From Candidatus Gastranaerophilales bacterium (lineage in GTDB: Bacteria; Cyanobacteriota; Vampirovibrionia; Gastranaerophilales; Gastranaerophilaceae), in the NCBI GenBank assembly GCA_944325575.1, contig CALVAR010000013.1, positions 1-60,136 on the forward strand: a stretch of DNA of 60,136 nt, read 5' to 3'. Made by a program: the position numbers and the translations under genes. Under the pieces are notes generated by a model, which was not told the DNA's origin, made no database searches, and saw only the letters and a list, made by a program, of their open reading frames with translations. How positions within the stretch are numbered: position 1 is the first letter of the stretch; each line of letters opens with the position of its first letter. This document shows positions 1 through 60,136 of the stretch, in pieces.

Positions 1-144
1 TCGCAATGGCACTGGGTTCGGCTATGCCTCACACGGCGTGCCAGTCCGATTTCGCTGTTGCCTGTGCCGGACTTGTTGGTAAAAATGTACTTGTTTATTG
101 CACAGGTTCATCAAGTAGTCGGAGTCAGTTGACAATATGAAATT
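1..144 (+). repeat. Family 1 GC-rich modular repeat, copy A (left-truncated)
   Basis: The window starts inside this copy. It matches copy C from 46381 onward: first the end of module 3 (GGCACTGG...GTGCCAG hairpin region), then the shared 3' core. The core holds a 7-bp stem CCTGTGC/GCACAGG and ends with CAAGTAGTCGGAGTCAGTTG followed by ACAATATGAAATT. It is much more GC-rich than its surroundings. No open frame looks protein-like. The element to its left is cut off by the window edge. Confidence 0.9.
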
Positions 145-160
145 AATTGACATAAAAAAC

Positions 161-247
161 AAAAGTGGATTTTTAATTTTAGAGTGACTTAAAATCCTAC
201 CCGTAAGGGCGGATTTTTCGGAACGATAAAATCAAAAATCCACTTTT
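161..247 (+). repeat. Family 2 variable-arm hairpin, minimal member (i)
   Basis: Arms at 161-181 and 227-247 are complementary over 21 nt with one mismatch (a G-U pair on one strand). Between them lies GAGTGACTTA, an inner stem AAAATCC/GGATTTT capped by CCC-GTAA-GGG, and GGAACGA. The same GAGTGACTTAAAATCCTACC block and GGAACGA recur at 27056-27166 although the arms there are entirely different. It sits between repeat copy A and the 3' end of rsmI. No function is known to me. Confidence 0.8.
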
Positions 248-316
248 ATGATTTTCAACAGTTAATAAAAATATTGAGTTATCAATAAGCCTCCTGTGTC
301 AGTTAGCTATATAAAA

Positions 317-1147
317 TTATTTCAAATCAAGAACCATTTTGTAGATTTTATTTTTATTGACATCATACAGTGCACTTATGATTTGAGAAATATCCTTATC
401 CGAATAGTGAAGTTCTTTCAGCTTTTGAATTTTGGGTACAAATGTACTGTCATCCGCATTTTCTGAGCCCTGTGCATACAGCATACACACAATTTCACCT
501 TTAAGAATGTTATCGTTATAATAGCCTATAATTTCTTCTACAGTACCTGTTTTTACTTCTTCAAACATTTTTGTAAGCTCTCTGCCTACAGCAACACGAG
601 CTGCAGAGCCACGTATTTTCAAAATATTTTTTAATGTTTCAATAAGCCTGAGCGGTGATTCATAAAAGATCATATCAGTTGATAAAAACTTTTCAAAAAC
701 TTTTTGCTGTTGTTTTAGCGTACGGGGTAAAAAACCGCAAAAAGCAAATTCTTCACTTTCTCTCGGTATCATAGAGACAAAAGTCGTTATTGCACTGGCA
801 CCGGGAATTGATGAAATTTTTATATTGTGTTCAAAAAGTTCTCTGACAAGAATCCTGCCGGGGTCTGATACACAGGGCATCCCTGCATCGGAAATCAGAG
901 CTATTTTTTGTCCTGATTCAAGCAGATTTAAAAATTCCGCTGTTCTTTGTTTTTCATTAAATTTGTGATAGCTTACAAGTTTTGTTGTTATTCCGTACGA
1001 CTCAAGCAAATTTGCACTGGTTCTTGAATCTTCACAGGCAATAATATCAACATTTTTTAAAATTTCAACTGCCCTTAGGGACATATCAGATTTATTGCCG
1101 ATGGGAGTTGCAACTATATACAGCTGTACATCATTATTTTTAGTCAA
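317..1147 (-). CDS. rsmI: 16S rRNA (cytidine1402-2'-O)-methyltransferase RsmI
   Basis: RsmI 2'-O-methylates C1402 of 16S rRNA at the ribosomal P site, using S-adenosylmethionine. The 276-residue length is typical. The tetrapyrrole-methylase fold is visible: LYIVATPIGN near residue 9, the DIIACEDSR segment near 34, ALISDAGMPCVSDPG near 82 and the SIPGASA loop near 112. The start is TTG, chosen because AGGGG precedes it at suitable spacing inside the upstream gene, which it overlaps by 8 bp. That overlap suggests translational coupling with the STAS gene. Identification is by motif recognition. Confidence 0.95.
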   Translation of the reverse strand: MTKNNDVQLYIVATPIGNKSDMSLRAVEILKNVDIIACEDSRTSANLLESYGITTKLVSYHKFNEKQRTAEFLNLLESGQKIALISDAGMPCVSDPGRILVRELFEHNIKISSIPGASAITTFVSMIPRESEEFAFCGFLPRTLKQQQKVFEKFLSTDMIFYESPLRLIETLKNILKIRGSAARVAVGRELTKMFEEVKTGTVEEIIGYYNDNILKGEIVCMLYAQGSENADDSTFVPKIQKLKELHYSDKDISQIISALYDVNKNKIYKMVLDLK

Positions 1148-1442
1148 AAGCCAGCCCCTGACGTTTTCTTGTTGTAATCATATCATGATTTCCAAACGTT
1201 AAAAGTTTATACAATCCTGTTTGTTCAAATAATCGTGAAATATTAGGCTTCATATTTTCAACATGAATCTTTATTTCATTAAACACAGCTATTCTCTGCA
1301 AATACAATAGTTTTTCAATATCTCTCATGCAGATTTCATCTACATTTGAAAAATCAAGCTCTACTTCATTAACAGCACTTTGAATAAGACCTGATGCCGG
1401 ATTTTCTTTATCCAGCCAGGAATTTATATAAATTTTTTGCAT
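1140..1442 (-). CDS. STAS-domain (anti-anti-sigma-like) small protein
   Basis: This 100-residue protein has the STAS pattern: a beta strand VELDFSNVDEI near residue 27, a helix with LLYLQRIA, then a strand IKIHVENM and the terminal helix SRLFEQTGLYKLLTF. STAS proteins usually act as switchable protein partners, often regulated by serine phosphorylation. The usual phosphorylatable Ser after the DFSNV strand is not clearly present; the segment reads EICMRDIEK. It overlaps rsmI by 8 bp. The partner kinase is not in the window, so the pathway is unknown. It could bind a partner constitutively. Confidence 0.65.
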   Translation of the reverse strand: MQKIYINSWLDKENPASGLIQSAVNEVELDFSNVDEICMRDIEKLLYLQRIAVFNEIKIHVENMKPNISRLFEQTGLYKLLTFGNHDMITTRKRQGLAFD

Positions 1443-1551
1443 TATAAAATCCCAAGATTAAATTTTTATAAAAAGATATTTAAACGATATCCCCAACAAA
1501 TTTATAATAACAGAGAAATATCCCATGCCAATTTTTTAATAATTGTTTACA

Positions 1552-3042
1552 TTACTCCAGAGATTCGTCGTAAACAACAACTCTGTTTCTGCCTCTGCGT
1601 TTTGCTTCATACAAAGCTACATCAGCACACTGATGAAGACGCTGGGGGATATCTGTTTCTTTATCAAGTTCACTTACACCTACACTGATTGTAACGTTTA
1701 GAAAATCTTTACCCAGTACCTGATCATCAGATATATTTATCTCTGCTTTTTCCACGGCTTTTCTCAATCTCTGAGCAACAAAAGCAGCTTCTTTTATTCT
1801 TGTATCCGGCAAAAGGATACAAAACTCTTCACCGCCGTATCTGGATGCAATATCGTATTCACGAAGTTCCGCAGAAACTATTGCCGCAACATTTTTGAGC
1901 ACACAATCTCCGGCACTGTGCCCCCACGTATCATTAACGTGTTTAAAATAATCAATATCGAGCATAATGCAGCACAAAGGTTTATTGTTTCTTTTTGCAT
2001 TGGAAAATTCCTGTTTTAGACGAACCTCAAACTGTCTGCGATTATTTAAACCGGTCAATGCATCAAGTGTTGCATATTTAAGCACCTGAGCATAAGAATT
2101 TGCCCTTTGAGTTGTTACAGATGTCTGTGCGCTAAGCTGCAAAAGATAATCAATTTCCTCCTGCGAGAGTTTATCAATATTGCTGCCAGCTGCAATAACA
2201 CCTATTGTTTTATCCTCATTTCTTATTGCAAAAAGACCCGTTTTGCCGTTCTTTGAAATTATATAAGCCCTGTCTTTTTTCATCTTTGGCAGCAGTTTTA
2301 GAATACCTTCATCCTGACAATCTAACGGCCAGAATAACTTAAAGCTGCCTTTTTCATCTTTAGTAAAAATATAAATAAGATGCTCTGCAACAAACCTGTC
2401 TATCAACTCACCGATTATCGGGAGGATATAATCAAGATCAAACTGTGTTTCTATAAGTTTAGCTATGCTTTTCATTACATTCTGAAACTGAATATGTACA
2501 AAAAGGTTCCTGTTTAATATTTTTCTGGAAATTTCAGAGCTTATTTGGAGCATAGATATCCTTAAAGCATATAAAAAATTATTATCTAATTCCTGCAAAA
2601 TTTTATCAAAATTTAGCTCTATAACACCAGAAAGTTTGTTGTCATTAAAAACCGGAAAATAAAAGAGATTTTTTTCTTCTGTTAATGTATCACAACACAA
2701 TTTCAGAATATTTTTTTGAGAATATTTTATAACTTTGTTATTCAGAACAAAACTGTCCGCACCTGATTTATTGAGCTTATTAAAAATATTTTCAACGAGT
2801 TCATGCTGCTGATTTTTTTCTATTGTAATCCAGCTTTTTACAAAATCACGAAGTGTAGATGTATTATTGTCTTTTACAAATACCTGAAAGCTGTTAACGG
2901 AAAAATAATATCCCAGAATTTCTTTCAATTTTTCCAGAAGAATTTTTGAATCGGAAATACCTGCAAGTGCATTTGACACCTGCCAGAGAAATTTGAGCTC
3001 AACGCCGCAGTTTTTTTTAGAAGTCTCTACTGTATCTGCCAT
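1552..3042 (-). CDS. GAF-GAF-GGDEF diguanylate cyclase
   Basis: This cytoplasmic protein of 496 residues is predicted to make cyclic di-GMP. Two GAF-like sensory regions (about residues 20-180 and 195-320) precede a GGDEF domain (about 325-490). The catalytic motif is GGEEF, preceded by the product-inhibition I-site REYD at the expected spacing. DALTGLNNRR and LDIDYFKHVND are also present, so the enzyme should be active and feedback-inhibited. No membrane segment is seen. I chose the ATG at 3042; an upstream in-frame TTG (3072) is possible. The start overlaps the TPR gene by 26 bp, so the two are probably co-translated. The GAF ligand is unknown. Confidence 0.9.
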   Translation of the reverse strand: MADTVETSKKNCGVELKFLWQVSNALAGISDSKILLEKLKEILGYYFSVNSFQVFVKDNNTSTLRDFVKSWITIEKNQQHELVENIFNKLNKSGADSFVLNNKVIKYSQKNILKLCCDTLTEEKNLFYFPVFNDNKLSGVIELNFDKILQELDNNFLYALRISMLQISSEISRKILNRNLFVHIQFQNVMKSIAKLIETQFDLDYILPIIGELIDRFVAEHLIYIFTKDEKGSFKLFWPLDCQDEGILKLLPKMKKDRAYIISKNGKTGLFAIRNEDKTIGVIAAGSNIDKLSQEEIDYLLQLSAQTSVTTQRANSYAQVLKYATLDALTGLNNRRQFEVRLKQEFSNAKRNNKPLCCIMLDIDYFKHVNDTWGHSAGDCVLKNVAAIVSAELREYDIASRYGGEEFCILLPDTRIKEAAFVAQRLRKAVEKAEINISDDQVLGKDFLNVTISVGVSELDKETDIPQRLHQCADVALYEAKRRGRNRVVVYDESLE

Positions 3043-4189
3043 TGTATAGCGAATCCTCTTCGTATTCTTCAAATATTTTTTTTGCAGGACATTTTCTGAA
3101 ACTTTTTTTCATAAACTTATCAGCTTCTTCTGAATCCGCAACAACTTTGCCGTTCACATAGGTAATATGATTGACTCCAAGAGGATCATCTTCATTTTCC
3201 ACTTCTTCCGAAACTATATGCGGGGTTTCCATTCCCTCTTTTACCTGTGACTCCGGTGCTGTTGCTCTCTGGGTTGTTTTATAGCGTTCGTTTATTGTGG
3301 ATTTTTCCACTACTTGTGAATATACATCAAAGATATATTTTGCAATATAAGGATCTTGCTGTGCATTTACTATCAGCATTGATTTTTCGAGTTCTTCCTG
3401 AGACTCTTTTAAACGGCCGATTTTTTTTAGTAAGATTGCAAGATTATAATGAGCATCAAACGCCATTGGTTCTTCTTCAATTGCTCTGCAATATGAAAGC
3501 CCAGCTTCTTTATAATTACCCATAATGTGATTTGCCAGAGCGTAATTATAATTTATATTATAGCTGTGTTTTTTGCGTTTTAAGGCTTTTTTATATGCAT
3601 CTATAGCCTTTTGAAGGTAATCATTTGCGGCGTGAGTTTTCTCGCCTGTCATAATTGCTTTGCCTCGATAAGCAAGCCCCATATTGTACCAGGCTATAGT
3701 TTTATTTTCTCTTGTACTTTTTACGCTGTCAAAAATCAGCGGTATATGCACGGTAACTCTGCGTGTATCAATAATAGTCTGATACTCTCTTATTGCCTTG
3801 TCAAAGTCAGAAAGTTTTTCCGCAGAAACTATCCCGAGATTCATTCTGCATACAATAAACTTTGGATCATACTTCAAGGCTTCTTCATATTGTTCTACTG
3901 CAGAAAAATAATCCTCATATTTTACATAAATATTACCAAGGTTGCATCTTGCAAGAGAATGCTCAGGATATTTTTCAAGGCCAAGCTTATAAAAACTGAT
4001 TGCTTTCTCCAGTTTATGAGCTTTGTATGCTTTATCTCCTTTATAAACATAATAAAGACCGAAAACTTTATTGACCTGTTTTACATACCAGCCCCAGAAC
4101 ACAAAAACAGACAGCAGAAATATAAGCACAAATATACCTGCAATTACTTTTGGCACTGTTTTTTTGAATAATTTTTTTAAAAATCTCAT
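3017..4189 (-). CDS. Membrane-anchored TPR-repeat protein
   Basis: The protein has 390 residues. A basic N-terminus (MRFLKKLFKK) leads into one membrane helix (about 14-34). Several tetratricopeptide repeats follow (about 45-280), for example the unit starting KAISFYKLGLEKYPEHSLA and later YKEAGLSYCRAIEEEP. The C-terminal 100 residues are charged and low-complexity, ending near EDSLYNGRYSRDF. TPRs form protein-binding superhelices. It heads the group with the diguanylate cyclase, STAS protein and rsmI, so it may scaffold c-di-GMP signalling (inference). No specific function is recognised. Confidence 0.8.
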   Translation of the reverse strand: MRFLKKLFKKTVPKVIAGIFVLIFLLSVFVFWGWYVKQVNKVFGLYYVYKGDKAYKAHKLEKAISFYKLGLEKYPEHSLARCNLGNIYVKYEDYFSAVEQYEEALKYDPKFIVCRMNLGIVSAEKLSDFDKAIREYQTIIDTRRVTVHIPLIFDSVKSTRENKTIAWYNMGLAYRGKAIMTGEKTHAANDYLQKAIDAYKKALKRKKHSYNINYNYALANHIMGNYKEAGLSYCRAIEEEPMAFDAHYNLAILLKKIGRLKESQEELEKSMLIVNAQQDPYIAKYIFDVYSQVVEKSTINERYKTTQRATAPESQVKEGMETPHIVSEEVENEDDPLGVNHITYVNGKVVADSEEADKFMKKSFRKCPAKKIFEEYEEDSLYNGRYSRDF

Positions 4190-4204
4190 AGTTTTCCGGA
4201 ATTT

Positions 4205-4317
4205 GGTATTGGCTATGGGATATTAAATACCCCGCTTATTTGATTTTATACTTCTTTATATCCGATAGGCAACTATTTTTTTTATCTAATTTACGCAGCA
4301 TAAATTAGATAAAAAAA
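4205..4317. repeat. Intergenic inverted repeats, including a 17-bp perfect hairpin
   Basis: The gap between ldcA and the TPR gene holds a perfect 17-bp inverted repeat (4277-4293 and 4301-4317; arm ATCTAATTTA extended by seven T/A pairs) with loop CGCAGCA. A smaller GGTATT/AATACC pair lies at 4205-4231. The 3' side of the stem is A-rich on both strands, so this is not a normal intrinsic terminator. The long AT-rich arm resembles the arms of family 2 hairpins, but no family 2 core is present. Confidence 0.7.
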
Positions 4318-4362
4318 TTATCAATAGGCATTTAACTATCAGTACAGAATATTATACAAAAA

Positions 4363-5256
4363 TCACTTAAACAAGATTTTTGAAAGATTTGTATCTAAAA
4401 TAACCTCAGCCCCTATAGGAAAAGTAAGTTTTTGTTTTTCATGCCCGAATTTCAAACCGGAAACAACGGGAATTTTTAAATTTTGAGCCAATTCAGTCAA
4501 GAAATCATCAAAATATCTTTCATTATCAATTCCGCTAAAATCGCCCAGCACAATAGCTTTGAGATTTTTTTTGAATTTAGAAATATTTAAAAGCTGAGTA
4601 AACATTCTGTCTATTTTATAAACAGGCTCATTAACATCTTCTGCCGCAAATATAAAATCCCTATCAGGAATAAAATCCAAACCGCATAAGGATTGAACAG
4701 TAGAAAGATTGCCGCCCCACAATATACCTGAAGCAAGTCCTCCGTAATAAATTTTTGATTTTTCAAGACAAATTTCTTTAATACCGTGCTCAAGTGTATT
4801 GAAAAAACTTTTTACAGTAACATCATCACAGTCCGTACCAAAATCAGAATATGCCATAGGGGCATTATATGTTGTAAGACCGGTATTTTTATAAATCATT
4901 AGCTGTAATGCCGTGACATCAGAATATCCGCAAAAAATCTTAGGATTAGACTTTATTGCATCATAATCTATTTTATCAAGTATCCTTATTGCTCCATACC
5001 CGCCACGGCAAGCCACAATTGCACTAATAGACGGATCTTTAAAAAACTCGTTTAAAGCATTTGCTCTTGTCTCATCATCAGCACAAAGATAGTTTTTACG
5101 CATTTTTGCAGTATCTGAAATTACCATGTTATAACCGTATGCCTCAAACATATCTTTTGCTTTTTGCAACTTTGAAAAATCTTTTATATCGCCACAGACA
5201 CATAAAAAGCCTATGGTATCTCCTTTTTTTAATTTTGGCGCAATAATATTATCCAT
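4363..5256 (-). CDS. ldcA: LD-carboxypeptidase, peptidase family S66
   Basis: S66 enzymes remove the terminal D-Ala from murein tetrapeptides during cell-wall recycling. Related MccF-type members cleave other peptide conjugates. The protein has 297 residues. The nucleophile Ser is in the segment FCGYSDVTALQ, preceded by ACRGGYGAIRIL. The likely catalytic Glu is in AAEDVNEPVY and the His in FGHEKQKLTFPIG. There is no signal peptide, so it is cytosolic. The ATG at 5256 has no ribosome binding site; a TATAAT box ends only 6 nt upstream, suggesting a leaderless mRNA. It is divergent from dnaX with a 38-bp gap. Confidence 0.9.
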   Translation of the reverse strand: MDNIIAPKLKKGDTIGFLCVCGDIKDFSKLQKAKDMFEAYGYNMVISDTAKMRKNYLCADDETRANALNEFFKDPSISAIVACRGGYGAIRILDKIDYDAIKSNPKIFCGYSDVTALQLMIYKNTGLTTYNAPMAYSDFGTDCDDVTVKSFFNTLEHGIKEICLEKSKIYYGGLASGILWGGNLSTVQSLCGLDFIPDRDFIFAAEDVNEPVYKIDRMFTQLLNISKFKKNLKAIVLGDFSGIDNERYFDDFLTELAQNLKIPVVSGLKFGHEKQKLTFPIGAEVILDTNLSKILFK

Positions 5257-5291
5257 AGTATAATTATATTACACAGCAGACTTGGAGCAAA
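5235..5291. promoter_or_regulatory. Overlapping divergent promoters of ldcA and dnaX
   Basis: On the plus strand TTGGCG (5235-5240), an 18-nt spacer and TATAAT (5259-5264) fit a dnaX promoter starting near 5271. On the minus strand TATAAT (read from 5268 to 5263) with a weak TTGCTC (5290-5285) fits ldcA. The two -10 boxes share bases 5263-5264, so the polymerases should exclude each other. The ldcA -35 region covers the dnaX GGAG ribosome binding site. Confidence 0.55.
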
Positions 5292-5294
5292 GTT

Positions 5295-7193
5295 TTGGCA
5301 GAAAGATATTTACCTTTATACAGAAAATACAGACCGCAGACATTTAAAGATTTAATCGGTCAGGAAAATATAGTAAAAGCATTGTCAAATGCTATCAATC
5401 TCAATAAGATTTCGCATGCTTATTTGCTTTGCGGTCCTAGAGGAACGGGAAAGACAACAACGGCAAGAATAATTGCGAAATCTCTTAACTGTGCAAAAGG
5501 TCCGACACTGGAGCCATGCGGAGAATGTCCGAGCTGCAAAGATATAGCAAACTCTACACCTATTGATGTAATAGAAATAGATGCTGCATCAAACAGAAAA
5601 GTAGAAGATGCAAGGAATATTCTGGAAAAAATACAATTTGTTCCTGTCAACGGACGCTACAAGATCTACATAATAGATGAAGTCCACATGCTTACAACAG
5701 AGGCATTTAATACTCTGTTAAAAACCCTTGAAGAGCCACCGGAAAACGTTATATTTATTCTGGCAACAACAGAACCGCACAAAGTTCTTGATACCATAAT
5801 TTCGAGATGCCAGAGGTTCGATTTCAGAAGAATTACGACACAGGACATTGTTGCAAGACTAAAATATATCTGCGAACAGGAAAATATAAGCATAACAGAA
5901 GATGCATTGTATACAATAGCCAGAAGCTCAGCCGGAGGCATGCGAGATTCTCTTGCACTGCTCGACCAAATCAGTGTGTTAGATGCTGACAAAGAAATTA
6001 CTGCCGATGATGTAAATGAAATGCTTGGCAGGCTGTCTTTTGAAACACTTTTTGAACTAAGTACATCTATATTAAATTCCGATACGCAAAATGCAATTAC
6101 ATTGTTGGATAAAATTTACAACAAGGGGAATGAACCATTCCAGATAATAACAAACCTTATCCAATATTTCAGGAATTTTCTTGTTGTAAAAAATTGTGCA
6201 GACAGAAAAATAGCAGCGGAACTAACCCAGCTGAATGAAGCACATATTTTGCAATTAAAAGAACAATCGGAAAATGTCGAAGCGGAACAGGTCTTGTATA
6301 CAATTGAACGATTATCTTTCTACTCAAAAGAAATAAAAGAGACAACAAACCGGTACTTATGGCTGGAGCTTTGCATTATAGAGCTTGCATCAAATGTAAA
6401 ATACGTTTCGTATGCACAAATTTTAGAAAGGCTTGATAAACTTGAAGCAAATGTTGTGTCAGGTGAGATAAGACCTGCGGCTATAGCGCCTGCCCCTGTA
6501 TTTAAGCCGTCAACGATTCAACCTGCGTTAGATGAAAAAGCGGAATCCAAAGCTGATACCGTAAGTGATGTTATAAAAACTCACACAGAGCCGCAAAGCG
6601 TAAAAGACGAGCCAATACAGGCAAAAGAAACTCAAGAAAATGTTGAAGAAACACAACATACAATATCACAGCATAATCAAGCGCAGAATAGTTCTACTGA
6701 TATTGCGCAAATCTGGCAGGGAATATTGCAGAATATTGAAAGCATACCTTCAAGAATGTTTTTCTATAACCTTTCAAGACCTGTGGAATTAACACCGGAA
6801 GGAATTACTATATCTTTTGCAAAAGATATTTTTGTCAAACAAGCTCAGGAATCTTCCAAAAATGCTCCTCTTAAAAAAGCGGCTATGAGCTATTTTGGGG
6901 TGGCAGATATCAATGTGCACATAAAACTTGCCGATGAAAACGATGCTGCTCCGGCAATAAAGCCGTCATTGGAAAAGCTCGAAAAAAAGCCTGCAATTCA
7001 ACAACCGCAAATAAAAACTGCCACTGAAGAGGAAGAAGAGAATGAACATCTTCTTCAGGAAACATTAGGGCAAATTCCAGAAAAAAATAATTTTGAAACA
7101 ACCGAAAATAAACAACAAGATGACAACACAGAAAATCTTTCCGACCAATCAAAAATGGTAATGGAACTTTTCAACGGGAAATATATAGAATAG
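5295..7193 (+). CDS. dnaX: DNA polymerase III subunit gamma/tau
   Basis: DnaX is the ATPase of the clamp loader that opens the beta clamp during replication. The 632 residues hold a Walker A motif GPRGTGKTTTAR near 45, a four-Cys zinc finger (CX8CX2CX2C) at about 65-80, the Walker B region IYIIDEVHML and the sensor ATTEPHK. A long low-complexity linker (about 390-470) leads to a C-terminal domain (about 470-560) and an acidic tail. The start is TTG with GGAG 7 nt upstream. An A AAA AAG heptamer lies in frame at 6983-6989 but would remove only the tail. The gene is monocistronic, with a terminator at 7194-7225. Confidence 0.97.
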   Translation: MAERYLPLYRKYRPQTFKDLIGQENIVKALSNAINLNKISHAYLLCGPRGTGKTTTARIIAKSLNCAKGPTLEPCGECPSCKDIANSTPIDVIEIDAASNRKVEDARNILEKIQFVPVNGRYKIYIIDEVHMLTTEAFNTLLKTLEEPPENVIFILATTEPHKVLDTIISRCQRFDFRRITTQDIVARLKYICEQENISITEDALYTIARSSAGGMRDSLALLDQISVLDADKEITADDVNEMLGRLSFETLFELSTSILNSDTQNAITLLDKIYNKGNEPFQIITNLIQYFRNFLVVKNCADRKIAAELTQLNEAHILQLKEQSENVEAEQVLYTIERLSFYSKEIKETTNRYLWLELCIIELASNVKYVSYAQILERLDKLEANVVSGEIRPAAIAPAPVFKPSTIQPALDEKAESKADTVSDVIKTHTEPQSVKDEPIQAKETQENVEETQHTISQHNQAQNSSTDIAQIWQGILQNIESIPSRMFFYNLSRPVELTPEGITISFAKDIFVKQAQESSKNAPLKKAAMSYFGVADINVHIKLADENDAAPAIKPSLEKLEKKPAIQQPQIKTATEEEEENEHLLQETLGQIPEKNNFETTENKQQDDNTENLSDQSKMVMELFNGKYIE

Positions 7194-7225
7194 AAAAAAG
7201 ACCTCTTAAATAAGAGGTCTTTTTT
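7194..7225. terminator. Bidirectional terminator between dnaX and fabF
   Basis: A perfect stem AAGACCTCTTA/TAAGAGGTCTT with a 2-nt loop is flanked by an A-run on the left and a T-run on the right. It lies between the convergent dnaX and fabF stops, so it can serve both. Confidence 0.92.
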
Positions 7226-7243
7226 ATTGCGTGTTAATAAGAA

Positions 7244-8500
7244 CTATCCTTCATACTTTTTGAAAAGTATTGAAGCATTATGACCGCCAAAGCCAAATGA
7301 ATTTGTCAAAGCATATTTAACATCAGCTTTTTGTGCTTTATGCGGAACATAATTTAAGTCAGCAACAGCTTCATCCTGATTATCAAGATTGATAGTAGGA
7401 GGAATAATGCCGTTGTTTATAGCTTCTATACAAACTATAGATTCAGCAGCACCTGTAGCACCTAGCATATGACCGTGCATAGATTTTGTAGAGCTGACTT
7501 TTAATTTTTTGTTAGTTTTTTGATCGCCAAATACTCTGGCAATAGCTTGAGATTCAGCAATATCACCAAGCCCTGTACTTGTACCGTGAGCATTTACATA
7601 ATCAACATCTTCCGGTTTTATGCCTGCATCTTTAACGGCAAGAGACATAGCCATTGCAGCACCGGAGCCGTCAGAAGCAGGTGCAACTATGTCATAAGCA
7701 TCCGCAGTTTGACCGTATCCGACAATTTCTGCATAAATTTTTGCGCCGCGTTTTTTAGCATGTTCTAACTCTTCCAGAATAAGAACAGCGGCACCTTCTG
7801 CCATAATAAAGCCGTCTCTGTCCTTATCATAAGGACGAGAAGCTTTTTGAGGCTCATCATTATGTTTTGAAAGTGTTCTCGCACTTGTAAATGCACCTAT
7901 ACCGAGCTTTGTAATAACAGCTTCTGCACCGCCGGCAACAACTACATCTGCATCATCCCATTGTATAGAGCGGAATGCATCACCTACAGAATGTGCAGAT
8001 GTTGCACAAGCTGTGACAACAGCTTTATTCACACCTTTCGCGCCATGCTTAATGGAGATTCTGCCTGCACCCATATCTGCAATAATCATCGGTACAGTAA
8101 ATGGAGAACATTTTGTAGGTCCTTTTGCCGTAATAATATCGTGTTGTTTTTCAAAAGTATCAAAGCCGCCTGCTGCAGAACCGACAATAACGCCGTATCT
8201 GTATGGGTCAACATTTTCACCTGCAACAATACCTGAATCTTTAATAGCTTCATCTGCTGCAACCATTGCAAATTGTGTATATCTGTCCATTCTTCTTGCT
8301 TCTTTAGGATCAAGATATTCTTCAGGTTTGAAATCTTTTACTTCACCGGCAATATGAACCGTATGACCGTCAAGAGGAATATTTTCTATTGTAGAAATTC
8401 CGCTTTTACCTTCAATAAGACTGTTCCAAAACTTTTCTAAACCCACACCAAACGGAGAAACAATCCCTAAACCTGTAACAACAACTCTTCTTTTACTCAT
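7244..8500 (-). CDS. fabF: 3-oxoacyl-[acyl-carrier-protein] synthase II
   Basis: FabF condenses malonyl-ACP with acyl-ACP in the elongation cycle of type II fatty acid synthesis. The 418-residue length is typical. The Cys-His-His triad is visible: Cys in VVTACATSAHSVGDA, His in VNAHGTSTGLGD and His in KSMHGHMLGATGA. The GFGGHNAS motif closes the fold. It is the last gene of the fab cluster, with acpP 106 bp upstream; the gap shows no terminator, so the two are probably co-transcribed. Confidence 0.97.
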   Translation of the reverse strand: MSKRRVVVTGLGIVSPFGVGLEKFWNSLIEGKSGISTIENIPLDGHTVHIAGEVKDFKPEEYLDPKEARRMDRYTQFAMVAADEAIKDSGIVAGENVDPYRYGVIVGSAAGGFDTFEKQHDIITAKGPTKCSPFTVPMIIADMGAGRISIKHGAKGVNKAVVTACATSAHSVGDAFRSIQWDDADVVVAGGAEAVITKLGIGAFTSARTLSKHNDEPQKASRPYDKDRDGFIMAEGAAVLILEELEHAKKRGAKIYAEIVGYGQTADAYDIVAPASDGSGAAMAMSLAVKDAGIKPEDVDYVNAHGTSTGLGDIAESQAIARVFGDQKTNKKLKVSSTKSMHGHMLGATGAAESIVCIEAINNGIIPPTINLDNQDEAVADLNYVPHKAQKADVKYALTNSFGFGGHNASILFKKYEG

Positions 8501-8606
8501 TGTGTAAACCTTTTCTTAAACTCGGATAAAGGGTCAAATGCCCTAATTTTTGAAAAATTACGGGGAGTATTTACATGCTCCCCGCAAAAAAATCTATAGC
8601 CCTAAA

Positions 8607-8840
8607 CTATGAATGTGATTCAATATAGTTTACTGCGTCTTGAACTGTAGCAATTTTTTCAGCTTCTTCATCAGGAATTTCGCAACCAAATTCTTCTTCA
8701 AAAGCCATAACTAATTCAACTGTATCCAAAGAATCAGCACCCAAATCACCTGTAAAGCTTGCTTCGGGAGTAACTAAATTTTCGTCTACACTTAATTGTT
8801 CAACTACAACTTTTTTTACTCTCTCAAGAACTGTACTCAT
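8607..8840 (-). CDS. acpP: Acyl carrier protein
   Basis: ACP carries growing acyl chains on a phosphopantetheine arm. The 77 residues match the family. The attachment Ser is in [18 protein letters not shown], and the protein is strongly acidic. The start ATG at 8840 has a GAGGATG-type ribosome binding site. Its own promoter is visible at 8887-8914, and a terminator separates it from fabG. This fits separate, high expression of ACP with fabF. Confidence 0.97.
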
Positions 8841-8886
8841 GTTTTTTCATCCTCATTTAATTAACTACGTATATTTTTCATTATTT

Positions 8887-8914
8887 ATTATACTATCACA
8901 AGATTATTTTGCAA
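8887..8914 (-). promoter_or_regulatory. Promoter of acpP
   Basis: On the minus strand TTGCAA (8914-8909), a 16-nt spacer and TATAAT (8892-8887) lie about 45 nt upstream of the acpP start. Confidence 0.65.
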
Positions 8915-8980
8915 ATTTTGTAAAGCGAAAGTACAGAGTTTTAAAGATTATTTACAAATAATTTCGAACATAATTTGTTC

Positions 8981-9113
8981 AGGAATAATTTTTGAACGAT
9001 GTCTTGAAAAAAAGAGACAATTCCTGCTTGAGTAATAAATGCGCTATTGATGATACCTGCACCTGCTTTAACACTAAAAACAAAAGGCTTTCTGGATAAA
9101 CAGAAAGCCTTTT
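8981..9113 (-). terminator. fabG terminator and adjoining leader hairpin
   Basis: The 304-bp gap between acpP and fabG holds a 13-bp stem, CAGAAAGCC with AT extension (9082-9094 paired with 9101-9113), flanked by A and T runs. This is a good terminator for fabG. Nearer acpP, AGGAAT (8981-8986) pairs with ATTCCT (9020-9025) around an inner GTCT/AGAC pair. That hairpin lies upstream of the acpP promoter and has no obvious role. Nothing coding is seen here. Confidence 0.75.
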
Positions 9114-9144
9114 ATCAATAATAATTTATAATAATTTATATTAA

Positions 9145-9876
9145 TTATATCATCAATCCACCGGCAACCTCGATAGCCTGTCCTGTAACATAGTCTGTAT
9201 CAAGAGCTAAGAATTTAACAACTTTAGCAATATCTTCAGGAGTACCAAGTCTTCTCATCGGAATAGCTTTTAAGTATTCATCAATATTAGCCAATTCAGC
9301 AGTCATTGCTGTTTGAATAAATCCCGGACATACTGCATTTACTCTGATATTTCTTGAGCCTAATTCTTTAGCTAATGTTTGTGTTAAACCGATAAGACCT
9401 GCTTTTGATGCTGAATAGTTAGCCTGACCTGCATTGCCGTGGCGGCCTACGATACTTGACATATTGATGATAGAACCTTGACGTGCTTTCATCATATACT
9501 TGACAACAGCATGAGTTACACAATAAGCACTAGTTAAGTTGATTTTAATAACTCTTTCCCATTGTTCCATATCCATTCTTATAAACAAACCGTCTTTTGT
9601 AATACCTGCGTTGTTCAAAAGAATGTCAATTTTGCCATGTTCAGATATCATCTTGTCAACAGCAGCCTGAACTTGTTCGTCATTTGACACATCAAATTGA
9701 TAAAAATATGCATTAGCGCCCAATTTTTTGATTTCATCGAGAGCCGGTTGAGCTTTTTCCGCATCGCAAATATCATTAATAATGATGTCACATCCTGCTT
9801 TTGCAAGTTCTAATGCACAAGCCAAACCTATACCTCTGGAACCTCCCGTAATCAACGCAACTTTTTTTTCTGACAT
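9145..9876 (-). CDS. fabG: 3-oxoacyl-[acyl-carrier-protein] reductase
   Basis: FabG is the NADPH-dependent reductase of the fatty acid elongation cycle. The 243 residues form an SDR fold: the nucleotide-binding TGGSRGIGLACA motif near residue 10, NNAG near 88, and the catalytic Ser (NMSSIVGR), Tyr and Lys (YSASKAG). The FabG-typical C-terminus VTGQAIEVAGGLMI is present. It lies 50 bp downstream of fabD in the same direction, with an AAGGAG ribosome binding site. Confidence 0.95.
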   Translation of the reverse strand: MSEKKVALITGGSRGIGLACALELAKAGCDIIINDICDAEKAQPALDEIKKLGANAYFYQFDVSNDEQVQAAVDKMISEHGKIDILLNNAGITKDGLFIRMDMEQWERVIKINLTSAYCVTHAVVKYMMKARQGSIINMSSIVGRHGNAGQANYSASKAGLIGLTQTLAKELGSRNIRVNAVCPGFIQTAMTAELANIDEYLKAIPMRRLGTPEDIAKVVKFLALDTDYVTGQAIEVAGGLMI

Positions 9877-9926
9877 AATTTTCTCCTTTATTTCTGATTC
9901 TGAATTTCCTATATTTTGTGGACTGT

Positions 9927-10859
9927 CTATTTGTTAAGTGCTTCTACAGCTGTATTCAATGATTCTTCATCATATACATTCAAAACAGTAACAGAAGCAT
10001 CCGTCTTCTTAATCAAGCCTGCAAGCACTTTGCCGGGTCCGATTTCAACAAATGTATCAACGCCGTCAGCTATCATTTTTTCCACAGTCTGCGTCCACAT
10101 TACAGAAGAATAAATCTGCGCAGTCATTTTTGCTTTGAATCTTATTGCGGAAGTTGTCGGCTCAGCATCAGTGTTTGTAAAAACAGGAATCTGTGCATCT
10201 TTGATATCGCAATCATCCAATATTTCGGAAAATTTTACACTTGCTTCTTCCATAAGTTTTGAATGAAAACCGCCCGAAACCGGTAATGGAATAACTCTTT
10301 TAGCGCCTGCTTCTTTGAGTGCGGCATTTGCTTTTTCAACAGCCTCTTGTTCTCCTGTGATAACAATCTGTGCAGGTGAATTATAATTTGCAACAGAAAC
10401 TACGCCGTCAATTTTGGATATTACATCAAGAATAACATCTTTGCTCATACCAATAACAGCAGTCATAGCACCTTTTGTCGCTTCAGCGGCTGCATTCATT
10501 TCTCTTGCACGTTTGTCAATAAGTTTCATTGCAGTAGGAAAATCTACAACTCCTGCAGCATAATACGCACCATATTCACCCAGTGAGTGACCGGCAACAT
10601 AATCAGGTTTTATATTTAATTTTTCTTTCAAAGCCTCAAACGCAGCTATTGAAGTAACAAGTATTGCCGGCTGAGTATTGATAGTCAGCTTCAAATCTTC
10701 TTCAGGCCCTTCAAAACACATTTTGGAAATATTTCTGCCCAAAACCTCATCAGCCTTGTCAAAAATTTCTTTAGCTTTTGCAGAATTATCGTATAGGGAT
10801 TTACCCATGCCAACAGACTGTGAACCCTGTCCGGGGAATACGAATGCCACTTTTCCCAT
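9927..10859 (-). CDS. fabD: Malonyl-CoA:ACP transacylase
   Basis: FabD transfers malonyl groups from CoA to ACP. It has 310 residues. Near the N-terminus is VFPGQGSQSVGMG. The nucleophile Ser lies in GHSLGEYGAYYAAG, the catalytic His in SGGFHSKLM, and the family motif VEIGPGKVL is near the C-terminus. It sits between fabH and fabG in the usual order plsX-fabH-fabD-fabG. An AAGGAG ribosome binding site precedes the ATG. Confidence 0.96.
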   Translation of the reverse strand: MGKVAFVFPGQGSQSVGMGKSLYDNSAKAKEIFDKADEVLGRNISKMCFEGPEEDLKLTINTQPAILVTSIAAFEALKEKLNIKPDYVAGHSLGEYGAYYAAGVVDFPTAMKLIDKRAREMNAAAEATKGAMTAVIGMSKDVILDVISKIDGVVSVANYNSPAQIVITGEQEAVEKANAALKEAGAKRVIPLPVSGGFHSKLMEEASVKFSEILDDCDIKDAQIPVFTNTDAEPTTSAIRFKAKMTAQIYSSVMWTQTVEKMIADGVDTFVEIGPGKVLAGLIKKTDASVTVLNVYDEESLNTAVEALNK

Positions 10860-10930
10860 ATAAAATTTCTCCTTATTTTACAACTCTATTTTTACAAGAA
10901 CAGCAATACTCAACACAATAGCAGTATTTT

Positions 10931-11938
10931 TTATGCAATACCTTCTCTCAGTCTTACTATAACTGTTCCCCAGGTCAGGCCAGCGCCAAAACCGCTTAAT
11001 ATAGCTTTGCAAGGCAGTTTTATTTTTCCTTCTTCAATACCTTCCGCCATAGCTATAGGAATAGACGCAGCAGAGGTATTACCATATTTTTGAAGGTTAA
11101 CAATTATTTTGTCATCACTGTAGTTTAATCTTGATGCCATTGCCTCAATAATTCTGAAATTAGCCTGATGCGGTATTAAGTAATCAACATCATCCGGAGT
11201 AAGACCTGCTTTTTCAAGACAATTGCTGATAGATTCAGGCATTGTCGTAACAACAAACTTGTACACTTCACGCCCCTGCATAACAATTTTTTGTTTTTGC
11301 TGTGCACAAGGTTCAACCAGAGGGCAATTTTCGCCGTTTAAAGGCATTTTTATAAAATCGCCGTCCTTGCCGTTTGAATGCATATCCATTGCAATGATAT
11401 CATCTACACCGTCAACGGATTCTTTCATAACAATTGCACCGGCGCCATCTCCAAACAATACACAGCTTGTTCTGTCATACCAGTCTATAAATTTTGAATT
11501 TGCATCCGTAGCAACAAGCAGTACATTCTTATATATACCTGATGAGATAAAGGCTTTTGCAATATTCATTGCATAAATCATGCCTGTGCAGGCTGCTGTT
11601 ATATCATAAGCAGCTGCATTGTCGGCACCGATTGCTGCCTGAATTTCACATGCCGTAGAAGGATACGGATGAGCTGGGACAGATGCCGCCGCAATAATCA
11701 TGTCGATATCTTTTGCATCCATTTTTGCTTTTTCCAGAGCATTTTTTGCAGCTGTGATCCCGAGAGTCACTGCATTTTCTTCACCGGAAACAACACGTCT
11801 TTCTTTGATGCCTGTTCTTGTCGTAATCCACTCATCACTTGTATCAACGAGTTTTGTTAAATCGTCATTTGTAATAACCGTTTCCGGTACGCCGTAACCT
11901 ACACCTGCAATCATTACAGGAATTAAATTTAATGCCAT
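10931..11938 (-). CDS. fabH: 3-oxoacyl-[acyl-carrier-protein] synthase III
   Basis: FabH starts fatty acid synthesis by condensing acetyl-CoA (or another acyl-CoA) with malonyl-ACP. It has 335 residues. The active-site Cys is in ITAACTGMIYAMN, the His in LIPHQANFRI and the Asn in KYGNTSAASIP. The RTGIKERR segment near residue 41 binds CoA in the family. Only 3 bp separate it from plsX, so the two are co-transcribed. Confidence 0.96.
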   Translation of the reverse strand: MALNLIPVMIAGVGYGVPETVITNDDLTKLVDTSDEWITTRTGIKERRVVSGEENAVTLGITAAKNALEKAKMDAKDIDMIIAAASVPAHPYPSTACEIQAAIGADNAAAYDITAACTGMIYAMNIAKAFISSGIYKNVLLVATDANSKFIDWYDRTSCVLFGDGAGAIVMKESVDGVDDIIAMDMHSNGKDGDFIKMPLNGENCPLVEPCAQQKQKIVMQGREVYKFVVTTMPESISNCLEKAGLTPDDVDYLIPHQANFRIIEAMASRLNYSDDKIIVNLQKYGNTSAASIPIAMAEGIEEGKIKLPCKAILSGFGAGLTWGTVIVRLREGIA

Positions 11939-11941
11939 AAT

Positions 11942-12994
11942 CTATCCTTCGTAAAACTCTGATATTTTCTTATTAACTTCTGATTCAACAGCTTCTTTTG
12001 CCACTCTGACAGCATTTTTAATAGCATATGCCATGCTTCTGCCGTGAGATATAACAGTAACGCCCTTTACCCCCAAAAGCAGAGCTCCGCCGAATTCTTC
12101 ATAATTAATTCTTTTAAAAATTCTTTTCATCGCAGATTTTGCAAGCAGTCCGATAAGCATTGAAATCGGATCACGTTTAAACTCCTGCATAATCATCTTA
12201 AACAGCATTGAAGAAGCGCCTTCAATACTCTTTAATGCAACATTTCCGACAAAACCGTCACATACAACTACATCGCAGTCGCCGAGAAAAATCTCCTTGC
12301 CCTCAACGTTGCCTATGAAATTTAATCCGTCCTTATTTTCTTCCAAAAGTTTATATGCGGCTTGTGCAAGTTCATTACCTTTACCTGCTTCTTCACCGAT
12401 ATTCAAGACACCTATTCTGGGATTTTCATTGCCCAAAACATTTTTTGAAAAAGCAGAGCCCATAATAGCAAACTGGTATAACATTTCGGGTGTACAGTTA
12501 GAATTTGCACCTGAATCAATCATAACAACCGGCTTTTTCATAGTAGGCAAAGTTGTAGCAATAGCAGGTCTTTCAATACCGGGTAATCTGCCGAGCCCGA
12601 ATAAGCTGGAAGCCATTGCTGCACCTGTAGAACCCGCAGCAACAACAGCCTGTGAACTGCCTGTAGCAACAGCTTTTACAGCAAGTACAATAGAAGAATC
12701 TTTTTTCTTTCTGATTGCTGCACCCGGTGCTTCGCCCATTTCTATAACTTCTGTTGCAGGGGTAATTTTAATATCAAGTTTGTCGACATCTACTCTTATT
12801 CGACCTTTAGGAGCGTTCAAATTAGCTGTTCTTATTCCTTCACGTCTTACAGAATCAATGACCTTTTGAATCTCATCTTCTTTTCCGACAAGTTCAATTG
12901 CTACACCATATTCATCAGCAGCCCAGAGAGCACCCTTTACAATTTCATGAGGTGCATGATCTCCGCCCATTGCATCAATAGCTATCCTTGTCAT
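11942..12994 (-). CDS. plsX: Phosphate acyltransferase PlsX
   Basis: PlsX converts acyl-ACP to acyl-phosphate, the first step of glycerophospholipid synthesis in most bacteria. The 350 residues start with the diagnostic IAIDAMGGDHAP and contain AAGSTGAAMA near 120 and CDGFVGNVALK near 245. It opens the plsX-fabH-fabD-fabG run, linking fatty acid and membrane lipid supply. AGGGAG lies upstream of the ATG. A TATAAT box at 13049-13054 could drive the run. Confidence 0.96.
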   Translation of the reverse strand: MTRIAIDAMGGDHAPHEIVKGALWAADEYGVAIELVGKEDEIQKVIDSVRREGIRTANLNAPKGRIRVDVDKLDIKITPATEVIEMGEAPGAAIRKKKDSSIVLAVKAVATGSSQAVVAAGSTGAAMASSLFGLGRLPGIERPAIATTLPTMKKPVVMIDSGANSNCTPEMLYQFAIMGSAFSKNVLGNENPRIGVLNIGEEAGKGNELAQAAYKLLEENKDGLNFIGNVEGKEIFLGDCDVVVCDGFVGNVALKSIEGASSMLFKMIMQEFKRDPISMLIGLLAKSAMKRIFKRINYEEFGGALLLGVKGVTVISHGRSMAYAIKNAVRVAKEAVESEVNKKISEFYEG

Positions 12995-13048
12995 ACCGTA
13001 ACTCTTCTCCCTACAAACTCTTTACACCAAACAGCCGCAGCCACTTTT

Positions 13049-13077
13049 ATTATACAAGCGCCGAAATTAATCGGCGC
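13049..13077 (-). promoter_or_regulatory. Hairpin after rpmF abutting a -10 box for plsX
   Basis: GCGCCGA (13058-13064) pairs with TCGGCGC (13071-13077). On the minus strand the hairpin is followed at once by TTGTATAAT, whose TATAAT (13054-13049) fits a -10 box for plsX. The hairpin covers the place of a -35 box. It has no U-tract, so it is a weak terminator at best. Confidence 0.45.
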
Positions 13078-13089
13078 ATTGTAAATTTT

Positions 13090-13497
13090 TTATTCTTCTG
13101 AAGATTTTTCTTCTTTTGTTTCTTCTTTAGCAGGTTCTTCAACCTTAGCTTCTTCAGCAGGAGTTTCTGCTGTTTCTTCAGCAGCCGCTTCAACAACTGC
13201 TTCTTCTTTTACTTCAGCTTCAGCAGCTTCTGCTTTTTTAGTTTTCTTTGCAGGAGCCTTTTTAGCCTTTGTTGTTTTTGCTGCTTTTTTAGGTTCTTCT
13301 TTTACTTCTTCAACAAAACCTTCAGCTTTTCTTGAAACTACTTTGCCTTTGTACTGACCGCAAGCTGTGCAAACGGTATGTGTCAAAACTAACTCACCGC
13401 AGTTGGGGCAAGTTGTGGTTTCAGGTACCGTAGCTTTCCAGTTTGATCTTCTGTGTCCTTGTGCTGATGCACCTTTTCTTTTCTTTGGTACTGCCAT
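13090..13497 (-). CDS. rpmF: 50S ribosomal protein L32 with long acidic C-terminal extension
   Basis: Residues 1 to about 60 are a normal L32: MAVPKKRKGASAQGHRRSNW, then the zinc ribbon CPNCGELVLTHTVCTACGQY with CX2C...CX2C. The remaining 75 or so residues are an Ala/Lys/Glu-rich low-complexity tail, first basic (KAAKTTKAKKAPAKKTKK) and then strongly acidic. L32 is usually 56-60 residues, so the protein is more than twice the normal length. It follows yceD by 2 bp, the standard pairing, and precedes plsX, also standard. The tail's role is unknown. Confidence 0.93.
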   Translation of the reverse strand: MAVPKKRKGASAQGHRRSNWKATVPETTTCPNCGELVLTHTVCTACGQYKGKVVSRKAEGFVEEVKEEPKKAAKTTKAKKAPAKKTKKAEAAEAEVKEEAVVEAAAEETAETPAEEAKVEEPAKEETKEEKSSEE

Positions 13498-13499
13498 TT

Positions 13500-14009
13500 C
13501 TATTTTCCTTCTTCTTTTATCTTTAAATTTTTAAATACTTCCAAACGGGGATCTGAAATTTCTTTTTTCATATATTTTTCCATTTCAGGGTCACCTACAC
13601 AATTTATATCACAAACACACGGATTTGGGATGTTTAATGTTACAGATTGATAAATTAAATCATCGACATCCAGCTCATCCGTACCCGTAATCTCTGTGAC
13701 AAAATCACCGTCTTTCAGTTCAATTTCCTGCCCGGAATGTGCATCTTCACTGGGTATAAGATGTCCGAGCATATAAGTTTCGTCCACATCAACTTCTATT
13801 TTTTTTATAAAATCTTTTAAACATCTGTCGCAAACAAGCTTAACATTTGCAACAATTTTGCCTGACGCGTTTATATATTTTCCATAAGCTTTAAAAACCA
13901 ATTCTGCAACAATATTACCTTCTGTTGAAAGGTCTTTAATTTTATTGTCAAAATTAATTTTCAGTGATTGGTCTTTAGCGTTTTTTATGTCGTCTATAGA
14001 AATCTTCAT
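13500..14009 (-). CDS. yceD: YceD/DUF177 family protein
   Basis: This family is found beside rpmF in most bacteria and is linked to 23S rRNA and ribosome assembly in some of them. The 169 residues include the family motif CDRCLKDF near 80 and a second Cys cluster, PCVCDINC, followed by DPRLEVFKNLK. The two Cys pairs could bind zinc (inference). The gene starts the yceD-rpmF unit. Upstream (14010-14154) is a non-coding gap to cca with short AT-rich inverted repeats such as TTCTGTT/AACAGAA. Confidence 0.88.
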   Translation of the reverse strand: MKISIDDIKNAKDQSLKINFDNKIKDLSTEGNIVAELVFKAYGKYINASGKIVANVKLVCDRCLKDFIKKIEVDVDETYMLGHLIPSEDAHSGQEIELKDGDFVTEITGTDELDVDDLIYQSVTLNIPNPCVCDINCVGDPEMEKYMKKEISDPRLEVFKNLKIKEEGK

Positions 14010-14154
14010 AGTTTTTTTATTGTATTTTAGACAAAAAATGTTGTCAAAGAGTTTATTTCAGATTGTCAACTCACTGTAAATAAAGAAATTAAAATTCTGT
14101 TTGTTTGTTACTGTCACTTCAATGCAACAGGTAACAGAAATATGTAGGGATTAT

Positions 14155-15561
14155 TTATAAATTTTTTATATATTTAATGGCATCTTGTTTTGTTGTTACT
14201 TCTGATGAGATTTGTGCTTCTTTTAACTGTTCAATAATTTTTCCGAGTTCTTTTGAAGCGGGAATATTCAAAATTTGCATAATCTCATTACCATCCAGCA
14301 GTTTGGGCAAAGGTTTAAGTTCATTTTTTAACTTCAAATACCTTTTTAAAAGTTTTTTTAATCCGTTAATATTTTTTTCTATCATTTCCTGAGTAACATC
14401 TGTTCCAAGTGCTGACATTCTGTCGGCATAAGCAACGGCAATCAAGTCTATTACATCATCACCCATTTTTCTGTAAAAGCGCAGATATGCTTTTTCTCCG
14501 GCATCATCTGAGGTTACGACACCGGCAGGATAAATATGATTTTTAATAATTTTTTGTATATATAATATTTGCTTTTTAGAAAATTTAAGATTTTTTAATG
14601 TGGGAAGAATTATATTGGCTCCCTCTGTATCATGTTTTATAAATCTATGTCTGCCTGTTTCAGGCTCAATCTGCCATGTTGCAGGTTTCCCCACATCATG
14701 TAAAAAGGCTGCAATTTTTAAATATGCAAGACGTTTTTGTCCCGGAATAAATTCTTCATCCAGATGTTTTTTTACCTCTTCACAAGCCATATCGTAAAAA
14801 TTTTGTACCTGATTGACTGTTTCAATGGAGTGTTCAATCAAACACAAATGATGATGCGAATTTTTAGGTACTTTTCTTATTTCCGTAACCTCAGGAAATA
14901 TATGCTCCAATATATTTAAATCATTCATGGAATGCAAAGACTCTACAACATTTTTTCCGCCAAAAAGTTTTACAAGCTCTGTATTTATTCTTTCTTTTGC
15001 AGGTTTATCAAGAAGATTTGCATGTTTTTTTGCTGTATCTACAATTAGCGCAGAAAGTTCAAATCCAAGCGAGCTTTGAAAACGAAATGCACGAAGTATT
15101 CTTATAGGATCATCGAAAAGATTTTGTACTGAAATCTCTTTTATTATTTTATCTTCTATATCTTTTTGTCCGCCGCAAATATCAATAAGCACATCATTGT
15201 TTAAGTCATAAGCCAGTGCATTTATAGTAAAATCACGTCTTAAAAGGTCTTCTTCAATGTCTTTTCCGCAGCAGTCTGCTATATCTATATAGTCAATCTT
15301 GTTTTCCAGTACAACCCTGTATATTTTATTAACCGCATCAAGTTCGATAAAATATCCTTTTATTGAATCTGCAAGATTTTTCGCTGCATCTTCTCCTCTG
15401 CCTGCCGGAACAACAATGTCTATATCCACGCCTGTTTTACCAAGCAGACAATCTCTTATGTAACCGCCGACAAGATAAGCCTGTTCATTTTTCAAAAACG
15501 GCTTGATTGTAGTAATTATTTTATTTTGATTAATGTAATCATCTATCATCTTCAAGTTCAT
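14155..15561 (-). CDS. cca: CCA tRNA nucleotidyltransferase / poly(A) polymerase family with HD domain
   Basis: The 468-residue class II nucleotidyltransferase is expected to add or repair the tRNA 3' CCA end. The head domain has LVGGYIRDCLLGKTGVDIDI, with the catalytic DXD. The RRDFTINALAYD motif follows, then DDPIRILRAFRF. A C-terminal HD phosphohydrolase-like domain shows FLHDVGKP near 290. The alternative is a dedicated A-adding enzyme; I cannot separate these by eye. It overlaps rsmE by 23 bp. Confidence 0.88.
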   Translation of the reverse strand: MNLKMIDDYINQNKIITTIKPFLKNEQAYLVGGYIRDCLLGKTGVDIDIVVPAGRGEDAAKNLADSIKGYFIELDAVNKIYRVVLENKIDYIDIADCCGKDIEEDLLRRDFTINALAYDLNNDVLIDICGGQKDIEDKIIKEISVQNLFDDPIRILRAFRFQSSLGFELSALIVDTAKKHANLLDKPAKERINTELVKLFGGKNVVESLHSMNDLNILEHIFPEVTEIRKVPKNSHHHLCLIEHSIETVNQVQNFYDMACEEVKKHLDEEFIPGQKRLAYLKIAAFLHDVGKPATWQIEPETGRHRFIKHDTEGANIILPTLKNLKFSKKQILYIQKIIKNHIYPAGVVTSDDAGEKAYLRFYRKMGDDVIDLIAVAYADRMSALGTDVTQEMIEKNINGLKKLLKRYLKLKNELKPLPKLLDGNEIMQILNIPASKELGKIIEQLKEAQISSEVTTKQDAIKYIKNL

Positions 15562-16288
15562 AAATTATATTTGATAATGCTGATACTACAGCAGTTTCCG
15601 CTCTTAGTACAAGTTTCCCGAGGCTGACTTTGTATACGTCTTTGGCATGCTCAAGTAATTGAAGTTCTTTTGCGCTAAAGCCCCCTTCCGGCCCTATAAT
15701 TACAGCTATTTTCGTGTTGCTGTTAACTTTTATATTTCTAAGGCATGCCTTAAGAGACAATTTTTGTGCTCTTTCAACACATGCTATTTTTACGGAATAT
15801 TCCTTGCTGCTTAAAATATCCTCTAAAGTTTTTCGAGGTAATATTTGCGGAAAATCCGAACGTTCACACTGTTTTACGGCTTCATTGGCTATTTTTTGCC
15901 ATTTGCCGGCTTTAATTTTTTCATCAACTATGGAAGGTTTAATAACAGAATTGTCCGTCACAACAGGCACTATTTCTTTTACGCCGAGTTCTGTTGCCTT
16001 TTGTATAACAAAGTTTTGCGCATCGGTTTTAAGCACACTTTGGATAAGACAAAGCTGCAAATTTAAATAGTGATTGGATTTCTCCACATCTACAACTTTA
16101 GTTGTAATTGATTTAGAATCAATGTTTTTTATGACAACTTTGTATTGCGTCTGGTTTTCGTCAATAAGAGAAAGAGTTTCTCCGATTTTTGAACGCAAAA
16201 CTTTAACAATATGATGATAATTTTCTTTGTCTGAAATAGTTATTATATCTTTGTCTAAGGCATCTGCTGATATAAAAAATTGCGGCAT
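15539..16288 (-). CDS. rsmE: 16S rRNA (uracil1498-N3)-methyltransferase RsmE
   Basis: RsmE is a SPOUT methyltransferase that modifies U1498 of 16S rRNA. The 249 residues start MPQFFISADAL. The PUA-like N-terminus includes HHIVKVLRSKIGE. The SPOUT knot is seen in IIGPEGGFSAKELQLLE and in VSLGKLVLRAETAVVSAL. I chose this ATG because it has AAGGG at the right distance and gives the normal family start; a 36-residue upstream extension is open but not plausible. A small TCCTC/GAGGA hairpin (16312-16327) lies in its leader. Confidence 0.94.
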   Translation of the reverse strand: MPQFFISADALDKDIITISDKENYHHIVKVLRSKIGETLSLIDENQTQYKVVIKNIDSKSITTKVVDVEKSNHYLNLQLCLIQSVLKTDAQNFVIQKATELGVKEIVPVVTDNSVIKPSIVDEKIKAGKWQKIANEAVKQCERSDFPQILPRKTLEDILSSKEYSVKIACVERAQKLSLKACLRNIKVNSNTKIAVIIGPEGGFSAKELQLLEHAKDVYKVSLGKLVLRAETAVVSALSNIIYELEDDR

Positions 16289-16416
16289 AACGACCCTTTT
16301 CAGTGTTTTTCTCCTCTGTTTAGAGGATTTATTATACTTTAGTATAATACCAGTAAAAACTTTTAGTAACAAGCTTTTTAGACACTTTTTTCTCAAAAAT
16401 TCGTCAAAAATTATAC

Positions 16417-16444
16417 TAAAGTATGAAACAAGCCCGTTCGATAT
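16417..16444 (+). promoter_or_regulatory. Sigma-28 (FliA)-type promoter of flagellin
   Basis: TAAAGTAT (16417-16424), a 12-nt spacer and TTCGATAT (16437-16444) match the flagellar sigma-28 consensus TAAAGTTT-N11-GCCGATAA closely. It lies about 57 nt upstream of the flagellin ATG. A palindrome containing TATACTTTAGTATA lies 80 nt further upstream and carries the reverse complement of the -35 region's ATACTAAAGTAT. Confidence 0.75.
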
Positions 16445-16500
16445 AAAGAGTGTTCATAGAGTTAGTAGAAAAAAAGAAAGAGAGAAAGAGAGAGAAGAAC

Positions 16501-17382
16501 ATGGCTTTATTCGTAAACACTAACATTAACTCTTTGATTGCACAGAGAAGCTTAAGTTCTGCAAGCAGCAGTTTGCAGAGTGCAATTAAGAGATTGTCAA
16601 CAGGTTTCAGAGTTAACCAAGCGGGTGATGACGCAGCAGGTCTTTGTGTGGCTCAGGGTTTGGATACACAAATCAGAGGTAATGACAGAGCCCAGCTCAA
16701 CATCCAAGACGGTCTGAACATGATGTACATCGCAGAAGGCGGTATGTCAGGCGTTACAGAAGACTTACAGAGAATCAGAGAACTTTGTCTTCAGGCAGCC
16801 AACGGTGTATACAGCGAAGACCAGCAGCAAACACTTATTAACGAAATTGACCAGAGAATCAGAGACATCGATGTTATTGCAAATACAACAACATTCAACG
16901 GTCTGAATCTTGCCAACGGTCAAATTGCAAAAAATGTTACTCTGCAATCAGGTTGCGGTTCTGATTCAATGAACAACTCTATTGATATCACCGGAGCACT
17001 GACAGACATGAATGTTTCTTCCCTTGGTGTAGGTGTTGCAGGTACCGGAAGTAATGCAGGCTATTATGTTTCCGGCTTGACTGGGAAATCTACAGGTGAC
17101 GAAATCAGAGAATACATTGAAAAACTTGACGATGCAATTAATAAAATTTCAGAAGACAGATCTAAATTAGGTGCTTATCAGAACAGACTTCAATCAGCAT
17201 CCGATAACCTTGCGGTTATGAATGAAAACTACGAACAATCCAAATCCCAGATTATGGACTGTGATATGGCTGAAGAAAGTGCAAACATGGTTAAGTATCA
17301 GGTACTTCAACAAACTTCTGCGGCAATGTTGTCACAGGCTAACCAGATACCTTCTATTGCATTACAGCTCCTCGGCCAATAG
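16501..17382 (+). CDS. fliC: Flagellin
   Basis: Flagellin is the filament subunit, exported by the flagellar secretion system. The 293 residues have both conserved coiled ends: N-terminal INSLIAQRSLSSAS through RLSTGFRVNQAGDDAAGL, and a C-terminal half with YQNRLQSASDNL and MAEESANMVKYQVLQQTSAAMLSQANQ, ending ALQLLGQ. The middle surface domain is short (about 160-200), so the filament surface is minimal. I chose ATG 16501 with a GA-rich ribosome binding site; an upstream extension from 16450 runs through purine-rich leader. It is a single gene with its own sigma-28 promoter and no other flagellar genes nearby. Confidence 0.96.
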   Translation: MALFVNTNINSLIAQRSLSSASSSLQSAIKRLSTGFRVNQAGDDAAGLCVAQGLDTQIRGNDRAQLNIQDGLNMMYIAEGGMSGVTEDLQRIRELCLQAANGVYSEDQQQTLINEIDQRIRDIDVIANTTTFNGLNLANGQIAKNVTLQSGCGSDSMNNSIDITGALTDMNVSSLGVGVAGTGSNAGYYVSGLTGKSTGDEIREYIEKLDDAINKISEDRSKLGAYQNRLQSASDNLAVMNENYEQSKSQIMDCDMAEESANMVKYQVLQQTSAAMLSQANQIPSIALQLLGQ

Positions 17383-17466
17383 TTTAGCCGGTTACTAACA
17401 ACAATATTAGGTTAAATTATATCCCAGCTAACTACATTTAACGCATAAAGACATAATGTCTCTCTA

Positions 17467-17492
17467 GCGGTGATTGCTTGTGCAGTCACCGC
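17467..17492 (+). terminator. Strong hairpin downstream of flagellin
   Basis: GCGGTGATTGC pairs with GCAGTCACCGC (one wobble) around loop TTGT, about 85 nt after the flagellin stop. It is followed by CTCTCT and not by a T-run. It may terminate or stabilise the flagellin mRNA. The rest of 17383-17859 holds repeat copy B and AT-rich sequence with no gene. Confidence 0.6.
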
Positions 17493-17508
17493 CTCTCTAC
17501 ATGGAAGA

Positions 17509-17773
17509 TGTCTGAGGCGGCCTCGCTTGTAGAAGTGGTCCACGGAGTGCGAGTGACGCCACCAGGTAGGGGCATAACATCAGGCTTCGCTCCAGCTCAG
17601 CCGATGTTGCAGCCAGTCTAGCATTTTGCGACTCTGCCGAAGAAACAATTAAGTATTGTTTCTGAGAGGTAGACCCCATGTACTTGTTGCCTGTGCCGGA
17701 CTTGTTGGTAAAAATGTACTTGTTTATTGCACAGGTTCATCAAGTAGTCGGAGTCAGTTGACAATATGAAATT
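17509..17773 (+). repeat. Family 1 GC-rich modular repeat, copy B (complete, modules 1 and 2)
   Basis: The copy starts TGTCTGAGGCGGCCTCGC and ends CAGTTGACAATATGAAATT. Its 5' core can fold as GGCG-CTCGC/GCGAG-CGCC. Module 1 (17561-17614) has AACATC/GATGTT closing a GGCT/AGCC hairpin and is missing from copies C and D. Module 2 (from about 17631) carries GAAACAAT/ATTGTTTC inside GTCTA/TAGAC. Module 3 is absent. The 3' core has CCTGTGC/GCACAGG. It lies between convergent flagellin and the ABC-F gene. Confidence 0.92.
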
Positions 17774-17859
17774 ATTTGTTTGGGCGAAATTATAATTAAT
17801 ACAGGTATTATCTATATATAAGAACTGGGTATTCTAAGACGCAAGGAAGATTTTATAAA

Positions 17860-19488
17860 CTACTTTTTCACAACATCCCTGTATAGAATTTCTCTTTTTT
17901 TCTTCATTTCAGGATTAAACATATATTCTTCATATTTATAGTGAGAATCAATCCACCCGTTTGGCGAAATTTCTATTATCCTGTCAGCAACGGTTTGGAT
18001 AAACTGGTGATCTTGAGATGTAAACAGAACACTTCCGTTAAAATCTATAATAGCATCGTTTAACGCTGTAATTGACTCCAAATCAAGATGGTTTGTAGGC
18101 TCATCCATAATAAGGACATTAGACTCTGCTATCATCATTTTTGCAAGCATGCAGCGGACTTTTTCACCGCCTGAGAGCACATTTGCACTTTTTTCGGACT
18201 CTTCTCCGGAAAACAGCATCCTGCCAAGATACCCTCTTATAAAGCTTATATGCTGTTCTTCCGAATACTGTCTGAGCCAGTCAATCAAACTTATATTTGT
18301 ATCAAAATATGCATTATTATCTTTGGGGAAATAAGAACGTGTAGCTGTTACGCCCCACTCTACTTTACCCGAGTCAGGCTCCAATTCACCTGCAAGAATC
18401 TGAAACAGTGTAGTAACAATAAGAGGGTCTCTGCTTAAAAAAGCTATTTTTTCTCCCTTATAAACATCCATGGAAAAGTTTTTTATCAACAATTCACCGT
18501 CAATAGACTTGTTTAACTTTTCAATATGCAAAACATCTTTACCGGGAACTTTTTTATAATTAAACCTTATTCTAGGAAATTTCCTTGAAGACGGTTTGAT
18601 ATCTTCCAGTGTCAATTTATCAAGCATATTTTTTCTTGAAGTTGCCTGTGCGGCTTTGGATGCATTGGCAGAAAATCTTGCAATAAAAGCTTTTAATTCT
18701 TCTATTTTTTCTTCTGTCTTACGATTTTGTTCTTCTTTCTGTTTTTGAATCAGTCTGCTTGCCTGCGACCAGAAAGAATAATTTCCCGTATACAGTTGTA
18801 TATTCTGATAATCAATATCAGCAATATGTGTACATACATTATCAAGAAAGTTTCTGTCGTGAGAAACAACTATTACAAGGTTGTTGAAATTTATCAAAAA
18901 TTCTTCCAGCCATTTTATAGTTGTAATATCAAGGTGGTTTGTAGGTTCATCCAGAAGTAAAATATCAGGATTGCCGAACAACGCCTGAGCAAGTAACACT
19001 CTGACTTTTTCACTTCCTGAAAGTTCATTCATCAAAAGATAATGTTTATCATCTTCTATACCGAGATCGCTTAACAGCGTAGCTGCCTGTGACTCTGCCT
19101 GCCAGCCGTCTAGTTCTGCAAACTCGGTTTCTAATTCCGAGACTCTCATTCCATCTTTGTCATTAAAATCCGGTTTTGCATACAGGGCCTCTTTTTCCTT
19201 CATCACATCATAGAGTCTTTTATGCCCCATAATAACGGTTTCTATTACCGGAAATTCGTCAAAAGCAAAGTGGTCCTGTTTTAATACGGCAATACGCAAA
19301 CCTTTAGGGATATGTACTTCTCCGGAGGTAGGTTCTATATCACCGGAAATAACTCTTAAAAGGGTAGATTTTCCAGCGCCGTTTGCACCTATTACACCGT
19401 AACAGTGTCCGGGCAAAAATTTTATATTGATGTTTTCAAAAAGCGTCTGACTGCCAAAACGCACTGTAAGATTGCTTGTTGTTATCAT
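17860..19488 (-). CDS. ABC-F family ATPase, YbiT-like, with degenerate second ATPase site
   Basis: ABC-F proteins have two fused ATPase domains and act on the ribosome, not on membranes. The 542 residues include an intact first domain: GANGAGKSTLL (Walker A), LSGSEKVRV (signature), LLLDEPTNHLD (Walker B) and VSHDR (switch His). The second domain keeps LSGGEKVR and IMDEPTNHLD, but the Walker A position reads SRDPLIVTTLF and the switch reads TSQDH, so site-2 P-loop residues are lost. I recall similar sequences in Bacteroidetes YbiT relatives. The start is MITTSNLTVRFG with AGGA upstream. It is monocistronic after gap. Confidence 0.9.
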   Translation of the reverse strand: MITTSNLTVRFGSQTLFENINIKFLPGHCYGVIGANGAGKSTLLRVISGDIEPTSGEVHIPKGLRIAVLKQDHFAFDEFPVIETVIMGHKRLYDVMKEKEALYAKPDFNDKDGMRVSELETEFAELDGWQAESQAATLLSDLGIEDDKHYLLMNELSGSEKVRVLLAQALFGNPDILLLDEPTNHLDITTIKWLEEFLINFNNLVIVVSHDRNFLDNVCTHIADIDYQNIQLYTGNYSFWSQASRLIQKQKEEQNRKTEEKIEELKAFIARFSANASKAAQATSRKNMLDKLTLEDIKPSSRKFPRIRFNYKKVPGKDVLHIEKLNKSIDGELLIKNFSMDVYKGEKIAFLSRDPLIVTTLFQILAGELEPDSGKVEWGVTATRSYFPKDNNAYFDTNISLIDWLRQYSEEQHISFIRGYLGRMLFSGEESEKSANVLSGGEKVRCMLAKMMIAESNVLIMDEPTNHLDLESITALNDAIIDFNGSVLFTSQDHQFIQTVADRIIEISPNGWIDSHYKYEEYMFNPEMKKKREILYRDVVKK

Positions 19489-19550
19489 GTTTTCATTCCT
19501 GTGTAAATAGACAATAATTCTATTTTTACACAAATATGCAGCAAATCAAA

Positions 19551-19588
19551 ACAAAAACAGCGATGAAATAAATCACCGCTGTTTTTGT
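19551..19588 (-). terminator. Terminator of gap
   Basis: ACAAAAACAGCG pairs with CGCTGTTTTTGT around a 14-nt loop just after the gap stop. On the minus strand the 3' arm is T-rich. It separates gap from the ABC-F gene. Confidence 0.8.
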
Positions 19589-19606
19589 GTTTTAGTTTAT
19601 AAAAAA

Positions 19607-20617
<1,011 letters not shown>

Positions 20618-20659
20618 TTAGCTCCTCTTCTATTTCTACTGTGTATTAAATACATGCAT

Positions 20660-20688
20660 GTTATAAATTAAACATGAGATAGAATCAA
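20660..20688 (-). promoter_or_regulatory. Promoter of gap
   Basis: On the minus strand TTGATT (20688-20683), a 17-nt spacer and TATAAC (20665-20660) lie about 45 nt upstream of the gap start. Confidence 0.6.
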
Positions 20689-20745
20689 GCGTTTTATACT
20701 ATACAAAAACAGGTATCAAAATATTTATAAAACCATCCGGCGGAT

Positions 20746-20988
20746 TTAATTTTTAGAGGATTTTTTCATATGTTTGTAATATTCGACAATTCCAATATGA
20801 GCCAGTGTAACAATACCTGCTGCATATGCAAGATATTTATGCGGTTTTATATTCTTCTTAGTTCCGGCTACAGCACTTCCGATACCAAGAACTGCAGCTG
20901 CATATCCGGTGTCTCTTACGGGATTTTTCCATAGCTTCTTTTTAACAGGTTGTTGAGCAGTTATATTATTAACGGGTGAAACAGGCAT
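20746..20988 (-). CDS. Small membrane protein of unknown function
   Basis: The 80-residue product has a Pro/Gln-rich start (MPVSPVNNITAQQPV), a basic stretch KKKLWKNP, then two hydrophobic stretches (about 30-42 and 52-65) separated by KKNIKPHKYL, and a basic tail YYKHMKKSSKN. This suggests a short hairpin membrane protein. I chose the ATG at 20988 because GGAG lies 5 nt upstream; the ORF remains open to 21018, but that region is the 3' arm side of the hydrogenase terminator. It has no recognised family. It lies downstream of the hydrogenase operon but is probably transcribed separately. Confidence 0.6.
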   Translation of the reverse strand: MPVSPVNNITAQQPVKKKLWKNPVRDTGYAAAVLGIGSAVAGTKKNIKPHKYLAYAAGIVTLAHIGIVEYYKHMKKSSKN

Positions 20989-21009
20989 ATAATCTCCATT
21001 TCGTTCTTT

Positions 21010-21046
21010 AAAAGCCAAAGACCGATTATTACAGTCTTTGGCTTTT
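21010..21046 (-). terminator. Terminator of the hydrogenase operon
   Basis: AAAAGCCAAAGAC (21010-21022) pairs perfectly with GTCTTTGGCTTTT (21034-21046), 15 nt after the hydrogenase stop. On the minus strand the stem ends in a T-run. It overlaps the upstream-extended reading frame of the next small gene, which helps reject that longer start. Confidence 0.85.
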
Positions 21047-21061
21047 AATATTAATTTTTAA

Positions 21062-22534
21062 TTATTTTACCTTTTCGGTCTCGATTTCAGGCAAATCATT
21101 TATGCATTTGCTTGAATTTGCATATTCCGTGATTTTCTTTGTGGTAATGCGTTTATTGTTCAAGCATGCAGAACCGGCAACGCATCCGCCCTCGCAAGCC
21201 ATAACCTCTACGAGATTACCTTCCGTGCACTGGCCTTTTTTACCCCATCCTTTTAAATCTCTTACGGATTTAGGATTCAATCCGTTTATACAGGTAGGAT
21301 AAAGTTCCGGAAAATCCTTCAATGCAACTTTAACGGATTCTGCAACACCGCCGGTTACGGCAAAGAATCTACCCTCTTTTGAAGCTTCATTTGCAAACTG
21401 ATAATCTTCGCAGTTTGCAACTTCAATATTCATTGCAACAAACAATGCGCCCATTTCTTCAAAGTTCATTACATAATCAGTGTATTCATCTTTTTGTGCT
21501 TCTTTTCTTTTTGCAACACAAGGTCCGATAAACACTGTAACCGCATCCGGATATTGTTTTTTTACAAACTCAGCAGTGTAGTGCATAGGTGTTCTGGTTT
21601 CGGAACGGAATGGTTTTAATTCCGGTATGTGTTTATCAACAAGCTCATTGTATGCAGCACAGCATGATGTAGTCATAAACTCATCACCGCGTTCCATTCT
21701 TTCTTTAAAGTCCTCAGCTTCTGTTCTTGCCGTAGTATCAGCACCCTGTGCAACTTCAAAGACTTCTGAAAAACCGCACTGAGTCAAAGCCATAGCAATT
21801 TTATTTACGGAAACAGGCAACTGTCCGACAACTGCCGGAGCCACCATTGCTACAACTTTTTTCTTATTTTTAATTTCTTTTAAAACATCAATAACCTGAC
21901 TTTTTTCGTGTACTGCGGCAAAAGGACATGCACCGACACAAGCACCGCAGCTGATACATTTATCAAAATCAATTTCTGCGTGTCCCTGTTCATTTTTTGC
22001 AATTGCACCTACAGGACATGCATCCTCACAAGGAACTTTCAGTCTTACAATAGCGCTGTACGGGCATACATTCATACACATTCCGCAATTTTTGCACTTA
22101 TCGCCGTCAATTACTGACTTGCCGTCCTTTATGGAAATTGCACCGAATTTACAAGTAGATACGCAAGGTCTTGCAACACAGCCCTGACACAATTCAGTAA
22201 CATAAACACGGCTGGGTACGCATCCTTTGCAAGCTGTTTCTATAACCGTCAATATTTCAGAATCAGGTTTATCTCTGTGCATAGCTTGTTCGCCATATTC
22301 AGAAAGTGATGTCATTTCATCATCATTTTCCACGCCCATGCCAAGACCGGCTATTGCTCGTTGTCTTAAAATTGCTCGTTCTTTATATATACAGCATCTG
22401 TAGGGAACTTCAGCATTTTTTGGTCTCATTTCAAAAGGAAGCTTATATAAGTCCTTCATCTCCTGATTTACAAATGCACGTATAATTCTTACAAGTACTT
22501 CTCTTTTTAAGTGGGTAGTATTACTGTTATCCAT
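21062..22534 (-). CDS. [FeFe] hydrogenase catalytic subunit, monomeric (group B-like)
   Basis: Predicted to produce H2 from reduced ferredoxin, disposing of fermentation electrons. In 490 residues, several Fe-S cluster sites come first: CKGC near 102, CQGC, CVSTC, then CKNCGMCMNVCP (147-157) and CISCGACVGACP (193-203). The H-cluster domain follows with L1 TSCCAAY (Cys 291, 292), L2 FIGPCVAKRKE (Cys 339) and L3 EVMACEGGCVAG (Cys 447, 451), so all four cluster ligands plus the proton-transfer Cys are present. It overlaps the upstream thioredoxin-like ferredoxin gene by 8 bp. The group B label rests on domain pattern, not on a tree. Confidence 0.88.
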   Translation of the reverse strand: MDNSNTTHLKREVLVRIIRAFVNQEMKDLYKLPFEMRPKNAEVPYRCCIYKERAILRQRAIAGLGMGVENDDEMTSLSEYGEQAMHRDKPDSEILTVIETACKGCVPSRVYVTELCQGCVARPCVSTCKFGAISIKDGKSVIDGDKCKNCGMCMNVCPYSAIVRLKVPCEDACPVGAIAKNEQGHAEIDFDKCISCGACVGACPFAAVHEKSQVIDVLKEIKNKKKVVAMVAPAVVGQLPVSVNKIAMALTQCGFSEVFEVAQGADTTARTEAEDFKERMERGDEFMTTSCCAAYNELVDKHIPELKPFRSETRTPMHYTAEFVKKQYPDAVTVFIGPCVAKRKEAQKDEYTDYVMNFEEMGALFVAMNIEVANCEDYQFANEASKEGRFFAVTGGVAESVKVALKDFPELYPTCINGLNPKSVRDLKGWGKKGQCTEGNLVEVMACEGGCVAGSACLNNKRITTKKITEYANSSKCINDLPEIETEKVK

Positions 22535-22790
22535 TTAATTTACTTTCTATTGCTTTTACAACCTTCTCAACCGTAGCCTCAGAGATTATTTCGCCGTCGA
22601 CTTTTACAAAGGGAGCTTTCATATATGTGGCATTTTTGCATAAATCAAGACAGGTATGAGCCTTTATGTCCACTCTTTTTCTATATTGCGGTGGAATAAG
22701 TGATTCAATTTCCTGCAGTTTTGACGCACCCATTACAAAACAAGTAGTTCCAAAACATAAATCCAGCGTGATTTTTGCGTTATCTTCCAT
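22527..22790 (-). CDS. Thioredoxin-like [2Fe-2S] ferredoxin
   Basis: This 87-residue protein is of the NuoE/HydC C-terminal type, an electron carrier. The cluster ligands follow the CX4C (CFGTTC near 13) and CX3C (CLDLC near 47) spacing. The C-terminal part FVKVDGEIISEATVEKVVKAI completes the fold. The stop overlaps the hydrogenase start, implying coupled translation. It probably passes electrons to or from the hydrogenase in this operon (inference). Confidence 0.85.
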   Translation of the reverse strand: MEDNAKITLDLCFGTTCFVMGASKLQEIESLIPPQYRKRVDIKAHTCLDLCKNATYMKAPFVKVDGEIISEATVEKVVKAIESKLNG

Positions 22791-22822
22791 TTAATTCTCC
22801 CTTGGTTATTGTACTTTAGACG

Positions 22823-23998
22823 TCAAATAAACTTGAGGTTTACCTTTTTAATATAACGTCCTGATAAAATTTTTTCCAGTTGTTTTACAACATTTTTACG
22901 AATTCCCAATTCCAAAGGCAAATCCGGATCATAATGCGCCTGATTAAGCTTTGAACCTATCATAAATTCTATGACGTCAGAATCAAGTAAAAGTTCAATC
23001 AGCCTGCCCGCTGCATCATCCGGCCAGCGGTCATAGCCTTCGTTTAGGTATTCCAAAACCTTTGTAAGAGTCAAGATTCCTTCCGTAATCAAATCGACTC
23101 CGTCCATATGAGAGCATGCCGGCAGCATACCTTTGTTATATTTTTCCGTCGTAATTTCTCGACCAAGCTCTCTTGCAATAAGGTTTGCTGTCGTTCCGCC
23201 TACAATTGCTTTTTTACCTTCAAAATCGTCAAACATTTTTGAATATTCGGCATCCCTGTCCTGTCTGTACGGCGGACCTGTAAATATCAGAAGCTTTCTC
23301 GGTTTTCTAAAATAAAGAATCAAAGCGGAAACATCATCCATTGATTTTCTCTCAGGCTCTTTTCTTATTGCCTCTTTTACTATTTCACAGGCAAGATGAC
23401 TGCTTGAGATAGTCGGATTACGTTTCAATTCGGATGATACAAAGTCTATAAGGCCTTCTCTTCTCCAGCCAAGCTTATAATCATCCGTACCCATACCCGC
23501 CTGCGTAACACCGTCCGAGCAAAATACAAGTCTGTCCTCAGGCTGCAGTTTAAAATTATACAAATGCATATGACGGTTGGTAAACTTTTTTGAGGTAATA
23601 ACACGAGGAGTATGCTCTACAACTTCACCGTTTCTAAAATGAATAAAATCCGGATTCCCCTCTTCTACAATACGGATATTACCGTCATCCATACATTCGA
23701 ATGCGGAAAAAGTTGCGTAGCTTATCTTTCTAACCTGACAAACAGGCAGAGAGTTCATAATAACTTCTGTAGCAGTAAGGATGTCCTTACCTTCTTCCAT
23801 AAACTTCAGAATCATTGTTGCTGTCATTGTTGCAAGTATATCTGCCTTAATCCCGCTGCCGAGACCGTCTGACAATACAGCCAGAAGCCTGCCCTCATCA
23901 GTAAACCTGTGTGATTTAAAACAATCACCGAAAGCATTTTGTCCGTTTTTTTTCTGCTGATAACAGTCTATGTCTACAAAAAAAGATTCTTCGGGCAT
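22823..23998 (-). CDS. SpoIIE-type PP2C serine phosphatase in the hydrogenase operon
   Basis: The 391-residue protein has a SpoIIE-like phosphatase domain (about 1-230). Metal-binding acidic motifs are visible in GDCFKSHRF, LSDGLGSGIKAD and LVFCSDGVTQAG, and the third acidic motif lies in SMDDVSALILYF. The C-terminal 160 residues (GPPYRQDRDAEYSKMF onward) are a separate domain. Such phosphatases commonly sit next to sensory group C [FeFe] hydrogenases. It likely converts a redox or H2 signal into dephosphorylation of a partner (inference). The target is not in the window unless it is the distant STAS protein. Confidence 0.85.
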   Translation of the reverse strand: MPEESFFVDIDCYQQKKNGQNAFGDCFKSHRFTDEGRLLAVLSDGLGSGIKADILATMTATMILKFMEEGKDILTATEVIMNSLPVCQVRKISYATFSAFECMDDGNIRIVEEGNPDFIHFRNGEVVEHTPRVITSKKFTNRHMHLYNFKLQPEDRLVFCSDGVTQAGMGTDDYKLGWRREGLIDFVSSELKRNPTISSSHLACEIVKEAIRKEPERKSMDDVSALILYFRKPRKLLIFTGPPYRQDRDAEYSKMFDDFEGKKAIVGGTTANLIARELGREITTEKYNKGMLPACSHMDGVDLITEGILTLTKVLEYLNEGYDRWPDDAAGRLIELLLDSDVIEFMIGSKLNQAHYDPDLPLELGIRKNVVKQLEKILSGRYIKKVNLKFI

Positions 23999-24007
23999 AA
24001 AATTTCC

Positions 24008-25747
24008 TTACTTAAATTCCTGCTCATCTTCTGCCGGAGTTTCTTCATAGCCCTGTGCTATCTGACTCAGCAGCAGCTCTGTATCAACCATATGTTCACC
24101 CAATAAACAGGCAATATTTTGAACGGTCGCAATATTTTTTTCTATTACCTCATGCGCTTTACGTGCAATTTGACCGCGTTTCATCTCTGTTTTTGTCACA
24201 TCGGTTATAACGGCACCGACAATCTTATTGCGTTCAATTTCAAAAACCGCAATATCATACAGGTTTTTATCCACCGGATATCTTTCTTTGTGTATGTCTT
24301 TACCGGACTTTAACGTACGTTTAAATAAATCGGTAAACGGAACGACTCTGTCTAATGCACCGCCGGCAAGACCTTCGGGTCTGTCCTGAAAAATTTCAAG
24401 CAAATCAGGAGCAAACATTCTCACAAATGCCTCATTTGTTTCAATAATATTTAAATTTGCATCCGCCATAACTATTGCCGAAGGCATAGAGCGAAGCATT
24501 GCGCTGGCTTTTCTTATAGCAAGCTTTCTCATATAAGAAACACACATGGAAGGTTCCGCATCACCCGAAAGCAATGCTTCTGCAAGCTGCCTGCAGGTAT
24601 CATAACCGCAGCCGCCGCAGTTTAACTCGTCTTCTATGCCGTGTTTGCCTATACTTGCCATTGCTTCAGCAATTTCTTCCGGTGTATATTTTTTAGTATT
24701 CTGAGGCTCTGCCTCGTATTCTTTTTCTACCACAACCTCAGGCTCTGACGGGATATCATCTCTGAGTTTTACGGTACGTAAAATATCAGACATTGTAAGA
24801 ATACCCGGCTTGGACTCATCCTTGCAAGGGCCGTTTGCACATCCGCCGGCACAAGCAAGAGCTTCTATAAATATAGGTCTGTCGACATTTTCAGGTTTAA
24901 GATTTTCCAGTGAATCTCTAAATGCCGTAACAGAGCTTACGCTCACAAGCTGAATATCCTTTGCACAGCCGGAAAGACGGATGGTTTTGTTCATACCGCC
25001 TTCTATCGGATAATAAGTACCTTCATAAGCCTTTTTAGGTACAAATTTTACTTCATTTTCTTCAGAAAGAATTTCAATATCATCGGGATTTATTCCTTCC
25101 TGCGCCATCCATTGGGCAACTTCTTTAAAAGTTAAAGATACATCAATAAGTTCGGGATTTCTGTCAGCTTCATTCTTTTTCGCAATACAAGGACCCATAA
25201 AAACGACACCGATATCATCACCGTATCTTTTTTTAAGAAGCTTTGCATGAGTCATCGCAGGAGAACCCACAGGTGTAATAAATTTCGTATATTCAGGCAT
25301 ATACAAACGAACGTAATCCACTATCGCAGGGCAGGCGCTCGAAATATGAATCTGTTTTTCTCTTTTAGAAAGAAGTTTTGTAACTTCAATAGAAACTTCC
25401 TGTGCCCCGAGAGCTGTTTCTGATACGCCTTCAAAACCGAGTTTTTTTAATGCTGTTATCAATTTTTCCGCACCGCAGTTCCAAAAGCCTGCCCAGCTTG
25501 GAGCAAGCGAAACAAATACCCGTTTTTTTGCTGTTAATACAGCTCTGGCCTTATTTATATCATTTCTGATTTTTTTAGCCTCGGACGGACAAACTAAAAC
25601 GCAATGCCCGCAGGCAATACATTTTTCCGGAATAACGGAAGCATGTCCGTTTTCTATGCGAATAGCCTTCATCGGGCATTGCCTTACACACTTATAGCAG
25701 TCAACACACTCATTTGTGAGTGTGTATATAGGATAGTGATCGTTCAT
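24008..25747 (-). CDS. Putative sensory [FeFe] hydrogenase (group C-like) with PAS domain
   Basis: The 579-residue protein reads: two [4Fe-4S] ferredoxin motifs (CVDCYKCVRQCP, CIACGHCVLVCP), an H-cluster domain, an extra Fe-S motif CGGCGYDTC near 377 with a later Cys near 402, and a C-terminal PAS domain (about 413-520). H-cluster ligands are present (L1 SSACPA, L2 FMGPCIAKKNE, L3 EALACAGGCANG), but the usual first L1 Cys, the proton-transfer residue, is Ala. This pattern fits group C hydrogenases thought to sense H2. The ATG at 25747 with GAGG 5 nt upstream is preferred over GTG 25753. The phosphatase gene follows after 9 bp. Confidence 0.85.
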   Translation of the reverse strand: MNDHYPIYTLTNECVDCYKCVRQCPMKAIRIENGHASVIPEKCIACGHCVLVCPSEAKKIRNDINKARAVLTAKKRVFVSLAPSWAGFWNCGAEKLITALKKLGFEGVSETALGAQEVSIEVTKLLSKREKQIHISSACPAIVDYVRLYMPEYTKFITPVGSPAMTHAKLLKKRYGDDIGVVFMGPCIAKKNEADRNPELIDVSLTFKEVAQWMAQEGINPDDIEILSEENEVKFVPKKAYEGTYYPIEGGMNKTIRLSGCAKDIQLVSVSSVTAFRDSLENLKPENVDRPIFIEALACAGGCANGPCKDESKPGILTMSDILRTVKLRDDIPSEPEVVVEKEYEAEPQNTKKYTPEEIAEAMASIGKHGIEDELNCGGCGYDTCRQLAEALLSGDAEPSMCVSYMRKLAIRKASAMLRSMPSAIVMADANLNIIETNEAFVRMFAPDLLEIFQDRPEGLAGGALDRVVPFTDLFKRTLKSGKDIHKERYPVDKNLYDIAVFEIERNKIVGAVITDVTKTEMKRGQIARKAHEVIEKNIATVQNIACLLGEHMVDTELLLSQIAQGYEETPAEDEQEFK

Positions 25748-25779
25748 TGTCACCTCATTTATTTAGATGCAGTTGTCTG

Positions 25780-26040
25780 TTACAAATATTTTTTTAAGAT
25801 AGACTCTAATCTTACAGGAGATGCAGCCTCGCAATTTTCACCGTTGATGATAACATTAGGTCCGACAGCGCAATTGTTTTCGCATCTTGAGCCTACAACT
25901 TCAATTTTTGCATCAAGTCCGTTTTCTTTAACAAAATTTTCAATATAATCAAGATTTGCCGCATTGCCTCTTGCAAAACAAGAGCTGCCCATACAAACTT
26001 TAATAGTTATAGTTTTTGTTTTTTCTTGTTCTTTTTGCAT
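25780..26040 (-). CDS. Thioredoxin-like [2Fe-2S] ferredoxin, second copy
   Basis: This 86-residue protein heads the hydrogenase operon. It has the CX4C (CMGSSC near 16) and CX3C (CENNC near 49) pattern and a terminal VIINGENCEAASPVRLESIL. It differs clearly from the copy at 22527, so the two probably serve different hydrogenase proteins: this one the PAS-containing protein, the other the monomeric enzyme (inference). AAGGAAG precedes the ATG. Confidence 0.85.
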   Translation of the reverse strand: MQKEQEKTKTITIKVCMGSSCFARGNAANLDYIENFVKENGLDAKIEVVGSRCENNCAVGPNVIINGENCEAASPVRLESILKKYL

Positions 26041-26108
26041 TTTTACTTCCTTTATTTAGCTCAGACCTTATGCAGATATCGTGAGGAAATTCCCCAATAC
26101 CATACTAT

Positions 26109-26137
26109 ATTCTAAAATATTTTATATTAAATATCAA
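26109..26137 (-). promoter_or_regulatory. Promoter of the hydrogenase operon
   Basis: On the minus strand TTGATA (26137-26132), a 17-nt spacer and TAGAAT (26114-26109) lie about 70 nt upstream of the first gene. Divergent rex suggests Rex control, but no canonical Rex palindrome is visible here. Confidence 0.6.
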
Positions 26138-26169
26138 GAAAAACATAATATTTAAAATAAAAAACAGAG

Positions 26170-26218
26170 ATTATACAAGATTATAAATCGTGATTTTTTT
26201 CTTGATTTATTGTATAAT
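26170..26218 (+). promoter_or_regulatory. rex promoter with imperfect inverted repeat
   Basis: TATAAT (26213-26218) with GTGATT 17 nt upstream fits a rex promoter. ATTATACAA (26170-26178) plus TAAATC (26184-26189) is the inverse of GATTTATTGTATAAT (26204-26218), leaving a 5-nt insertion on one side. This could be an operator, possibly for Rex itself, but it is not the usual TTGTGA-type site. Confidence 0.4.
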
Positions 26219-26238
26219 TTTTTCAGGAAACAAGGAAA

Positions 26239-26859
26239 ATGAGCAAAAATATACCTGAAAAAATAACTAACAGACTGACGCTATACCATAGCATAATGGT
26301 GGAATACTTAGAAGCCGGTATTGAAACAATATCCAGTCCGCAAATTGCACAGAGACTGGGTATAGATGATTCACAGGTAAGAAAAGACTTTAAACTTTTA
26401 AATAATGCAGGCAAATGCCGAGTCGGATATATGGTTAGGGATTTAAAAGATTCTATAGAAAAGACTCTCGGTTTTGCCCATGCAAAAGATGCATTTATAG
26501 TCGGTGCCGGTCACCTCGGGCTTGCGCTGGCAAAATATGACAGTTTCAACAGCTACGGGCTCAATATACTTGCGCTTTTTGACAATGATCCGCAGAAAGT
26601 GGACATGCAGGTCAATAACAAACAGATTTTTCATATTTCAAAACTTCCTAATCTTGCGGAAAGGTTAGGTGTTGACATTGCCATACTTACTGTGCCGAGG
26701 CAAAATGCACAGCAGGTCGCTGATTTTTTGATTGATTCTAATATTAAATATATCTGGAACTTTACACCTGCAGTGCTGAAAGTGCCTCCCACAGTTAAAG
26801 TTTGGAATGAAAATCTTATGGGAAGTTTCTTGCAGTTTGCCTGCAAAGATATCATCTAA
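26239..26859 (+). CDS. rex: Redox-sensing transcriptional repressor Rex
   Basis: Rex senses the NADH/NAD+ ratio and represses fermentation and hydrogenase genes until NADH rises. The 206 residues include an N-terminal winged helix (SSPQIAQRLGIDDSQVRKDF, about 32-51), a Rossmann fold (FIVGAGHLGLALAKY near 85) and a C-terminal domain-swap helix. AAGG precedes the ATG. It is transcribed away from the hydrogenase operon across a 198-bp gap, which makes that operon a likely target. Confidence 0.95.
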   Translation: MSKNIPEKITNRLTLYHSIMVEYLEAGIETISSPQIAQRLGIDDSQVRKDFKLLNNAGKCRVGYMVRDLKDSIEKTLGFAHAKDAFIVGAGHLGLALAKYDSFNSYGLNILALFDNDPQKVDMQVNNKQIFHISKLPNLAERLGVDIAILTVPRQNAQQVADFLIDSNIKYIWNFTPAVLKVPPTVKVWNENLMGSFLQFACKDII

Positions 26860-26894
26860 AATTGATTTTTCAAATAACTATAAAGCCTTAAAGA

Positions 26895-26982
26895 TTCTGA
26901 ATACAGTTCTATCTTTACAACTATATACATTTAATGCTTCAGAATTATAGGATTTATTGGGTTTGAGAAGTATACCCAAACT
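26895..26982. other. Short hairpins downstream of rex
   Basis: The 356-bp gap between rex and the chromate transporter holds ATTCTGAA/TTCAGAAT (8 bp, about 26895-26947) and TTGGGT/ACCCAA (about 26957-26981), neither followed by a T-run, and then family 2 element (ii). No gene is seen. Confidence 0.5.
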
Positions 26983-27030
26983 ACAGACTAAGTATTATGT
27001 ATTGATAAATCTTAAATTTATTTTAAGAGC

Positions 27031-27191
27031 AATAAGCAGATGATGTTTGCTTCGGAGTGACTTAAAATCCTACCCGCCAATGTTATACGGCACGCAGATA
27101 CTTCGTATCTGACTTAGCCTGCCTCTAAAAAATGATAATTAATCATTTTTTAGAGTTCTTGGAACGAAGAAGTAAATATCATCTGCTTATT
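27031..27191 (+). repeat. Family 2 variable-arm hairpin, expanded member (ii)
   Basis: Arms 27031-27053 and 27169-27191 begin AATAAGCAGATGAT and are complementary over about 22 nt with two G-U positions. Inside are GAGTGACTTAAAATCCTACC and GGAACGA, identical to element (i). The centre is enlarged by two extra hairpins: AGATAC-TTC-GTATCT and a 14-bp stem with arm CTCTAAAAAATGAT. The arms share no sequence with those of other members. Confidence 0.85.
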
Positions 27192-27215
27192 TAAATAAAT
27201 CTTTTTACATAATAT

Positions 27216-27785
27216 TTATGAAAGTTTGACGAAAAAGCCGAGAATTACCGCCAGCACAATTAATATCATCGGATTTTTTCTGAATTTTAAGCCCATAAAG
27301 GTAAAGAAAACCAGAAGAATAAAAGCTTTTAAAGATATAAAATCAAGTATTTTATGAGTCTGCATGAATTTATTAAGATGAAAAACAGTATGTGTCATAA
27401 TTTTTAAGCCGGCGACACCTATTAGCGCTACAGCGGCTGGGCGCAATCCGTACATTATATTATTGATTAATGGATTATCAGAATTTTTCTTTAAAAACTT
27501 TGCCAAAAACATAACAATAAAAAATGACGGAATCATAAAGGCGATTGTGACAAAAGCGGAGCCCAGTACTCCTCCGACTTTTACACCGACAAAAGTTGCC
27601 ATATTAATTCCGATCGGACCGGGGGTAAGGTTTGAAATTGCAATCATCTGGGTTATTTCTGATACATCAAACCATTTATATTTATCAACAAGATAATACA
27701 AAAACGGTATTACCGTATAACCGCCGCCTATTGCAACAGCACCTATTTTCATATATTCAAACGCAAGAAGAAATATCTCATTCAT
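27216..27785 (-). CDS. Chromate transporter (ChrA half), C-terminal partner
   Basis: This 189-residue membrane protein has about five or six helices and the family start FEYMKIGAVAIGGGYTVIPFL, plus the NLTPGPIGIN motif near 52. Short CHR proteins come as adjacent pairs that together form the full transporter fold. In anaerobes their physiological substrate is uncertain; chromate is the label of the family. It overlaps the second half gene by 8 bp. Confidence 0.88.
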   Translation of the reverse strand: MNEIFLLAFEYMKIGAVAIGGGYTVIPFLYYLVDKYKWFDVSEITQMIAISNLTPGPIGINMATFVGVKVGGVLGSAFVTIAFMIPSFFIVMFLAKFLKKNSDNPLINNIMYGLRPAAVALIGVAGLKIMTHTVFHLNKFMQTHKILDFISLKAFILLVFFTFMGLKFRKNPMILIVLAVILGFFVKLS

Positions 27786-28392
27786 TATTTATTTCTCCTT
27801 CGTTGTTATTTGTATTTTCATTATTACTGCAGCCGCAGGATTTTGCAGATTTGCTTTTGGGGAAAACAAAATGTCTTAAAAGTCCGAGAATACCTGCAGA
27901 AATTACTATAATAAACGGAGAAATTTTTATCACCGATGTAACAAGCGCTGACACAAAAATAAATGATGTAAATTTATCAAAAATGGAAAACTCCCAAAGC
28001 TCCAGCACAGTAAGCAAAATTAATATGCAGACTGCAATATCCAGAACTTCAAAAATATTTTGAATAAAAGGGTATCCCATTATTGCATTTATAAAAGCAA
28101 AAACAATAACTATTGCAAGATAAGCAGGAAGGCAAACTCCAAACACAGCCGCTAATGCGCCCGCAATGCCTCTGGCTTTATAGCCTGAGAACATAGAAAC
28201 ATTGCCTGCAACAAGCCCAGGAATACATTGGCTCAATGCATAATAATTTGTCACTTCCTCCATTGTACAGATTTTTTCTTTATCTACCATTTCAGCTTTT
28301 AAAAACGGCAAGATTGCATATCCTCCGCCAAAGAGGACAAGTCCTATTTTAAAAAATATCCAGAAGAGTTTTAGTAAACTTATTTTTTTCAT
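27778..28392 (-). CDS. Chromate transporter (ChrA half), N-terminal partner
   Basis: This 204-residue partner has the same motif set as its neighbour: FFKIGLVLFGGGYAILPFL and QCIPGLVAGN. It ends with a polar Ser/Cys/Asn-rich tail (about 180-204). I chose MKKISLLKLFW as the start, 7 bp after the lpxB stop; a 22-residue upstream extension would lie in lpxB. Both halves follow lpxB, an arrangement that looks like convenience and not function. Confidence 0.88.
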   Translation of the reverse strand: MKKISLLKLFWIFFKIGLVLFGGGYAILPFLKAEMVDKEKICTMEEVTNYYALSQCIPGLVAGNVSMFSGYKARGIAGALAAVFGVCLPAYLAIVIVFAFINAIMGYPFIQNIFEVLDIAVCILILLTVLELWEFSIFDKFTSFIFVSALVTSVIKISPFIIVISAGILGLLRHFVFPKSKSAKSCGCSNNENTNNNEGEINNE

Positions 28393-28399
28393 TTTATCG

Positions 28400-29539
28400 T
28401 TAGTTTTGCTGTTGCAATTCTGCTGCAATAATCTGAGCAACCTCTTTTGATGCTTCATGTTTTGACAGAAGTGCTTTTACTTTTGAAAGGTCGTCTATCA
28501 TATTTTGACGATATTGTTCATCATCCAGAATTTTTAGAAGATTCTTTGAAATAACTTTTGGGTTGGAATCTGACATCAGAAGTTCCGGTACAATATCTTT
28601 ATCCATAATTATATTAGGTAAGCATACTCTGTTTATACATCTCACAAGTCTGTATATTAAATATGCAATCCAGGGACCTTTGTAGCTTATTATCATCGGC
28701 GTAGTGTACAATGCAGCTTCGAGTGCTACTGTGCCGGATGCAAGCATCAGTGCATCAGATACGCTTAAAAGTGAATAATTATCATGTTTTACAACTTTTA
28801 TATCCGTTTGTTTCAAATATTTTTTAAATAGTTTGTCGGACAGGCTATCCGCCTGTGCAATCACAAACTGAACATCATTTCTTTTTTCTTTAATAATTTC
28901 TGCCGATTTTAAAAATGTGTCCATAAGATTGTACAATTCAAATTCACGGCTTCCGGGGAAAATAGAAATAAGTTTTTTGTTTTTATCAAGTCCGTATTTT
29001 TCAAAAACCTCATCACGATTTGCAGCAGGCGGCATTTGCGTTATAAGAGGATGTCCGACAAATTGTGCATCTATTCCTTCTTTTTCATACATTTCCTTTT
29101 CAAAAGGAAAAATTGTCATGACCTTTGCAATATTTTTCTTAACGGTTTTGATTCGCCATTTACGAGATGCCCAGATTTGCGGCGGAATATAATAAAAAAC
29201 TTTTATCCCAGCTTTTTTTAAAAATTTTGAAATGTTCAGGTTAAATCCACCGTAGTCAATAAGCAGAACAAGATCCGGTTTATATTGATTTTTAATATAA
29301 TCAACAACTCTTTTTCCGAGTGTAATATGATCCAAAAGGATTTTAGGAGTTAATCCCATTGCTGACATATGAGCCTGAGAGTGATCGACAAAAAGCTTTA
29401 CGCCAAGGTTTTTCAGATTTTCTCCGCCAATAGCCTCGATTTCTATATCAGGTTTTATTTCTCGTAAATGTTCTACAACAAGTGAGGCATGTTTATCGCC
29501 GGATAATTCGCCTGTAATGATAAAAAGTTTTTTACCCAT
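28400..29539 (-). CDS. lpxB: Lipid-A-disaccharide synthase
   Basis: LpxB joins UDP-2,3-diacylglucosamine and lipid X to make the lipid A disaccharide at the inner membrane. The 379 residues start with the diagnostic ITGELSGDKHA. IDYGGFNLNISKFLKK and YYIPPQIWASRKWR follow near 93-127, then SIFPGSREFEL and a C-terminal segment with SGTVALEAAL. It lies 11 bp after lpxI, so substrate supply and use are coupled. Its presence shows an outer membrane with lipid A. Confidence 0.96.
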   Translation of the reverse strand: MGKKLFIITGELSGDKHASLVVEHLREIKPDIEIEAIGGENLKNLGVKLFVDHSQAHMSAMGLTPKILLDHITLGKRVVDYIKNQYKPDLVLLIDYGGFNLNISKFLKKAGIKVFYYIPPQIWASRKWRIKTVKKNIAKVMTIFPFEKEMYEKEGIDAQFVGHPLITQMPPAANRDEVFEKYGLDKNKKLISIFPGSREFELYNLMDTFLKSAEIIKEKRNDVQFVIAQADSLSDKLFKKYLKQTDIKVVKHDNYSLLSVSDALMLASGTVALEAALYTTPMIISYKGPWIAYLIYRLVRCINRVCLPNIIMDKDIVPELLMSDSNPKVISKNLLKILDDEQYRQNMIDDLSKVKALLSKHEASKEVAQIIAAELQQQN

Positions 29540-29550
29540 AAGCCTGTCGC

Positions 29551-30366
29551 CTATATAGCCATTACAATAATGCCTTTTTTGTTGGCAAAATCAATAACCT
29601 TTTTCTGGTCTACAATAATTGTTTCATTAGCTTCAATAGCAAGAATTTTTGCACCGAATCTGTTCATTGTTTTTAATGTATTAAGTCCGATAGCGGGAAT
29701 ATCAAAACGTTTGTCCTGAGTAGGTTTGCTTACTTTTACGACAGTAATGCCTTTGCCGCCCAGTTTGCAGCCTCTTTCGATACATTTATCAGTACCTTCG
29801 ATAGCCTCTACTGCCATTATCATTTTATTTTTTATAACTACTGACTGACCGACATCCAGTTTGCCCATTTCTTTTGCAAGCCAGTATCCGTATTCAACAT
29901 CCAGAGCCTGATCTTCATCAGGTTCATGTATACCGAGAACACCGGGAGGCGCCATTAGATTCTTGATAAAAATCGTTTGATCCAGAACGGTTATGCCCAT
30001 TTGTTCCAATTGATCGACAATAATCAGCATAACAGCGTCATCATTGAGTCTTTGAGCTTCTTTCATAAGGCGTATTGCTTCCATGTCCAATTTTGGACGT
30101 CTCAGCAAAAGTCCTTTATGAACTTTGCCTATAAAAGTAACCTGTGTAACTTTTTCATCAATAAGAGTTTGTTTAATCTTCAAAACTTCGCCAGGACCAA
30201 AGTTATAAACTTTAGAACAGAATTTTTTCAATCTGTTTCTGTTATCAGAGGACAATGAAATAGCTACAACATCAAATCCGTTTTTCTGTGCAGCTTCTGC
30301 CATTGCAACAGGAAGTTCTCCGTCGCCTGCAATTAAACACTGTTTTTTATCTAATACAATAGACAA
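29551..30366 (-). CDS. lpxI: UDP-2,3-diacylglucosamine pyrophosphatase LpxI
   Basis: LpxI hydrolyses UDP-2,3-diacylglucosamine to lipid X and UMP. It replaces the unrelated LpxH in alphaproteobacteria and some other phyla. The 271 residues include LIAGDGELPVAMAEAA, TFIGKVHKGLL, DDAVMLIIVD and a C-terminal KRFDIPAIGLNTLKTM, consistent with the family. The TTG start is chosen because AGGAGAGG lies 6 nt upstream; an ATG 24 codons earlier has no such site. It shares a divergent region with the recombinase. Confidence 0.92.
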   Translation of the reverse strand: MSIVLDKKQCLIAGDGELPVAMAEAAQKNGFDVVAISLSSDNRNRLKKFCSKVYNFGPGEVLKIKQTLIDEKVTQVTFIGKVHKGLLLRRPKLDMEAIRLMKEAQRLNDDAVMLIIVDQLEQMGITVLDQTIFIKNLMAPPGVLGIHEPDEDQALDVEYGYWLAKEMGKLDVGQSVVIKNKMIMAVEAIEGTDKCIERGCKLGGKGITVVKVSKPTQDKRFDIPAIGLNTLKTMNRFGAKILAIEANETIIVDQKKVIDFANKKGIIVMAI

Positions 30367-30410
30367 TTTCCTCTCCTTTTTTATTGTCGTCTGACCCAGT
30401 TGGTAACTCA

Positions 30411-30438
30411 ATAATACAATATCCAGTTTATTTTTCAA
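30411..30438 (-). promoter_or_regulatory. Promoter of lpxI-lpxB
   Basis: On the minus strand TTGAAA (30438-30433), a 16-nt spacer and TATTAT (30416-30411) lie about 45 nt upstream of the lpxI TTG. Confidence 0.5.
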
Positions 30439-30475
30439 ATAATTAACAAATTTTATTTTTAATAAAGTTATATTG

Positions 30476-30481
30476 TATAAT
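30476..30481 (+). promoter_or_regulatory. -10 box of the recombinase gene; leaderless start
   Basis: TATAAT ends 6 nt before the ATG at 30488, which would place transcription start at or next to the first base of the codon. No ribosome binding site is present. The -35 is weak. Confidence 0.5.
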
Positions 30482-30487
30482 TTGTAT

Positions 30488-31402
30488 ATGGCATTAAGTG
30501 AACTTACAAAAAGTTATTTAAGAGATTTTTTAGTTTATCTTGAAGTTGAAAAAAACTTTTCAAAACATACGATCAGAGCTTATCATTCCGATATTTTGAG
30601 TTTTTTGCTCTGGCTAGATGCCACACCGATAGAAGAAACTAATCATACAAAACTAAAAGATTATCTTGTATTTATTCAGAGGTTTAATTATTCCAAAACC
30701 ACACTGTCAAGAAAAATTGCTGCAATAAGAACATTCTACAGATTTTTATACAGAGAAAGAATAATCGAAATAAATCCGGCAGACAGTGTCCATGCACCTA
30801 AAAAAAGTAAAAATCTTCCCAAATTTCTATCAACTCAGGAAATTGAACAAATACTAAACAATATAAAAATAGAAACTCCTGCAGGCTATAGAAACAGAGT
30901 TATTCTGGAGCTTTTATATGCCACCGGAATGAGAATTTCCGAGCTGAGCAATTTAAATTTTGGAAGCTTGAATCTGGAAGAAAATGAAATTACCGTAATG
31001 GGTAAAGGGGCAAAAGAACGAATTGTGCTTGTTTCCTCCCGTGCAAAAGAGTTTTTGGAAAAGTACATAAAAAATGTTAGATATATGGTGCCGGAAGAAC
31101 CGTGTGACTTAACTGAAACAGAAGATGCTCCCGTGTTTATAAATAAAACCGGCTACCGGCTGCAGCCGCAATCTGTTAGAACGGCACTGAATGATATTGT
31201 AAAAAAAATAGAACTGCCGAAAAAAGTTACACCGCACGTATTCAGACACAGCTTTGCAACAAAGCTGCTGGAAAACGGTGCAGACTTAAGGGTAGTACAG
31301 GAACTTTTGGGGCATGCATCAATATCAAACACTCAAATTTATACTCATGTCTCGACAGAAAGACTAAAAGAGGTGTATGATAAAAGTCATCCGAGGGCAT
31401 AA
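30488..31402 (+). CDS. Tyrosine recombinase XerC/XerD-type
   Basis: Xer recombinases resolve chromosome dimers at dif. The 304 residues have an N-terminal SAM-like core-binding domain (about 5-90; YLEVEKNFSKHTIRAYHSDI) and a catalytic domain. Catalytic residues are visible: Arg in YATGMRISEL, a Lys in MGKGAKERIV, HVFRHSFATKLL (His and Arg), LLGHASISNTQIYTH (His) and the Tyr in the last motif. It is not linked to phage or integron genes, so a housekeeping role is likely. Whether it is XerC or XerD cannot be settled here. Start ATG 30488 appears leaderless. Confidence 0.9.
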   Translation: MALSELTKSYLRDFLVYLEVEKNFSKHTIRAYHSDILSFLLWLDATPIEETNHTKLKDYLVFIQRFNYSKTTLSRKIAAIRTFYRFLYRERIIEINPADSVHAPKKSKNLPKFLSTQEIEQILNNIKIETPAGYRNRVILELLYATGMRISELSNLNFGSLNLEENEITVMGKGAKERIVLVSSRAKEFLEKYIKNVRYMVPEEPCDLTETEDAPVFINKTGYRLQPQSVRTALNDIVKKIELPKKVTPHVFRHSFATKLLENGADLRVVQELLGHASISNTQIYTHVSTERLKEVYDKSHPRA

Positions 31403-31464
31403 GCAACGGGCTTTTTACAAACAGCTGATTCAAAAACACTAGTTTATACAAAGGAGATATTAAT

Positions 31465-32508
31465 ATGTACGATTTTATTACCATTGGCAGTGCGACAATA
31501 GATGCATTTGTAGAGAGTGAAGCAGCTGATATTGTTTCTGTAAGTACAAAAAAAACAAGCACTGAATTTATGGCTTTTCCTTACGGAGCAAAGGTAGAAA
31601 TTGACAGCTTTAGAACTGCTGTAGGCGGAGGCGGGATAAATGCTGCAGCCAATCTTGCAAATCTCGGATTTAAAACAAGTGCAATCTTTAAAATCGGTGA
31701 AGATTTCCAAGGCAAAAATATAATGCACAAGGTTAAAAATGCAGGAGTTGATACTGACAATGTAATAATAAGCAAAGATGAAACATCAGGCTTTTCTATT
31801 ATTCTTTTAAGTTTTGAAGGCAACAGAACCGTTCTTGCTCACAGAGGTACAAACGGAACAATAAAAGAGAATGAAATAAATTACGATGCAATAAAAAATG
31901 CAAAATGGCTTTATATTGCACCGTTAAATGGCAATTCCGGCGCAGTTCTTGATAAAATTGCACATTTTGCTGAAGAGAATAATACAAATGTAATCATAAA
32001 CCCCGGCAGCTCCAGTCTGAAAAAAGGTTTAAAATACTTTGAAAAAATTCTTTCTACAGCGGAAGTTGTTGTTATGAATAAAGAAGAAGCTTCTCTTGTT
32101 ACAAAAATCGAGGTGCGTCCTGATACAAAAACGGAATGTTTCTCAGCAGAGGCTATACATCCTGATATTAAAGCAATGCTGGATAAACTAAAATCTACGG
32201 AAGCAAAAGTTGTGATAATAACTGACGGAAAACACGGTGTGTATGCTTATGACGGCAAAAAATATTATAAATGTCCTGAATTCCCTGCAAAAGTTGTAAG
32301 TACACTGGGCGCAGGTGATGCCCTTTCTTCAACATTTGCAGCTGCATTGGAACATACAAACTGGAATATTGAAAAATCTTTGATGATGGCTTCTGTTAAC
32401 GCAGCATCCGTGGTATCCAATTTCGGTGCACAGGAAGGATTTTTAAGCTTTGAAGAAATAGAAGAAAGACTAAAACAGGCTCCGGCATTCAGGGTAGAAA
32501 TTATTTAA
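31465..32508 (+). CDS. PfkB-family carbohydrate kinase
   Basis: This family phosphorylates sugars or nucleosides with ATP. The 347 residues show the N-terminal signature near GGGGINAAANLANLGFKTS (about 53) and the C-terminal ATP site STLGAGDALSSTFAAAL with catalytic Asp (about 285). An internal insertion (VRPDTKTECFSAEAIHPDIK) is unusual for ribokinase-length members. The substrate cannot be told from sequence; ribokinase, adenosine kinase or 2-keto-sugar kinase are possible. AAGGAG precedes the ATG. Confidence 0.85.
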   Translation: MYDFITIGSATIDAFVESEAADIVSVSTKKTSTEFMAFPYGAKVEIDSFRTAVGGGGINAAANLANLGFKTSAIFKIGEDFQGKNIMHKVKNAGVDTDNVIISKDETSGFSIILLSFEGNRTVLAHRGTNGTIKENEINYDAIKNAKWLYIAPLNGNSGAVLDKIAHFAEENNTNVIINPGSSSLKKGLKYFEKILSTAEVVVMNKEEASLVTKIEVRPDTKTECFSAEAIHPDIKAMLDKLKSTEAKVVIITDGKHGVYAYDGKKYYKCPEFPAKVVSTLGAGDALSSTFAAALEHTNWNIEKSLMMASVNAASVVSNFGAQEGFLSFEEIEERLKQAPAFRVEII

Positions 32509-32891
32509 ATACGGACATCATATCTTGTCGAATTGTTGTTGGTATTAGGATTATTGTTAAAAGAATCAACAAAATCTAATGCCATATCTGTATTGTCTTT
32601 TATTCTGTCCAAATCATACTTATGCGGTTTTGAAATATATTTTTCAAACCATTCTTCAAATGCGGTTACATATTTTTTTATTGTTTCCGGTTTAGGTGCT
32701 TTGAGGGCTTTTAGAGAGGCGCCAAGTCTTTGTTCCTGCATTCTTTTATAATCTTCGTCAGAGATTTCTTTACCTCGTTTTTCCGGCGGGACACTGTCAT
32801 TATCAGCATAACAAATTCTTGAAGTTCTTCCCGGTATATCTGATTGTTTCTGAATAGCAGGAATATACACATAATTTGCACTAATAGTCAT
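32505..32891 (-). CDS. Hypothetical protein, lineage-restricted
   Basis: The 128-residue soluble protein has no signal peptide or membrane segment. It starts MTISANYVYIPAIQKQ, has a charged central helix region (about 45-75, DEDYKRMQEQRLGASLKAL), an aromatic stretch FEEWFEKYISKPHKYD and an Asn-rich tail (NNNPNTNNNSTRYDVRI). Its last 4 bp overlap the convergent kinase gene. I do not recognise a family. It is probably a real gene because it fills the gap and has coherent composition. Confidence 0.5.
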   Translation of the reverse strand: MTISANYVYIPAIQKQSDIPGRTSRICYADNDSVPPEKRGKEISDEDYKRMQEQRLGASLKALKAPKPETIKKYVTAFEEWFEKYISKPHKYDLDRIKDNTDMALDFVDSFNNNPNTNNNSTRYDVRI

Positions 32892-33058
32892 AAAAATAAA
32901 ACCTTCATTTACCTATATATATAATAAAAATTTTTTATTAAAAATGTTGCTTGTAATTAAAAAAATGTAAATAAATTTTAATATTTTTATGAAAACTAGC
33001 AAAAGTTTTTTATTTTGTATATTTCTAAATTGTCAATAAAAAAATAAGGAATAAGTAA

Positions 33059-33604
33059 ATGAAAATAAACAGCACATCTCCGTCTTTTGGAAAAACACAC
33101 ATAAATTCGTCTCAAATGAACGCAAACCAAAATAGAATGACAGACTTTCTGTTAAATAAAATAAATTATTGTGATGAATACCAACAGGCAGATGAAAATA
33201 ATGTAGATTTATTTATAATGCCTGACGGCAAAAAAGCAATTAATGTATATTGCGTTGATATTGGCAGTCAGCAGATTATAAAAGATAACAAAAATAAAGA
33301 ATTAAAATATACTTTTGATTTGGAATCAACAATGTCTGCTTTTTATAAACAAATGAATTCACTCTTGCAAGCATTAAAAAACGTAAATAATAACCAGATA
33401 AAAAGACCCGAAGCAAAAGATAATTTGATAGTAAATGCTTTGACCGATGTTGCTTTTCTGCGTCCCGGCCTGTATGAAGATCTGCCGGAAGCAACCGACA
33501 GTTATATTACATATTATGGACTTGAGAAAGATGATGCATATAAAACATCAGCTGATATTTTTATAAATTTGTATGATAAGACAAATACAAACGATGATTT
33601 TTAA
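33059..33604 (+). CDS. Hypothetical protein with N-terminal PSFG motif
   Basis: The 181 residues begin MKINSTSPSFGKTHINSS. The short PSFG element resembles SFK motifs in other orphan proteins here (35279, 54336). The rest is soluble: FLLNKINYCDEYQQADENNVDLF, a beta-rich centre and a helix with LESTMSAFYKQMNSLLQALK. There is no known domain. The stop codon abuts the stop of convergent lptA, and both lie in one 22-bp palindrome (33594-33615). An AAGGAATAAGTAA leader gives a plausible ribosome binding site. Confidence 0.6.
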   Translation: MKINSTSPSFGKTHINSSQMNANQNRMTDFLLNKINYCDEYQQADENNVDLFIMPDGKKAINVYCVDIGSQQIIKDNKNKELKYTFDLESTMSAFYKQMNSLLQALKNVNNNQIKRPEAKDNLIVNALTDVAFLRPGLYEDLPEATDSYITYYGLEKDDAYKTSADIFINLYDKTNTNDDF

Positions 33605-33615
33605 TTAAAAATCAT
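33594..33615. terminator. Perfect palindrome shared by two convergent stop codons
   Basis: A 22-bp perfect palindrome with half-site ATGATTTTTAA contains the stop codons of both convergent genes, which directly abut at 33604/33605. It encodes the C-terminal NDDF on one strand and NDF on the other. It could fold in either mRNA and may act as a two-way terminator. Confidence 0.55.
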
Positions 33616-34579
33616 TCTTTTTATTGTTTTGTACATTTCTTATAACAGTTTTTACATTTCCTTCGGCAAAGAAGTTCTTAGGGTTTATGTACATTTTTAT
33701 CCTGTCAGCTTCAATTGATCTCATTTGTTCTGTTATTGTGGAACGTCCCAAAAATACAATTTCATTTGGTTTATTCGTTTTTGGATCAGGATATACAGTT
33801 GCTTTAGGTCCTTTTGCATCATAGTCCTTATAAACAACATGTACTTTTCCTGAAGCCTGTATTATATTAGTTGCTTTATAATACTCCTGCCTGTCTGACC
33901 ATACATTAATTCTTGTACCGTCCATATCTACATTACTGTGTGCAGAACCTAATCCGTATGCGACTTCTGCCACTGCATCATAAATAAATTTGTCTGCTGT
34001 AATAACACTGTCTTTTTGTTTAAGCCTTCCGTTACCTGTAAGCGTAATTTTTTGGAGATCGCCGTTTTTATTAAGATTGGCAACAGCAGAATTTGAATAT
34101 GTTTCAACATCTTTATAATAGATAATAACATTGCCGTTTGCTGTTAAAGTTTTTGTATTTGTATCATATTCTTGAACATCGGCAGTGATAATTACCGTAG
34201 GCTTTTGTGCGTTTGTCTCCGTTACCGTAGTCTGGGTATTACCTTCTGCCTTAATTTTTTTGTTTAAAAGAGACATTTTTAATATATTGGCTTTTATCTC
34301 ATTTTTCTTATCGGACTTAACCTGTACAACATACGGCTGATCATACATTACAGCATCCGTAAGCTGTTTTGATTTTGGGTCAATAAACACTTCTGCTCTT
34401 GGTGCGGTAGCTTTTATATCATCCATTTTTACTTTTACATTGCCCTCAAATTTTGCTTTGTTTTCTTCCATTTTGAAGGTCTGTTTGTCCGATTCAATGG
34501 ATAAATCAGCCGCAAGAGCAATGCCTGCAGCCATTATAACCATAGATATCAATAACAAGAATTTAAATCTTTTCATCAA
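33605..34579 (-). CDS. lptA: LptA/OstA-family periplasmic LPS transport protein
   Basis: LptA-type proteins bridge the periplasm and carry LPS to the outer membrane. The 324 residues have a signal peptide (MMKRFKFLLLISMVIMAAGI to about 24) followed by repeated OstA beta units: KMEENKAKFEGNVKVKMDD, then EYDTNTKTLTANGNVIIYY, later TNIIQASGKVHVVYKDYDA and NPKNFFAEGNVKTVIRN. It is longer than Escherichia coli LptA (about 185), so it has extra OstA repeats. It overlaps the LptC-like gene by 17 bp and ends in the shared palindrome. Confidence 0.85.
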   Translation of the reverse strand: MMKRFKFLLLISMVIMAAGIALAADLSIESDKQTFKMEENKAKFEGNVKVKMDDIKATAPRAEVFIDPKSKQLTDAVMYDQPYVVQVKSDKKNEIKANILKMSLLNKKIKAEGNTQTTVTETNAQKPTVIITADVQEYDTNTKTLTANGNVIIYYKDVETYSNSAVANLNKNGDLQKITLTGNGRLKQKDSVITADKFIYDAVAEVAYGLGSAHSNVDMDGTRINVWSDRQEYYKATNIIQASGKVHVVYKDYDAKGPKATVYPDPKTNKPNEIVFLGRSTITEQMRSIEADRIKMYINPKNFFAEGNVKTVIRNVQNNKKNDF

Positions 34580-35144
34580 AATTTCCTTTACTGTATAGTT
34601 CGGTTCTGGATCGTCCTTTTATTCTTATGGTCGTCATTTTATTTCCAAGTACAGCTTCATTACTGTATGTTTTGACTTCACCTTTTTTTCTTATTACAAC
34701 ATTACCCTGTGCCGTAATATCTTTGTCATTTCCCTGCCATACGAATCTGTCTGCTCGCACATCAGTTCCGTCTTTATAAATAAAATATGTATCGTCATAA
34801 AGTACAACTTTTTTTGTATCTTCGCTGAAAGTTCCCTTTGTTGACTCCATACTCAGCACAACTTGATCATTGTCATAGAAATTGCCTATAACATTATACA
34901 ATATGGCAACCTTATTTTGATTGTCATAATATCCGGATTCAGCATATAATTCCCAGTATTTTTTATCCTCTTTGGTTTCTGTAATTATGAGATTTTGTAT
35001 ATTAAGTTCCTGTTTTTGTCCGGCGTCTTTTAAAAGTTCTTTTTTAAAATTTTTAGTAATAACGCCTGCTGCTATAAACGCCCAGGTGCAACCTATAGCA
35101 ATTGTTAAAAGTATAACTATATAAGCTATTTTTCGTTTGGACAT
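34563..35144 (-). CDS. lptC: LptC-like LPS export protein
   Basis: The 193 residues have one N-terminal membrane helix (about 7-28, AYIVILLTIAIGCTWAFIAA) and a periplasmic OstA-like beta domain: WELYAESGYYDNQNKVAILYNV is a typical LptC strand pair, then GTFSEDTKKVVLYDD and DITAQGNVVIRKKG. LptC links the inner-membrane ABC transporter to LptA. The overlap with lptA supports this. The ABC part (LptB/F/G) is not in the window. Confidence 0.85.
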   Translation of the reverse strand: MSKRKIAYIVILLTIAIGCTWAFIAAGVITKNFKKELLKDAGQKQELNIQNLIITETKEDKKYWELYAESGYYDNQNKVAILYNVIGNFYDNDQVVLSMESTKGTFSEDTKKVVLYDDTYFIYKDGTDVRADRFVWQGNDKDITAQGNVVIRKKGEVKTYSNEAVLGNKMTTIRIKGRSRTELYSKGNFDEKI

Positions 35145-35278
35145 GCGATAATTTTAACACGAAATTATATGGATGTAACAAAATATTTCATTTTATAAAA
35201 ATTATTTTTAAGTGATGACAAATTTTTTTGTTTATGGATTTAATAAATATTACGAGATTACAAAAAAAGCCGAAAGAT

Positions 35279-36703
35279 ATGATAAAAATACTTCCTTTAA
35301 ATTTAAACCAAATAAAAAATATCCCTTCTTTTAAGCAGGAAAAAATATCAACTGATAATACAACAAATCCGCTTGAACGTTCACCGCAAAAAGATACTGT
35401 TGAATTATCAGGTATAAAAAGTACAAAAAACAAAAAAATCTCGGCAAAGGATCTTGCGAGTACAAAACAACTTTTTGAAGATTATAAAACAGTAGTAAAA
35501 GAAAATCTTCTCGGCGATGAGCTTAATTATTTGCTAAGGCCCAAAGTTAACGCTGCAGGAGAACAAGTTTTTAATCAAAAACAAACAAAAATCATAACGC
35601 TTGCTGCAAAAAAGATATCTTTTTATAAAGCTGTTGCAAAAAGGCTTGAAAAAGACGGCAATGAGGCTATGGAGCCTGCATTAAAACAGCTTAAAAAGAT
35701 TTTCGGCGGTGAAAAAGAATTCGGCAAATATTTAAAAGCCAGAGAAAAAAACGGTCAACCCGTTTCAAAAGATTCTATTTCTATATATAACAAGTTAATA
35801 AAAGAATACCAGAGCGAATATATAGAAGGCGATGTTTTAAACAGTTTTGCAAAGGAATACTGCAAAAAAACATATAAACAACTGGATAAAGAAGAAAAAG
35901 AACTAATCAAAATGTATCTTGAAGGCGGAGATATGAAACTTGATGCCAGAGGATACAAAGCACTGGAAGAATCACTAAAAACTACGCCAAAGGATTATAA
36001 AAAAGCTGTAAACTGGGTAAGAGATTTAATAGGAATAAGATTAGTACTTCCTGATGATGCGGATATGAAAAAAGTTGAAGAATATCTGACAAAGGCGATT
36101 TTACATAATGATATAAAAGTAACAAAGGTAAGCAACTACCACTCAACCCATATATATCCGTATATAAGCCAAAACACGGCGAAATTATGGCAGCAATCCT
36201 CTCCGGGCATGCTGCTTGTAAATAATTCCGATGTAAGGAAGAAAAACGGCTATACAACAACTCAAATGAATATTGAATTTGCCATAAAAGATAAAAACGG
36301 AAAAGTGAAAACAGTGCTTGGCGAATTACAAATAAGAAGCGAAAAATTGAACTATCTCGGACAAATTGAACACCTTATTTACGATATTCTTGCTAAAAAA
36401 GATATCAGCAAAGGAATACCGGAACTCCAAAAATATTATGATTCAACAGGTATTGTAGATGCCGTGAATGAGGTATTCAGTGATCCGGTAAAAGAAAATG
36501 CCTATCTGGAATATGAAAAAACTATATACGCACGTATAAGAAACGGTGAAACAAAGAATAAGCACGTATATACTGAAGATTCCGACTATCCTTTATTAGC
36601 GGATTTCGGACTCGGTCAGTATGAAGTATTGAGTTTTGATTCACTGGATCTTATTGACAAAACCGCTAACCGAATAAAGAAAAAATACGGACAAAAACAT
36701 TGA
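35279..36703 (+). CDS. RelA/SpoT-fold nucleotidyltransferase-like protein
   Basis: The 474 residues begin MIKILPLNLNQIKNIPSFKQ (PSFK motif) and a Lys-rich region. The C-terminal half resembles the (p)ppGpp synthetase fold: WVRDLIGIRLVL (about 248), KVSNYHSTHIYPYI, NGYTTTQMNIEF, GELQIRSEKLNYLGQIEHLIYDIL (each about 5-30 residues apart as in RelA/SpoT). The RelA Arg/Lys-Asp pattern is partly kept. No HD, TGS or ACT domain is present. It could be a small alarmone synthetase, a toxin-like or a catalytically altered relative. ATG 35234 is an alternative start; neither has a good ribosome binding site. Confidence 0.65.
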   Translation: MIKILPLNLNQIKNIPSFKQEKISTDNTTNPLERSPQKDTVELSGIKSTKNKKISAKDLASTKQLFEDYKTVVKENLLGDELNYLLRPKVNAAGEQVFNQKQTKIITLAAKKISFYKAVAKRLEKDGNEAMEPALKQLKKIFGGEKEFGKYLKAREKNGQPVSKDSISIYNKLIKEYQSEYIEGDVLNSFAKEYCKKTYKQLDKEEKELIKMYLEGGDMKLDARGYKALEESLKTTPKDYKKAVNWVRDLIGIRLVLPDDADMKKVEEYLTKAILHNDIKVTKVSNYHSTHIYPYISQNTAKLWQQSSPGMLLVNNSDVRKKNGYTTTQMNIEFAIKDKNGKVKTVLGELQIRSEKLNYLGQIEHLIYDILAKKDISKGIPELQKYYDSTGIVDAVNEVFSDPVKENAYLEYEKTIYARIRNGETKNKHVYTEDSDYPLLADFGLGQYEVLSFDSLDLIDKTANRIKKKYGQKH

Positions 36704-36730
36704 TAACTTAATAACCTGGAGAATAAAAAT

Positions 36731-37150
36731 ATGAAAACAGATTTATCAACTATACGAAAAACAGTTGCCACAACCAGCACAATTTTCCCTAAAACACAAA
36801 CTCAAAAAATAGAAGCTGCATTTAAAGAATTATTTCAAAAATTTTCACAAATCCCTGAAATAGGAAGATTTAAACCTGTAAAGGTGAATATAGAAAATCC
36901 TGTACCTGGTTCATATATCAAAAAATCCGCAATAGTTGTTGAACCTTTGGCAGATAAAAATGATTTTAGAACCAGAGTGCTTACATTTGTTGCCCAATCA
37001 CCCTACAACAAAGAAACCACTTTTGCTATTTCACCGGCAAACGGAAATAAATTTTCCATAGATTCAACATTAAAAAATCCGAAAATAAAAACTCTGTTCA
37101 AAAATTTTATAAAAATGGCAGAAAAAGCATTTGAAACAGCTAATGTCTAA
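36731..37150 (+). CDS. Hypothetical protein following the RelA/SpoT-like gene
   Basis: The 139-residue soluble protein starts 27 bp after the RelA/SpoT-like gene with GGAGAAT upstream, so the two probably share an mRNA. It has an amphipathic N-terminal helix (QKIEAAFKELFQKFSQIPEI), a beta-rich middle (SAIVVEPLADKNDFRTRVLTF) and a C-terminal helix (KTLFKNFIKMAEKAF). No family is recognised. A role as partner or inhibitor of its neighbour is possible but unsupported. Confidence 0.55.
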   Translation: MKTDLSTIRKTVATTSTIFPKTQTQKIEAAFKELFQKFSQIPEIGRFKPVKVNIENPVPGSYIKKSAIVVEPLADKNDFRTRVLTFVAQSPYNKETTFAISPANGNKFSIDSTLKNPKIKTLFKNFIKMAEKAFETANV

Positions 37151-37195
37151 TAGTTTTTTGAAAAGATGTTAAATACTGCATTGAATCAGCTAAGA

Positions 37196-38230
37196 TTAAA
37201 ATTTATTTCTAAAGCCATAACCGTTGGAGATTTTTCGTCCGATACTTTCGATTTTTGATGTAATACAGGATTTATACTCCTCGGGAGTATTATTCAATCC
37301 TGCCTTACCAGGATAAATTGTATATTTTTGTTTGCAATTTTCATCTGTAACGTTAGGCATAACTACATTTGCACCGCTTTTTAAGGCAATTATACGTCCG
37401 TCGGGTGCAAGTGTTTCCATTGCAGTGGTTGCAGGTATGTTTATATCAGGCAAAAGCAGTCTTGTGAGCGCCATAACCTTTAATGCAAGTGTAAGTGTAC
37501 CGCCTGTTTCGTTCTTTAACGGAGTATCCGGTGCGGGGATAAACGGCCCCAGACCTATCATGTCCGCATTAAGCTCTTTGAAAAACAGGATATCATTTGC
37601 AAGAGATTCAATACTCTGCCCGGGAAGCCCTACAAGACAGCCGGTTCCTGTTTCAAAACCGAGCTTTTTTAAATTCTTAAGACAATTTATCCTGTTTTCA
37701 AAAGACATATTCGGATGCATATTTTTATACAGATTTTCATCAGTGGTTTCAATTCTTAAAAGATATCTGTCAGCACCGGCATCTTTGTATGCTTTATATT
37801 CGTCATAAGTTTTTTCTCCGATGCTGAGTGTAATGGCAAAATCCATAGATTTTATTTTTTTTATTATTGAAATCATTTTCTCTGTGGAATAAAAAGAGTC
37901 CTCTCCTGATTGAAGAACAATGGTTTTATATCCGTATTGTTTAGCTTTTTGTGCCAGCAGTATGATTTCATTCTCACTCAACCGATATCTTTCAACAGAA
38001 GTATTTTCTTTTCTTATACCGCAGTATTTACAGCTGCATTTACAGATATTTGAAAACTCTATTAAGCCTCTTAAATGAATCTCATTGCCGACATATTTTT
38101 CTCTGACCTTGTCTGCGCAAGCAAATAAAAAATCATTGATAGAATCATCTTTTAAAATCGCTGTTATTTGTGAGTTCTCAAGATTGTGAGACAGCGCAGC
38201 ATTTTGAATAATTTCTTTTAAATCAGTCAA
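37196..38230 (-). CDS. hydE: [FeFe] hydrogenase H-cluster radical SAM maturase HydE
   Basis: HydE is one of three maturases (with HydF and HydG) that build the 2Fe subcluster of [FeFe] hydrogenases. The 344 residues have the radical SAM cluster CKCSCKYCGIR (CX3CX2C) near 63, then TIVLQSGEDSFYS near 106 and GCLVGLPGQS near 197. The start is TTG with GGAGG close upstream, inside the mnmA stop region (8-bp overlap). HydF and HydG are elsewhere. It should serve the enzymes at 21062-25747. A BioB-like role is unlikely given the motif set. Confidence 0.88.
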   Translation of the reverse strand: MTDLKEIIQNAALSHNLENSQITAILKDDSINDFLFACADKVREKYVGNEIHLRGLIEFSNICKCSCKYCGIRKENTSVERYRLSENEIILLAQKAKQYGYKTIVLQSGEDSFYSTEKMISIIKKIKSMDFAITLSIGEKTYDEYKAYKDAGADRYLLRIETTDENLYKNMHPNMSFENRINCLKNLKKLGFETGTGCLVGLPGQSIESLANDILFFKELNADMIGLGPFIPAPDTPLKNETGGTLTLALKVMALTRLLLPDINIPATTAMETLAPDGRIIALKSGANVVMPNVTDENCKQKYTIYPGKAGLNNTPEEYKSCITSKIESIGRKISNGYGFRNKF

Positions 38231-39284
38231 TCCAGCCTCCGCCTATAAGATGATTATCCTTTAAATCATAAAAAACAGCAGCCTGTCCGGATGTAACAGC
38301 AGAAACAGGATTTTCAAAAATAATTTTTCCTGTTTTATTGTCATAATCCAATTTAACCAGTGCTTTTTGAGCGGTCATATTGTAGCGTATCTTTACCATT
38401 GCCTCAAATTCATTTTTATTAAAAGGATACTGTAATTTTATATCGTGCACGGTAAGTTCGGATTTCATCAAATCCTCTTTAGTGCCCGTATAAACAATAT
38501 TTTTTTTCGCATCAAGCTTTACTACATACAAAGGTTCTTCCCAGGCAATACCTATGCCCTTTCTCTGTCCGATTGTATACTGATAAAAACCGTCGTGAGT
38601 TCCTATTATTTTATTATTTTTTATGAATACAAAATTTCCCTTTTTATGTCCAAGTTTTTCAGTAATATATTTTTTTGTGGTCATTGGCTTTGTTATAAAG
38701 CAAATATCCTGACTTTCTTTTGATGACTTTGAAGGTAAATCATTATCAATTGCAATTTTTCTTATATCTTCTTTTACATAATCACTCAAAGGAAACATTA
38801 TTTTATTCAAATGATATTGATCCAGTTCAAAAAGATAGTATTGCTGGTCTTTTTGCAAATCTCTGGCAGGATACATTTTTTTTATGCCGTTATCATCAAC
38901 AATGCGGGCATAGTGACCTGATGCAACATAATCACAGCCTAAGTCATTTATTGCATAATCAAAAAGTCTTCCCCATTTGATTGTGCGGTTGCACAAAATG
39001 CAAGGATTTGGCGTACGGCCGTTTTTATAAGCTTCTTCAAAGTAATCAATGACTTCTTTTTTAAACTCTTTGCTCAAATCAATAACATAATGAGGAATCG
39101 AAAGCTTATCTGCAACATTTTTTGCATTTGCTGTTATTTGCTTGAATTTTGCGTCATCAACCATTTTTGCGGTTACTGCAAGAACATCATACCCCTGCTG
39201 TTTAAGCAAAAAACATGTAACACTGCTGTCAAGCCCGCCTGAGAGAGCAACCGCAACTTTAATATTTTTATTTTTACTTTCCAT
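38223..39284 (-). CDS. mnmA: tRNA-specific 2-thiouridylase MnmA
   Basis: MnmA thiolates U34 of tRNA Lys, Glu and Gln. The 353 residues have the PP-loop VALSGGLDSSVTCFLLKQQG near 12, the first catalytic Cys in NPCILCNRTIKW near 97, the second in ESQDICFI near 192, and GQRKGIGI. Co-location with hydE is not functionally expected; 8 bp overlap couples the two. Confidence 0.95.
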   Translation of the reverse strand: MESKNKNIKVAVALSGGLDSSVTCFLLKQQGYDVLAVTAKMVDDAKFKQITANAKNVADKLSIPHYVIDLSKEFKKEVIDYFEEAYKNGRTPNPCILCNRTIKWGRLFDYAINDLGCDYVASGHYARIVDDNGIKKMYPARDLQKDQQYYLFELDQYHLNKIMFPLSDYVKEDIRKIAIDNDLPSKSSKESQDICFITKPMTTKKYITEKLGHKKGNFVFIKNNKIIGTHDGFYQYTIGQRKGIGIAWEEPLYVVKLDAKKNIVYTGTKEDLMKSELTVHDIKLQYPFNKNEFEAMVKIRYNMTAQKALVKLDYDNKTGKIIFENPVSAVTSGQAAVFYDLKDNHLIGGGWID

Positions 39285-39308
39285 AAAAATATTATAATAA
39301 AAAATAAT

Positions 39309-39995
39309 TTACCATTGAATAACTACCATTCCGGAATGTCCTGATTGTGATTTTGCACTTGGCTCCGGAGTGTATATATCAATCTGTCCGCCTGCCCCTT
39401 TTTTGCTTGACTTTGGTATGTCATACAAATAGTGATACCTGTCAGGTATATGATAATCAGCTATCTGCGGTTTAGTGCCGAGAGGGGTCATTCTTGTGGA
39501 TTTAGATCCTCCCATGGCAATGACATTAATACTTTTTATAACAGAGGGGTAGCCGTCCTGTGCATCTATAAATGTTCCGTCTTCTCCCACATAAGTACCG
39601 TGGCCGCCTTTACCGACTTTTATTGTGATAACCGGAGAATTAATATATTTGTACTTTGAAACCACCTGACCGGGTTTTCCGCTTTCATACGGAGTTGCAC
39701 CGCCGCCCCCGCCTATTGCAAAAACGAAAAATCCTGCATTTATTTTCGGGCGTGAAAATATGCAGCTGTTACTTACGGTTGTTTTTAAAAGTTGTTTTTC
39801 TCCGTTTTTAAATTTGTATAATTTGCCGACATGATTGCCTTTATTGTCAAGAGTACAGGTGTATTGGCCTCTTGCGTATCTTTTTGCGAGCGTAATATAT
39901 TTGACCATTATTACGGGCTTTAAAACCACTAAAAATAAAGCGAAAACCAGAATGATTATGAATATAACAGCAAAAAACTTTTGAAGACCCGACAT
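39309..39995 (-). CDS. Membrane-anchored glycine-rich protein
   Basis: The 228 residues start with a membrane helix (about 7-30, FFAVIFIIILVFALFLVVL). A domain outside the membrane follows: one CTLD...C pair (Cys near 47 and 78), a glycine cluster AIGGGGGATPYESGKPGQVV, ITIKVGKGGHGTYVGEDGT and a C-terminal GHSGMVVIQW. This glycine-rich fold occurs in phage tail tips and surface proteins. I do not recognise a named family. No pilin-type cleavage site is seen. It is in line with mnmA (24 bp) but its function looks unrelated. Confidence 0.6.
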   Translation of the reverse strand: MSGLQKFFAVIFIIILVFALFLVVLKPVIMVKYITLAKRYARGQYTCTLDNKGNHVGKLYKFKNGEKQLLKTTVSNSCIFSRPKINAGFFVFAIGGGGGATPYESGKPGQVVSKYKYINSPVITIKVGKGGHGTYVGEDGTFIDAQDGYPSVIKSINVIAMGGSKSTRMTPLGTKPQIADYHIPDRYHYLYDIPKSSKKGAGGQIDIYTPEPSAKSQSGHSGMVVIQW

Positions 39996-40102
39996 AATTT
40001 ATCCTATAAATTTTATTTCATTCTAATCTTTTTAACAGGCAATTGCAACAGAGTTTGCAAAGCTGTTATAATTTACGGGTAAACATAAAAAAGGAATAAA
40101 TT

Positions 40103-40384
40103 ATGACAACAGAAGTAAGAGCAAGCCACCTTCTTGTTAAAACGGAAGAAGAAGCAAAACAATTGAGAGAAGAAATATTAAACGGCAAAAAGTTTGAAGA
40201 CGTTGCCGCAGAAGTTTCTCTCTGCCCGTCAGGCGCTAATGGCGGAGACCTTGGATTTTTCGGAAAAGGTGTAATGGTTAAAGAGTTTGAAGATGCAGCT
40301 TTTTCTATGAATGTCGGAGATTTATCAGAACCGATACAGACACAATTCGGCTGGCATTTGCTGTATTTGACAGACAAAAAGTAA
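40103..40384 (+). CDS. Parvulin-type peptidyl-prolyl isomerase, stand-alone
   Basis: The 93-residue protein is a single PpiC/parvulin domain without signal peptide: VRASHLLVKTEEEAKQL, FEDVAAEVSLCPSGANGGDLGFFGKG and SEPIQTQFGWHLLYLTDKK. It should catalyse cis-trans isomerisation of prolyl bonds in the cytosol. An AAGGAA ribosome binding site is present. Family 2 element (iii) begins 12 nt after its stop. Confidence 0.93.
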   Translation: MTTEVRASHLLVKTEEEAKQLREEILNGKKFEDVAAEVSLCPSGANGGDLGFFGKGVMVKEFEDAAFSMNVGDLSEPIQTQFGWHLLYLTDKK

Positions 40385-40395
40385 AAAAATAAAAC

Positions 40396-40624
40396 TTTTA
40401 AATACATAGTTAAAAAAGAAAACTTTTTGCGTAATGACTTACAAAAACCGTTTGAACAACAATTAGTTCCATTTGTCTGAGGCATTGGAAATTATTTTAT
40501 TTATTGTGTAATGTCAGCTTTAAATTTACGCACAAATTAAAATGCCGAGTTATGGAACTCAGGTGAAAACCAGTTTTTGTAGGAATGAAGCATCAAGTTT
40601 GACTTTTTAACTATGTATTTAAAA
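40396..40624 (+). repeat. Family 2 variable-arm hairpin, large member (iii)
   Basis: Arms 40396-40416 and 40604-40624 are perfectly complementary over 21 nt (start TTTTAAATACATAG). Inside in order: AAACTT/AAGTTT; internal loop TTTGCGTAATGACTT / AGGAATGAAGCATC; stem ACAAAAAC/GTTTTTGT; TTTGAACAAC; stem AGTTCCAT/ATGGAACT; TGTCTGA; stem GGCATT/AATGCC; then GGAAATTATTT at the tip and GAGTT. The order and unpaired sequences match element (iv) on the opposite strand. Confidence 0.88.
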
Positions 40625-40669
40625 ATAAGAAGCGTCATTATAAGATTATTTATAAGGTTTTGCATAAAA

Positions 40670-42304
40670 ATGATAAAAAAACTGAGACAATACCTGTCCG
40701 AAAATAAATTGGACTACCTGCTTGTAAATACAACAGATGAATTTCTCGTTGAATATAATGAACTTTGCAACTGTGCGAGATACTTTGTAACGGGATTTTC
40801 CGGCTCTACCGGAGATGTGCTGGTTTCTCCGGATAAAATATGGCAGTTTGTAGACGGCAGATATCATGAGCAGGCTGATGCGGAAGTTGACCATAAAGTA
40901 ACAGAAGTAGTAAAACTGCAGCTTGGGCAGATATATTCTGCAGAGCTTGTAAACAGAATTAAAGATAACAGCACGGTGGGTATTGTTTCAAAAAAAGTTT
41001 CTCTTAACTTTTATAAAATTTTAAAATCAAAACTTGATAAAAAGCACTGTAAAATAAAATCTCTGGATATTGATCCGGTTTCCTTATTTACTGAGCTGAA
41101 ACCTACGGACAACGGTCAAACCGTAAAACAAATAGATATATCTATTGCTGGTATAAGTGCTGATGATAAATTCAAAAAGCTTGCGCGAAAATTAAAACAG
41201 GAAGATGCATATCTTGATACAAACCTTGAAAACATTGCATACCTGACAAACTGCAGGCAGTACAAAACGCCTTTCTCTTCTACGTTTAAAGCAAAAGCGG
41301 TTATTACAAAAAACGGTGTACAAATATTCAGCGATGAAAAGTTTGAATCAACAATAGGCAAATACTATAACATTTTACCTTTAAATGATTTTGAAAAAGT
41401 AATAAAAGCTGTAAAAAAAGTCTTCTTTAATCCGGAGTGTATAAATTATTACGATTACACATTAATAAAATCAAAGGCGAAAGAAGCACAAACAGATATT
41501 TTAAAAGAAATGAAAGCAATAAAAAATGATTCGGAAATAGCTCATTTCAAAAAAAATTACAAAAGAACGGACAATGTAGTAAACAAAGCTTTCCAACTTG
41601 TACAAAACAATGAACTGACGGAACTTGAACTTTCTGATGCAGTGGAAAAAGAATACCTGGCACAGGGGGCTCATCAGCTGAGTTTTAAGACAATTCTTGC
41701 TGCCGGTGCCAATTCATCAATAATTCACTATTCACACCCCTCAAAAGACGTAAAAATAAAAAACGGTGATTTTGTGCTTCTTGATTGCGGCGGACATTTT
41801 GAAGGCGGATATTCTACGGATATCACAAGAACATTTGTAAAAGGCAGCCCGACTGATTTACAAAAAAGGGTTTATACAACCGTACTAAAAATGTTTTTAA
41901 ATGCTTATCACTATGAGGTAACTCCAAGAACAACAGGATTTACGCTTGACAGCATAGCTAGAAAAATCCATAAACAATCCGGTTTGGATGATTTTAATTT
42001 TAATCACGGATTGGGACACGGAGTAGGCATTAGCGTACACGAAAATCCTCCGACTATTTCTTGCGGAAAGATGGGCAAAAGAATTCTAAAAGAGAATATG
42101 GTATTTACAATAGAACCGGGGCTGTATAAAACGGGATTTGGCGGAGTAAGATTGGAAAATTCCGTATATTTAACAAAAGTAAACGGCAGGCTGAAAATAC
42201 AGTCATTATCATGTGTTCCTTTTCAGGAAGATGCAATTGATTACAGCCTTTTAAATAAACAGGAAAAACAATGGCTTAAGGATTGGCAGGCAGGAAAATG
42301 TTAG
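40670..42304 (+). CDS. pepP: Xaa-Pro aminopeptidase (peptidase family M24)
   Basis: Aminopeptidase P removes N-terminal residues before proline. The 544 residues have two creatinase-like N-terminal domains (about 5-290) and an M24 domain (about 300-530). Metal ligands appear in LLDCGGHFEGGYSTDITRT (Asp, Asp), HGLGHGVGISVHENP (His), FTIEPGLY (Glu) and VRLENSVYL (Glu). I chose ATG 40670, because the frame upstream to 40613 runs into the hairpin element. It overlaps the next gene by 7 bp. Confidence 0.93.
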   Translation: MIKKLRQYLSENKLDYLLVNTTDEFLVEYNELCNCARYFVTGFSGSTGDVLVSPDKIWQFVDGRYHEQADAEVDHKVTEVVKLQLGQIYSAELVNRIKDNSTVGIVSKKVSLNFYKILKSKLDKKHCKIKSLDIDPVSLFTELKPTDNGQTVKQIDISIAGISADDKFKKLARKLKQEDAYLDTNLENIAYLTNCRQYKTPFSSTFKAKAVITKNGVQIFSDEKFESTIGKYYNILPLNDFEKVIKAVKKVFFNPECINYYDYTLIKSKAKEAQTDILKEMKAIKNDSEIAHFKKNYKRTDNVVNKAFQLVQNNELTELELSDAVEKEYLAQGAHQLSFKTILAAGANSSIIHYSHPSKDVKIKNGDFVLLDCGGHFEGGYSTDITRTFVKGSPTDLQKRVYTTVLKMFLNAYHYEVTPRTTGFTLDSIARKIHKQSGLDDFNFNHGLGHGVGISVHENPPTISCGKMGKRILKENMVFTIEPGLYKTGFGGVRLENSVYLTKVNGRLKIQSLSCVPFQEDAIDYSLLNKQEKQWLKDWQAGKC

Positions 42305-43059
42305 AAATAACAAGTGTAAATAATGAAAAAATAAAAGATACTGTAAAACTTCAGCAAAAAAAATACAGAAATGAAAAAGGGCTGTTTCTGCTGGAAGGTC
42401 ATAAGCCTATTTTTGAAGCATACGGCAGCAAAATTAATATCCTGAATGTTTATACAACAAAAAAGAATCTTGAAAAATTTGATTTTATAAAAGACAGGAT
42501 TGTCATAGTTAATGACGCAGTACTGGAAAAACTCTCCACAACAGCTTCCGTGTGTGAAGCTGTTGCTGTTGCGCAGCAGAGACTGACAAGCATTGAAGAA
42601 ATTAAAAATAAAAAAAGGCTGGTGTTGATAGAGAATATAAAAGATGCAGGAAATCTCGGCACACTTTTGCGTTCTGCTGCAGCCTTTAACATTGATGCTG
42701 TTATTCTCTCGGGGGAAACGATAGATCTGTACAATCCCAAAGTCGTACGTTCTGCAGTCGGTGCACTTTTTAAAATCCCTGTTATCAATGCTGATTTAAA
42801 TGAAGCTAAAAAGGTTTTTAATTCACACAATTTTATTGCAACAGTTGTAAACCATAAAGATGTTGTAAATCCGGAAACAATTGATTATACAAAACCTTTT
42901 GTCATAATGCTTGGCTCTGAGGCTGACGGTTTGACCCAAAATGCAATTGAAATGTCAGATATAAAAACAACAATACCTATACAAAAAAATACGGAATCTT
43001 TGAACCTTAGCGTTGCCGGAGCAATAATGTTTTATATCACAACAAAAAAAACAGTTTAA
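42298..43059 (+). CDS. TrmH/SpoU-family RNA 2'-O-methyltransferase
   Basis: This 253-residue enzyme methylates ribose 2'-OH in rRNA or tRNA with S-adenosylmethionine. An RNA-binding N-terminal domain (about 1-95) with VKLQQKKYRNEKGLFLLEG precedes the SPOUT domain: NIKDAGNLGTLLRSAAAF, MLGSEADGLT and IPIQKNTESLNLSVAGAI. The target site (for example 23S G2251) is not decidable. The ATG with AGGA upstream overlaps pepP by 7 bp; a 5-codon longer start is unlikely. Confidence 0.9.
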   Translation: MLEITSVNNEKIKDTVKLQQKKYRNEKGLFLLEGHKPIFEAYGSKINILNVYTTKKNLEKFDFIKDRIVIVNDAVLEKLSTTASVCEAVAVAQQRLTSIEEIKNKKRLVLIENIKDAGNLGTLLRSAAAFNIDAVILSGETIDLYNPKVVRSAVGALFKIPVINADLNEAKKVFNSHNFIATVVNHKDVVNPETIDYTKPFVIMLGSEADGLTQNAIEMSDIKTTIPIQKNTESLNLSVAGAIMFYITTKKTV

Positions 43060-43192
43060 TTTTTTGTTACAAAGTTTAATATCCTACAGGGCTATTTATT
43101 GATTTTTTTATCCTATAATTCATGTTTTTGCTACAATATTGCTGTTGATTTAAAGACTTATTATATTTAAGGGGTATAAGAGAGGCAAAAAG

Positions 43193-44500
43193 ATGAAAAA
43201 CAAGAAATTAATGTTTTGGATGATTATACTGCTTGTTATAGCGGCAGTTGTTGTAATCATCAAAAAGCCTACAAAACTTGGTTTAGACCTTGTAGGCGGT
43301 TCGAGAATCGTGCTTGAAGCACAAACAACTGATACAATTGCAAAAATCACGCCCGATATGATGAGCAGTCTGCAATTTGCTATCGAAAACAGAGTTAACG
43401 CTCTCGGTGTTGCGGAAACAGTGGTGCAGCAAACCGGTGAAAAACGTCTGCTTGTTGAAATTCCAAACATTTCCGACCCTGCTAAAGCAAAAGAATTCTT
43501 GGGTGAAACAGCGGAACTGGAATTTAAAAAGCCGTTGGACGGCAAATACGGAGCAACGGGCTGGGCACCTACAGGACTCACCGGTAAAGATGTAAGAAAA
43601 GCATTAATTTCTACAAACCCCGGAGGACAATGGGTTGTATCATTAGAATTTAATGACAAGGGTACAAAAAAATTCGGGGAATTGACACAGCAGCTTGTCG
43701 GCAAACCAATGGCAATCTTCTTTAACGGAGAACTGCAATCAGCTCCTGTTATTCAGGAACCCATTTTAGGCGGACATGCACAAATCTCCGGCGGAGATTC
43801 AGGTTTTGCTTATGAAGAAGCTAAAAAAATGGTTGACTTGTTGAATGCAGGTGCCTTGCCTGTGCCGGCTAAAATTATAGAAGAAAGCCTTGTAGGACCT
43901 ACTCTCGGTGCGGACAGTATTGCAAAAAGTAAAACTGCCGGTATTGTCGGTATCGGTCTGGTTATGATATTTATGCTTTTGTATTATCGTTTGCCGGGTT
44001 TTGTTGCGGATATAGCATTGATTATTTATTCAATACTTGTATTTGCTGTATTCAAAATAGTTCCGGTAACATTAACGCTTGCCGGCATAGCAGGTTTTAT
44101 CCTGAGTATCGGTATGGCTGTTGATGCCAATATTCTTATCTTTGAAAGAACAAAAGAGGAACTTAAAGCCGGAAGAACCTTGTTTACTGCAATTAATGCA
44201 GGTTTTGACAGAGCATTTACTTCGATATTTGACTCTAACATGACGACAATTATCACATGCGTGATTTTGTATTTCTTAGGTACAAGTATTGTAAAAGGAT
44301 TTGCGCTTACCTTGATTATAGGTGTTTTAATCAGTATGTTTACGGCAATTACCGTAACCAAAAACTTTATGCACCTGTTATTTGGTGCCGGTCAATTGAA
44401 ACATCCGGGCTGGTTCGGTATCAAGCCTTCTGAGATAGGCAAAGCTTATGAAGCAACCGAAACCAAGAAAGAAAAAGCAAAATTCGGTATACTGGATTAA
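43193..44500 (+). CDS. secD: Protein translocase subunit SecD
   Basis: SecD with SecF uses proton motive force to help pull secreted proteins through SecYEG. The 435 residues have an N-terminal helix (about 5-22), GLDLVGGSRIVLEA, a periplasmic domain of about 200 residues, then five more helices. Signatures such as GGDSGFAYEEAKKMVDLLNAG, LNAGALPVPAKIIEE and SIGMAVDANILIFERTKEE are clear. secF follows 29 bp later. Confidence 0.97.
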   Translation: MKNKKLMFWMIILLVIAAVVVIIKKPTKLGLDLVGGSRIVLEAQTTDTIAKITPDMMSSLQFAIENRVNALGVAETVVQQTGEKRLLVEIPNISDPAKAKEFLGETAELEFKKPLDGKYGATGWAPTGLTGKDVRKALISTNPGGQWVVSLEFNDKGTKKFGELTQQLVGKPMAIFFNGELQSAPVIQEPILGGHAQISGGDSGFAYEEAKKMVDLLNAGALPVPAKIIEESLVGPTLGADSIAKSKTAGIVGIGLVMIFMLLYYRLPGFVADIALIIYSILVFAVFKIVPVTLTLAGIAGFILSIGMAVDANILIFERTKEELKAGRTLFTAINAGFDRAFTSIFDSNMTTIITCVILYFLGTSIVKGFALTLIIGVLISMFTAITVTKNFMHLLFGAGQLKHPGWFGIKPSEIGKAYEATETKKEKAKFGILD

Positions 44501-44529
44501 CACAAAAATAACTAAGGAGAAATATTATA

Positions 44530-45525
44530 ATGAGTGAAACAGTTTTACATCAACATAAATGGATTGATGTCGTAAAATACAGATGGGTCTGGTTTGGCTT
44601 ATCATTATTGTTAATTATACCGGGCATCATTGCAATGGGTTATCTTATGATTAACTCTCCGCAGCATTTGCCGGTAAAAGTCGGTATTGATTTTACGGGC
44701 GGTACAATTACACAGTATTCTGTTGATAAAGATGTACCGAATAACGAAGTGGCAAAAATAAGAGACAATCTTATTAATGCAGGAATAGAAAATCCCGTGA
44801 TACAGGTTTTAAAGGCTAACAACACGATTTCTAAAGCTGAAAATATTAAACCCTCAACTGTAATTTCTATTAAAACCGCATTTAAAAGTAATGATAAAAC
44901 TTCTGAACAGAAAATCGGCAGTGTAATAAAAAAGGACTATCCTGCCGCACAGCTTGTACAGGTAAGTTCGATAGGGCCTTCTTTGGGTAAAGAATTGTTT
45001 GTCAATTCAATGTACGCTCTGGCTCTTGCATTTTTAGGGATTGTTGTTTATCTGTCTTTCAGATTCCAGCTGGATTATGCCGTAATTGCATTGATATCAC
45101 TTGCACACGATGCATTTTTTGTACTCGGATTTTTTGCAATACTCGGAATATTCTTTGACGTACATATAGATGCACTGTTTATCACGGCAGTATTAACTGT
45201 TATAGGTTTTTCAAACCACGATACAATTGTTGTATTTGACAGAATCAGAGAAAACTCCAGATTCCTTGCCAAAAAGGCAACGTTCCCGCAGATTGTTAAT
45301 GCCAGCGTAAACCAGACTCTGGCAAGAAGTATCAATACTTCTTTAACAACATTAATCACGCTGTGCGCATTATATCTTTTTGGCGGTGAAACAACAAAAG
45401 AATTTGTACTTGCAATGATTGTTGGTATTGCAATAGGTACTTATTCAAGTATATTCTTTGCTTCCACATTGCTTGACTGGTGGAGAGAAAGACAAGAAGC
45501 TAAAACTCGTGGAGCAAAAGCATAG
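44530..45525 (+). CDS. secF: Protein translocase subunit SecF
   Basis: The 331 residues include a first helix (about 17-38), GIDFTGGTITQYS, a short periplasmic domain, VSSIGPSLGKEL, and five helices ending with YSSIFFASTLLDWWRER. VIGFSNHDTIVVFDRIRE takes the place of the usual GYSINDTIVVFDRIRE: Tyr-Ser-Ile-Asn is replaced by Phe-Ser-Asn-His. It forms the SecDF complex with its neighbour. The XRE-like gene starts 1 bp after its stop. Confidence 0.96.
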   Translation: MSETVLHQHKWIDVVKYRWVWFGLSLLLIIPGIIAMGYLMINSPQHLPVKVGIDFTGGTITQYSVDKDVPNNEVAKIRDNLINAGIENPVIQVLKANNTISKAENIKPSTVISIKTAFKSNDKTSEQKIGSVIKKDYPAAQLVQVSSIGPSLGKELFVNSMYALALAFLGIVVYLSFRFQLDYAVIALISLAHDAFFVLGFFAILGIFFDVHIDALFITAVLTVIGFSNHDTIVVFDRIRENSRFLAKKATFPQIVNASVNQTLARSINTSLTTLITLCALYLFGGETTKEFVLAMIVGIAIGTYSSIFFASTLLDWWRERQEAKTRGAKA

Positions 45526-45526
45526 T

Positions 45527-45946
45527 ATGCCGCAAGAAAAAGCATTAGCACAATTTGTCTCGGAATTAAGAGAAAAACTGGGTTTATCACAGACAGGGCT
45601 GGCTAAGAAGTCAGCTCTGCCTTTAAAAACTATTGAAGATATAGAGTCCGGTCAGGAGCTTTTTCTTGCCTCAACTATACGACAAAAGCTTGCAAACGGC
45701 TTAAAATTAAAACCTGCTGATATAAAGCCTTATGAAAAGCACCCCGATTTATCATTGCTTCCCGACAATGAAATTTCTTTGTATATTAAAAATCAAATTT
45801 TGGCACACGATGTGGAAAATCTTGAATGCCCTGTATGCGGTTCAAAGCTTATAACCCGCATTGCAAAAATGTACGATCTTGAAGATAATCTTGTACTTGT
45901 CCCCAAAGCCAGATGCACAAAATGTCCTTTTCAAATTAAAGGATAA
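45527..45946 (+). CDS. XRE-type helix-turn-helix protein with C-terminal zinc-ribbon-like domain
   Basis: The 139 residues start MPQEKALAQFVSELREKL. The helix-turn-helix is LGLSQTGLAKKSALPLKTIEDIESG (about 18-42), and a second domain has two CX2C pairs (CPVCGSKL, CTKCPFQI) that could bind zinc. It is translated right behind secF (GGAG upstream, ATG 1 bp past the stop), so it is probably co-expressed with the translocase. Its DNA targets are unknown. A structural role in translation or secretion is an alternative. Confidence 0.7.
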   Translation: MPQEKALAQFVSELREKLGLSQTGLAKKSALPLKTIEDIESGQELFLASTIRQKLANGLKLKPADIKPYEKHPDLSLLPDNEISLYIKNQILAHDVENLECPVCGSKLITRIAKMYDLEDNLVLVPKARCTKCPFQIKG

Positions 45947-45987
45947 ATTTTCAATAAAACTTCTCTGTATTCAATTTTTTAGTTAAC

Positions 45988-46200
45988 AATAAGTTAAATA
46001 TTTAAAATACCTGATGCTCCATTCAAACAGAATATAATTTGAACCAGTCTCGGCAACTCGGCACGTAAAAATTGCTAAAGAACAAAGATAGTCGGTGATA
46101 CAAATAATTTCCCGTGCCTCGGACAGTACCTCGTTTGCAGTTGTTCAAATAATATTCTGTAATTCATTTCGCGAAAGGTATTTTAAATATTTAACTTATT
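45988..46200 (-). repeat. Family 2 variable-arm hairpin, large member (iv), minus orientation
   Basis: Arms 45988-46011 and 46177-46200 are perfectly complementary over 24 nt (start AATAAGTTAAATATTT). Read on the minus strand the core runs TTTCGCGAAATGAATT, an 18-nt stem ACAGAATATTATTTGAAC (46160-46143) pairing 46044-46027 with one mismatch, GTACTGTCCGAGGCACG, GGAAATTATTT, CGTGCCGAGTT and GAATGGAGCATCA. It aligns with element (iii) throughout, with GGCACG/CGTGCC replacing GGCATT/AATGCC. Confidence 0.88.
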
Positions 46201-46217
46201 GCTTATTATCTAAAATT

Positions 46218-46524
46218 TGTCTGAGGCGGCCTCGCTTGTAGAAGTGGTCCACGGAGTGCGAGTGACGCCAAGTCTAGCATTTTGCGACTCTGCCGAAGAA
46301 ACAATTAAGTATTGTTTCTGAGAGGTAGACCCCATGTACTGTCTTGAAATCAGACGCTCACGAAAACTCAACGTTTCCGCTCGCAATGGCACTGGGTTCG
46401 GCTATGCCTCACACGGCGTGCCAGTCCGATTTCGCTGTTGCCTGTGCCGGACTTGTTGCTAAAAACGGACTTGTCTATCACACAGGTTCATCAAGTAGTC
46501 GGAGTCAGTTGACAATATGAAATT
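46218..46524 (+). repeat. Family 1 GC-rich modular repeat, copy C (complete, modules 2 and 3)
   Basis: The copy has the same 5' and 3' cores as copies B, D and E. Module 1 is absent (GACGCC is followed directly by AAGTCTAGCATTTTGCG). Module 2 is present with GAAACAAT/ATTGTTTC. Module 3 (46340-46437, about 98 bp) carries ACTGG/CCAGT and GGCAC/GTGCC pairings. The 3' core is the most diverged (TTGCTAAAAACGGACTTGTC), and the CCTGTG/CACAGG stem is kept. TTGTC at the start can pair with GACAA at the end. Confidence 0.92.
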
Positions 46525-46689
46525 CTTCCATCTTTCAAAACACTTAAAAATTTTTTATATATTAACCACCTGGTCAATATAATATTCTCAAACCTTTAAC
46601 CCACGGGTTGATGTTTTTGGCATGCCTAAAAAGTATTATTGAATTGTAGAAGTTGAGTACATAAACTCTTGGGGAGTAAAAAAAGAGTA
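46525..46689 (+). other. Leader region of the AMIN-like gene
   Basis: This is AT-rich sequence between repeat copy C and the next gene. A TATAAT lies at about 46576-46581 and CCCACGGGTTGATG further on, but no convincing -35/-10 pair was found. GGGGAG at 46671-46676 probably serves as the ribosome binding site for ATG 46690. Confidence 0.35.
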
Positions 46690-47889
46690 ATGAGAAGTAT
46701 CGTAAATTTAAGCACAAAATTGTCATTCGCTGCATTAGCAGTGCTTCTTACAGCAGCCTGTTCTTATGCAAATACACTGACAGAAGTACAGATTAATGCG
46801 CAGGATTCCGGATACGGAATAGTTCTAAAAACGGATGAAACAGCTCAAATGAAAAAGACTGTATTTTCTGACGACAAAATGACAATAGAGCTTAAAAATG
46901 TTGAAGCTTCTCCTGAGCTTGATACTGTATACAACAATGTAACAAATGTAGAAAATGTCACAATTGCTCCTTCTTCAAAAAATGGCATTAAGATAACTTT
47001 TAAAGGTGAAGGCATATCAAACAGCCGTGTGTATTTTGAAAAGGAAAGCTCAGCTCCTCTTACTGCTGCAAACAAACCCCAGGGTGAAACTATTAGTCTG
47101 AATGCACCGATATCAAGCTATACACCCGTATACAACCCCGATGCATTTGCAGCGGAAGAAGATGCTGAATATTCTCAGACATCTAATCCAAAACTCAATG
47201 AAGCTTTAACAAAAATGCATATTACAAGAAGTATGCTCGTAAAAGTTAAAAGCTACGCCAAAAAAGCAATAAATAAAGCAAAATCAGGCGATATTAATAT
47301 AATGACTGTGTTAGGTTTGATTTTTATAATCGCTGCATTCATGTTTAAACCTGCTAAAAAAGCTTCTGTGTCAAGAAATGCAGACAGAGAAAAAAGCCTT
47401 TCCTCTATACTTTCACAAAAAACTCCGCAGATGGAACGTGAAATCGGTTTAAGCAGACAAATGACAGATAATATGAGACTTAACAATAATACAAGTCCTA
47501 TTAAATCGGGTTATGGTTTAAAAGCTTATCAGCTGAGCCAGAAAAATCCTTATATGTCACCATCTATGCCTCAATCAACAAACGGAATATCAGGTATAGC
47601 AAGAAGAAAACCGCTGGCAAGCGCTCCGGTAAAAAAACAAACCATGAAAAACAAGCCTGTTGAGCCGAGAGTAAGCGCACCGATTAAAGCAAAATCACCA
47701 TCTCTTGCTGCGGCTAATACAAAACAAACAAGAGCTTTGTCAAAACAGACACCCGCAGAATCATCAGATTTGGACAGCATGAAGTTTCTGGAATCAATAA
47801 CAAAAATTTATGAAAAAAACGGAAGAAGCGATCTTGCAAAAGGATTAAAAGACAATCTTAGAAAAGCACAATTGACAAACCACTTATAA
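46690..47889 (+). CDS. Exported AMIN-like protein with transmembrane segment
   Basis: The 399 residues have a signal peptide (about 1-30, ending ACSYANT) and a beta-rich AMIN-like domain (about 31-125): TEVQINAQDSGYGIVLKT, DDKMTIELKNVEASP, NVENVTIAPSSKNGIKITFKG. AMIN domains target envelope complexes such as PilQ secretins and amidases. A membrane helix follows at about 214-232 (IMTVLGLIFIIAAFMF), then a long basic, Ser/Ala/Pro-rich cytoplasmic tail ending in a helix KFLESITKIYEKNGRSDLA. The topology suggests it ties periplasmic structures to a cytoplasmic partner. No specific family is recognised. Confidence 0.65.
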   Translation: MRSIVNLSTKLSFAALAVLLTAACSYANTLTEVQINAQDSGYGIVLKTDETAQMKKTVFSDDKMTIELKNVEASPELDTVYNNVTNVENVTIAPSSKNGIKITFKGEGISNSRVYFEKESSAPLTAANKPQGETISLNAPISSYTPVYNPDAFAAEEDAEYSQTSNPKLNEALTKMHITRSMLVKVKSYAKKAINKAKSGDINIMTVLGLIFIIAAFMFKPAKKASVSRNADREKSLSSILSQKTPQMEREIGLSRQMTDNMRLNNNTSPIKSGYGLKAYQLSQKNPYMSPSMPQSTNGISGIARRKPLASAPVKKQTMKNKPVEPRVSAPIKAKSPSLAAANTKQTRALSKQTPAESSDLDSMKFLESITKIYEKNGRSDLAKGLKDNLRKAQLTNHL

Positions 47890-47949
47890 AAATAACTTAA
47901 GAAAGAAAAATGAGAGAGAGAAATAAATAGACGATACTCAACAATATAC

Positions 47950-47975
47950 GAGACAGTTAACTGTCTCTTTTTTTT
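47950..47975 (+). terminator. Terminator after the AMIN-like gene
   Basis: The perfect palindrome GAGACAGTTAACTGTCTC is followed by a run of at least eight T residues, 61 nt after the stop. It is a classic intrinsic terminator. Confidence 0.9.
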
Positions 47976-48088
47976 AATTTCATATTGTCATTTTTAATCA
48001 CCCAACCGGCCTATATTTGGAAAATTTTATATTATTATGTAAAAATTTATGATTTAATTGAAATATAGTGTTCACTTTAGGAGGCTAT

Positions 48089-49294
48089 TTGAGCGAAATC
48101 GGTTCAAAAGAATATTTCTGTATTTTTGGCGGAGGCGCAATAAGAGGACTAGCTTATCTCGGCGCGATGCAGGCTATGCAGGAACTCGGCGTTACGATAA
48201 AAGCCTTTGCGGGCTCTTCTGTAGGCGCAGTATTTGCTGCTTTTGCCTCTCTGGATTATACCTATGATGAATTTAGAGAAATCTTTAACGAGGTCAATTT
48301 TGATTTATTCAGGGATGTACGTTTTGATCTTGCAAAAAAGTTTGCCATAAGCAAAGGCGAGCACTTTCTAAACTGGATAAGATGCGGTATAGAGAAAAAG
48401 TATTACGGTGAAAAATATGAAAAGGGCAAAAATGAACCCGTAACGTTTAAAGATATAGAAAAGGATTTTTTTGTAATAACTACAAATATAAACGGATGTG
48501 AACCGTATATTTTTTCAAAATACACTACGCCTGATTTTGAAGTCGCTCAGGCTGTGAGAATATCAACATCACTGCCGGGGTTATTGGAGCCTTTTGAATA
48601 TGACAAAAAGGTGCTGATTGACGGAGATATGATGAAAAGCTGGCCCATGTGGCGGGTTTGTGAAATATTATGTCCCAAAGACAGCAGGATTATAGAATTC
48701 CGACTGGAAGGCGGAAAATACTGGCCTGATGTTAAAAATTCCGTTGAATATCTAAATGCGGTATTTGCTACATTATCTAACTTTGCAACAGATTATATAA
48801 TGCAAACTTACCAGCCAAAAGACAAATTTGACTATGTAAAAATTGACACGGATCATATACTGCCGGTACAATTCACATTGCCGCAAGAGGAAAGAGAAAA
48901 GCTTATTCAACTGGGGTATGATACAACTATCGATTATTTTAAAAAGACTCTTTTACAAAAAAAGAAAGAGCTTCTTCCTATGTACACGGTGATACTTGAT
49001 CATCTGATAAAAGTAAAGAATGCTATAAAGTGCAAAAACATAGATGATGCAAAGTCCTATATATGTGATATGTTCATCTACCTTTGCGAAGCAAAAAGGT
49101 ATATAGATACAACTATTTATGACAGTGCGATAAGTTTTAAAAACTATTTTTTCTCAAACCTTACAAAGAGCATATTTTTTAAGAATACAGAATTAAAAGA
49201 AAAACGTCAGGTAGAGTTTTATCTGAATAAGCTGTATGATGAAGTGCTTGAACGTTGTATGGAAATAGAGTCATACATAAAAGAAATTAGCTAA
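48089..49294 (+). CDS. Patatin-like phospholipase
   Basis: Patatin proteins are Ser-Asp dyad lipid acyl hydrolases. The 401 residues have the oxyanion hole FGGGAIRGLAYLGA, nucleophile Ser in AGSSVGAVFAAFAS and catalytic Asp in LIDGDMMKSWP (DGD form, usual DGG/A). The C-terminal 180 residues are helical and Lys-rich and of unknown role. The TTG start is chosen because AGGAGG lies 4-5 nt upstream; the longer GTG start would put the ribosome binding site inside the gene. No signal peptide is seen, so it acts in the cytosol or on the inner membrane face. Confidence 0.88.
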   Translation: MSEIGSKEYFCIFGGGAIRGLAYLGAMQAMQELGVTIKAFAGSSVGAVFAAFASLDYTYDEFREIFNEVNFDLFRDVRFDLAKKFAISKGEHFLNWIRCGIEKKYYGEKYEKGKNEPVTFKDIEKDFFVITTNINGCEPYIFSKYTTPDFEVAQAVRISTSLPGLLEPFEYDKKVLIDGDMMKSWPMWRVCEILCPKDSRIIEFRLEGGKYWPDVKNSVEYLNAVFATLSNFATDYIMQTYQPKDKFDYVKIDTDHILPVQFTLPQEEREKLIQLGYDTTIDYFKKTLLQKKKELLPMYTVILDHLIKVKNAIKCKNIDDAKSYICDMFIYLCEAKRYIDTTIYDSAISFKNYFFSNLTKSIFFKNTELKEKRQVEFYLNKLYDEVLERCMEIESYIKEIS

Positions 49295-49309
49295 AAATAA
49301 GAATAAATA

Positions 49310-49338
49310 AAAAAGCCTCCGAAAATCGGAGGCTTTTT
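49310..49338. terminator. Bidirectional terminator
   Basis: AAAAAGCCTCCGA pairs perfectly with TCGGAGGCTTTTT around a 3-nt loop, between the convergent patatin and SPFH genes. Confidence 0.93.
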
Positions 49339-49351
49339 GTATAACAGACAA

Positions 49352-50365
49352 TTACTGAACTTTTGTTCCATCCAGCATTTGTTTAATACCGTCAACGGAG
49401 CTTAATATGCCTGTTGCTTCATAAGGCATATAAACCACTTTGTTATTTTCACCTTCAACCATTTCTTTTAATGTATCAAGATATCTTACGGCAATAAGAT
49501 ATTTGTCCGGCTGACCGTGATTTTGGATAGCTTCAATAGTCTTGTTTATAGCTGTTGCTTCGGCTTCTGCCTGTTTTACTCTGGCTGCGGCCTGACCTTC
49601 TGCAACAAGTCTTGCCGCTTCTTTTTCACCTTCTGCCTTTAGTATTGCAGCTTGCTTTTGACCTTCGGCCATATTTATTGCGGATGCTTTTTCACCTTCT
49701 GCTTTTAAAATTGCAGCCTGTTTTAGACCCTCTGCTTCATATATTGCAGCACGTTTTTCTCTTTCTGCTTTAACCTGTTTTTCCATAGACGCCTGAACAT
49801 CCGCCGGAGGTGTAATTTCCTGAAGCTCAATTCTGTTAACTTTTACGCCCCATTTATTAGATGCTTCGTCCAGCGTTTCTCTCAGTTTTGCATTTATTGT
49901 GTCTCTTGATGACAATGTTTCATCAAGGACCATATCACCGATTACGTTTCTCATTGTTGTAAGGGTTAGCTTTTCAATAGCTTCCGGAAGATTCTGGATT
50001 CTGTATACGGCGCTTTTGGCATCCATAATCTGGAAATAAATAAGCGCATTTATTGAAATTGATACGTTATCTTTTGTAATTACATTTTGTCTCGGGATAT
50101 CCATAACAGATTCTCTTAAATCAATAAGAGTTTTTTCTCCGTAATATGAATATGACATTCCGTCAGGCGTTTTTTGTGAATATTTCCACTGAATCTTTCT
50201 CGGATATTCAAAAAACGGAATAATAATATGAAAACCTGCATAAAGAACTTTTTCAAAAGCTCCGAGTTTTTCTATTATCATTGCTTCTTCCTGCTGAATA
50301 ATTTTGATACCGGCTGCAAAATATGCTATTACAAGCACCAGTATTACCAAAAATAAAATACCCAT
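49352..50365 (-). CDS. SPFH/stomatin-family membrane protein (QmcA/paraslipin-like)
   Basis: The 337-residue protein has one N-terminal membrane helix (about 2-20) and an SPFH domain (about 22-200: EEAMIIEKLGAFEKVLYAGFHIIIPFFE, DARVSINALIYFQIMD-like segment, RVELQEITPPADVQASME). A long coiled coil follows (about 195-290) with repeated KAEGEKxAA units. Stomatins form ring or cage oligomers that organise membrane domains and control proteases. It is last in the NfeD-SPFH-SPFH set, the usual stomatin/NfeD partnership. AGGAG precedes the ATG. Confidence 0.92.
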   Translation of the reverse strand: MGILFLVILVLVIAYFAAGIKIIQQEEAMIIEKLGAFEKVLYAGFHIIIPFFEYPRKIQWKYSQKTPDGMSYSYYGEKTLIDLRESVMDIPRQNVITKDNVSISINALIYFQIMDAKSAVYRIQNLPEAIEKLTLTTMRNVIGDMVLDETLSSRDTINAKLRETLDEASNKWGVKVNRIELQEITPPADVQASMEKQVKAEREKRAAIYEAEGLKQAAILKAEGEKASAINMAEGQKQAAILKAEGEKEAARLVAEGQAAARVKQAEAEATAINKTIEAIQNHGQPDKYLIAVRYLDTLKEMVEGENNKVVYMPYEATGILSSVDGIKQMLDGTKVQ

Positions 50366-50391
50366 CTTTTCTCCTTTTCCTTTTACTTTTA

Positions 50392-50970
50392 CTAAAAATT
50401 ATGTCTTATTCCATTTTTTTCAATAATTTGTCCTAGCCTGAATTCCAAAATTTCTACACCCCAGTTGGCAGAATAATCATTGGCAATTTTTTTACATTCT
50501 TCTCCAAAATTTTGCAGAAATAAAAAAGAATCCGTTTCTTCTGGCAAATCTACAAGTTTTTTTTGTATAATCCCTGCAAACAATTGATTTAATGCATCAA
50601 GCAAATAGTCAACTTCGTAAACCGCTTTGTATGGGTCAGTAATTCTATAAGATATCATTGCTCTGATTTTGAATCCGTCTTTATCTTTGCAGAAAAAATC
50701 TCTGAAATCATTGGGAAATTCTAACTTAGCAGGTTCGAGTGAAATTTTGCCGTTATTTAAATATTTTTTATGATTTGAAGGATCATCTATACCGTGAATT
50801 CTTTCAAAATACGGTATTATCATATGAACACCCTCTCCGACAACTCTGCTAAAATTGCCGAAACGTTCAATAACAGCTTCTTCATTTTTTTCAACAACAA
50901 TAAAAGCCTTAAAAGAAATGGCCGCAAATGCAATTATTATTGTAATTAATAACAAAACGGGTGATATCAT
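50392..50970 (-). CDS. Short SPFH-domain protein
   Basis: The 192 residues resemble the neighbour at the start: a membrane helix (about 3-22), then EEAVIERFGNFSRVVGEGVHMIIPYFERIHG. The core is shorter and diverged, with FFCKDKDGFKIRAMISYRITDPYKAVYEV. It ends right after FRLGQIIEKNGIRHNF, with no coiled coil. There is no frameshift or internal stop, so it looks like a genuine truncated paralogue. It could cap or limit the size of the neighbour's oligomer (inference). Confidence 0.8.
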   Translation of the reverse strand: MISPVLLLITIIIAFAAISFKAFIVVEKNEEAVIERFGNFSRVVGEGVHMIIPYFERIHGIDDPSNHKKYLNNGKISLEPAKLEFPNDFRDFFCKDKDGFKIRAMISYRITDPYKAVYEVDYLLDALNQLFAGIIQKKLVDLPEETDSFLFLQNFGEECKKIANDYSANWGVEILEFRLGQIIEKNGIRHNF

Positions 50971-50977
50971 CGGCTCT

Positions 50978-51406
50978 CTATTCTACAGGAACTACATACA
51001 TAATAATGCTGTCATTTTTAACTATTTGTGCATAAGAACCTTTTTCAATAACTTCACCGTTCAGTGATTTTGCCTGCCATTCCTCTCCAAAAACAGCTAT
51101 CCTTCCGCTTTCTTCGGTAACTGTTTCTATAACCTTAGCAGTTTTACCTACATACATTTCAATGGTTTCGGGCTTTTGTCCGTTCTTTTTTTGTATAAGA
51201 ACAGGTCTCAGCCAAACAAGAAATGCTGCAGCAAATACAGCAAAAATAATCACCTGATAAATGAGTTCAATGTGTAATGCTGCGGAGATTGCCGTTATAA
51301 AACAAGCAAGTCCCAGATTCAGAAAAAACATTGCAGGTGTAAACATTTCTATAATGCAGAATATAACACCGCAAATACACCATATATGCCACAATTGTAG
51401 TTCCAT
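50978..51406 (-). CDS. NfeD-family membrane protein
   Basis: The 142 residues have three or so membrane helices (about 5-85; LWHIWCICGVIFCIIEMF, IYQVIIFAVFAAAFLVWL) and a C-terminal OB-fold domain (MYVGKTAKVIETVTEESGRIAVFGEEWQAKS). NfeD partners with stomatin/SPFH proteins, as found here 8 bp downstream. I chose MELQLWHIW as start because AAGGAGG lies just upstream; earlier in-frame starts have no such site. Confidence 0.9.
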   Translation of the reverse strand: MELQLWHIWCICGVIFCIIEMFTPAMFFLNLGLACFITAISAALHIELIYQVIIFAVFAAAFLVWLRPVLIQKKNGQKPETIEMYVGKTAKVIETVTEESGRIAVFGEEWQAKSLNGEVIEKGSYAQIVKNDSIIMYVVPVE

Positions 51407-51504
51407 TAAGATGCCTCCTTGAATTTTCATTATATAAGTTTTTTGCACCTTATGCAACCTAAATAGTCAGAAAGGACGATATTTCGCCCTTTCTTATTAT
51501 CGGA

Positions 51505-51789
51505 TTAGCCGGGATATCCGCCTTCTGATATGCAGTAATGCCCGTCTTCCAAATCATATTTGTCATGCACTCTGCATACGTTACACAAACATCCCTTATC
51601 TTCTTCTATACAGCGGCTTTTTGTGTAAGCACAGAAAAGATTTTCTAATCCGTCTATATTTTCTATGCCTTTAAACATATCCAGCATATTGTGAGGCATT
51701 TCTTTAACCTTGCACGAGGTTGTGTAGGAAGGGCATTTCAAACAGTTACACATCTCAAGATTTTCTTTTGTTTTTTCTACAATCGACAT
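51505..51789 (-). CDS. Cysteine-rich protein (DUF2769-like)
   Basis: The 94 residues hold nine or more Cys: CNCLKCPSYTTSC near 14-26, then FCAYTKSRC, GCLCNVCRVHDKY and HYCISEGG. The start MSIVEKTKENLEMCNC matches my memory of the DUF2769 family, whose function is unknown. Metal or Fe-S binding is likely from the Cys spacing (inference). It lies 15 bp after the ferritin-like gene and is probably co-transcribed, hinting at an oxidative stress or iron role. Confidence 0.7.
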   Translation of the reverse strand: MSIVEKTKENLEMCNCLKCPSYTTSCKVKEMPHNMLDMFKGIENIDGLENLFCAYTKSRCIEEDKGCLCNVCRVHDKYDLEDGHYCISEGGYPG

Positions 51790-51804
51790 ATTAATCTCCT
51801 TAAA

Positions 51805-52116
51805 TTAACGCGGTTTTTTCTTTCCGTCCATCATATCTTCTACCTCGTGAGCACCTTCTGCGTAATACTTTGCTTCTTCCGGCTCAAGAGTAATCAACAG
51901 CTTAAACAGCTCTCCCGCGTGTTCCCGTTCTTCATTTGCAATATCAGTAAGAACTGTCTGTACAAGTTCATTATCGGTAGATTCTTTAATCTGTTCATAA
52001 AGCTGTATGGCTTCGTATTCTGCAGCAATATTAAAACGAATCCCTCGTATTAATTCTTCTTTTGTCAGTTTTCTGCTGCAATGCTGGACATTGCAGGAAT
52101 TTTCAAAATGCGGCAT
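51805..52116 (-). CDS. Ferritin-like (rubrerythrin/EncFtn-type) diiron protein
   Basis: The 103-residue protein has two helices carrying the iron ligands: IRFNIAAEYEAIQLYEQI (first Glu pair) and IANEEREHAGELF (EXXH). Its length fits the short ferritin-like group that dimerises to build a diiron site, some members of which are encapsulin cargo. No encapsulin gene is in the window, and the C-terminus (VEDMMDGKKKPR) lacks a typical cargo tag. It should detoxify or store iron or peroxide. It starts with a Cys/His-bearing segment, CNVQHC. Confidence 0.8.
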   Translation of the reverse strand: MPHFENSCNVQHCSRKLTKEELIRGIRFNIAAEYEAIQLYEQIKESTDNELVQTVLTDIANEEREHAGELFKLLITLEPEEAKYYAEGAHEVEDMMDGKKKPR

Positions 52117-52230
52117 ATAAAAATCTCCGTATATCTTTTTACAAGAAATATTCTAACCGCAATGTACGGGTATAAAATTACACACAAAAGTAACGGACAG
52201 TCCACTTTGTATAAGGATTAAAATAATAAA

Positions 52231-52770
52231 TTACTGTATGACAAATTCAGACTGTGTTTCTGTATCTGCTCCGGTATTTTCTGCAGCCGGCGAATCCATA
52301 TCCATATTAGCCGCCTGACCGGTAGAAGTGCCTTCTTCCTCCTGTGCAGGTGCAACAATAGCAACCCCCATAGCGGTCAAAGCCTGTTTTGCCTTTGGAG
52401 CAAGTGCAGTATCGGGGAAATTTTCAAGAATAGTTTGATAACAGTCAATAGCTTCCTGTTTATATTCTCTTGCTTTATAGAGGTTTCCTGCTTTGTAATA
52501 CAAAGGAGCAAGAGAAACATCGGGGGCAATAAGCATCTGGTTATCAAGCTTTATTTTTATCTCAATCATACTTGAGTTATCTTCAGGAGAGAATAAAGAG
52601 TTTGCATAGACTTTGCGGGTCAATCTGTCTATTGTGTCAGACATTGACGTCATATCTTCCTGTGTAATTGCTCCGGCAGATTTTTTGGATTTTTTGGCAG
52701 CAAGAGAATCCTTTGATGCCATTGCAAAAACAATCATACCAATTAACAATAAAATTAATGTCTTTTTCAT
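52231..52770 (-). CDS. Exported TPR-type protein
   Basis: The 179 residues have a signal peptide (MKKTLILLLIGMIVFAMASK to about 24), a Lys/Ser-rich linker, a helical region TSMSDTIDRLTRKVYANSLF and a tetratricopeptide-like unit (about 85-130: SLAPLYYKAGNLYKAREYKQ, EAIDCYQTILENFPDTALAP). It ends in a Glu/Thr/Ala-rich tail. It resembles the YbgF/CpoB end domain of the Tol system in layout, but no tol genes are near. It is periplasmic by prediction. Confidence 0.6.
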   Translation of the reverse strand: MKKTLILLLIGMIVFAMASKDSLAAKKSKKSAGAITQEDMTSMSDTIDRLTRKVYANSLFSPEDNSSMIEIKIKLDNQMLIAPDVSLAPLYYKAGNLYKAREYKQEAIDCYQTILENFPDTALAPKAKQALTAMGVAIVAPAQEEEGTSTGQAANMDMDSPAAENTGADTETQSEFVIQ

Positions 52771-52854
52771 AATACTCTTCTAAAAATTATACTCCTGCCC
52801 ACAGTAATATCTTAGTATAAATAAATATTTTTTGCACTCAATTAAATGAATGAA

Positions 52855-54336
52855 TTAACCGTGAGTTCTGATAAAGTTTTCAAACATATGGTAAACCTTA
52901 TCCGTATACCAGTATGCCTCAGAAGATGTATCAAAAACACCGTCCCAGTGTCTTTCGCACTCTGTCCAGGCCCCGTCGGCCTGCAGTTCTTTAGAGTGCA
53001 TCATCTGCTCATGGGTATTTGTATAAGGTGAAAGCGGGAAAATATCAGCTAACTGCATATATGAAGGAAGTTTATCTTCTTTATAATTGTAGCCAAAAAG
53101 ACAGGAGTTGATTCTGTTTAACCGCTTGCCTTCTTCATAACGGGATGAGCCTTCATCATTGTCATTTGATACTTCCGGTCCTGCTGCATAATCTCTTGAA
53201 TACTTCTGGCATTCCGCTTCCCATCTTACGCTTTCAAAATCATCCGCCTTGCCCCAGTCCGTACCTGCTGTATAACCGGCTTCTTTAAATTCATATCTGC
53301 TGTCGCATTTTTCCCCGATAAAAGATAAATCATTTCTGCCGGTTTTATTTCTTATCTGGTATGTAATATATGCCATCTGTTCTTTATTTGGAACATCTCC
53401 CATTCCGCAGTAGTGATTTTTGTCAAACACGTGTTTGCCGCTGTCAAAGTATATAGCATCAAATCCAAGTTCTATTCCCCAGACACAAGCATCAATAAAA
53501 GCCTTTTCGTGATCGTACCAGTTAAAAGGCTGACCTTTTACTCTCAGCTGTTCGGAAGATAATGGCATTCTGAAACCTGTTTTAAATCCAAGAAGATGGG
53601 CCATATCATTAAAAGCTTTTACCTGTTCATCAGCACCCATTTTTCCATATAAACCTTCGCTAGTTAAAGTTTGGCTTATACCTGTATGCAAATTTGCGCA
53701 GTAAAGAGAATCCGCATCTTTGTATCCGTCTCCGTATAAAGAAGGATATAGCTGTGAAAGAACTATACAGTTTGCAAACGAATTCGGCGAAGTAGGTATA
53801 GCCAAAAGCATTTTCATAGCGCCAAACAGACCTTCTGTTGCTTTGTTTCCGTCATATTTTGCAAGAGTTCTCGGGTTTATTTCTATATAATTTGCATGCC
53901 TGCCCCATTTGTCACCAAAGTTAGGCGAAGGTATATAAGGCGGAATACCGGGATATTGCATATCAGGTTTGATGATTGTACACAGGGATTGTATTGTTCG
54001 CTCCGGTGTGAGTCTTAAAAGCTCTGCCGGACGTGCATTTAGCCATTTTTTATTATTAACCTGATAAATACGGCTTTTGGCCCAGTCATCTTCATAAATA
54101 TCATTTCTTCCCGTTGATATCCAGAAGAGTTTCTTTAAAGGCTGCTGGTCACCGTAATAGCCTTTAAAGGAAATCATTGCTTTATTTATCATTGAAGCAT
54201 TTTGTGCATAATCCAGATAGGATATGTCATTTTTATTATGATTTAAAACAGGACAGCTTCCCTTGTTCTGCCCATTTTTTTGCGCACGACGATTATACCC
54301 ATACACTTCTTTAGTCTTAAAAATTGCATTAATCAT
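52855..54336 (-). CDS. Large orphan protein with glycosidase-like barrel segments and SFKG motif
   Basis: The 493-residue soluble protein has no signal peptide. ISFKGYYGDQQP near 55 carries the SFKG motif. The remainder reads like a TIM-barrel glycoside hydrolase: GFKTGFRMPLS near 255, GIELGFDAIYFDSGKHVF near 290 (barrel strand with acidic residue), LSFIGEKCDSRYEF near 340 and a Trp/Tyr-rich C-terminus. No family consensus is certain. A divergent GH13-like or GH-like role on a polysaccharide is possible; catalytic residues cannot be assigned. Confidence 0.5.
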   Translation of the reverse strand: MINAIFKTKEVYGYNRRAQKNGQNKGSCPVLNHNKNDISYLDYAQNASMINKAMISFKGYYGDQQPLKKLFWISTGRNDIYEDDWAKSRIYQVNNKKWLNARPAELLRLTPERTIQSLCTIIKPDMQYPGIPPYIPSPNFGDKWGRHANYIEINPRTLAKYDGNKATEGLFGAMKMLLAIPTSPNSFANCIVLSQLYPSLYGDGYKDADSLYCANLHTGISQTLTSEGLYGKMGADEQVKAFNDMAHLLGFKTGFRMPLSSEQLRVKGQPFNWYDHEKAFIDACVWGIELGFDAIYFDSGKHVFDKNHYCGMGDVPNKEQMAYITYQIRNKTGRNDLSFIGEKCDSRYEFKEAGYTAGTDWGKADDFESVRWEAECQKYSRDYAAGPEVSNDNDEGSSRYEEGKRLNRINSCLFGYNYKEDKLPSYMQLADIFPLSPYTNTHEQMMHSKELQADGAWTECERHWDGVFDTSSEAYWYTDKVYHMFENFIRTHG

Positions 54337-54436
54337 ATTAGCAGTAAAACATAAACAAAAATTTTTTTGCTAGTAAAAATCGAATTTCGTATCAATTACG
54401 GATTTAAAACATACTATGTCGATTTAAAATTAAGAT

Positions 54437-55363
54437 ATGATGATGAAAAAGATTATAATACTTTTCATTTTATGCGTTTTATCGCTCTGTCACAATCAGG
54501 CTGTAATTGCTGAAAGTCTGCCGGATTTGCCTGTTTTGCCGGATTTTGATACGGTATTGCCTCCTGACGGTATTGACGCATTTTCACCGTCCACAACCCC
54601 GTCTCAGGTTGCGCCGCAGAAGCCAACCCAAACAACTGCACAAACTGCAACGAAACAGACACCGGCTACAAGTACAACAAACAGTAAGCCGCCTTCTGAG
54701 GTAATAACACAACCTGCGTTAAAAACAGAAAAACCTGCAGCAGTAAAAAATAACAGCTATTACAAAAATAATCTGAAATCTTACGTTGTGCCAAAGGGCA
54801 AAAAGTTCAAAGTCAGATTGCAGCAGACAATTTCCGATAAAACACCTGAAGGAACAAGAATTAGCTTTGTAAGCACTTATCCTGAGACATCTACATATGT
54901 AACTGTTCCAGCAGGAACCGTGTTCAAAGGCAGAATTGCCGACTCTCATCCGCCATATATTACAGGCAATGGCGGCTTAATTGTAATAAAAGTGGATCAA
55001 ATAATTTATAAGGGCAGGACATATGACATCGATGCCAAAGTAAGCATTGCAAACGGAAAACATATCTTTTTTAACAATATAAAAGGGAAAAGAATGTATT
55101 TCCAAAGTATTCCGAAAGCATTGAAGCCGGGAACAAAGTTTTTCAAAAAAATGTGGAGAGTAACCTGCAATCTTGCAAAAAATGAAAGCGGAGTCGAAAT
55201 TATACTGACCCCGTTCTCTCTTTTGACAGGTACTGTTGTGTATGCGCTAAATTTGGCAACATCACCTGTCCTTGCAATCTTTTATAAAGGAAAATCTATA
55301 ACTATTCCTTCCGGTTCGCCGTTTACCATTCAGCTTAGAGAAGATGCCGTTCTGGCAAAATAG
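54437..55363 (+). CDS. Secreted protein with Pro/Thr-rich linker
   Basis: The 308 residues have a signal peptide (MMMKKIIILFILCVLSLCHNQ to about 25), a Pro/Thr/Gln-rich linker (about 45-110), and a beta-rich domain (about 115-205: SYVVPKGKKFKVRLQQTISDKT, VTVPAGTVFKGRIADS). The rest (VEIILTPFSLLTGTVVYALN, then KSITIPSGSPFTIQLREDAV) has the look of an envelope-binding domain. It is probably periplasmic or outer-membrane associated. Repeat copy D begins 2 nt after its stop, so the element may have truncated it. Confidence 0.6.
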   Translation: MMMKKIIILFILCVLSLCHNQAVIAESLPDLPVLPDFDTVLPPDGIDAFSPSTTPSQVAPQKPTQTTAQTATKQTPATSTTNSKPPSEVITQPALKTEKPAAVKNNSYYKNNLKSYVVPKGKKFKVRLQQTISDKTPEGTRISFVSTYPETSTYVTVPAGTVFKGRIADSHPPYITGNGGLIVIKVDQIIYKGRTYDIDAKVSIANGKHIFFNNIKGKRMYFQSIPKALKPGTKFFKKMWRVTCNLAKNESGVEIILTPFSLLTGTVVYALNLATSPVLAIFYKGKSITIPSGSPFTIQLREDAVLAK

Positions 55364-55365
55364 GT

Positions 55366-55541
55366 TGTCTGAGGCGGCCTCGCTTGTAGAAGTGGTCCAC
55401 GGAGTGCGAGTGACGCCAAGTCTAGCATTTTGCGGAAGTGACCCCATGCACTTGTTGCCTGTGCCGGACTTGTTTTTAAAAACTGACTTGTTTATTGCAC
55501 AGGTTCATCAAGTAGTCGGAGTCAGTTGACAATATGAAATT
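55366..55541 (+). repeat. Family 1 GC-rich modular repeat, copy D (shortest form)
   Basis: Both cores are present but modules 1, 2 and 3 are all missing: GACGCCAAGTCTAGC leads to GCGGAAGTGACCCCATGCAC and then directly to the CCTGTGC/GCACAGG core. TTGTC (55365-55369) can pair with GACAA near the end. Its last bases supply part of the stop codon of the convergent gene at 55540. It shows the minimal repeat. Confidence 0.92.
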
Positions 55542-55848
55542 AATTAATTACACAATTATTTAAATATTCAATAGTGTTTATTTTGTTTTCATAAAGATAT
55601 TTTAAAAAATCCAAATGTTCACGGCTTAGTGAAGAAAATACAATACTTATTTCAAATCCGTCTGAGCAAAATGGTTCGTAGTCATATATAACATAGCTGT
55701 TGTATTTACTTTTCCATTCTTTTCTTTCAATTTTACAATTATTTTCCGCAGCCAAATCTTCAAGCCAGGGAAGTATATCTTTACTAACATTATTAAATTC
55801 AAGCTGATGTCTCTGGTTTATGCCGTCTATATATCTTTCGGTCAGCAT
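55540..55848 (-). CDS. Small hypothetical protein ending at a repeat
   Basis: The 102-residue soluble protein starts MLTERYIDGINQRHQLEFNN and includes ILPWLEDLAAENNCKIERKEWKS, YVIYDYEPFCSDGFEISIVF and LDFLKYLYENKINTIEYLN. The alternating strands and helices suggest a small alpha/beta fold. No family is recognised. Its stop codon is formed at the 3' edge of repeat copy D, so the original C-terminus may have been longer. GGAG-like AGGAGT lies before the ATG. Confidence 0.5.
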   Translation of the reverse strand: MLTERYIDGINQRHQLEFNNVSKDILPWLEDLAAENNCKIERKEWKSKYNSYVIYDYEPFCSDGFEISIVFSSLSREHLDFLKYLYENKINTIEYLNNCVIN

Positions 55849-56142
55849 TACAATACTCCTATCTAATCTTGTGGCACTATCTGTGTTTATTGAGCCGTAC
55901 GTTTCTTTTTTATAAAGTGGCTCAAAATTCTCATTTTATTTAACTTTGATTTATTCTTTTTAAAGAAAAGTTTTTCACACACTCTAAGATATCCTCTGTT
56001 AGTTTAAATTTCTTTTTCAAAATAAAAAATAGACCAATGTACAATACTTTGTCGTAAAAAAGTGCAATCTTTTTTCTTAATAAAAAAAATAATTGTAAAC
56101 TTTGTGATATCATAGACCCTGTAAATCGGAAGGGCTTTTATT
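55849..56142. other. Intergenic region upstream of metX
   Basis: This 294-bp AT-rich stretch between a divergent small gene and metX contains one hairpin, TTGAGCC (55890-55896) with GGCTCAA (55919-55925). I see no SAM-riboswitch-like structure and no clear promoter. GGAAGGG at about 56128 serves the metX GTG. Confidence 0.4.
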
Positions 56143-57288
56143 GTGCAAGATAACAAATCATCGGGTTCTGTAGGAATTACTGAGACAAAATATTTTACGA
56201 TACATGACAAAATCCTGTTAGAGTCACAGGAACAATTCGGACCTATACAGGTGGCTTACGAAACTTATGGAACATTAAACGATACAAAGGATAATGCGAT
56301 TCTTCTTTTGCACGCTCTTACAGGCGACGCACACGCAGCGGGATATCATTCGGAGGATGATAAAAAAACGGGCTGGTGGGATGATATGGTCGGGCCGGGC
56401 AAAGCTTTTGATACAAATAAATTTTTTGTAATTTCTTCAAATATGCTTGGCGGATGCAGCGGCACAACAGGTCCTTGTTCAATAAATCCCGAGACAGGTA
56501 AACCTTACGGTTTGGATTTTCCTGTTATTACAATAGAAGATGCAGTAAAGGTACAGAAAAAACTTGTCGACTATCTCGGTGTAAAAAAACTTATTGCAGC
56601 AGGCGGTTCAATGGGTGGAATGCAGGCTCTGGAATGGTCAATAGCATATCCTGATATGGTGGAAGATGTAATTATAATTGCATCTACAAGCCGTCTCAGC
56701 GCACAGGGTATTGCTTTTAATGCAGTAGGCAGAAATGCTATATTATCAGACCCTTATTTTAATAACGGAAACTATTACGATCAGCCTAAACAGCCTGAAA
56801 GAGGGCTTGCAATAGCAAGAATGATAGGACACATTACTTACCTGTGCGAGGAGTCAATGCACAACAAATTCGGAAGAAAGTTTCAATTCAGTGACAAGCC
56901 GAATTTTGATTTTAATATAGATTTTCAGGTTGAAAGTTATCTTGAGCATCAGGGCAGAACTTTTGTCGACAGATTTGATGCAAACAGCTATCTTTATATA
57001 ACAAAAGCAGTAGATTATTTTGATTTATCAAAAAAACACGGCTCTTTAAAACAGGCCTTTGAAAAAACAAATGCAAGATTTCTCGTTATATCGTTTACTT
57101 CTGACTGGCTGTTCCCTACATCGCAGTCAAAAGAAATTGTACAGGCGCTTATACAGGCGGGCAGAGATGTTTCTTTCTGCGAAATAGAATCTCCTTGCGG
57201 GCATGATGCATTCCTGTTGGAATTTGAAACACAAACAAAGATAGTTAAGAGTTTTCTCGCAAAATCAAGAGGGCAAAAAAATGACTAA
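56143..57288 (+). CDS. metX: Homoserine O-acetyltransferase MetX
   Basis: MetX activates homoserine for methionine synthesis. The 381-residue alpha/beta hydrolase has [18 protein letters not shown], the nucleophile elbow [12 protein letters not shown] (Ser) near 150, the Asp region in [12 protein letters not shown] and the His in [11 protein letters not shown]. The start is GTG, with GGAAGGG at fair spacing. The substrate may be succinyl- or acetyl-CoA; sequence alone does not decide. It overlaps metW by 8 bp, the well-known metXW pair. Confidence 0.95.
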
Positions 57289-57895
57289 TCAGGAACAGGG
57301 CTTACATCTAAACTATTCTGTTATTGCAGAGATTATTGAACCAAAATCAAAAGTACTGGATCTTGGCTGCGGAGACGGAGAGCTCTTAAGACTCCTGATT
57401 GACAAAAAGAACTGTACGGGTTGCGGCATAGAAATAAACCAGCAAAACGTAATAAAGAGCATACAAAAAGGTCTCTCCGTGATACAGGGAGATATTGACG
57501 AAGGTTTAAAAGAATTTGCGGACAAAGAATGCGATTATGTAATATTGAATCAAACCCTGCAATCAACGGAAAAACCTGATTATGTAATAGATGAAATGCT
57601 TAGAGCCGGCAAAAAATCGGTTGTAAGTTTTCCGAACTTCGGATACTGGAGAGTCCGTTTTTACCTGTTCTTTAAAGGACGGATGCCAAAATCAAAAATG
57701 CTGCCGTTCAGCTGGTATGACACACCGAATATCCACCTTTTGACAGTAGAGGATTTCTTTGATTTTTGCAGAGAAAGGAATATAAAAATAACCAAAAGCG
57801 TGTATATTAAACGCGGCAAAATAAGCAAAAACCCTCTTACAAGATTTTTGACAAATCTTTTGTGCGAGGAAGCAATTTTTGTAATAGAACAATAA
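57281..57895 (+). CDS. metW: Methionine biosynthesis protein MetW
   Basis: MetW is a small methyltransferase-fold protein that partners with MetX and is needed for full activity in some bacteria. The 204 residues have an SAM-binding motif [15 protein letters not shown] near 25, [10 protein letters not shown] near 86 and the MetW-typical [22 protein letters not shown] near 122. Its overlap with metX is typical of the metXW operon. Confidence 0.95.
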
Positions 57896-58012
57896 ATTTT
57901 ATTTTAAATAAATAAATTTGGGTCATAAGAATAGTGTAATTTCTAAAAAAAATGGTATGATAATAAATACTATTAAAATTGAGATGTCTCCATACATTTA
58001 AAAGGAAAAAAA

Positions 58013-60001
58013 ATGACAACAACAGAAGAAAAAACAATCAATGCATTACGAATTTTGGCAGCGGATGCAATCCAAAAAGCAAACTCCGGTCACCCCGGAC
58101 TTCCTCTGGGTGCTGCACCTATGGCATATGAATTATTTAGTAAATATCTCAATTTTAACTATTGCAACCCTCAGTGGCCTAACCGAGACAGATTCGTTCT
58201 TTCCGCAGGACATGGATCCGCATTGTTGTATGCGTTGAATCATCTGTTTGGATGCGGATTGTCTATTGATGATATAAAAAATTTCAGGCAGTATGGCTCA
58301 AAAACACCGGGACATCCGGAATACAAACATACACCTTTTGTTGAAGCGACAACGGGTCCTTTGGGTGCAGGCATGGGTATGGCAGTAGGTATGGCAATGG
58401 CACAGGCTCATCTCGCTGCAATTTTTAACAAACCCGATTTCCCTGTTGTTGACAATTACACATATGTTCTTGGCGGTGACGGTTGTATGATGGAGGGCAT
58501 CTCTTCAGAGGCCTTTTCAATTGCGGGAAATTTAAAGCTTGATAAACTGATTGTTTTATATGACAGCAACAAAATTACAATTGAGGGCTCTACTGATTTA
58601 ACATTTACGGAAGATGTTGAAAAACGAATGCAGTCATTCGGCTTTCAAACCATAACAGTAGAAGACGGAAATGATATTGCAGCAATAGGAAAAGCTATTG
58701 AACAGGCCAAAGCTGACAAAAACAGACCTTCCTTTATCACGGTAAAAACTCAGATAGGATACGGCTGTCCTGCAAAACAGGGTAAGGCTAATGCACATGG
58801 TGAACCTCTTGGCGCAGAAAATGTTGCAGCACTTAGAGAAACTTTGTGCTGGGAATATGACGAACCTTTCTTTGTACCTCAGGATGTATATGATAACTGC
58901 CAAAAAATTTCAAAAGAAAAAGCAAAAAAAGAAGAAGAATGGAACAATCTTTTTGATGAATACTGCAAAAAATATCCTGCAATGAAAGATTTGTGGGATA
59001 AATACCATTCCTGTATAAAAGAAGATTCATTGTTAAACGACAAGGATTTCTGGAGCTGCGATGATACACCGTGTGCAACAAGAACGGCTTCGGGAAATAT
59101 TTTAAACAAAATAAAAAAACATATTCCAAATCTTATAGGCGGGAGTGCTGATTTAGGCCCATCAAACAAAACATATTTGAAAGATGAAGGTGAGCTAAGT
59201 GCACAGAACTATGCAGGCAAAAATATTCACTACGGTGTCAGAGAACAGGCTATGGCAGCTATCGCTAACGGCATAACACTATATGGAGGCCTAAAAACTT
59301 TTGCTGCTACGTTTTTTGTTTTCAGTGATTATCTGAAACCTATGGCAAGACTGTCTTCGCTTATGGAACTCCCTGTTACATATGTGTTTACACATGACAG
59401 TATTGGTGTTGGTGAGGACGGACCGACACACCAGCCTGTAGAGCAGCTTGCAATGCTGCGTTCTATGCCGAATTTTATAACATATCGTCCAGCTGATGCT
59501 ACAGAAACAGCTGCAGGGTGGTATATTGCTCTTACAAGCAAAACAACACCGGTAGGTTTGATACTTACAAGACAAAATATTGCAAAATGTAATGCCGCAA
59601 ATAAAGAAGGGGCTCTAAAAGGCGGATATATAATATCCAAAGAGCACAAATCATTGCCCGATGCTATTGTTATAGCTACGGGTTCAGAAGTTGAACCTGC
59701 ATTAAAAGCAAAAGAAGAGCTTTTAAAAGAAGGTTATGATATACGTGTTGTAAGTATGCCTTCTATGGAAATTTTTGATGCACAGAGCAAGGAATACAAA
59801 GAATCTGTTCTTCCGGCTGCAGTAAGAAAAAGAGCGGCTATAGAAGCATTAAGCGATTTTGGATGGGGAAAATATGTCGGACTTGAAGGTATAACAATTA
59901 CCATGAATGATTTTGGTGCTTCCGCTCCGGCAAAAGTACTTTTTGAAAAATACGGTTTCAGTGTGGAAAATATTGTAAAAAGAATTAAAGAAATACTATA
60001 A
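58013..60001 (+). CDS. tkt: Transketolase
   Basis: Transketolase moves two-carbon units in the pentose phosphate pathway using thiamine diphosphate. The 662 residues have ANSGHPGLPLGAAPMAYELF near 22, the ThDP motif GGDGCMMEGISSEAFSIAGN near 150, HYGVREQAMAAIANG near 405 and THDSIGVGEDGPTHQPVEQL near 462, all typical. AAGGAAA precedes the ATG. No adjacent pathway genes lie in the window. Repeat copy E follows 11 nt after the stop. Confidence 0.96.
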   Translation: MTTTEEKTINALRILAADAIQKANSGHPGLPLGAAPMAYELFSKYLNFNYCNPQWPNRDRFVLSAGHGSALLYALNHLFGCGLSIDDIKNFRQYGSKTPGHPEYKHTPFVEATTGPLGAGMGMAVGMAMAQAHLAAIFNKPDFPVVDNYTYVLGGDGCMMEGISSEAFSIAGNLKLDKLIVLYDSNKITIEGSTDLTFTEDVEKRMQSFGFQTITVEDGNDIAAIGKAIEQAKADKNRPSFITVKTQIGYGCPAKQGKANAHGEPLGAENVAALRETLCWEYDEPFFVPQDVYDNCQKISKEKAKKEEEWNNLFDEYCKKYPAMKDLWDKYHSCIKEDSLLNDKDFWSCDDTPCATRTASGNILNKIKKHIPNLIGGSADLGPSNKTYLKDEGELSAQNYAGKNIHYGVREQAMAAIANGITLYGGLKTFAATFFVFSDYLKPMARLSSLMELPVTYVFTHDSIGVGEDGPTHQPVEQLAMLRSMPNFITYRPADATETAAGWYIALTSKTTPVGLILTRQNIAKCNAANKEGALKGGYIISKEHKSLPDAIVIATGSEVEPALKAKEELLKEGYDIRVVSMPSMEIFDAQSKEYKESVLPAAVRKRAAIEALSDFGWGKYVGLEGITITMNDFGASAPAKVLFEKYGFSVENIVKRIKEIL

Positions 60002-60012
60002 AACTTTAAAGT

Positions 60013-60136
60013 TGTCTGAGGCGGCCTCGCTTGTAGAAGTGGTCCACGGAGTGCGAGTGACGCCACCAGGTAGGGGCATAACATCAGGCTTCGCTCTAGC
60101 TCAGCCGATGTTGCAGCCAGTCTAGCATTTTGCGAC
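60013..60136 (+). repeat. Family 1 GC-rich modular repeat, copy E (right-truncated)
   Basis: The copy starts TGTCTGAGGCGGCCTCGC and carries module 1 (60065-60118), identical to copy B except one base (CTCTAGC for CTCCAGC). The window ends in TCTAGCATTTTGCGAC at the start of module 2. With copy A at the other end, both window edges lie inside this family. Confidence 0.92.

Follow-up and report, generated by a model that had tools for sequence, protein, structure and literature searches.

We consider the hairpin at positions 161-247 of the window (the whole stretch of DNA that was analysed, 60,136 nucleotides long) to be, on balance, one copy of a non-autonomous, MITE-like intergenic repeat of the Gastranaerophilaceae, here called E1. 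The property conserved among its copies would be a long hairpin in the strand reading GAGTGAC...GGAACGA, mattering as RNA. The repeat would have spread through modules and recombination between cores and might, more weakly, act as a processing or stability hairpin. It is best filed as a new MITE-like structured intergenic repeat that is probably mobile. No gathering-score Rfam match was found in the window, relaxed Rfam searches of the locus sets turned up nothing credible on the elements, and literature searches found no paper describing these Gastranaerophilaceae repeats. The features of the window are as follows.

161-181, plus strand: 5' arm of E1 (outer stem), AAAAGTGGATTTTTAATTTTA; predicted fold, with the register backed by covariation
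182-226, plus strand: 45-nt core of E1, GAGTGACTTA...CGGAACGA
182-188, plus strand: left strand of the putative tandem G.A helix of E1, GAGTGAC; invariant in A3, pairing proposed from covariation
191-217, plus strand: inner hairpin of E1, AAAATCC-TA-CCC-GTAA-GGG-C-GGATTTT; GNRA cap at 203-206, compensated changes elsewhere
220-226, plus strand: right strand of the putative tandem G.A helix of E1, GGAACGA
227-247, plus strand: 3' arm of E1 (outer stem), TAAAATCAAAAATCCACTTTT
248-295, plus strand: tail of E1, TCAACAGTTARTAAAAATATTG..., common to the sister copy G000:C26:27856 and its G010 orthologue (86% identity over query 25-199)
317-1147, minus strand: RsmI-like rRNA methyltransferase gene, named by eye from its sequence; E1 lies 69 nt beyond its stop codon
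27031-27191, plus strand: larger member with arms at 27031-27053 and 27169-27191, a 111-nt core and the signature GAGTGACTTA/GGAACGA
40396-40624, plus strand: member of the E3 family, with junction AATGAC/GGAATGA and a 155-nt core
45980-46208, minus strand: second E3 copy (152 bits at 46010-46179)

The hairpin with 21-nt arms around a 45-nt core, as given in a preliminary description of this DNA, is borne out by the analysis. The arms form Watson-Crick pairs at 20 of 21 positions, the remaining one being A.C, and the predicted RNA fold of -35.6 kcal/mol lies far below that of shuffled sequences (-13.7 +/- 2.9; z -7.6). Three places in the window (161-247, 27031-27191 and 40396-40624) have the inner signature flanked by complementary arms, and 20 dinucleotide-shuffled windows have none; TGACTTA alone or GGAAYGA alone shows no excess over chance frequency. 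The large members do carry the same signature, as had been noticed, in the form AATGACTTA/GGAATGA at 40396-40624 and GAGTGACTTA/GGAACGA at 27031-27191. E1 is a minimal form only in a relative sense, as cores of 31 and 35 nt were found at L099, L107 and L024. The core at 27031-27191 also encloses a second structured repeat, GTTATACGGCA...TTCTT, at about 27082-27160. Its plan is TACGGCA-hairpin-GCCTGCCTCT-hairpin-AGAGTTCTT, the arms of the hairpins being variable, and it occurs both inside E1-type cores and on its own (upstream regions of L044 and L045). The start of the contig (window 1-155) is itself repetitive: its sequence, GGCACTGGGTTCG...CACGGCGTGCC, is found many times over in the genus.

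About 20 copies of the E1 family are scattered in the genome from which the window comes (G000). An exact or near-exact 43-nt core is present there about ten times, and other copies have cores of 35, 111 or 151 nt. Relatives of E1 are also present in other Gastranaerophilaceae genomes. By pattern search, the 43-nt core occurs in four of the 23 genomes of the genus (G000, G002 with eight copies, G015 and G022), and diverged E1-type copies are found in G008, G010, G020 and G022. A covariance model (R1) with strict filters matches three of 146 sampled genomes of the family: G000 (15 matches), G019 (2) and G040, a member of another genus (14). Some of these matches represent a single palindrome hit on both strands, and the 14 of G040 are raw matches. 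Two of the G040 loci (L225 on C66 and L228 on C31) consist of tandemly duplicated DNA, about 200 and 400 bp, each with an E1-type hairpin. A search of named genomes with the exact 20-nt core start returned Candidatus Gastranaerophilales records and one 'uncultured bacterium' record. A phage origin was rejected, as two scans of viral contigs for two signatures found no copy of the family.

The strongest evidence for a conserved fold comes from the arms. With positions numbered from the core outward, one register, left -k to right +(k-2), holds ungapped in every copy. Among 14 diverse copies, standard pairs fill 98.1% of the cells, against 79.0 +/- 1.2 in shuffled controls, counts that are not to be taken as probabilities because the copies are related, and 41-54% if the arms are slid. 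Two-sided changes are seen at 16 of the 20 arm pairs; the arm sequence, described earlier as free, thus covaries. Compensatory base changes exceed both the shuffled and the slid controls, as expected of a structured RNA. The inner stem is compensated between copies as well (TCC/GGA, CCC/GGG, TTC/GAA), and in nearly all 43-nt cores it is closed by a GNRA cap, GTAA, GCAA or GAAA. Among arm cells that are not Watson-Crick, G.T outnumbers A.C by 38 to 5 in raw counts, by 25 to 7 once shared contexts are removed (p=0.002), and by 20 to 7 in a strict test in which each combination of position and pair counts once (p=0.019). The sense strand appears to be the folded one because a double-stranded cruciform or palindrome correction predicts equal numbers of G.T and A.C. 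Together, the G.T bias and the GNRA caps suggest that what the family conserves is the folded sense strand, most likely as RNA; a single DNA strand that folds would likewise account for the tolerance of G.T. After insertion, the arms may drift through G.U intermediates.

That arm complementarity is kept solely by DNA-level palindrome correction (template switching), with no selection on RNA, is an unlikely alternative but one that explains part of the data: the arms change fast and on both sides together, as at L022, where the orthologues in G000 and G022 differ at four compensated arm pairs around a nearly identical 111-nt core. The equality of A.C and G.T that it predicts is contradicted by the 25:7 excess, and the covariation of the inner stem, the GNRA caps and the replacement of G.A by Watson-Crick pairs all indicate a folded strand. 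Sequence is the usual basis for recognising dispersed bacterial repeats. The E1 family keeps its structure and exchanges its arm sequence by compensated pairs, both among the copies of one genome and between orthologous sites; its arms offer a ready-made series of mutations that tests which features of a bacterial palindromic repeat are seen by selection.

The inner signature is most simply read from the aligned copies as a helix, GAGUGAC/GGAACGA, with the pairs G.A, A.G, G-C, U-A, G.A, A.G and C-G. Its G-C pair changes to A-U in one G019 copy and in the E3 family, in whose alignment that pair is A-U ten times and G-C three times and the closing pair is C-G or A-U. Copies in G040 have G-C/C-G (GTGCC/GGCAC) or T-A/C-G (GTTCC/GGAAC) in place of the inner G.A pairs. 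The preliminary description had set a fixed loop, suggested to be recognised by a protein, against free arms. The signature is indeed shared and far more conserved than the arms, but it is not fixed, given the replaced G.A pairs of G040. A protein-docking loop is unsupported, because the signature is best read as a helix containing two tandem G.A steps, replaced by standard pairs in another genus. A kink-turn was rejected by eye, the 3-nt bulge 5' of the G.A step being absent.

All copies are intergenic, with one unclear case, and lie either alone between genes or within modules. According to simple ORF calls, stand-alone copies in the window's genus are often found between convergent genes (L009, L010, L022, L050, L088 and the copy at window 27031), and those in G040 mostly between tandem or divergent pairs. 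A role at 3' ends is not general, since the G040 copies sit in divergent and tandem gene pairs. This bears on a second doubtful explanation, a bidirectional terminator for convergent genes that has turned mobile. The six convergent spacers favour it; the gene pairs of G040 and the lack of a terminator-like site at E1 speak against it, and termination needs no conserved core. Specifically, a search of positions 60-400 found no intrinsic terminator (GC-rich stem plus U run) and no upstream sense-strand promoter of the sigma-70 type.

Under the favoured reading, that the hairpin matters as RNA, the rod would be present, where transcribed, at the 3' ends of neighbouring-gene transcripts or between them, and might there act on processing or stability in the manner of NEMIS or ERIC RNA. 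By this analogy, our best guess is that an E1-type hairpin affects the processing or stability of transcripts running through it. NEMIS/Correia and ERIC are MITEs with transcript hairpins (PMC2229807). Like the E1 family, they are short non-coding repeats of about 90-160 bp, dispersed between genes and able to form long stem-loops, and their proposed action is in RNA, via RNase III or mRNA stability (PMC2229807). The E1 family differs from them in that its terminal arms vary between copies and are kept by compensation, in having neither a TA duplication nor an assigned transposase, and in its lineage. Rickettsia palindromic elements are likewise palindromic mobile repeats, of 100-150 bp with a long predicted stem; they insert into coding genes (PMC2229807), whereas E1-family copies are intergenic apart from the unclear case.

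The analysis of E1 also exposes a larger multicopy structured family, E3, represented twice in the window and comprising loci L307-L344, for which there is no credible Rfam match. Model R2 finds E3 in 16 of 117 genomes and eight of 41 genera sampled, with up to 21 copies per genome. RNAalifold predicts 34 pairs, 20 of which have two-sided changes. Orthologues of the window copy in G010 and G015 are 93% identical to it, compared with 77% and 74% for the rsmI region, so that the E3 copy is better conserved than this neighbouring-gene yardstick. E3 resembles E1 in having an outer tandem G.A junction (R-U-G-A-N/N'-G-A-A-Y), an irregular rod, multiple copies and intergenic positions. Unlike E1, it has a conserved interior of about 170 nt with conserved loops of its own, UUGUCUGAG and CGAGUUAU. 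The tandem G.A junction is the one feature on which a putative common origin of E1 and E3 would rest. It would be a bold and rather improbable step to regard the small hairpins and E3 as two sizes of one undescribed Gastranaerophilaceae RNA class, its hallmark being a variable closing stem above a tandem G.A junction. Such a class would have a binding partner of its own or a catalytic function, and its mobility would depend on the folded RNA or single strand. In G020, E1-type hairpins are nested in the variable loop of E3 elements (L099 and L107).

Mobility of the E1 family is indicated by comparison of orthologous sites. The L010 site carries the element in G000 and G010, where the 5' arm is partly deleted, and lacks both element and arms in G022 and G015. 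The L022 site is occupied in G000 and G022; the element and its arms are absent in G010, G002 and G018. Likewise, the L004 site is occupied in G000 and G002, and element and arms are missing from G020 and G018. E1 itself is absent beside rsmI in G022, G010, G015 and G002, a comparison blurred by the contig edge at position 1; for G040, close relatives are too diverged for comparison site by site. With presence or absence at orthologous sites and dispersed short non-coding copies, the family has the character of a MITE.

The same empty sites tell whether the arms belong to the element. Insertion of a bare core into pre-existing palindromes such as terminators, the arms being captured target, is very unlikely. 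Several stand-alone copies do lie between convergent genes, and at one site the orthologous elements of G000 (L009, on C25) and G022 (L088, on C13) are in opposite orientation, reflecting either independent insertions or an inversion. However, element-free orthologous sites lack the arms as well, which makes the arms part of the element rather than a captured palindrome; one homologous arm register fits all copies; and identical arms are present at many loci. The arms, first taken to be locus-specific, recur across loci: the set GAGCAGATATTTTATTTTA is identical or near-identical at several G000 loci, as is GGCATAAGGTGTTTGCTTC in G002, and in G111 ten E3 loci share identical closing arms (CCGACC/GGTCGG). 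Among the G040 copies, almost all have arms that are theirs alone. Three chimeras (L002, L007 and L023) carry a 5' arm and a 3' arm that come from different subfamilies, the expected result of recombination through a shared core.

Many copies lie inside non-coding modules of 144-844 bp with inverted ends GATAATATNTATTATGTAA. Such modules are present in G000, G002, G022, G010, G015 and G020, and some enclose E1-type hairpins. Within a module, both ends mostly share one centre of the end hexamer, either TATTTA or TATGTA. No plain target-site duplication is seen at module flanks, and CTTGT is a possible repeat at one stand-alone site. We infer that the family spreads within these modules and by recombination between shared cores. 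A dif/Xer system was rejected: the module ends are dif-like and TTACATAATATATATTATC is single-copy in several genomes, yet this site lies in the coding sequence of a methyltransferase-like gene (reading LHNIYYHCIS), and GC skew shows no flip at that point.

The least probable explanation is a REP-like palindrome moved by a Y1 (RAYT) transposase that recognises a fixed loop in single-stranded DNA. Y1_Tnp proteins, the one transposase type searched for, are encoded by all three heaviest carriers (G000, G002 and G040), and the G.T bias favours one strand; however, carriers G022, G015, G010 and G019 have no Y1, and G004, G009, G011 and G021 have Y1 and, by pattern search, no element. GTAG- and CGTC-tagged REPs with RAYT (PMC3733652) resemble the E1 family as palindromes between genes, often close to a gene's 3' end, whose stems vary between families. 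The listed E1-family copies carry neither tag, and combine an inner hairpin with a stem of about 20 bp, as opposed to 5-13 bp in REPs (PMC3733652). An R1 search at E<=10 found no E1-family copy in ten Y1 loci. Y1 genes in G000, G011 and G002 instead have a different palindrome upstream, GGTTGGGCATAC(C/T)TGCCCAAC, GTAG-tagged in G000. E1 as the REP of a resident RAYT was rejected on these grounds: no copy of the family was found at the ten Y1 loci, and the Y1 genes of G000, G011 and G002 sit beside another palindrome. At L297 (G000:C7:85400), L300 and L305, this palindrome lies just upstream of Y1/RAYT-like genes, and palindromes related to it are scattered in G000.
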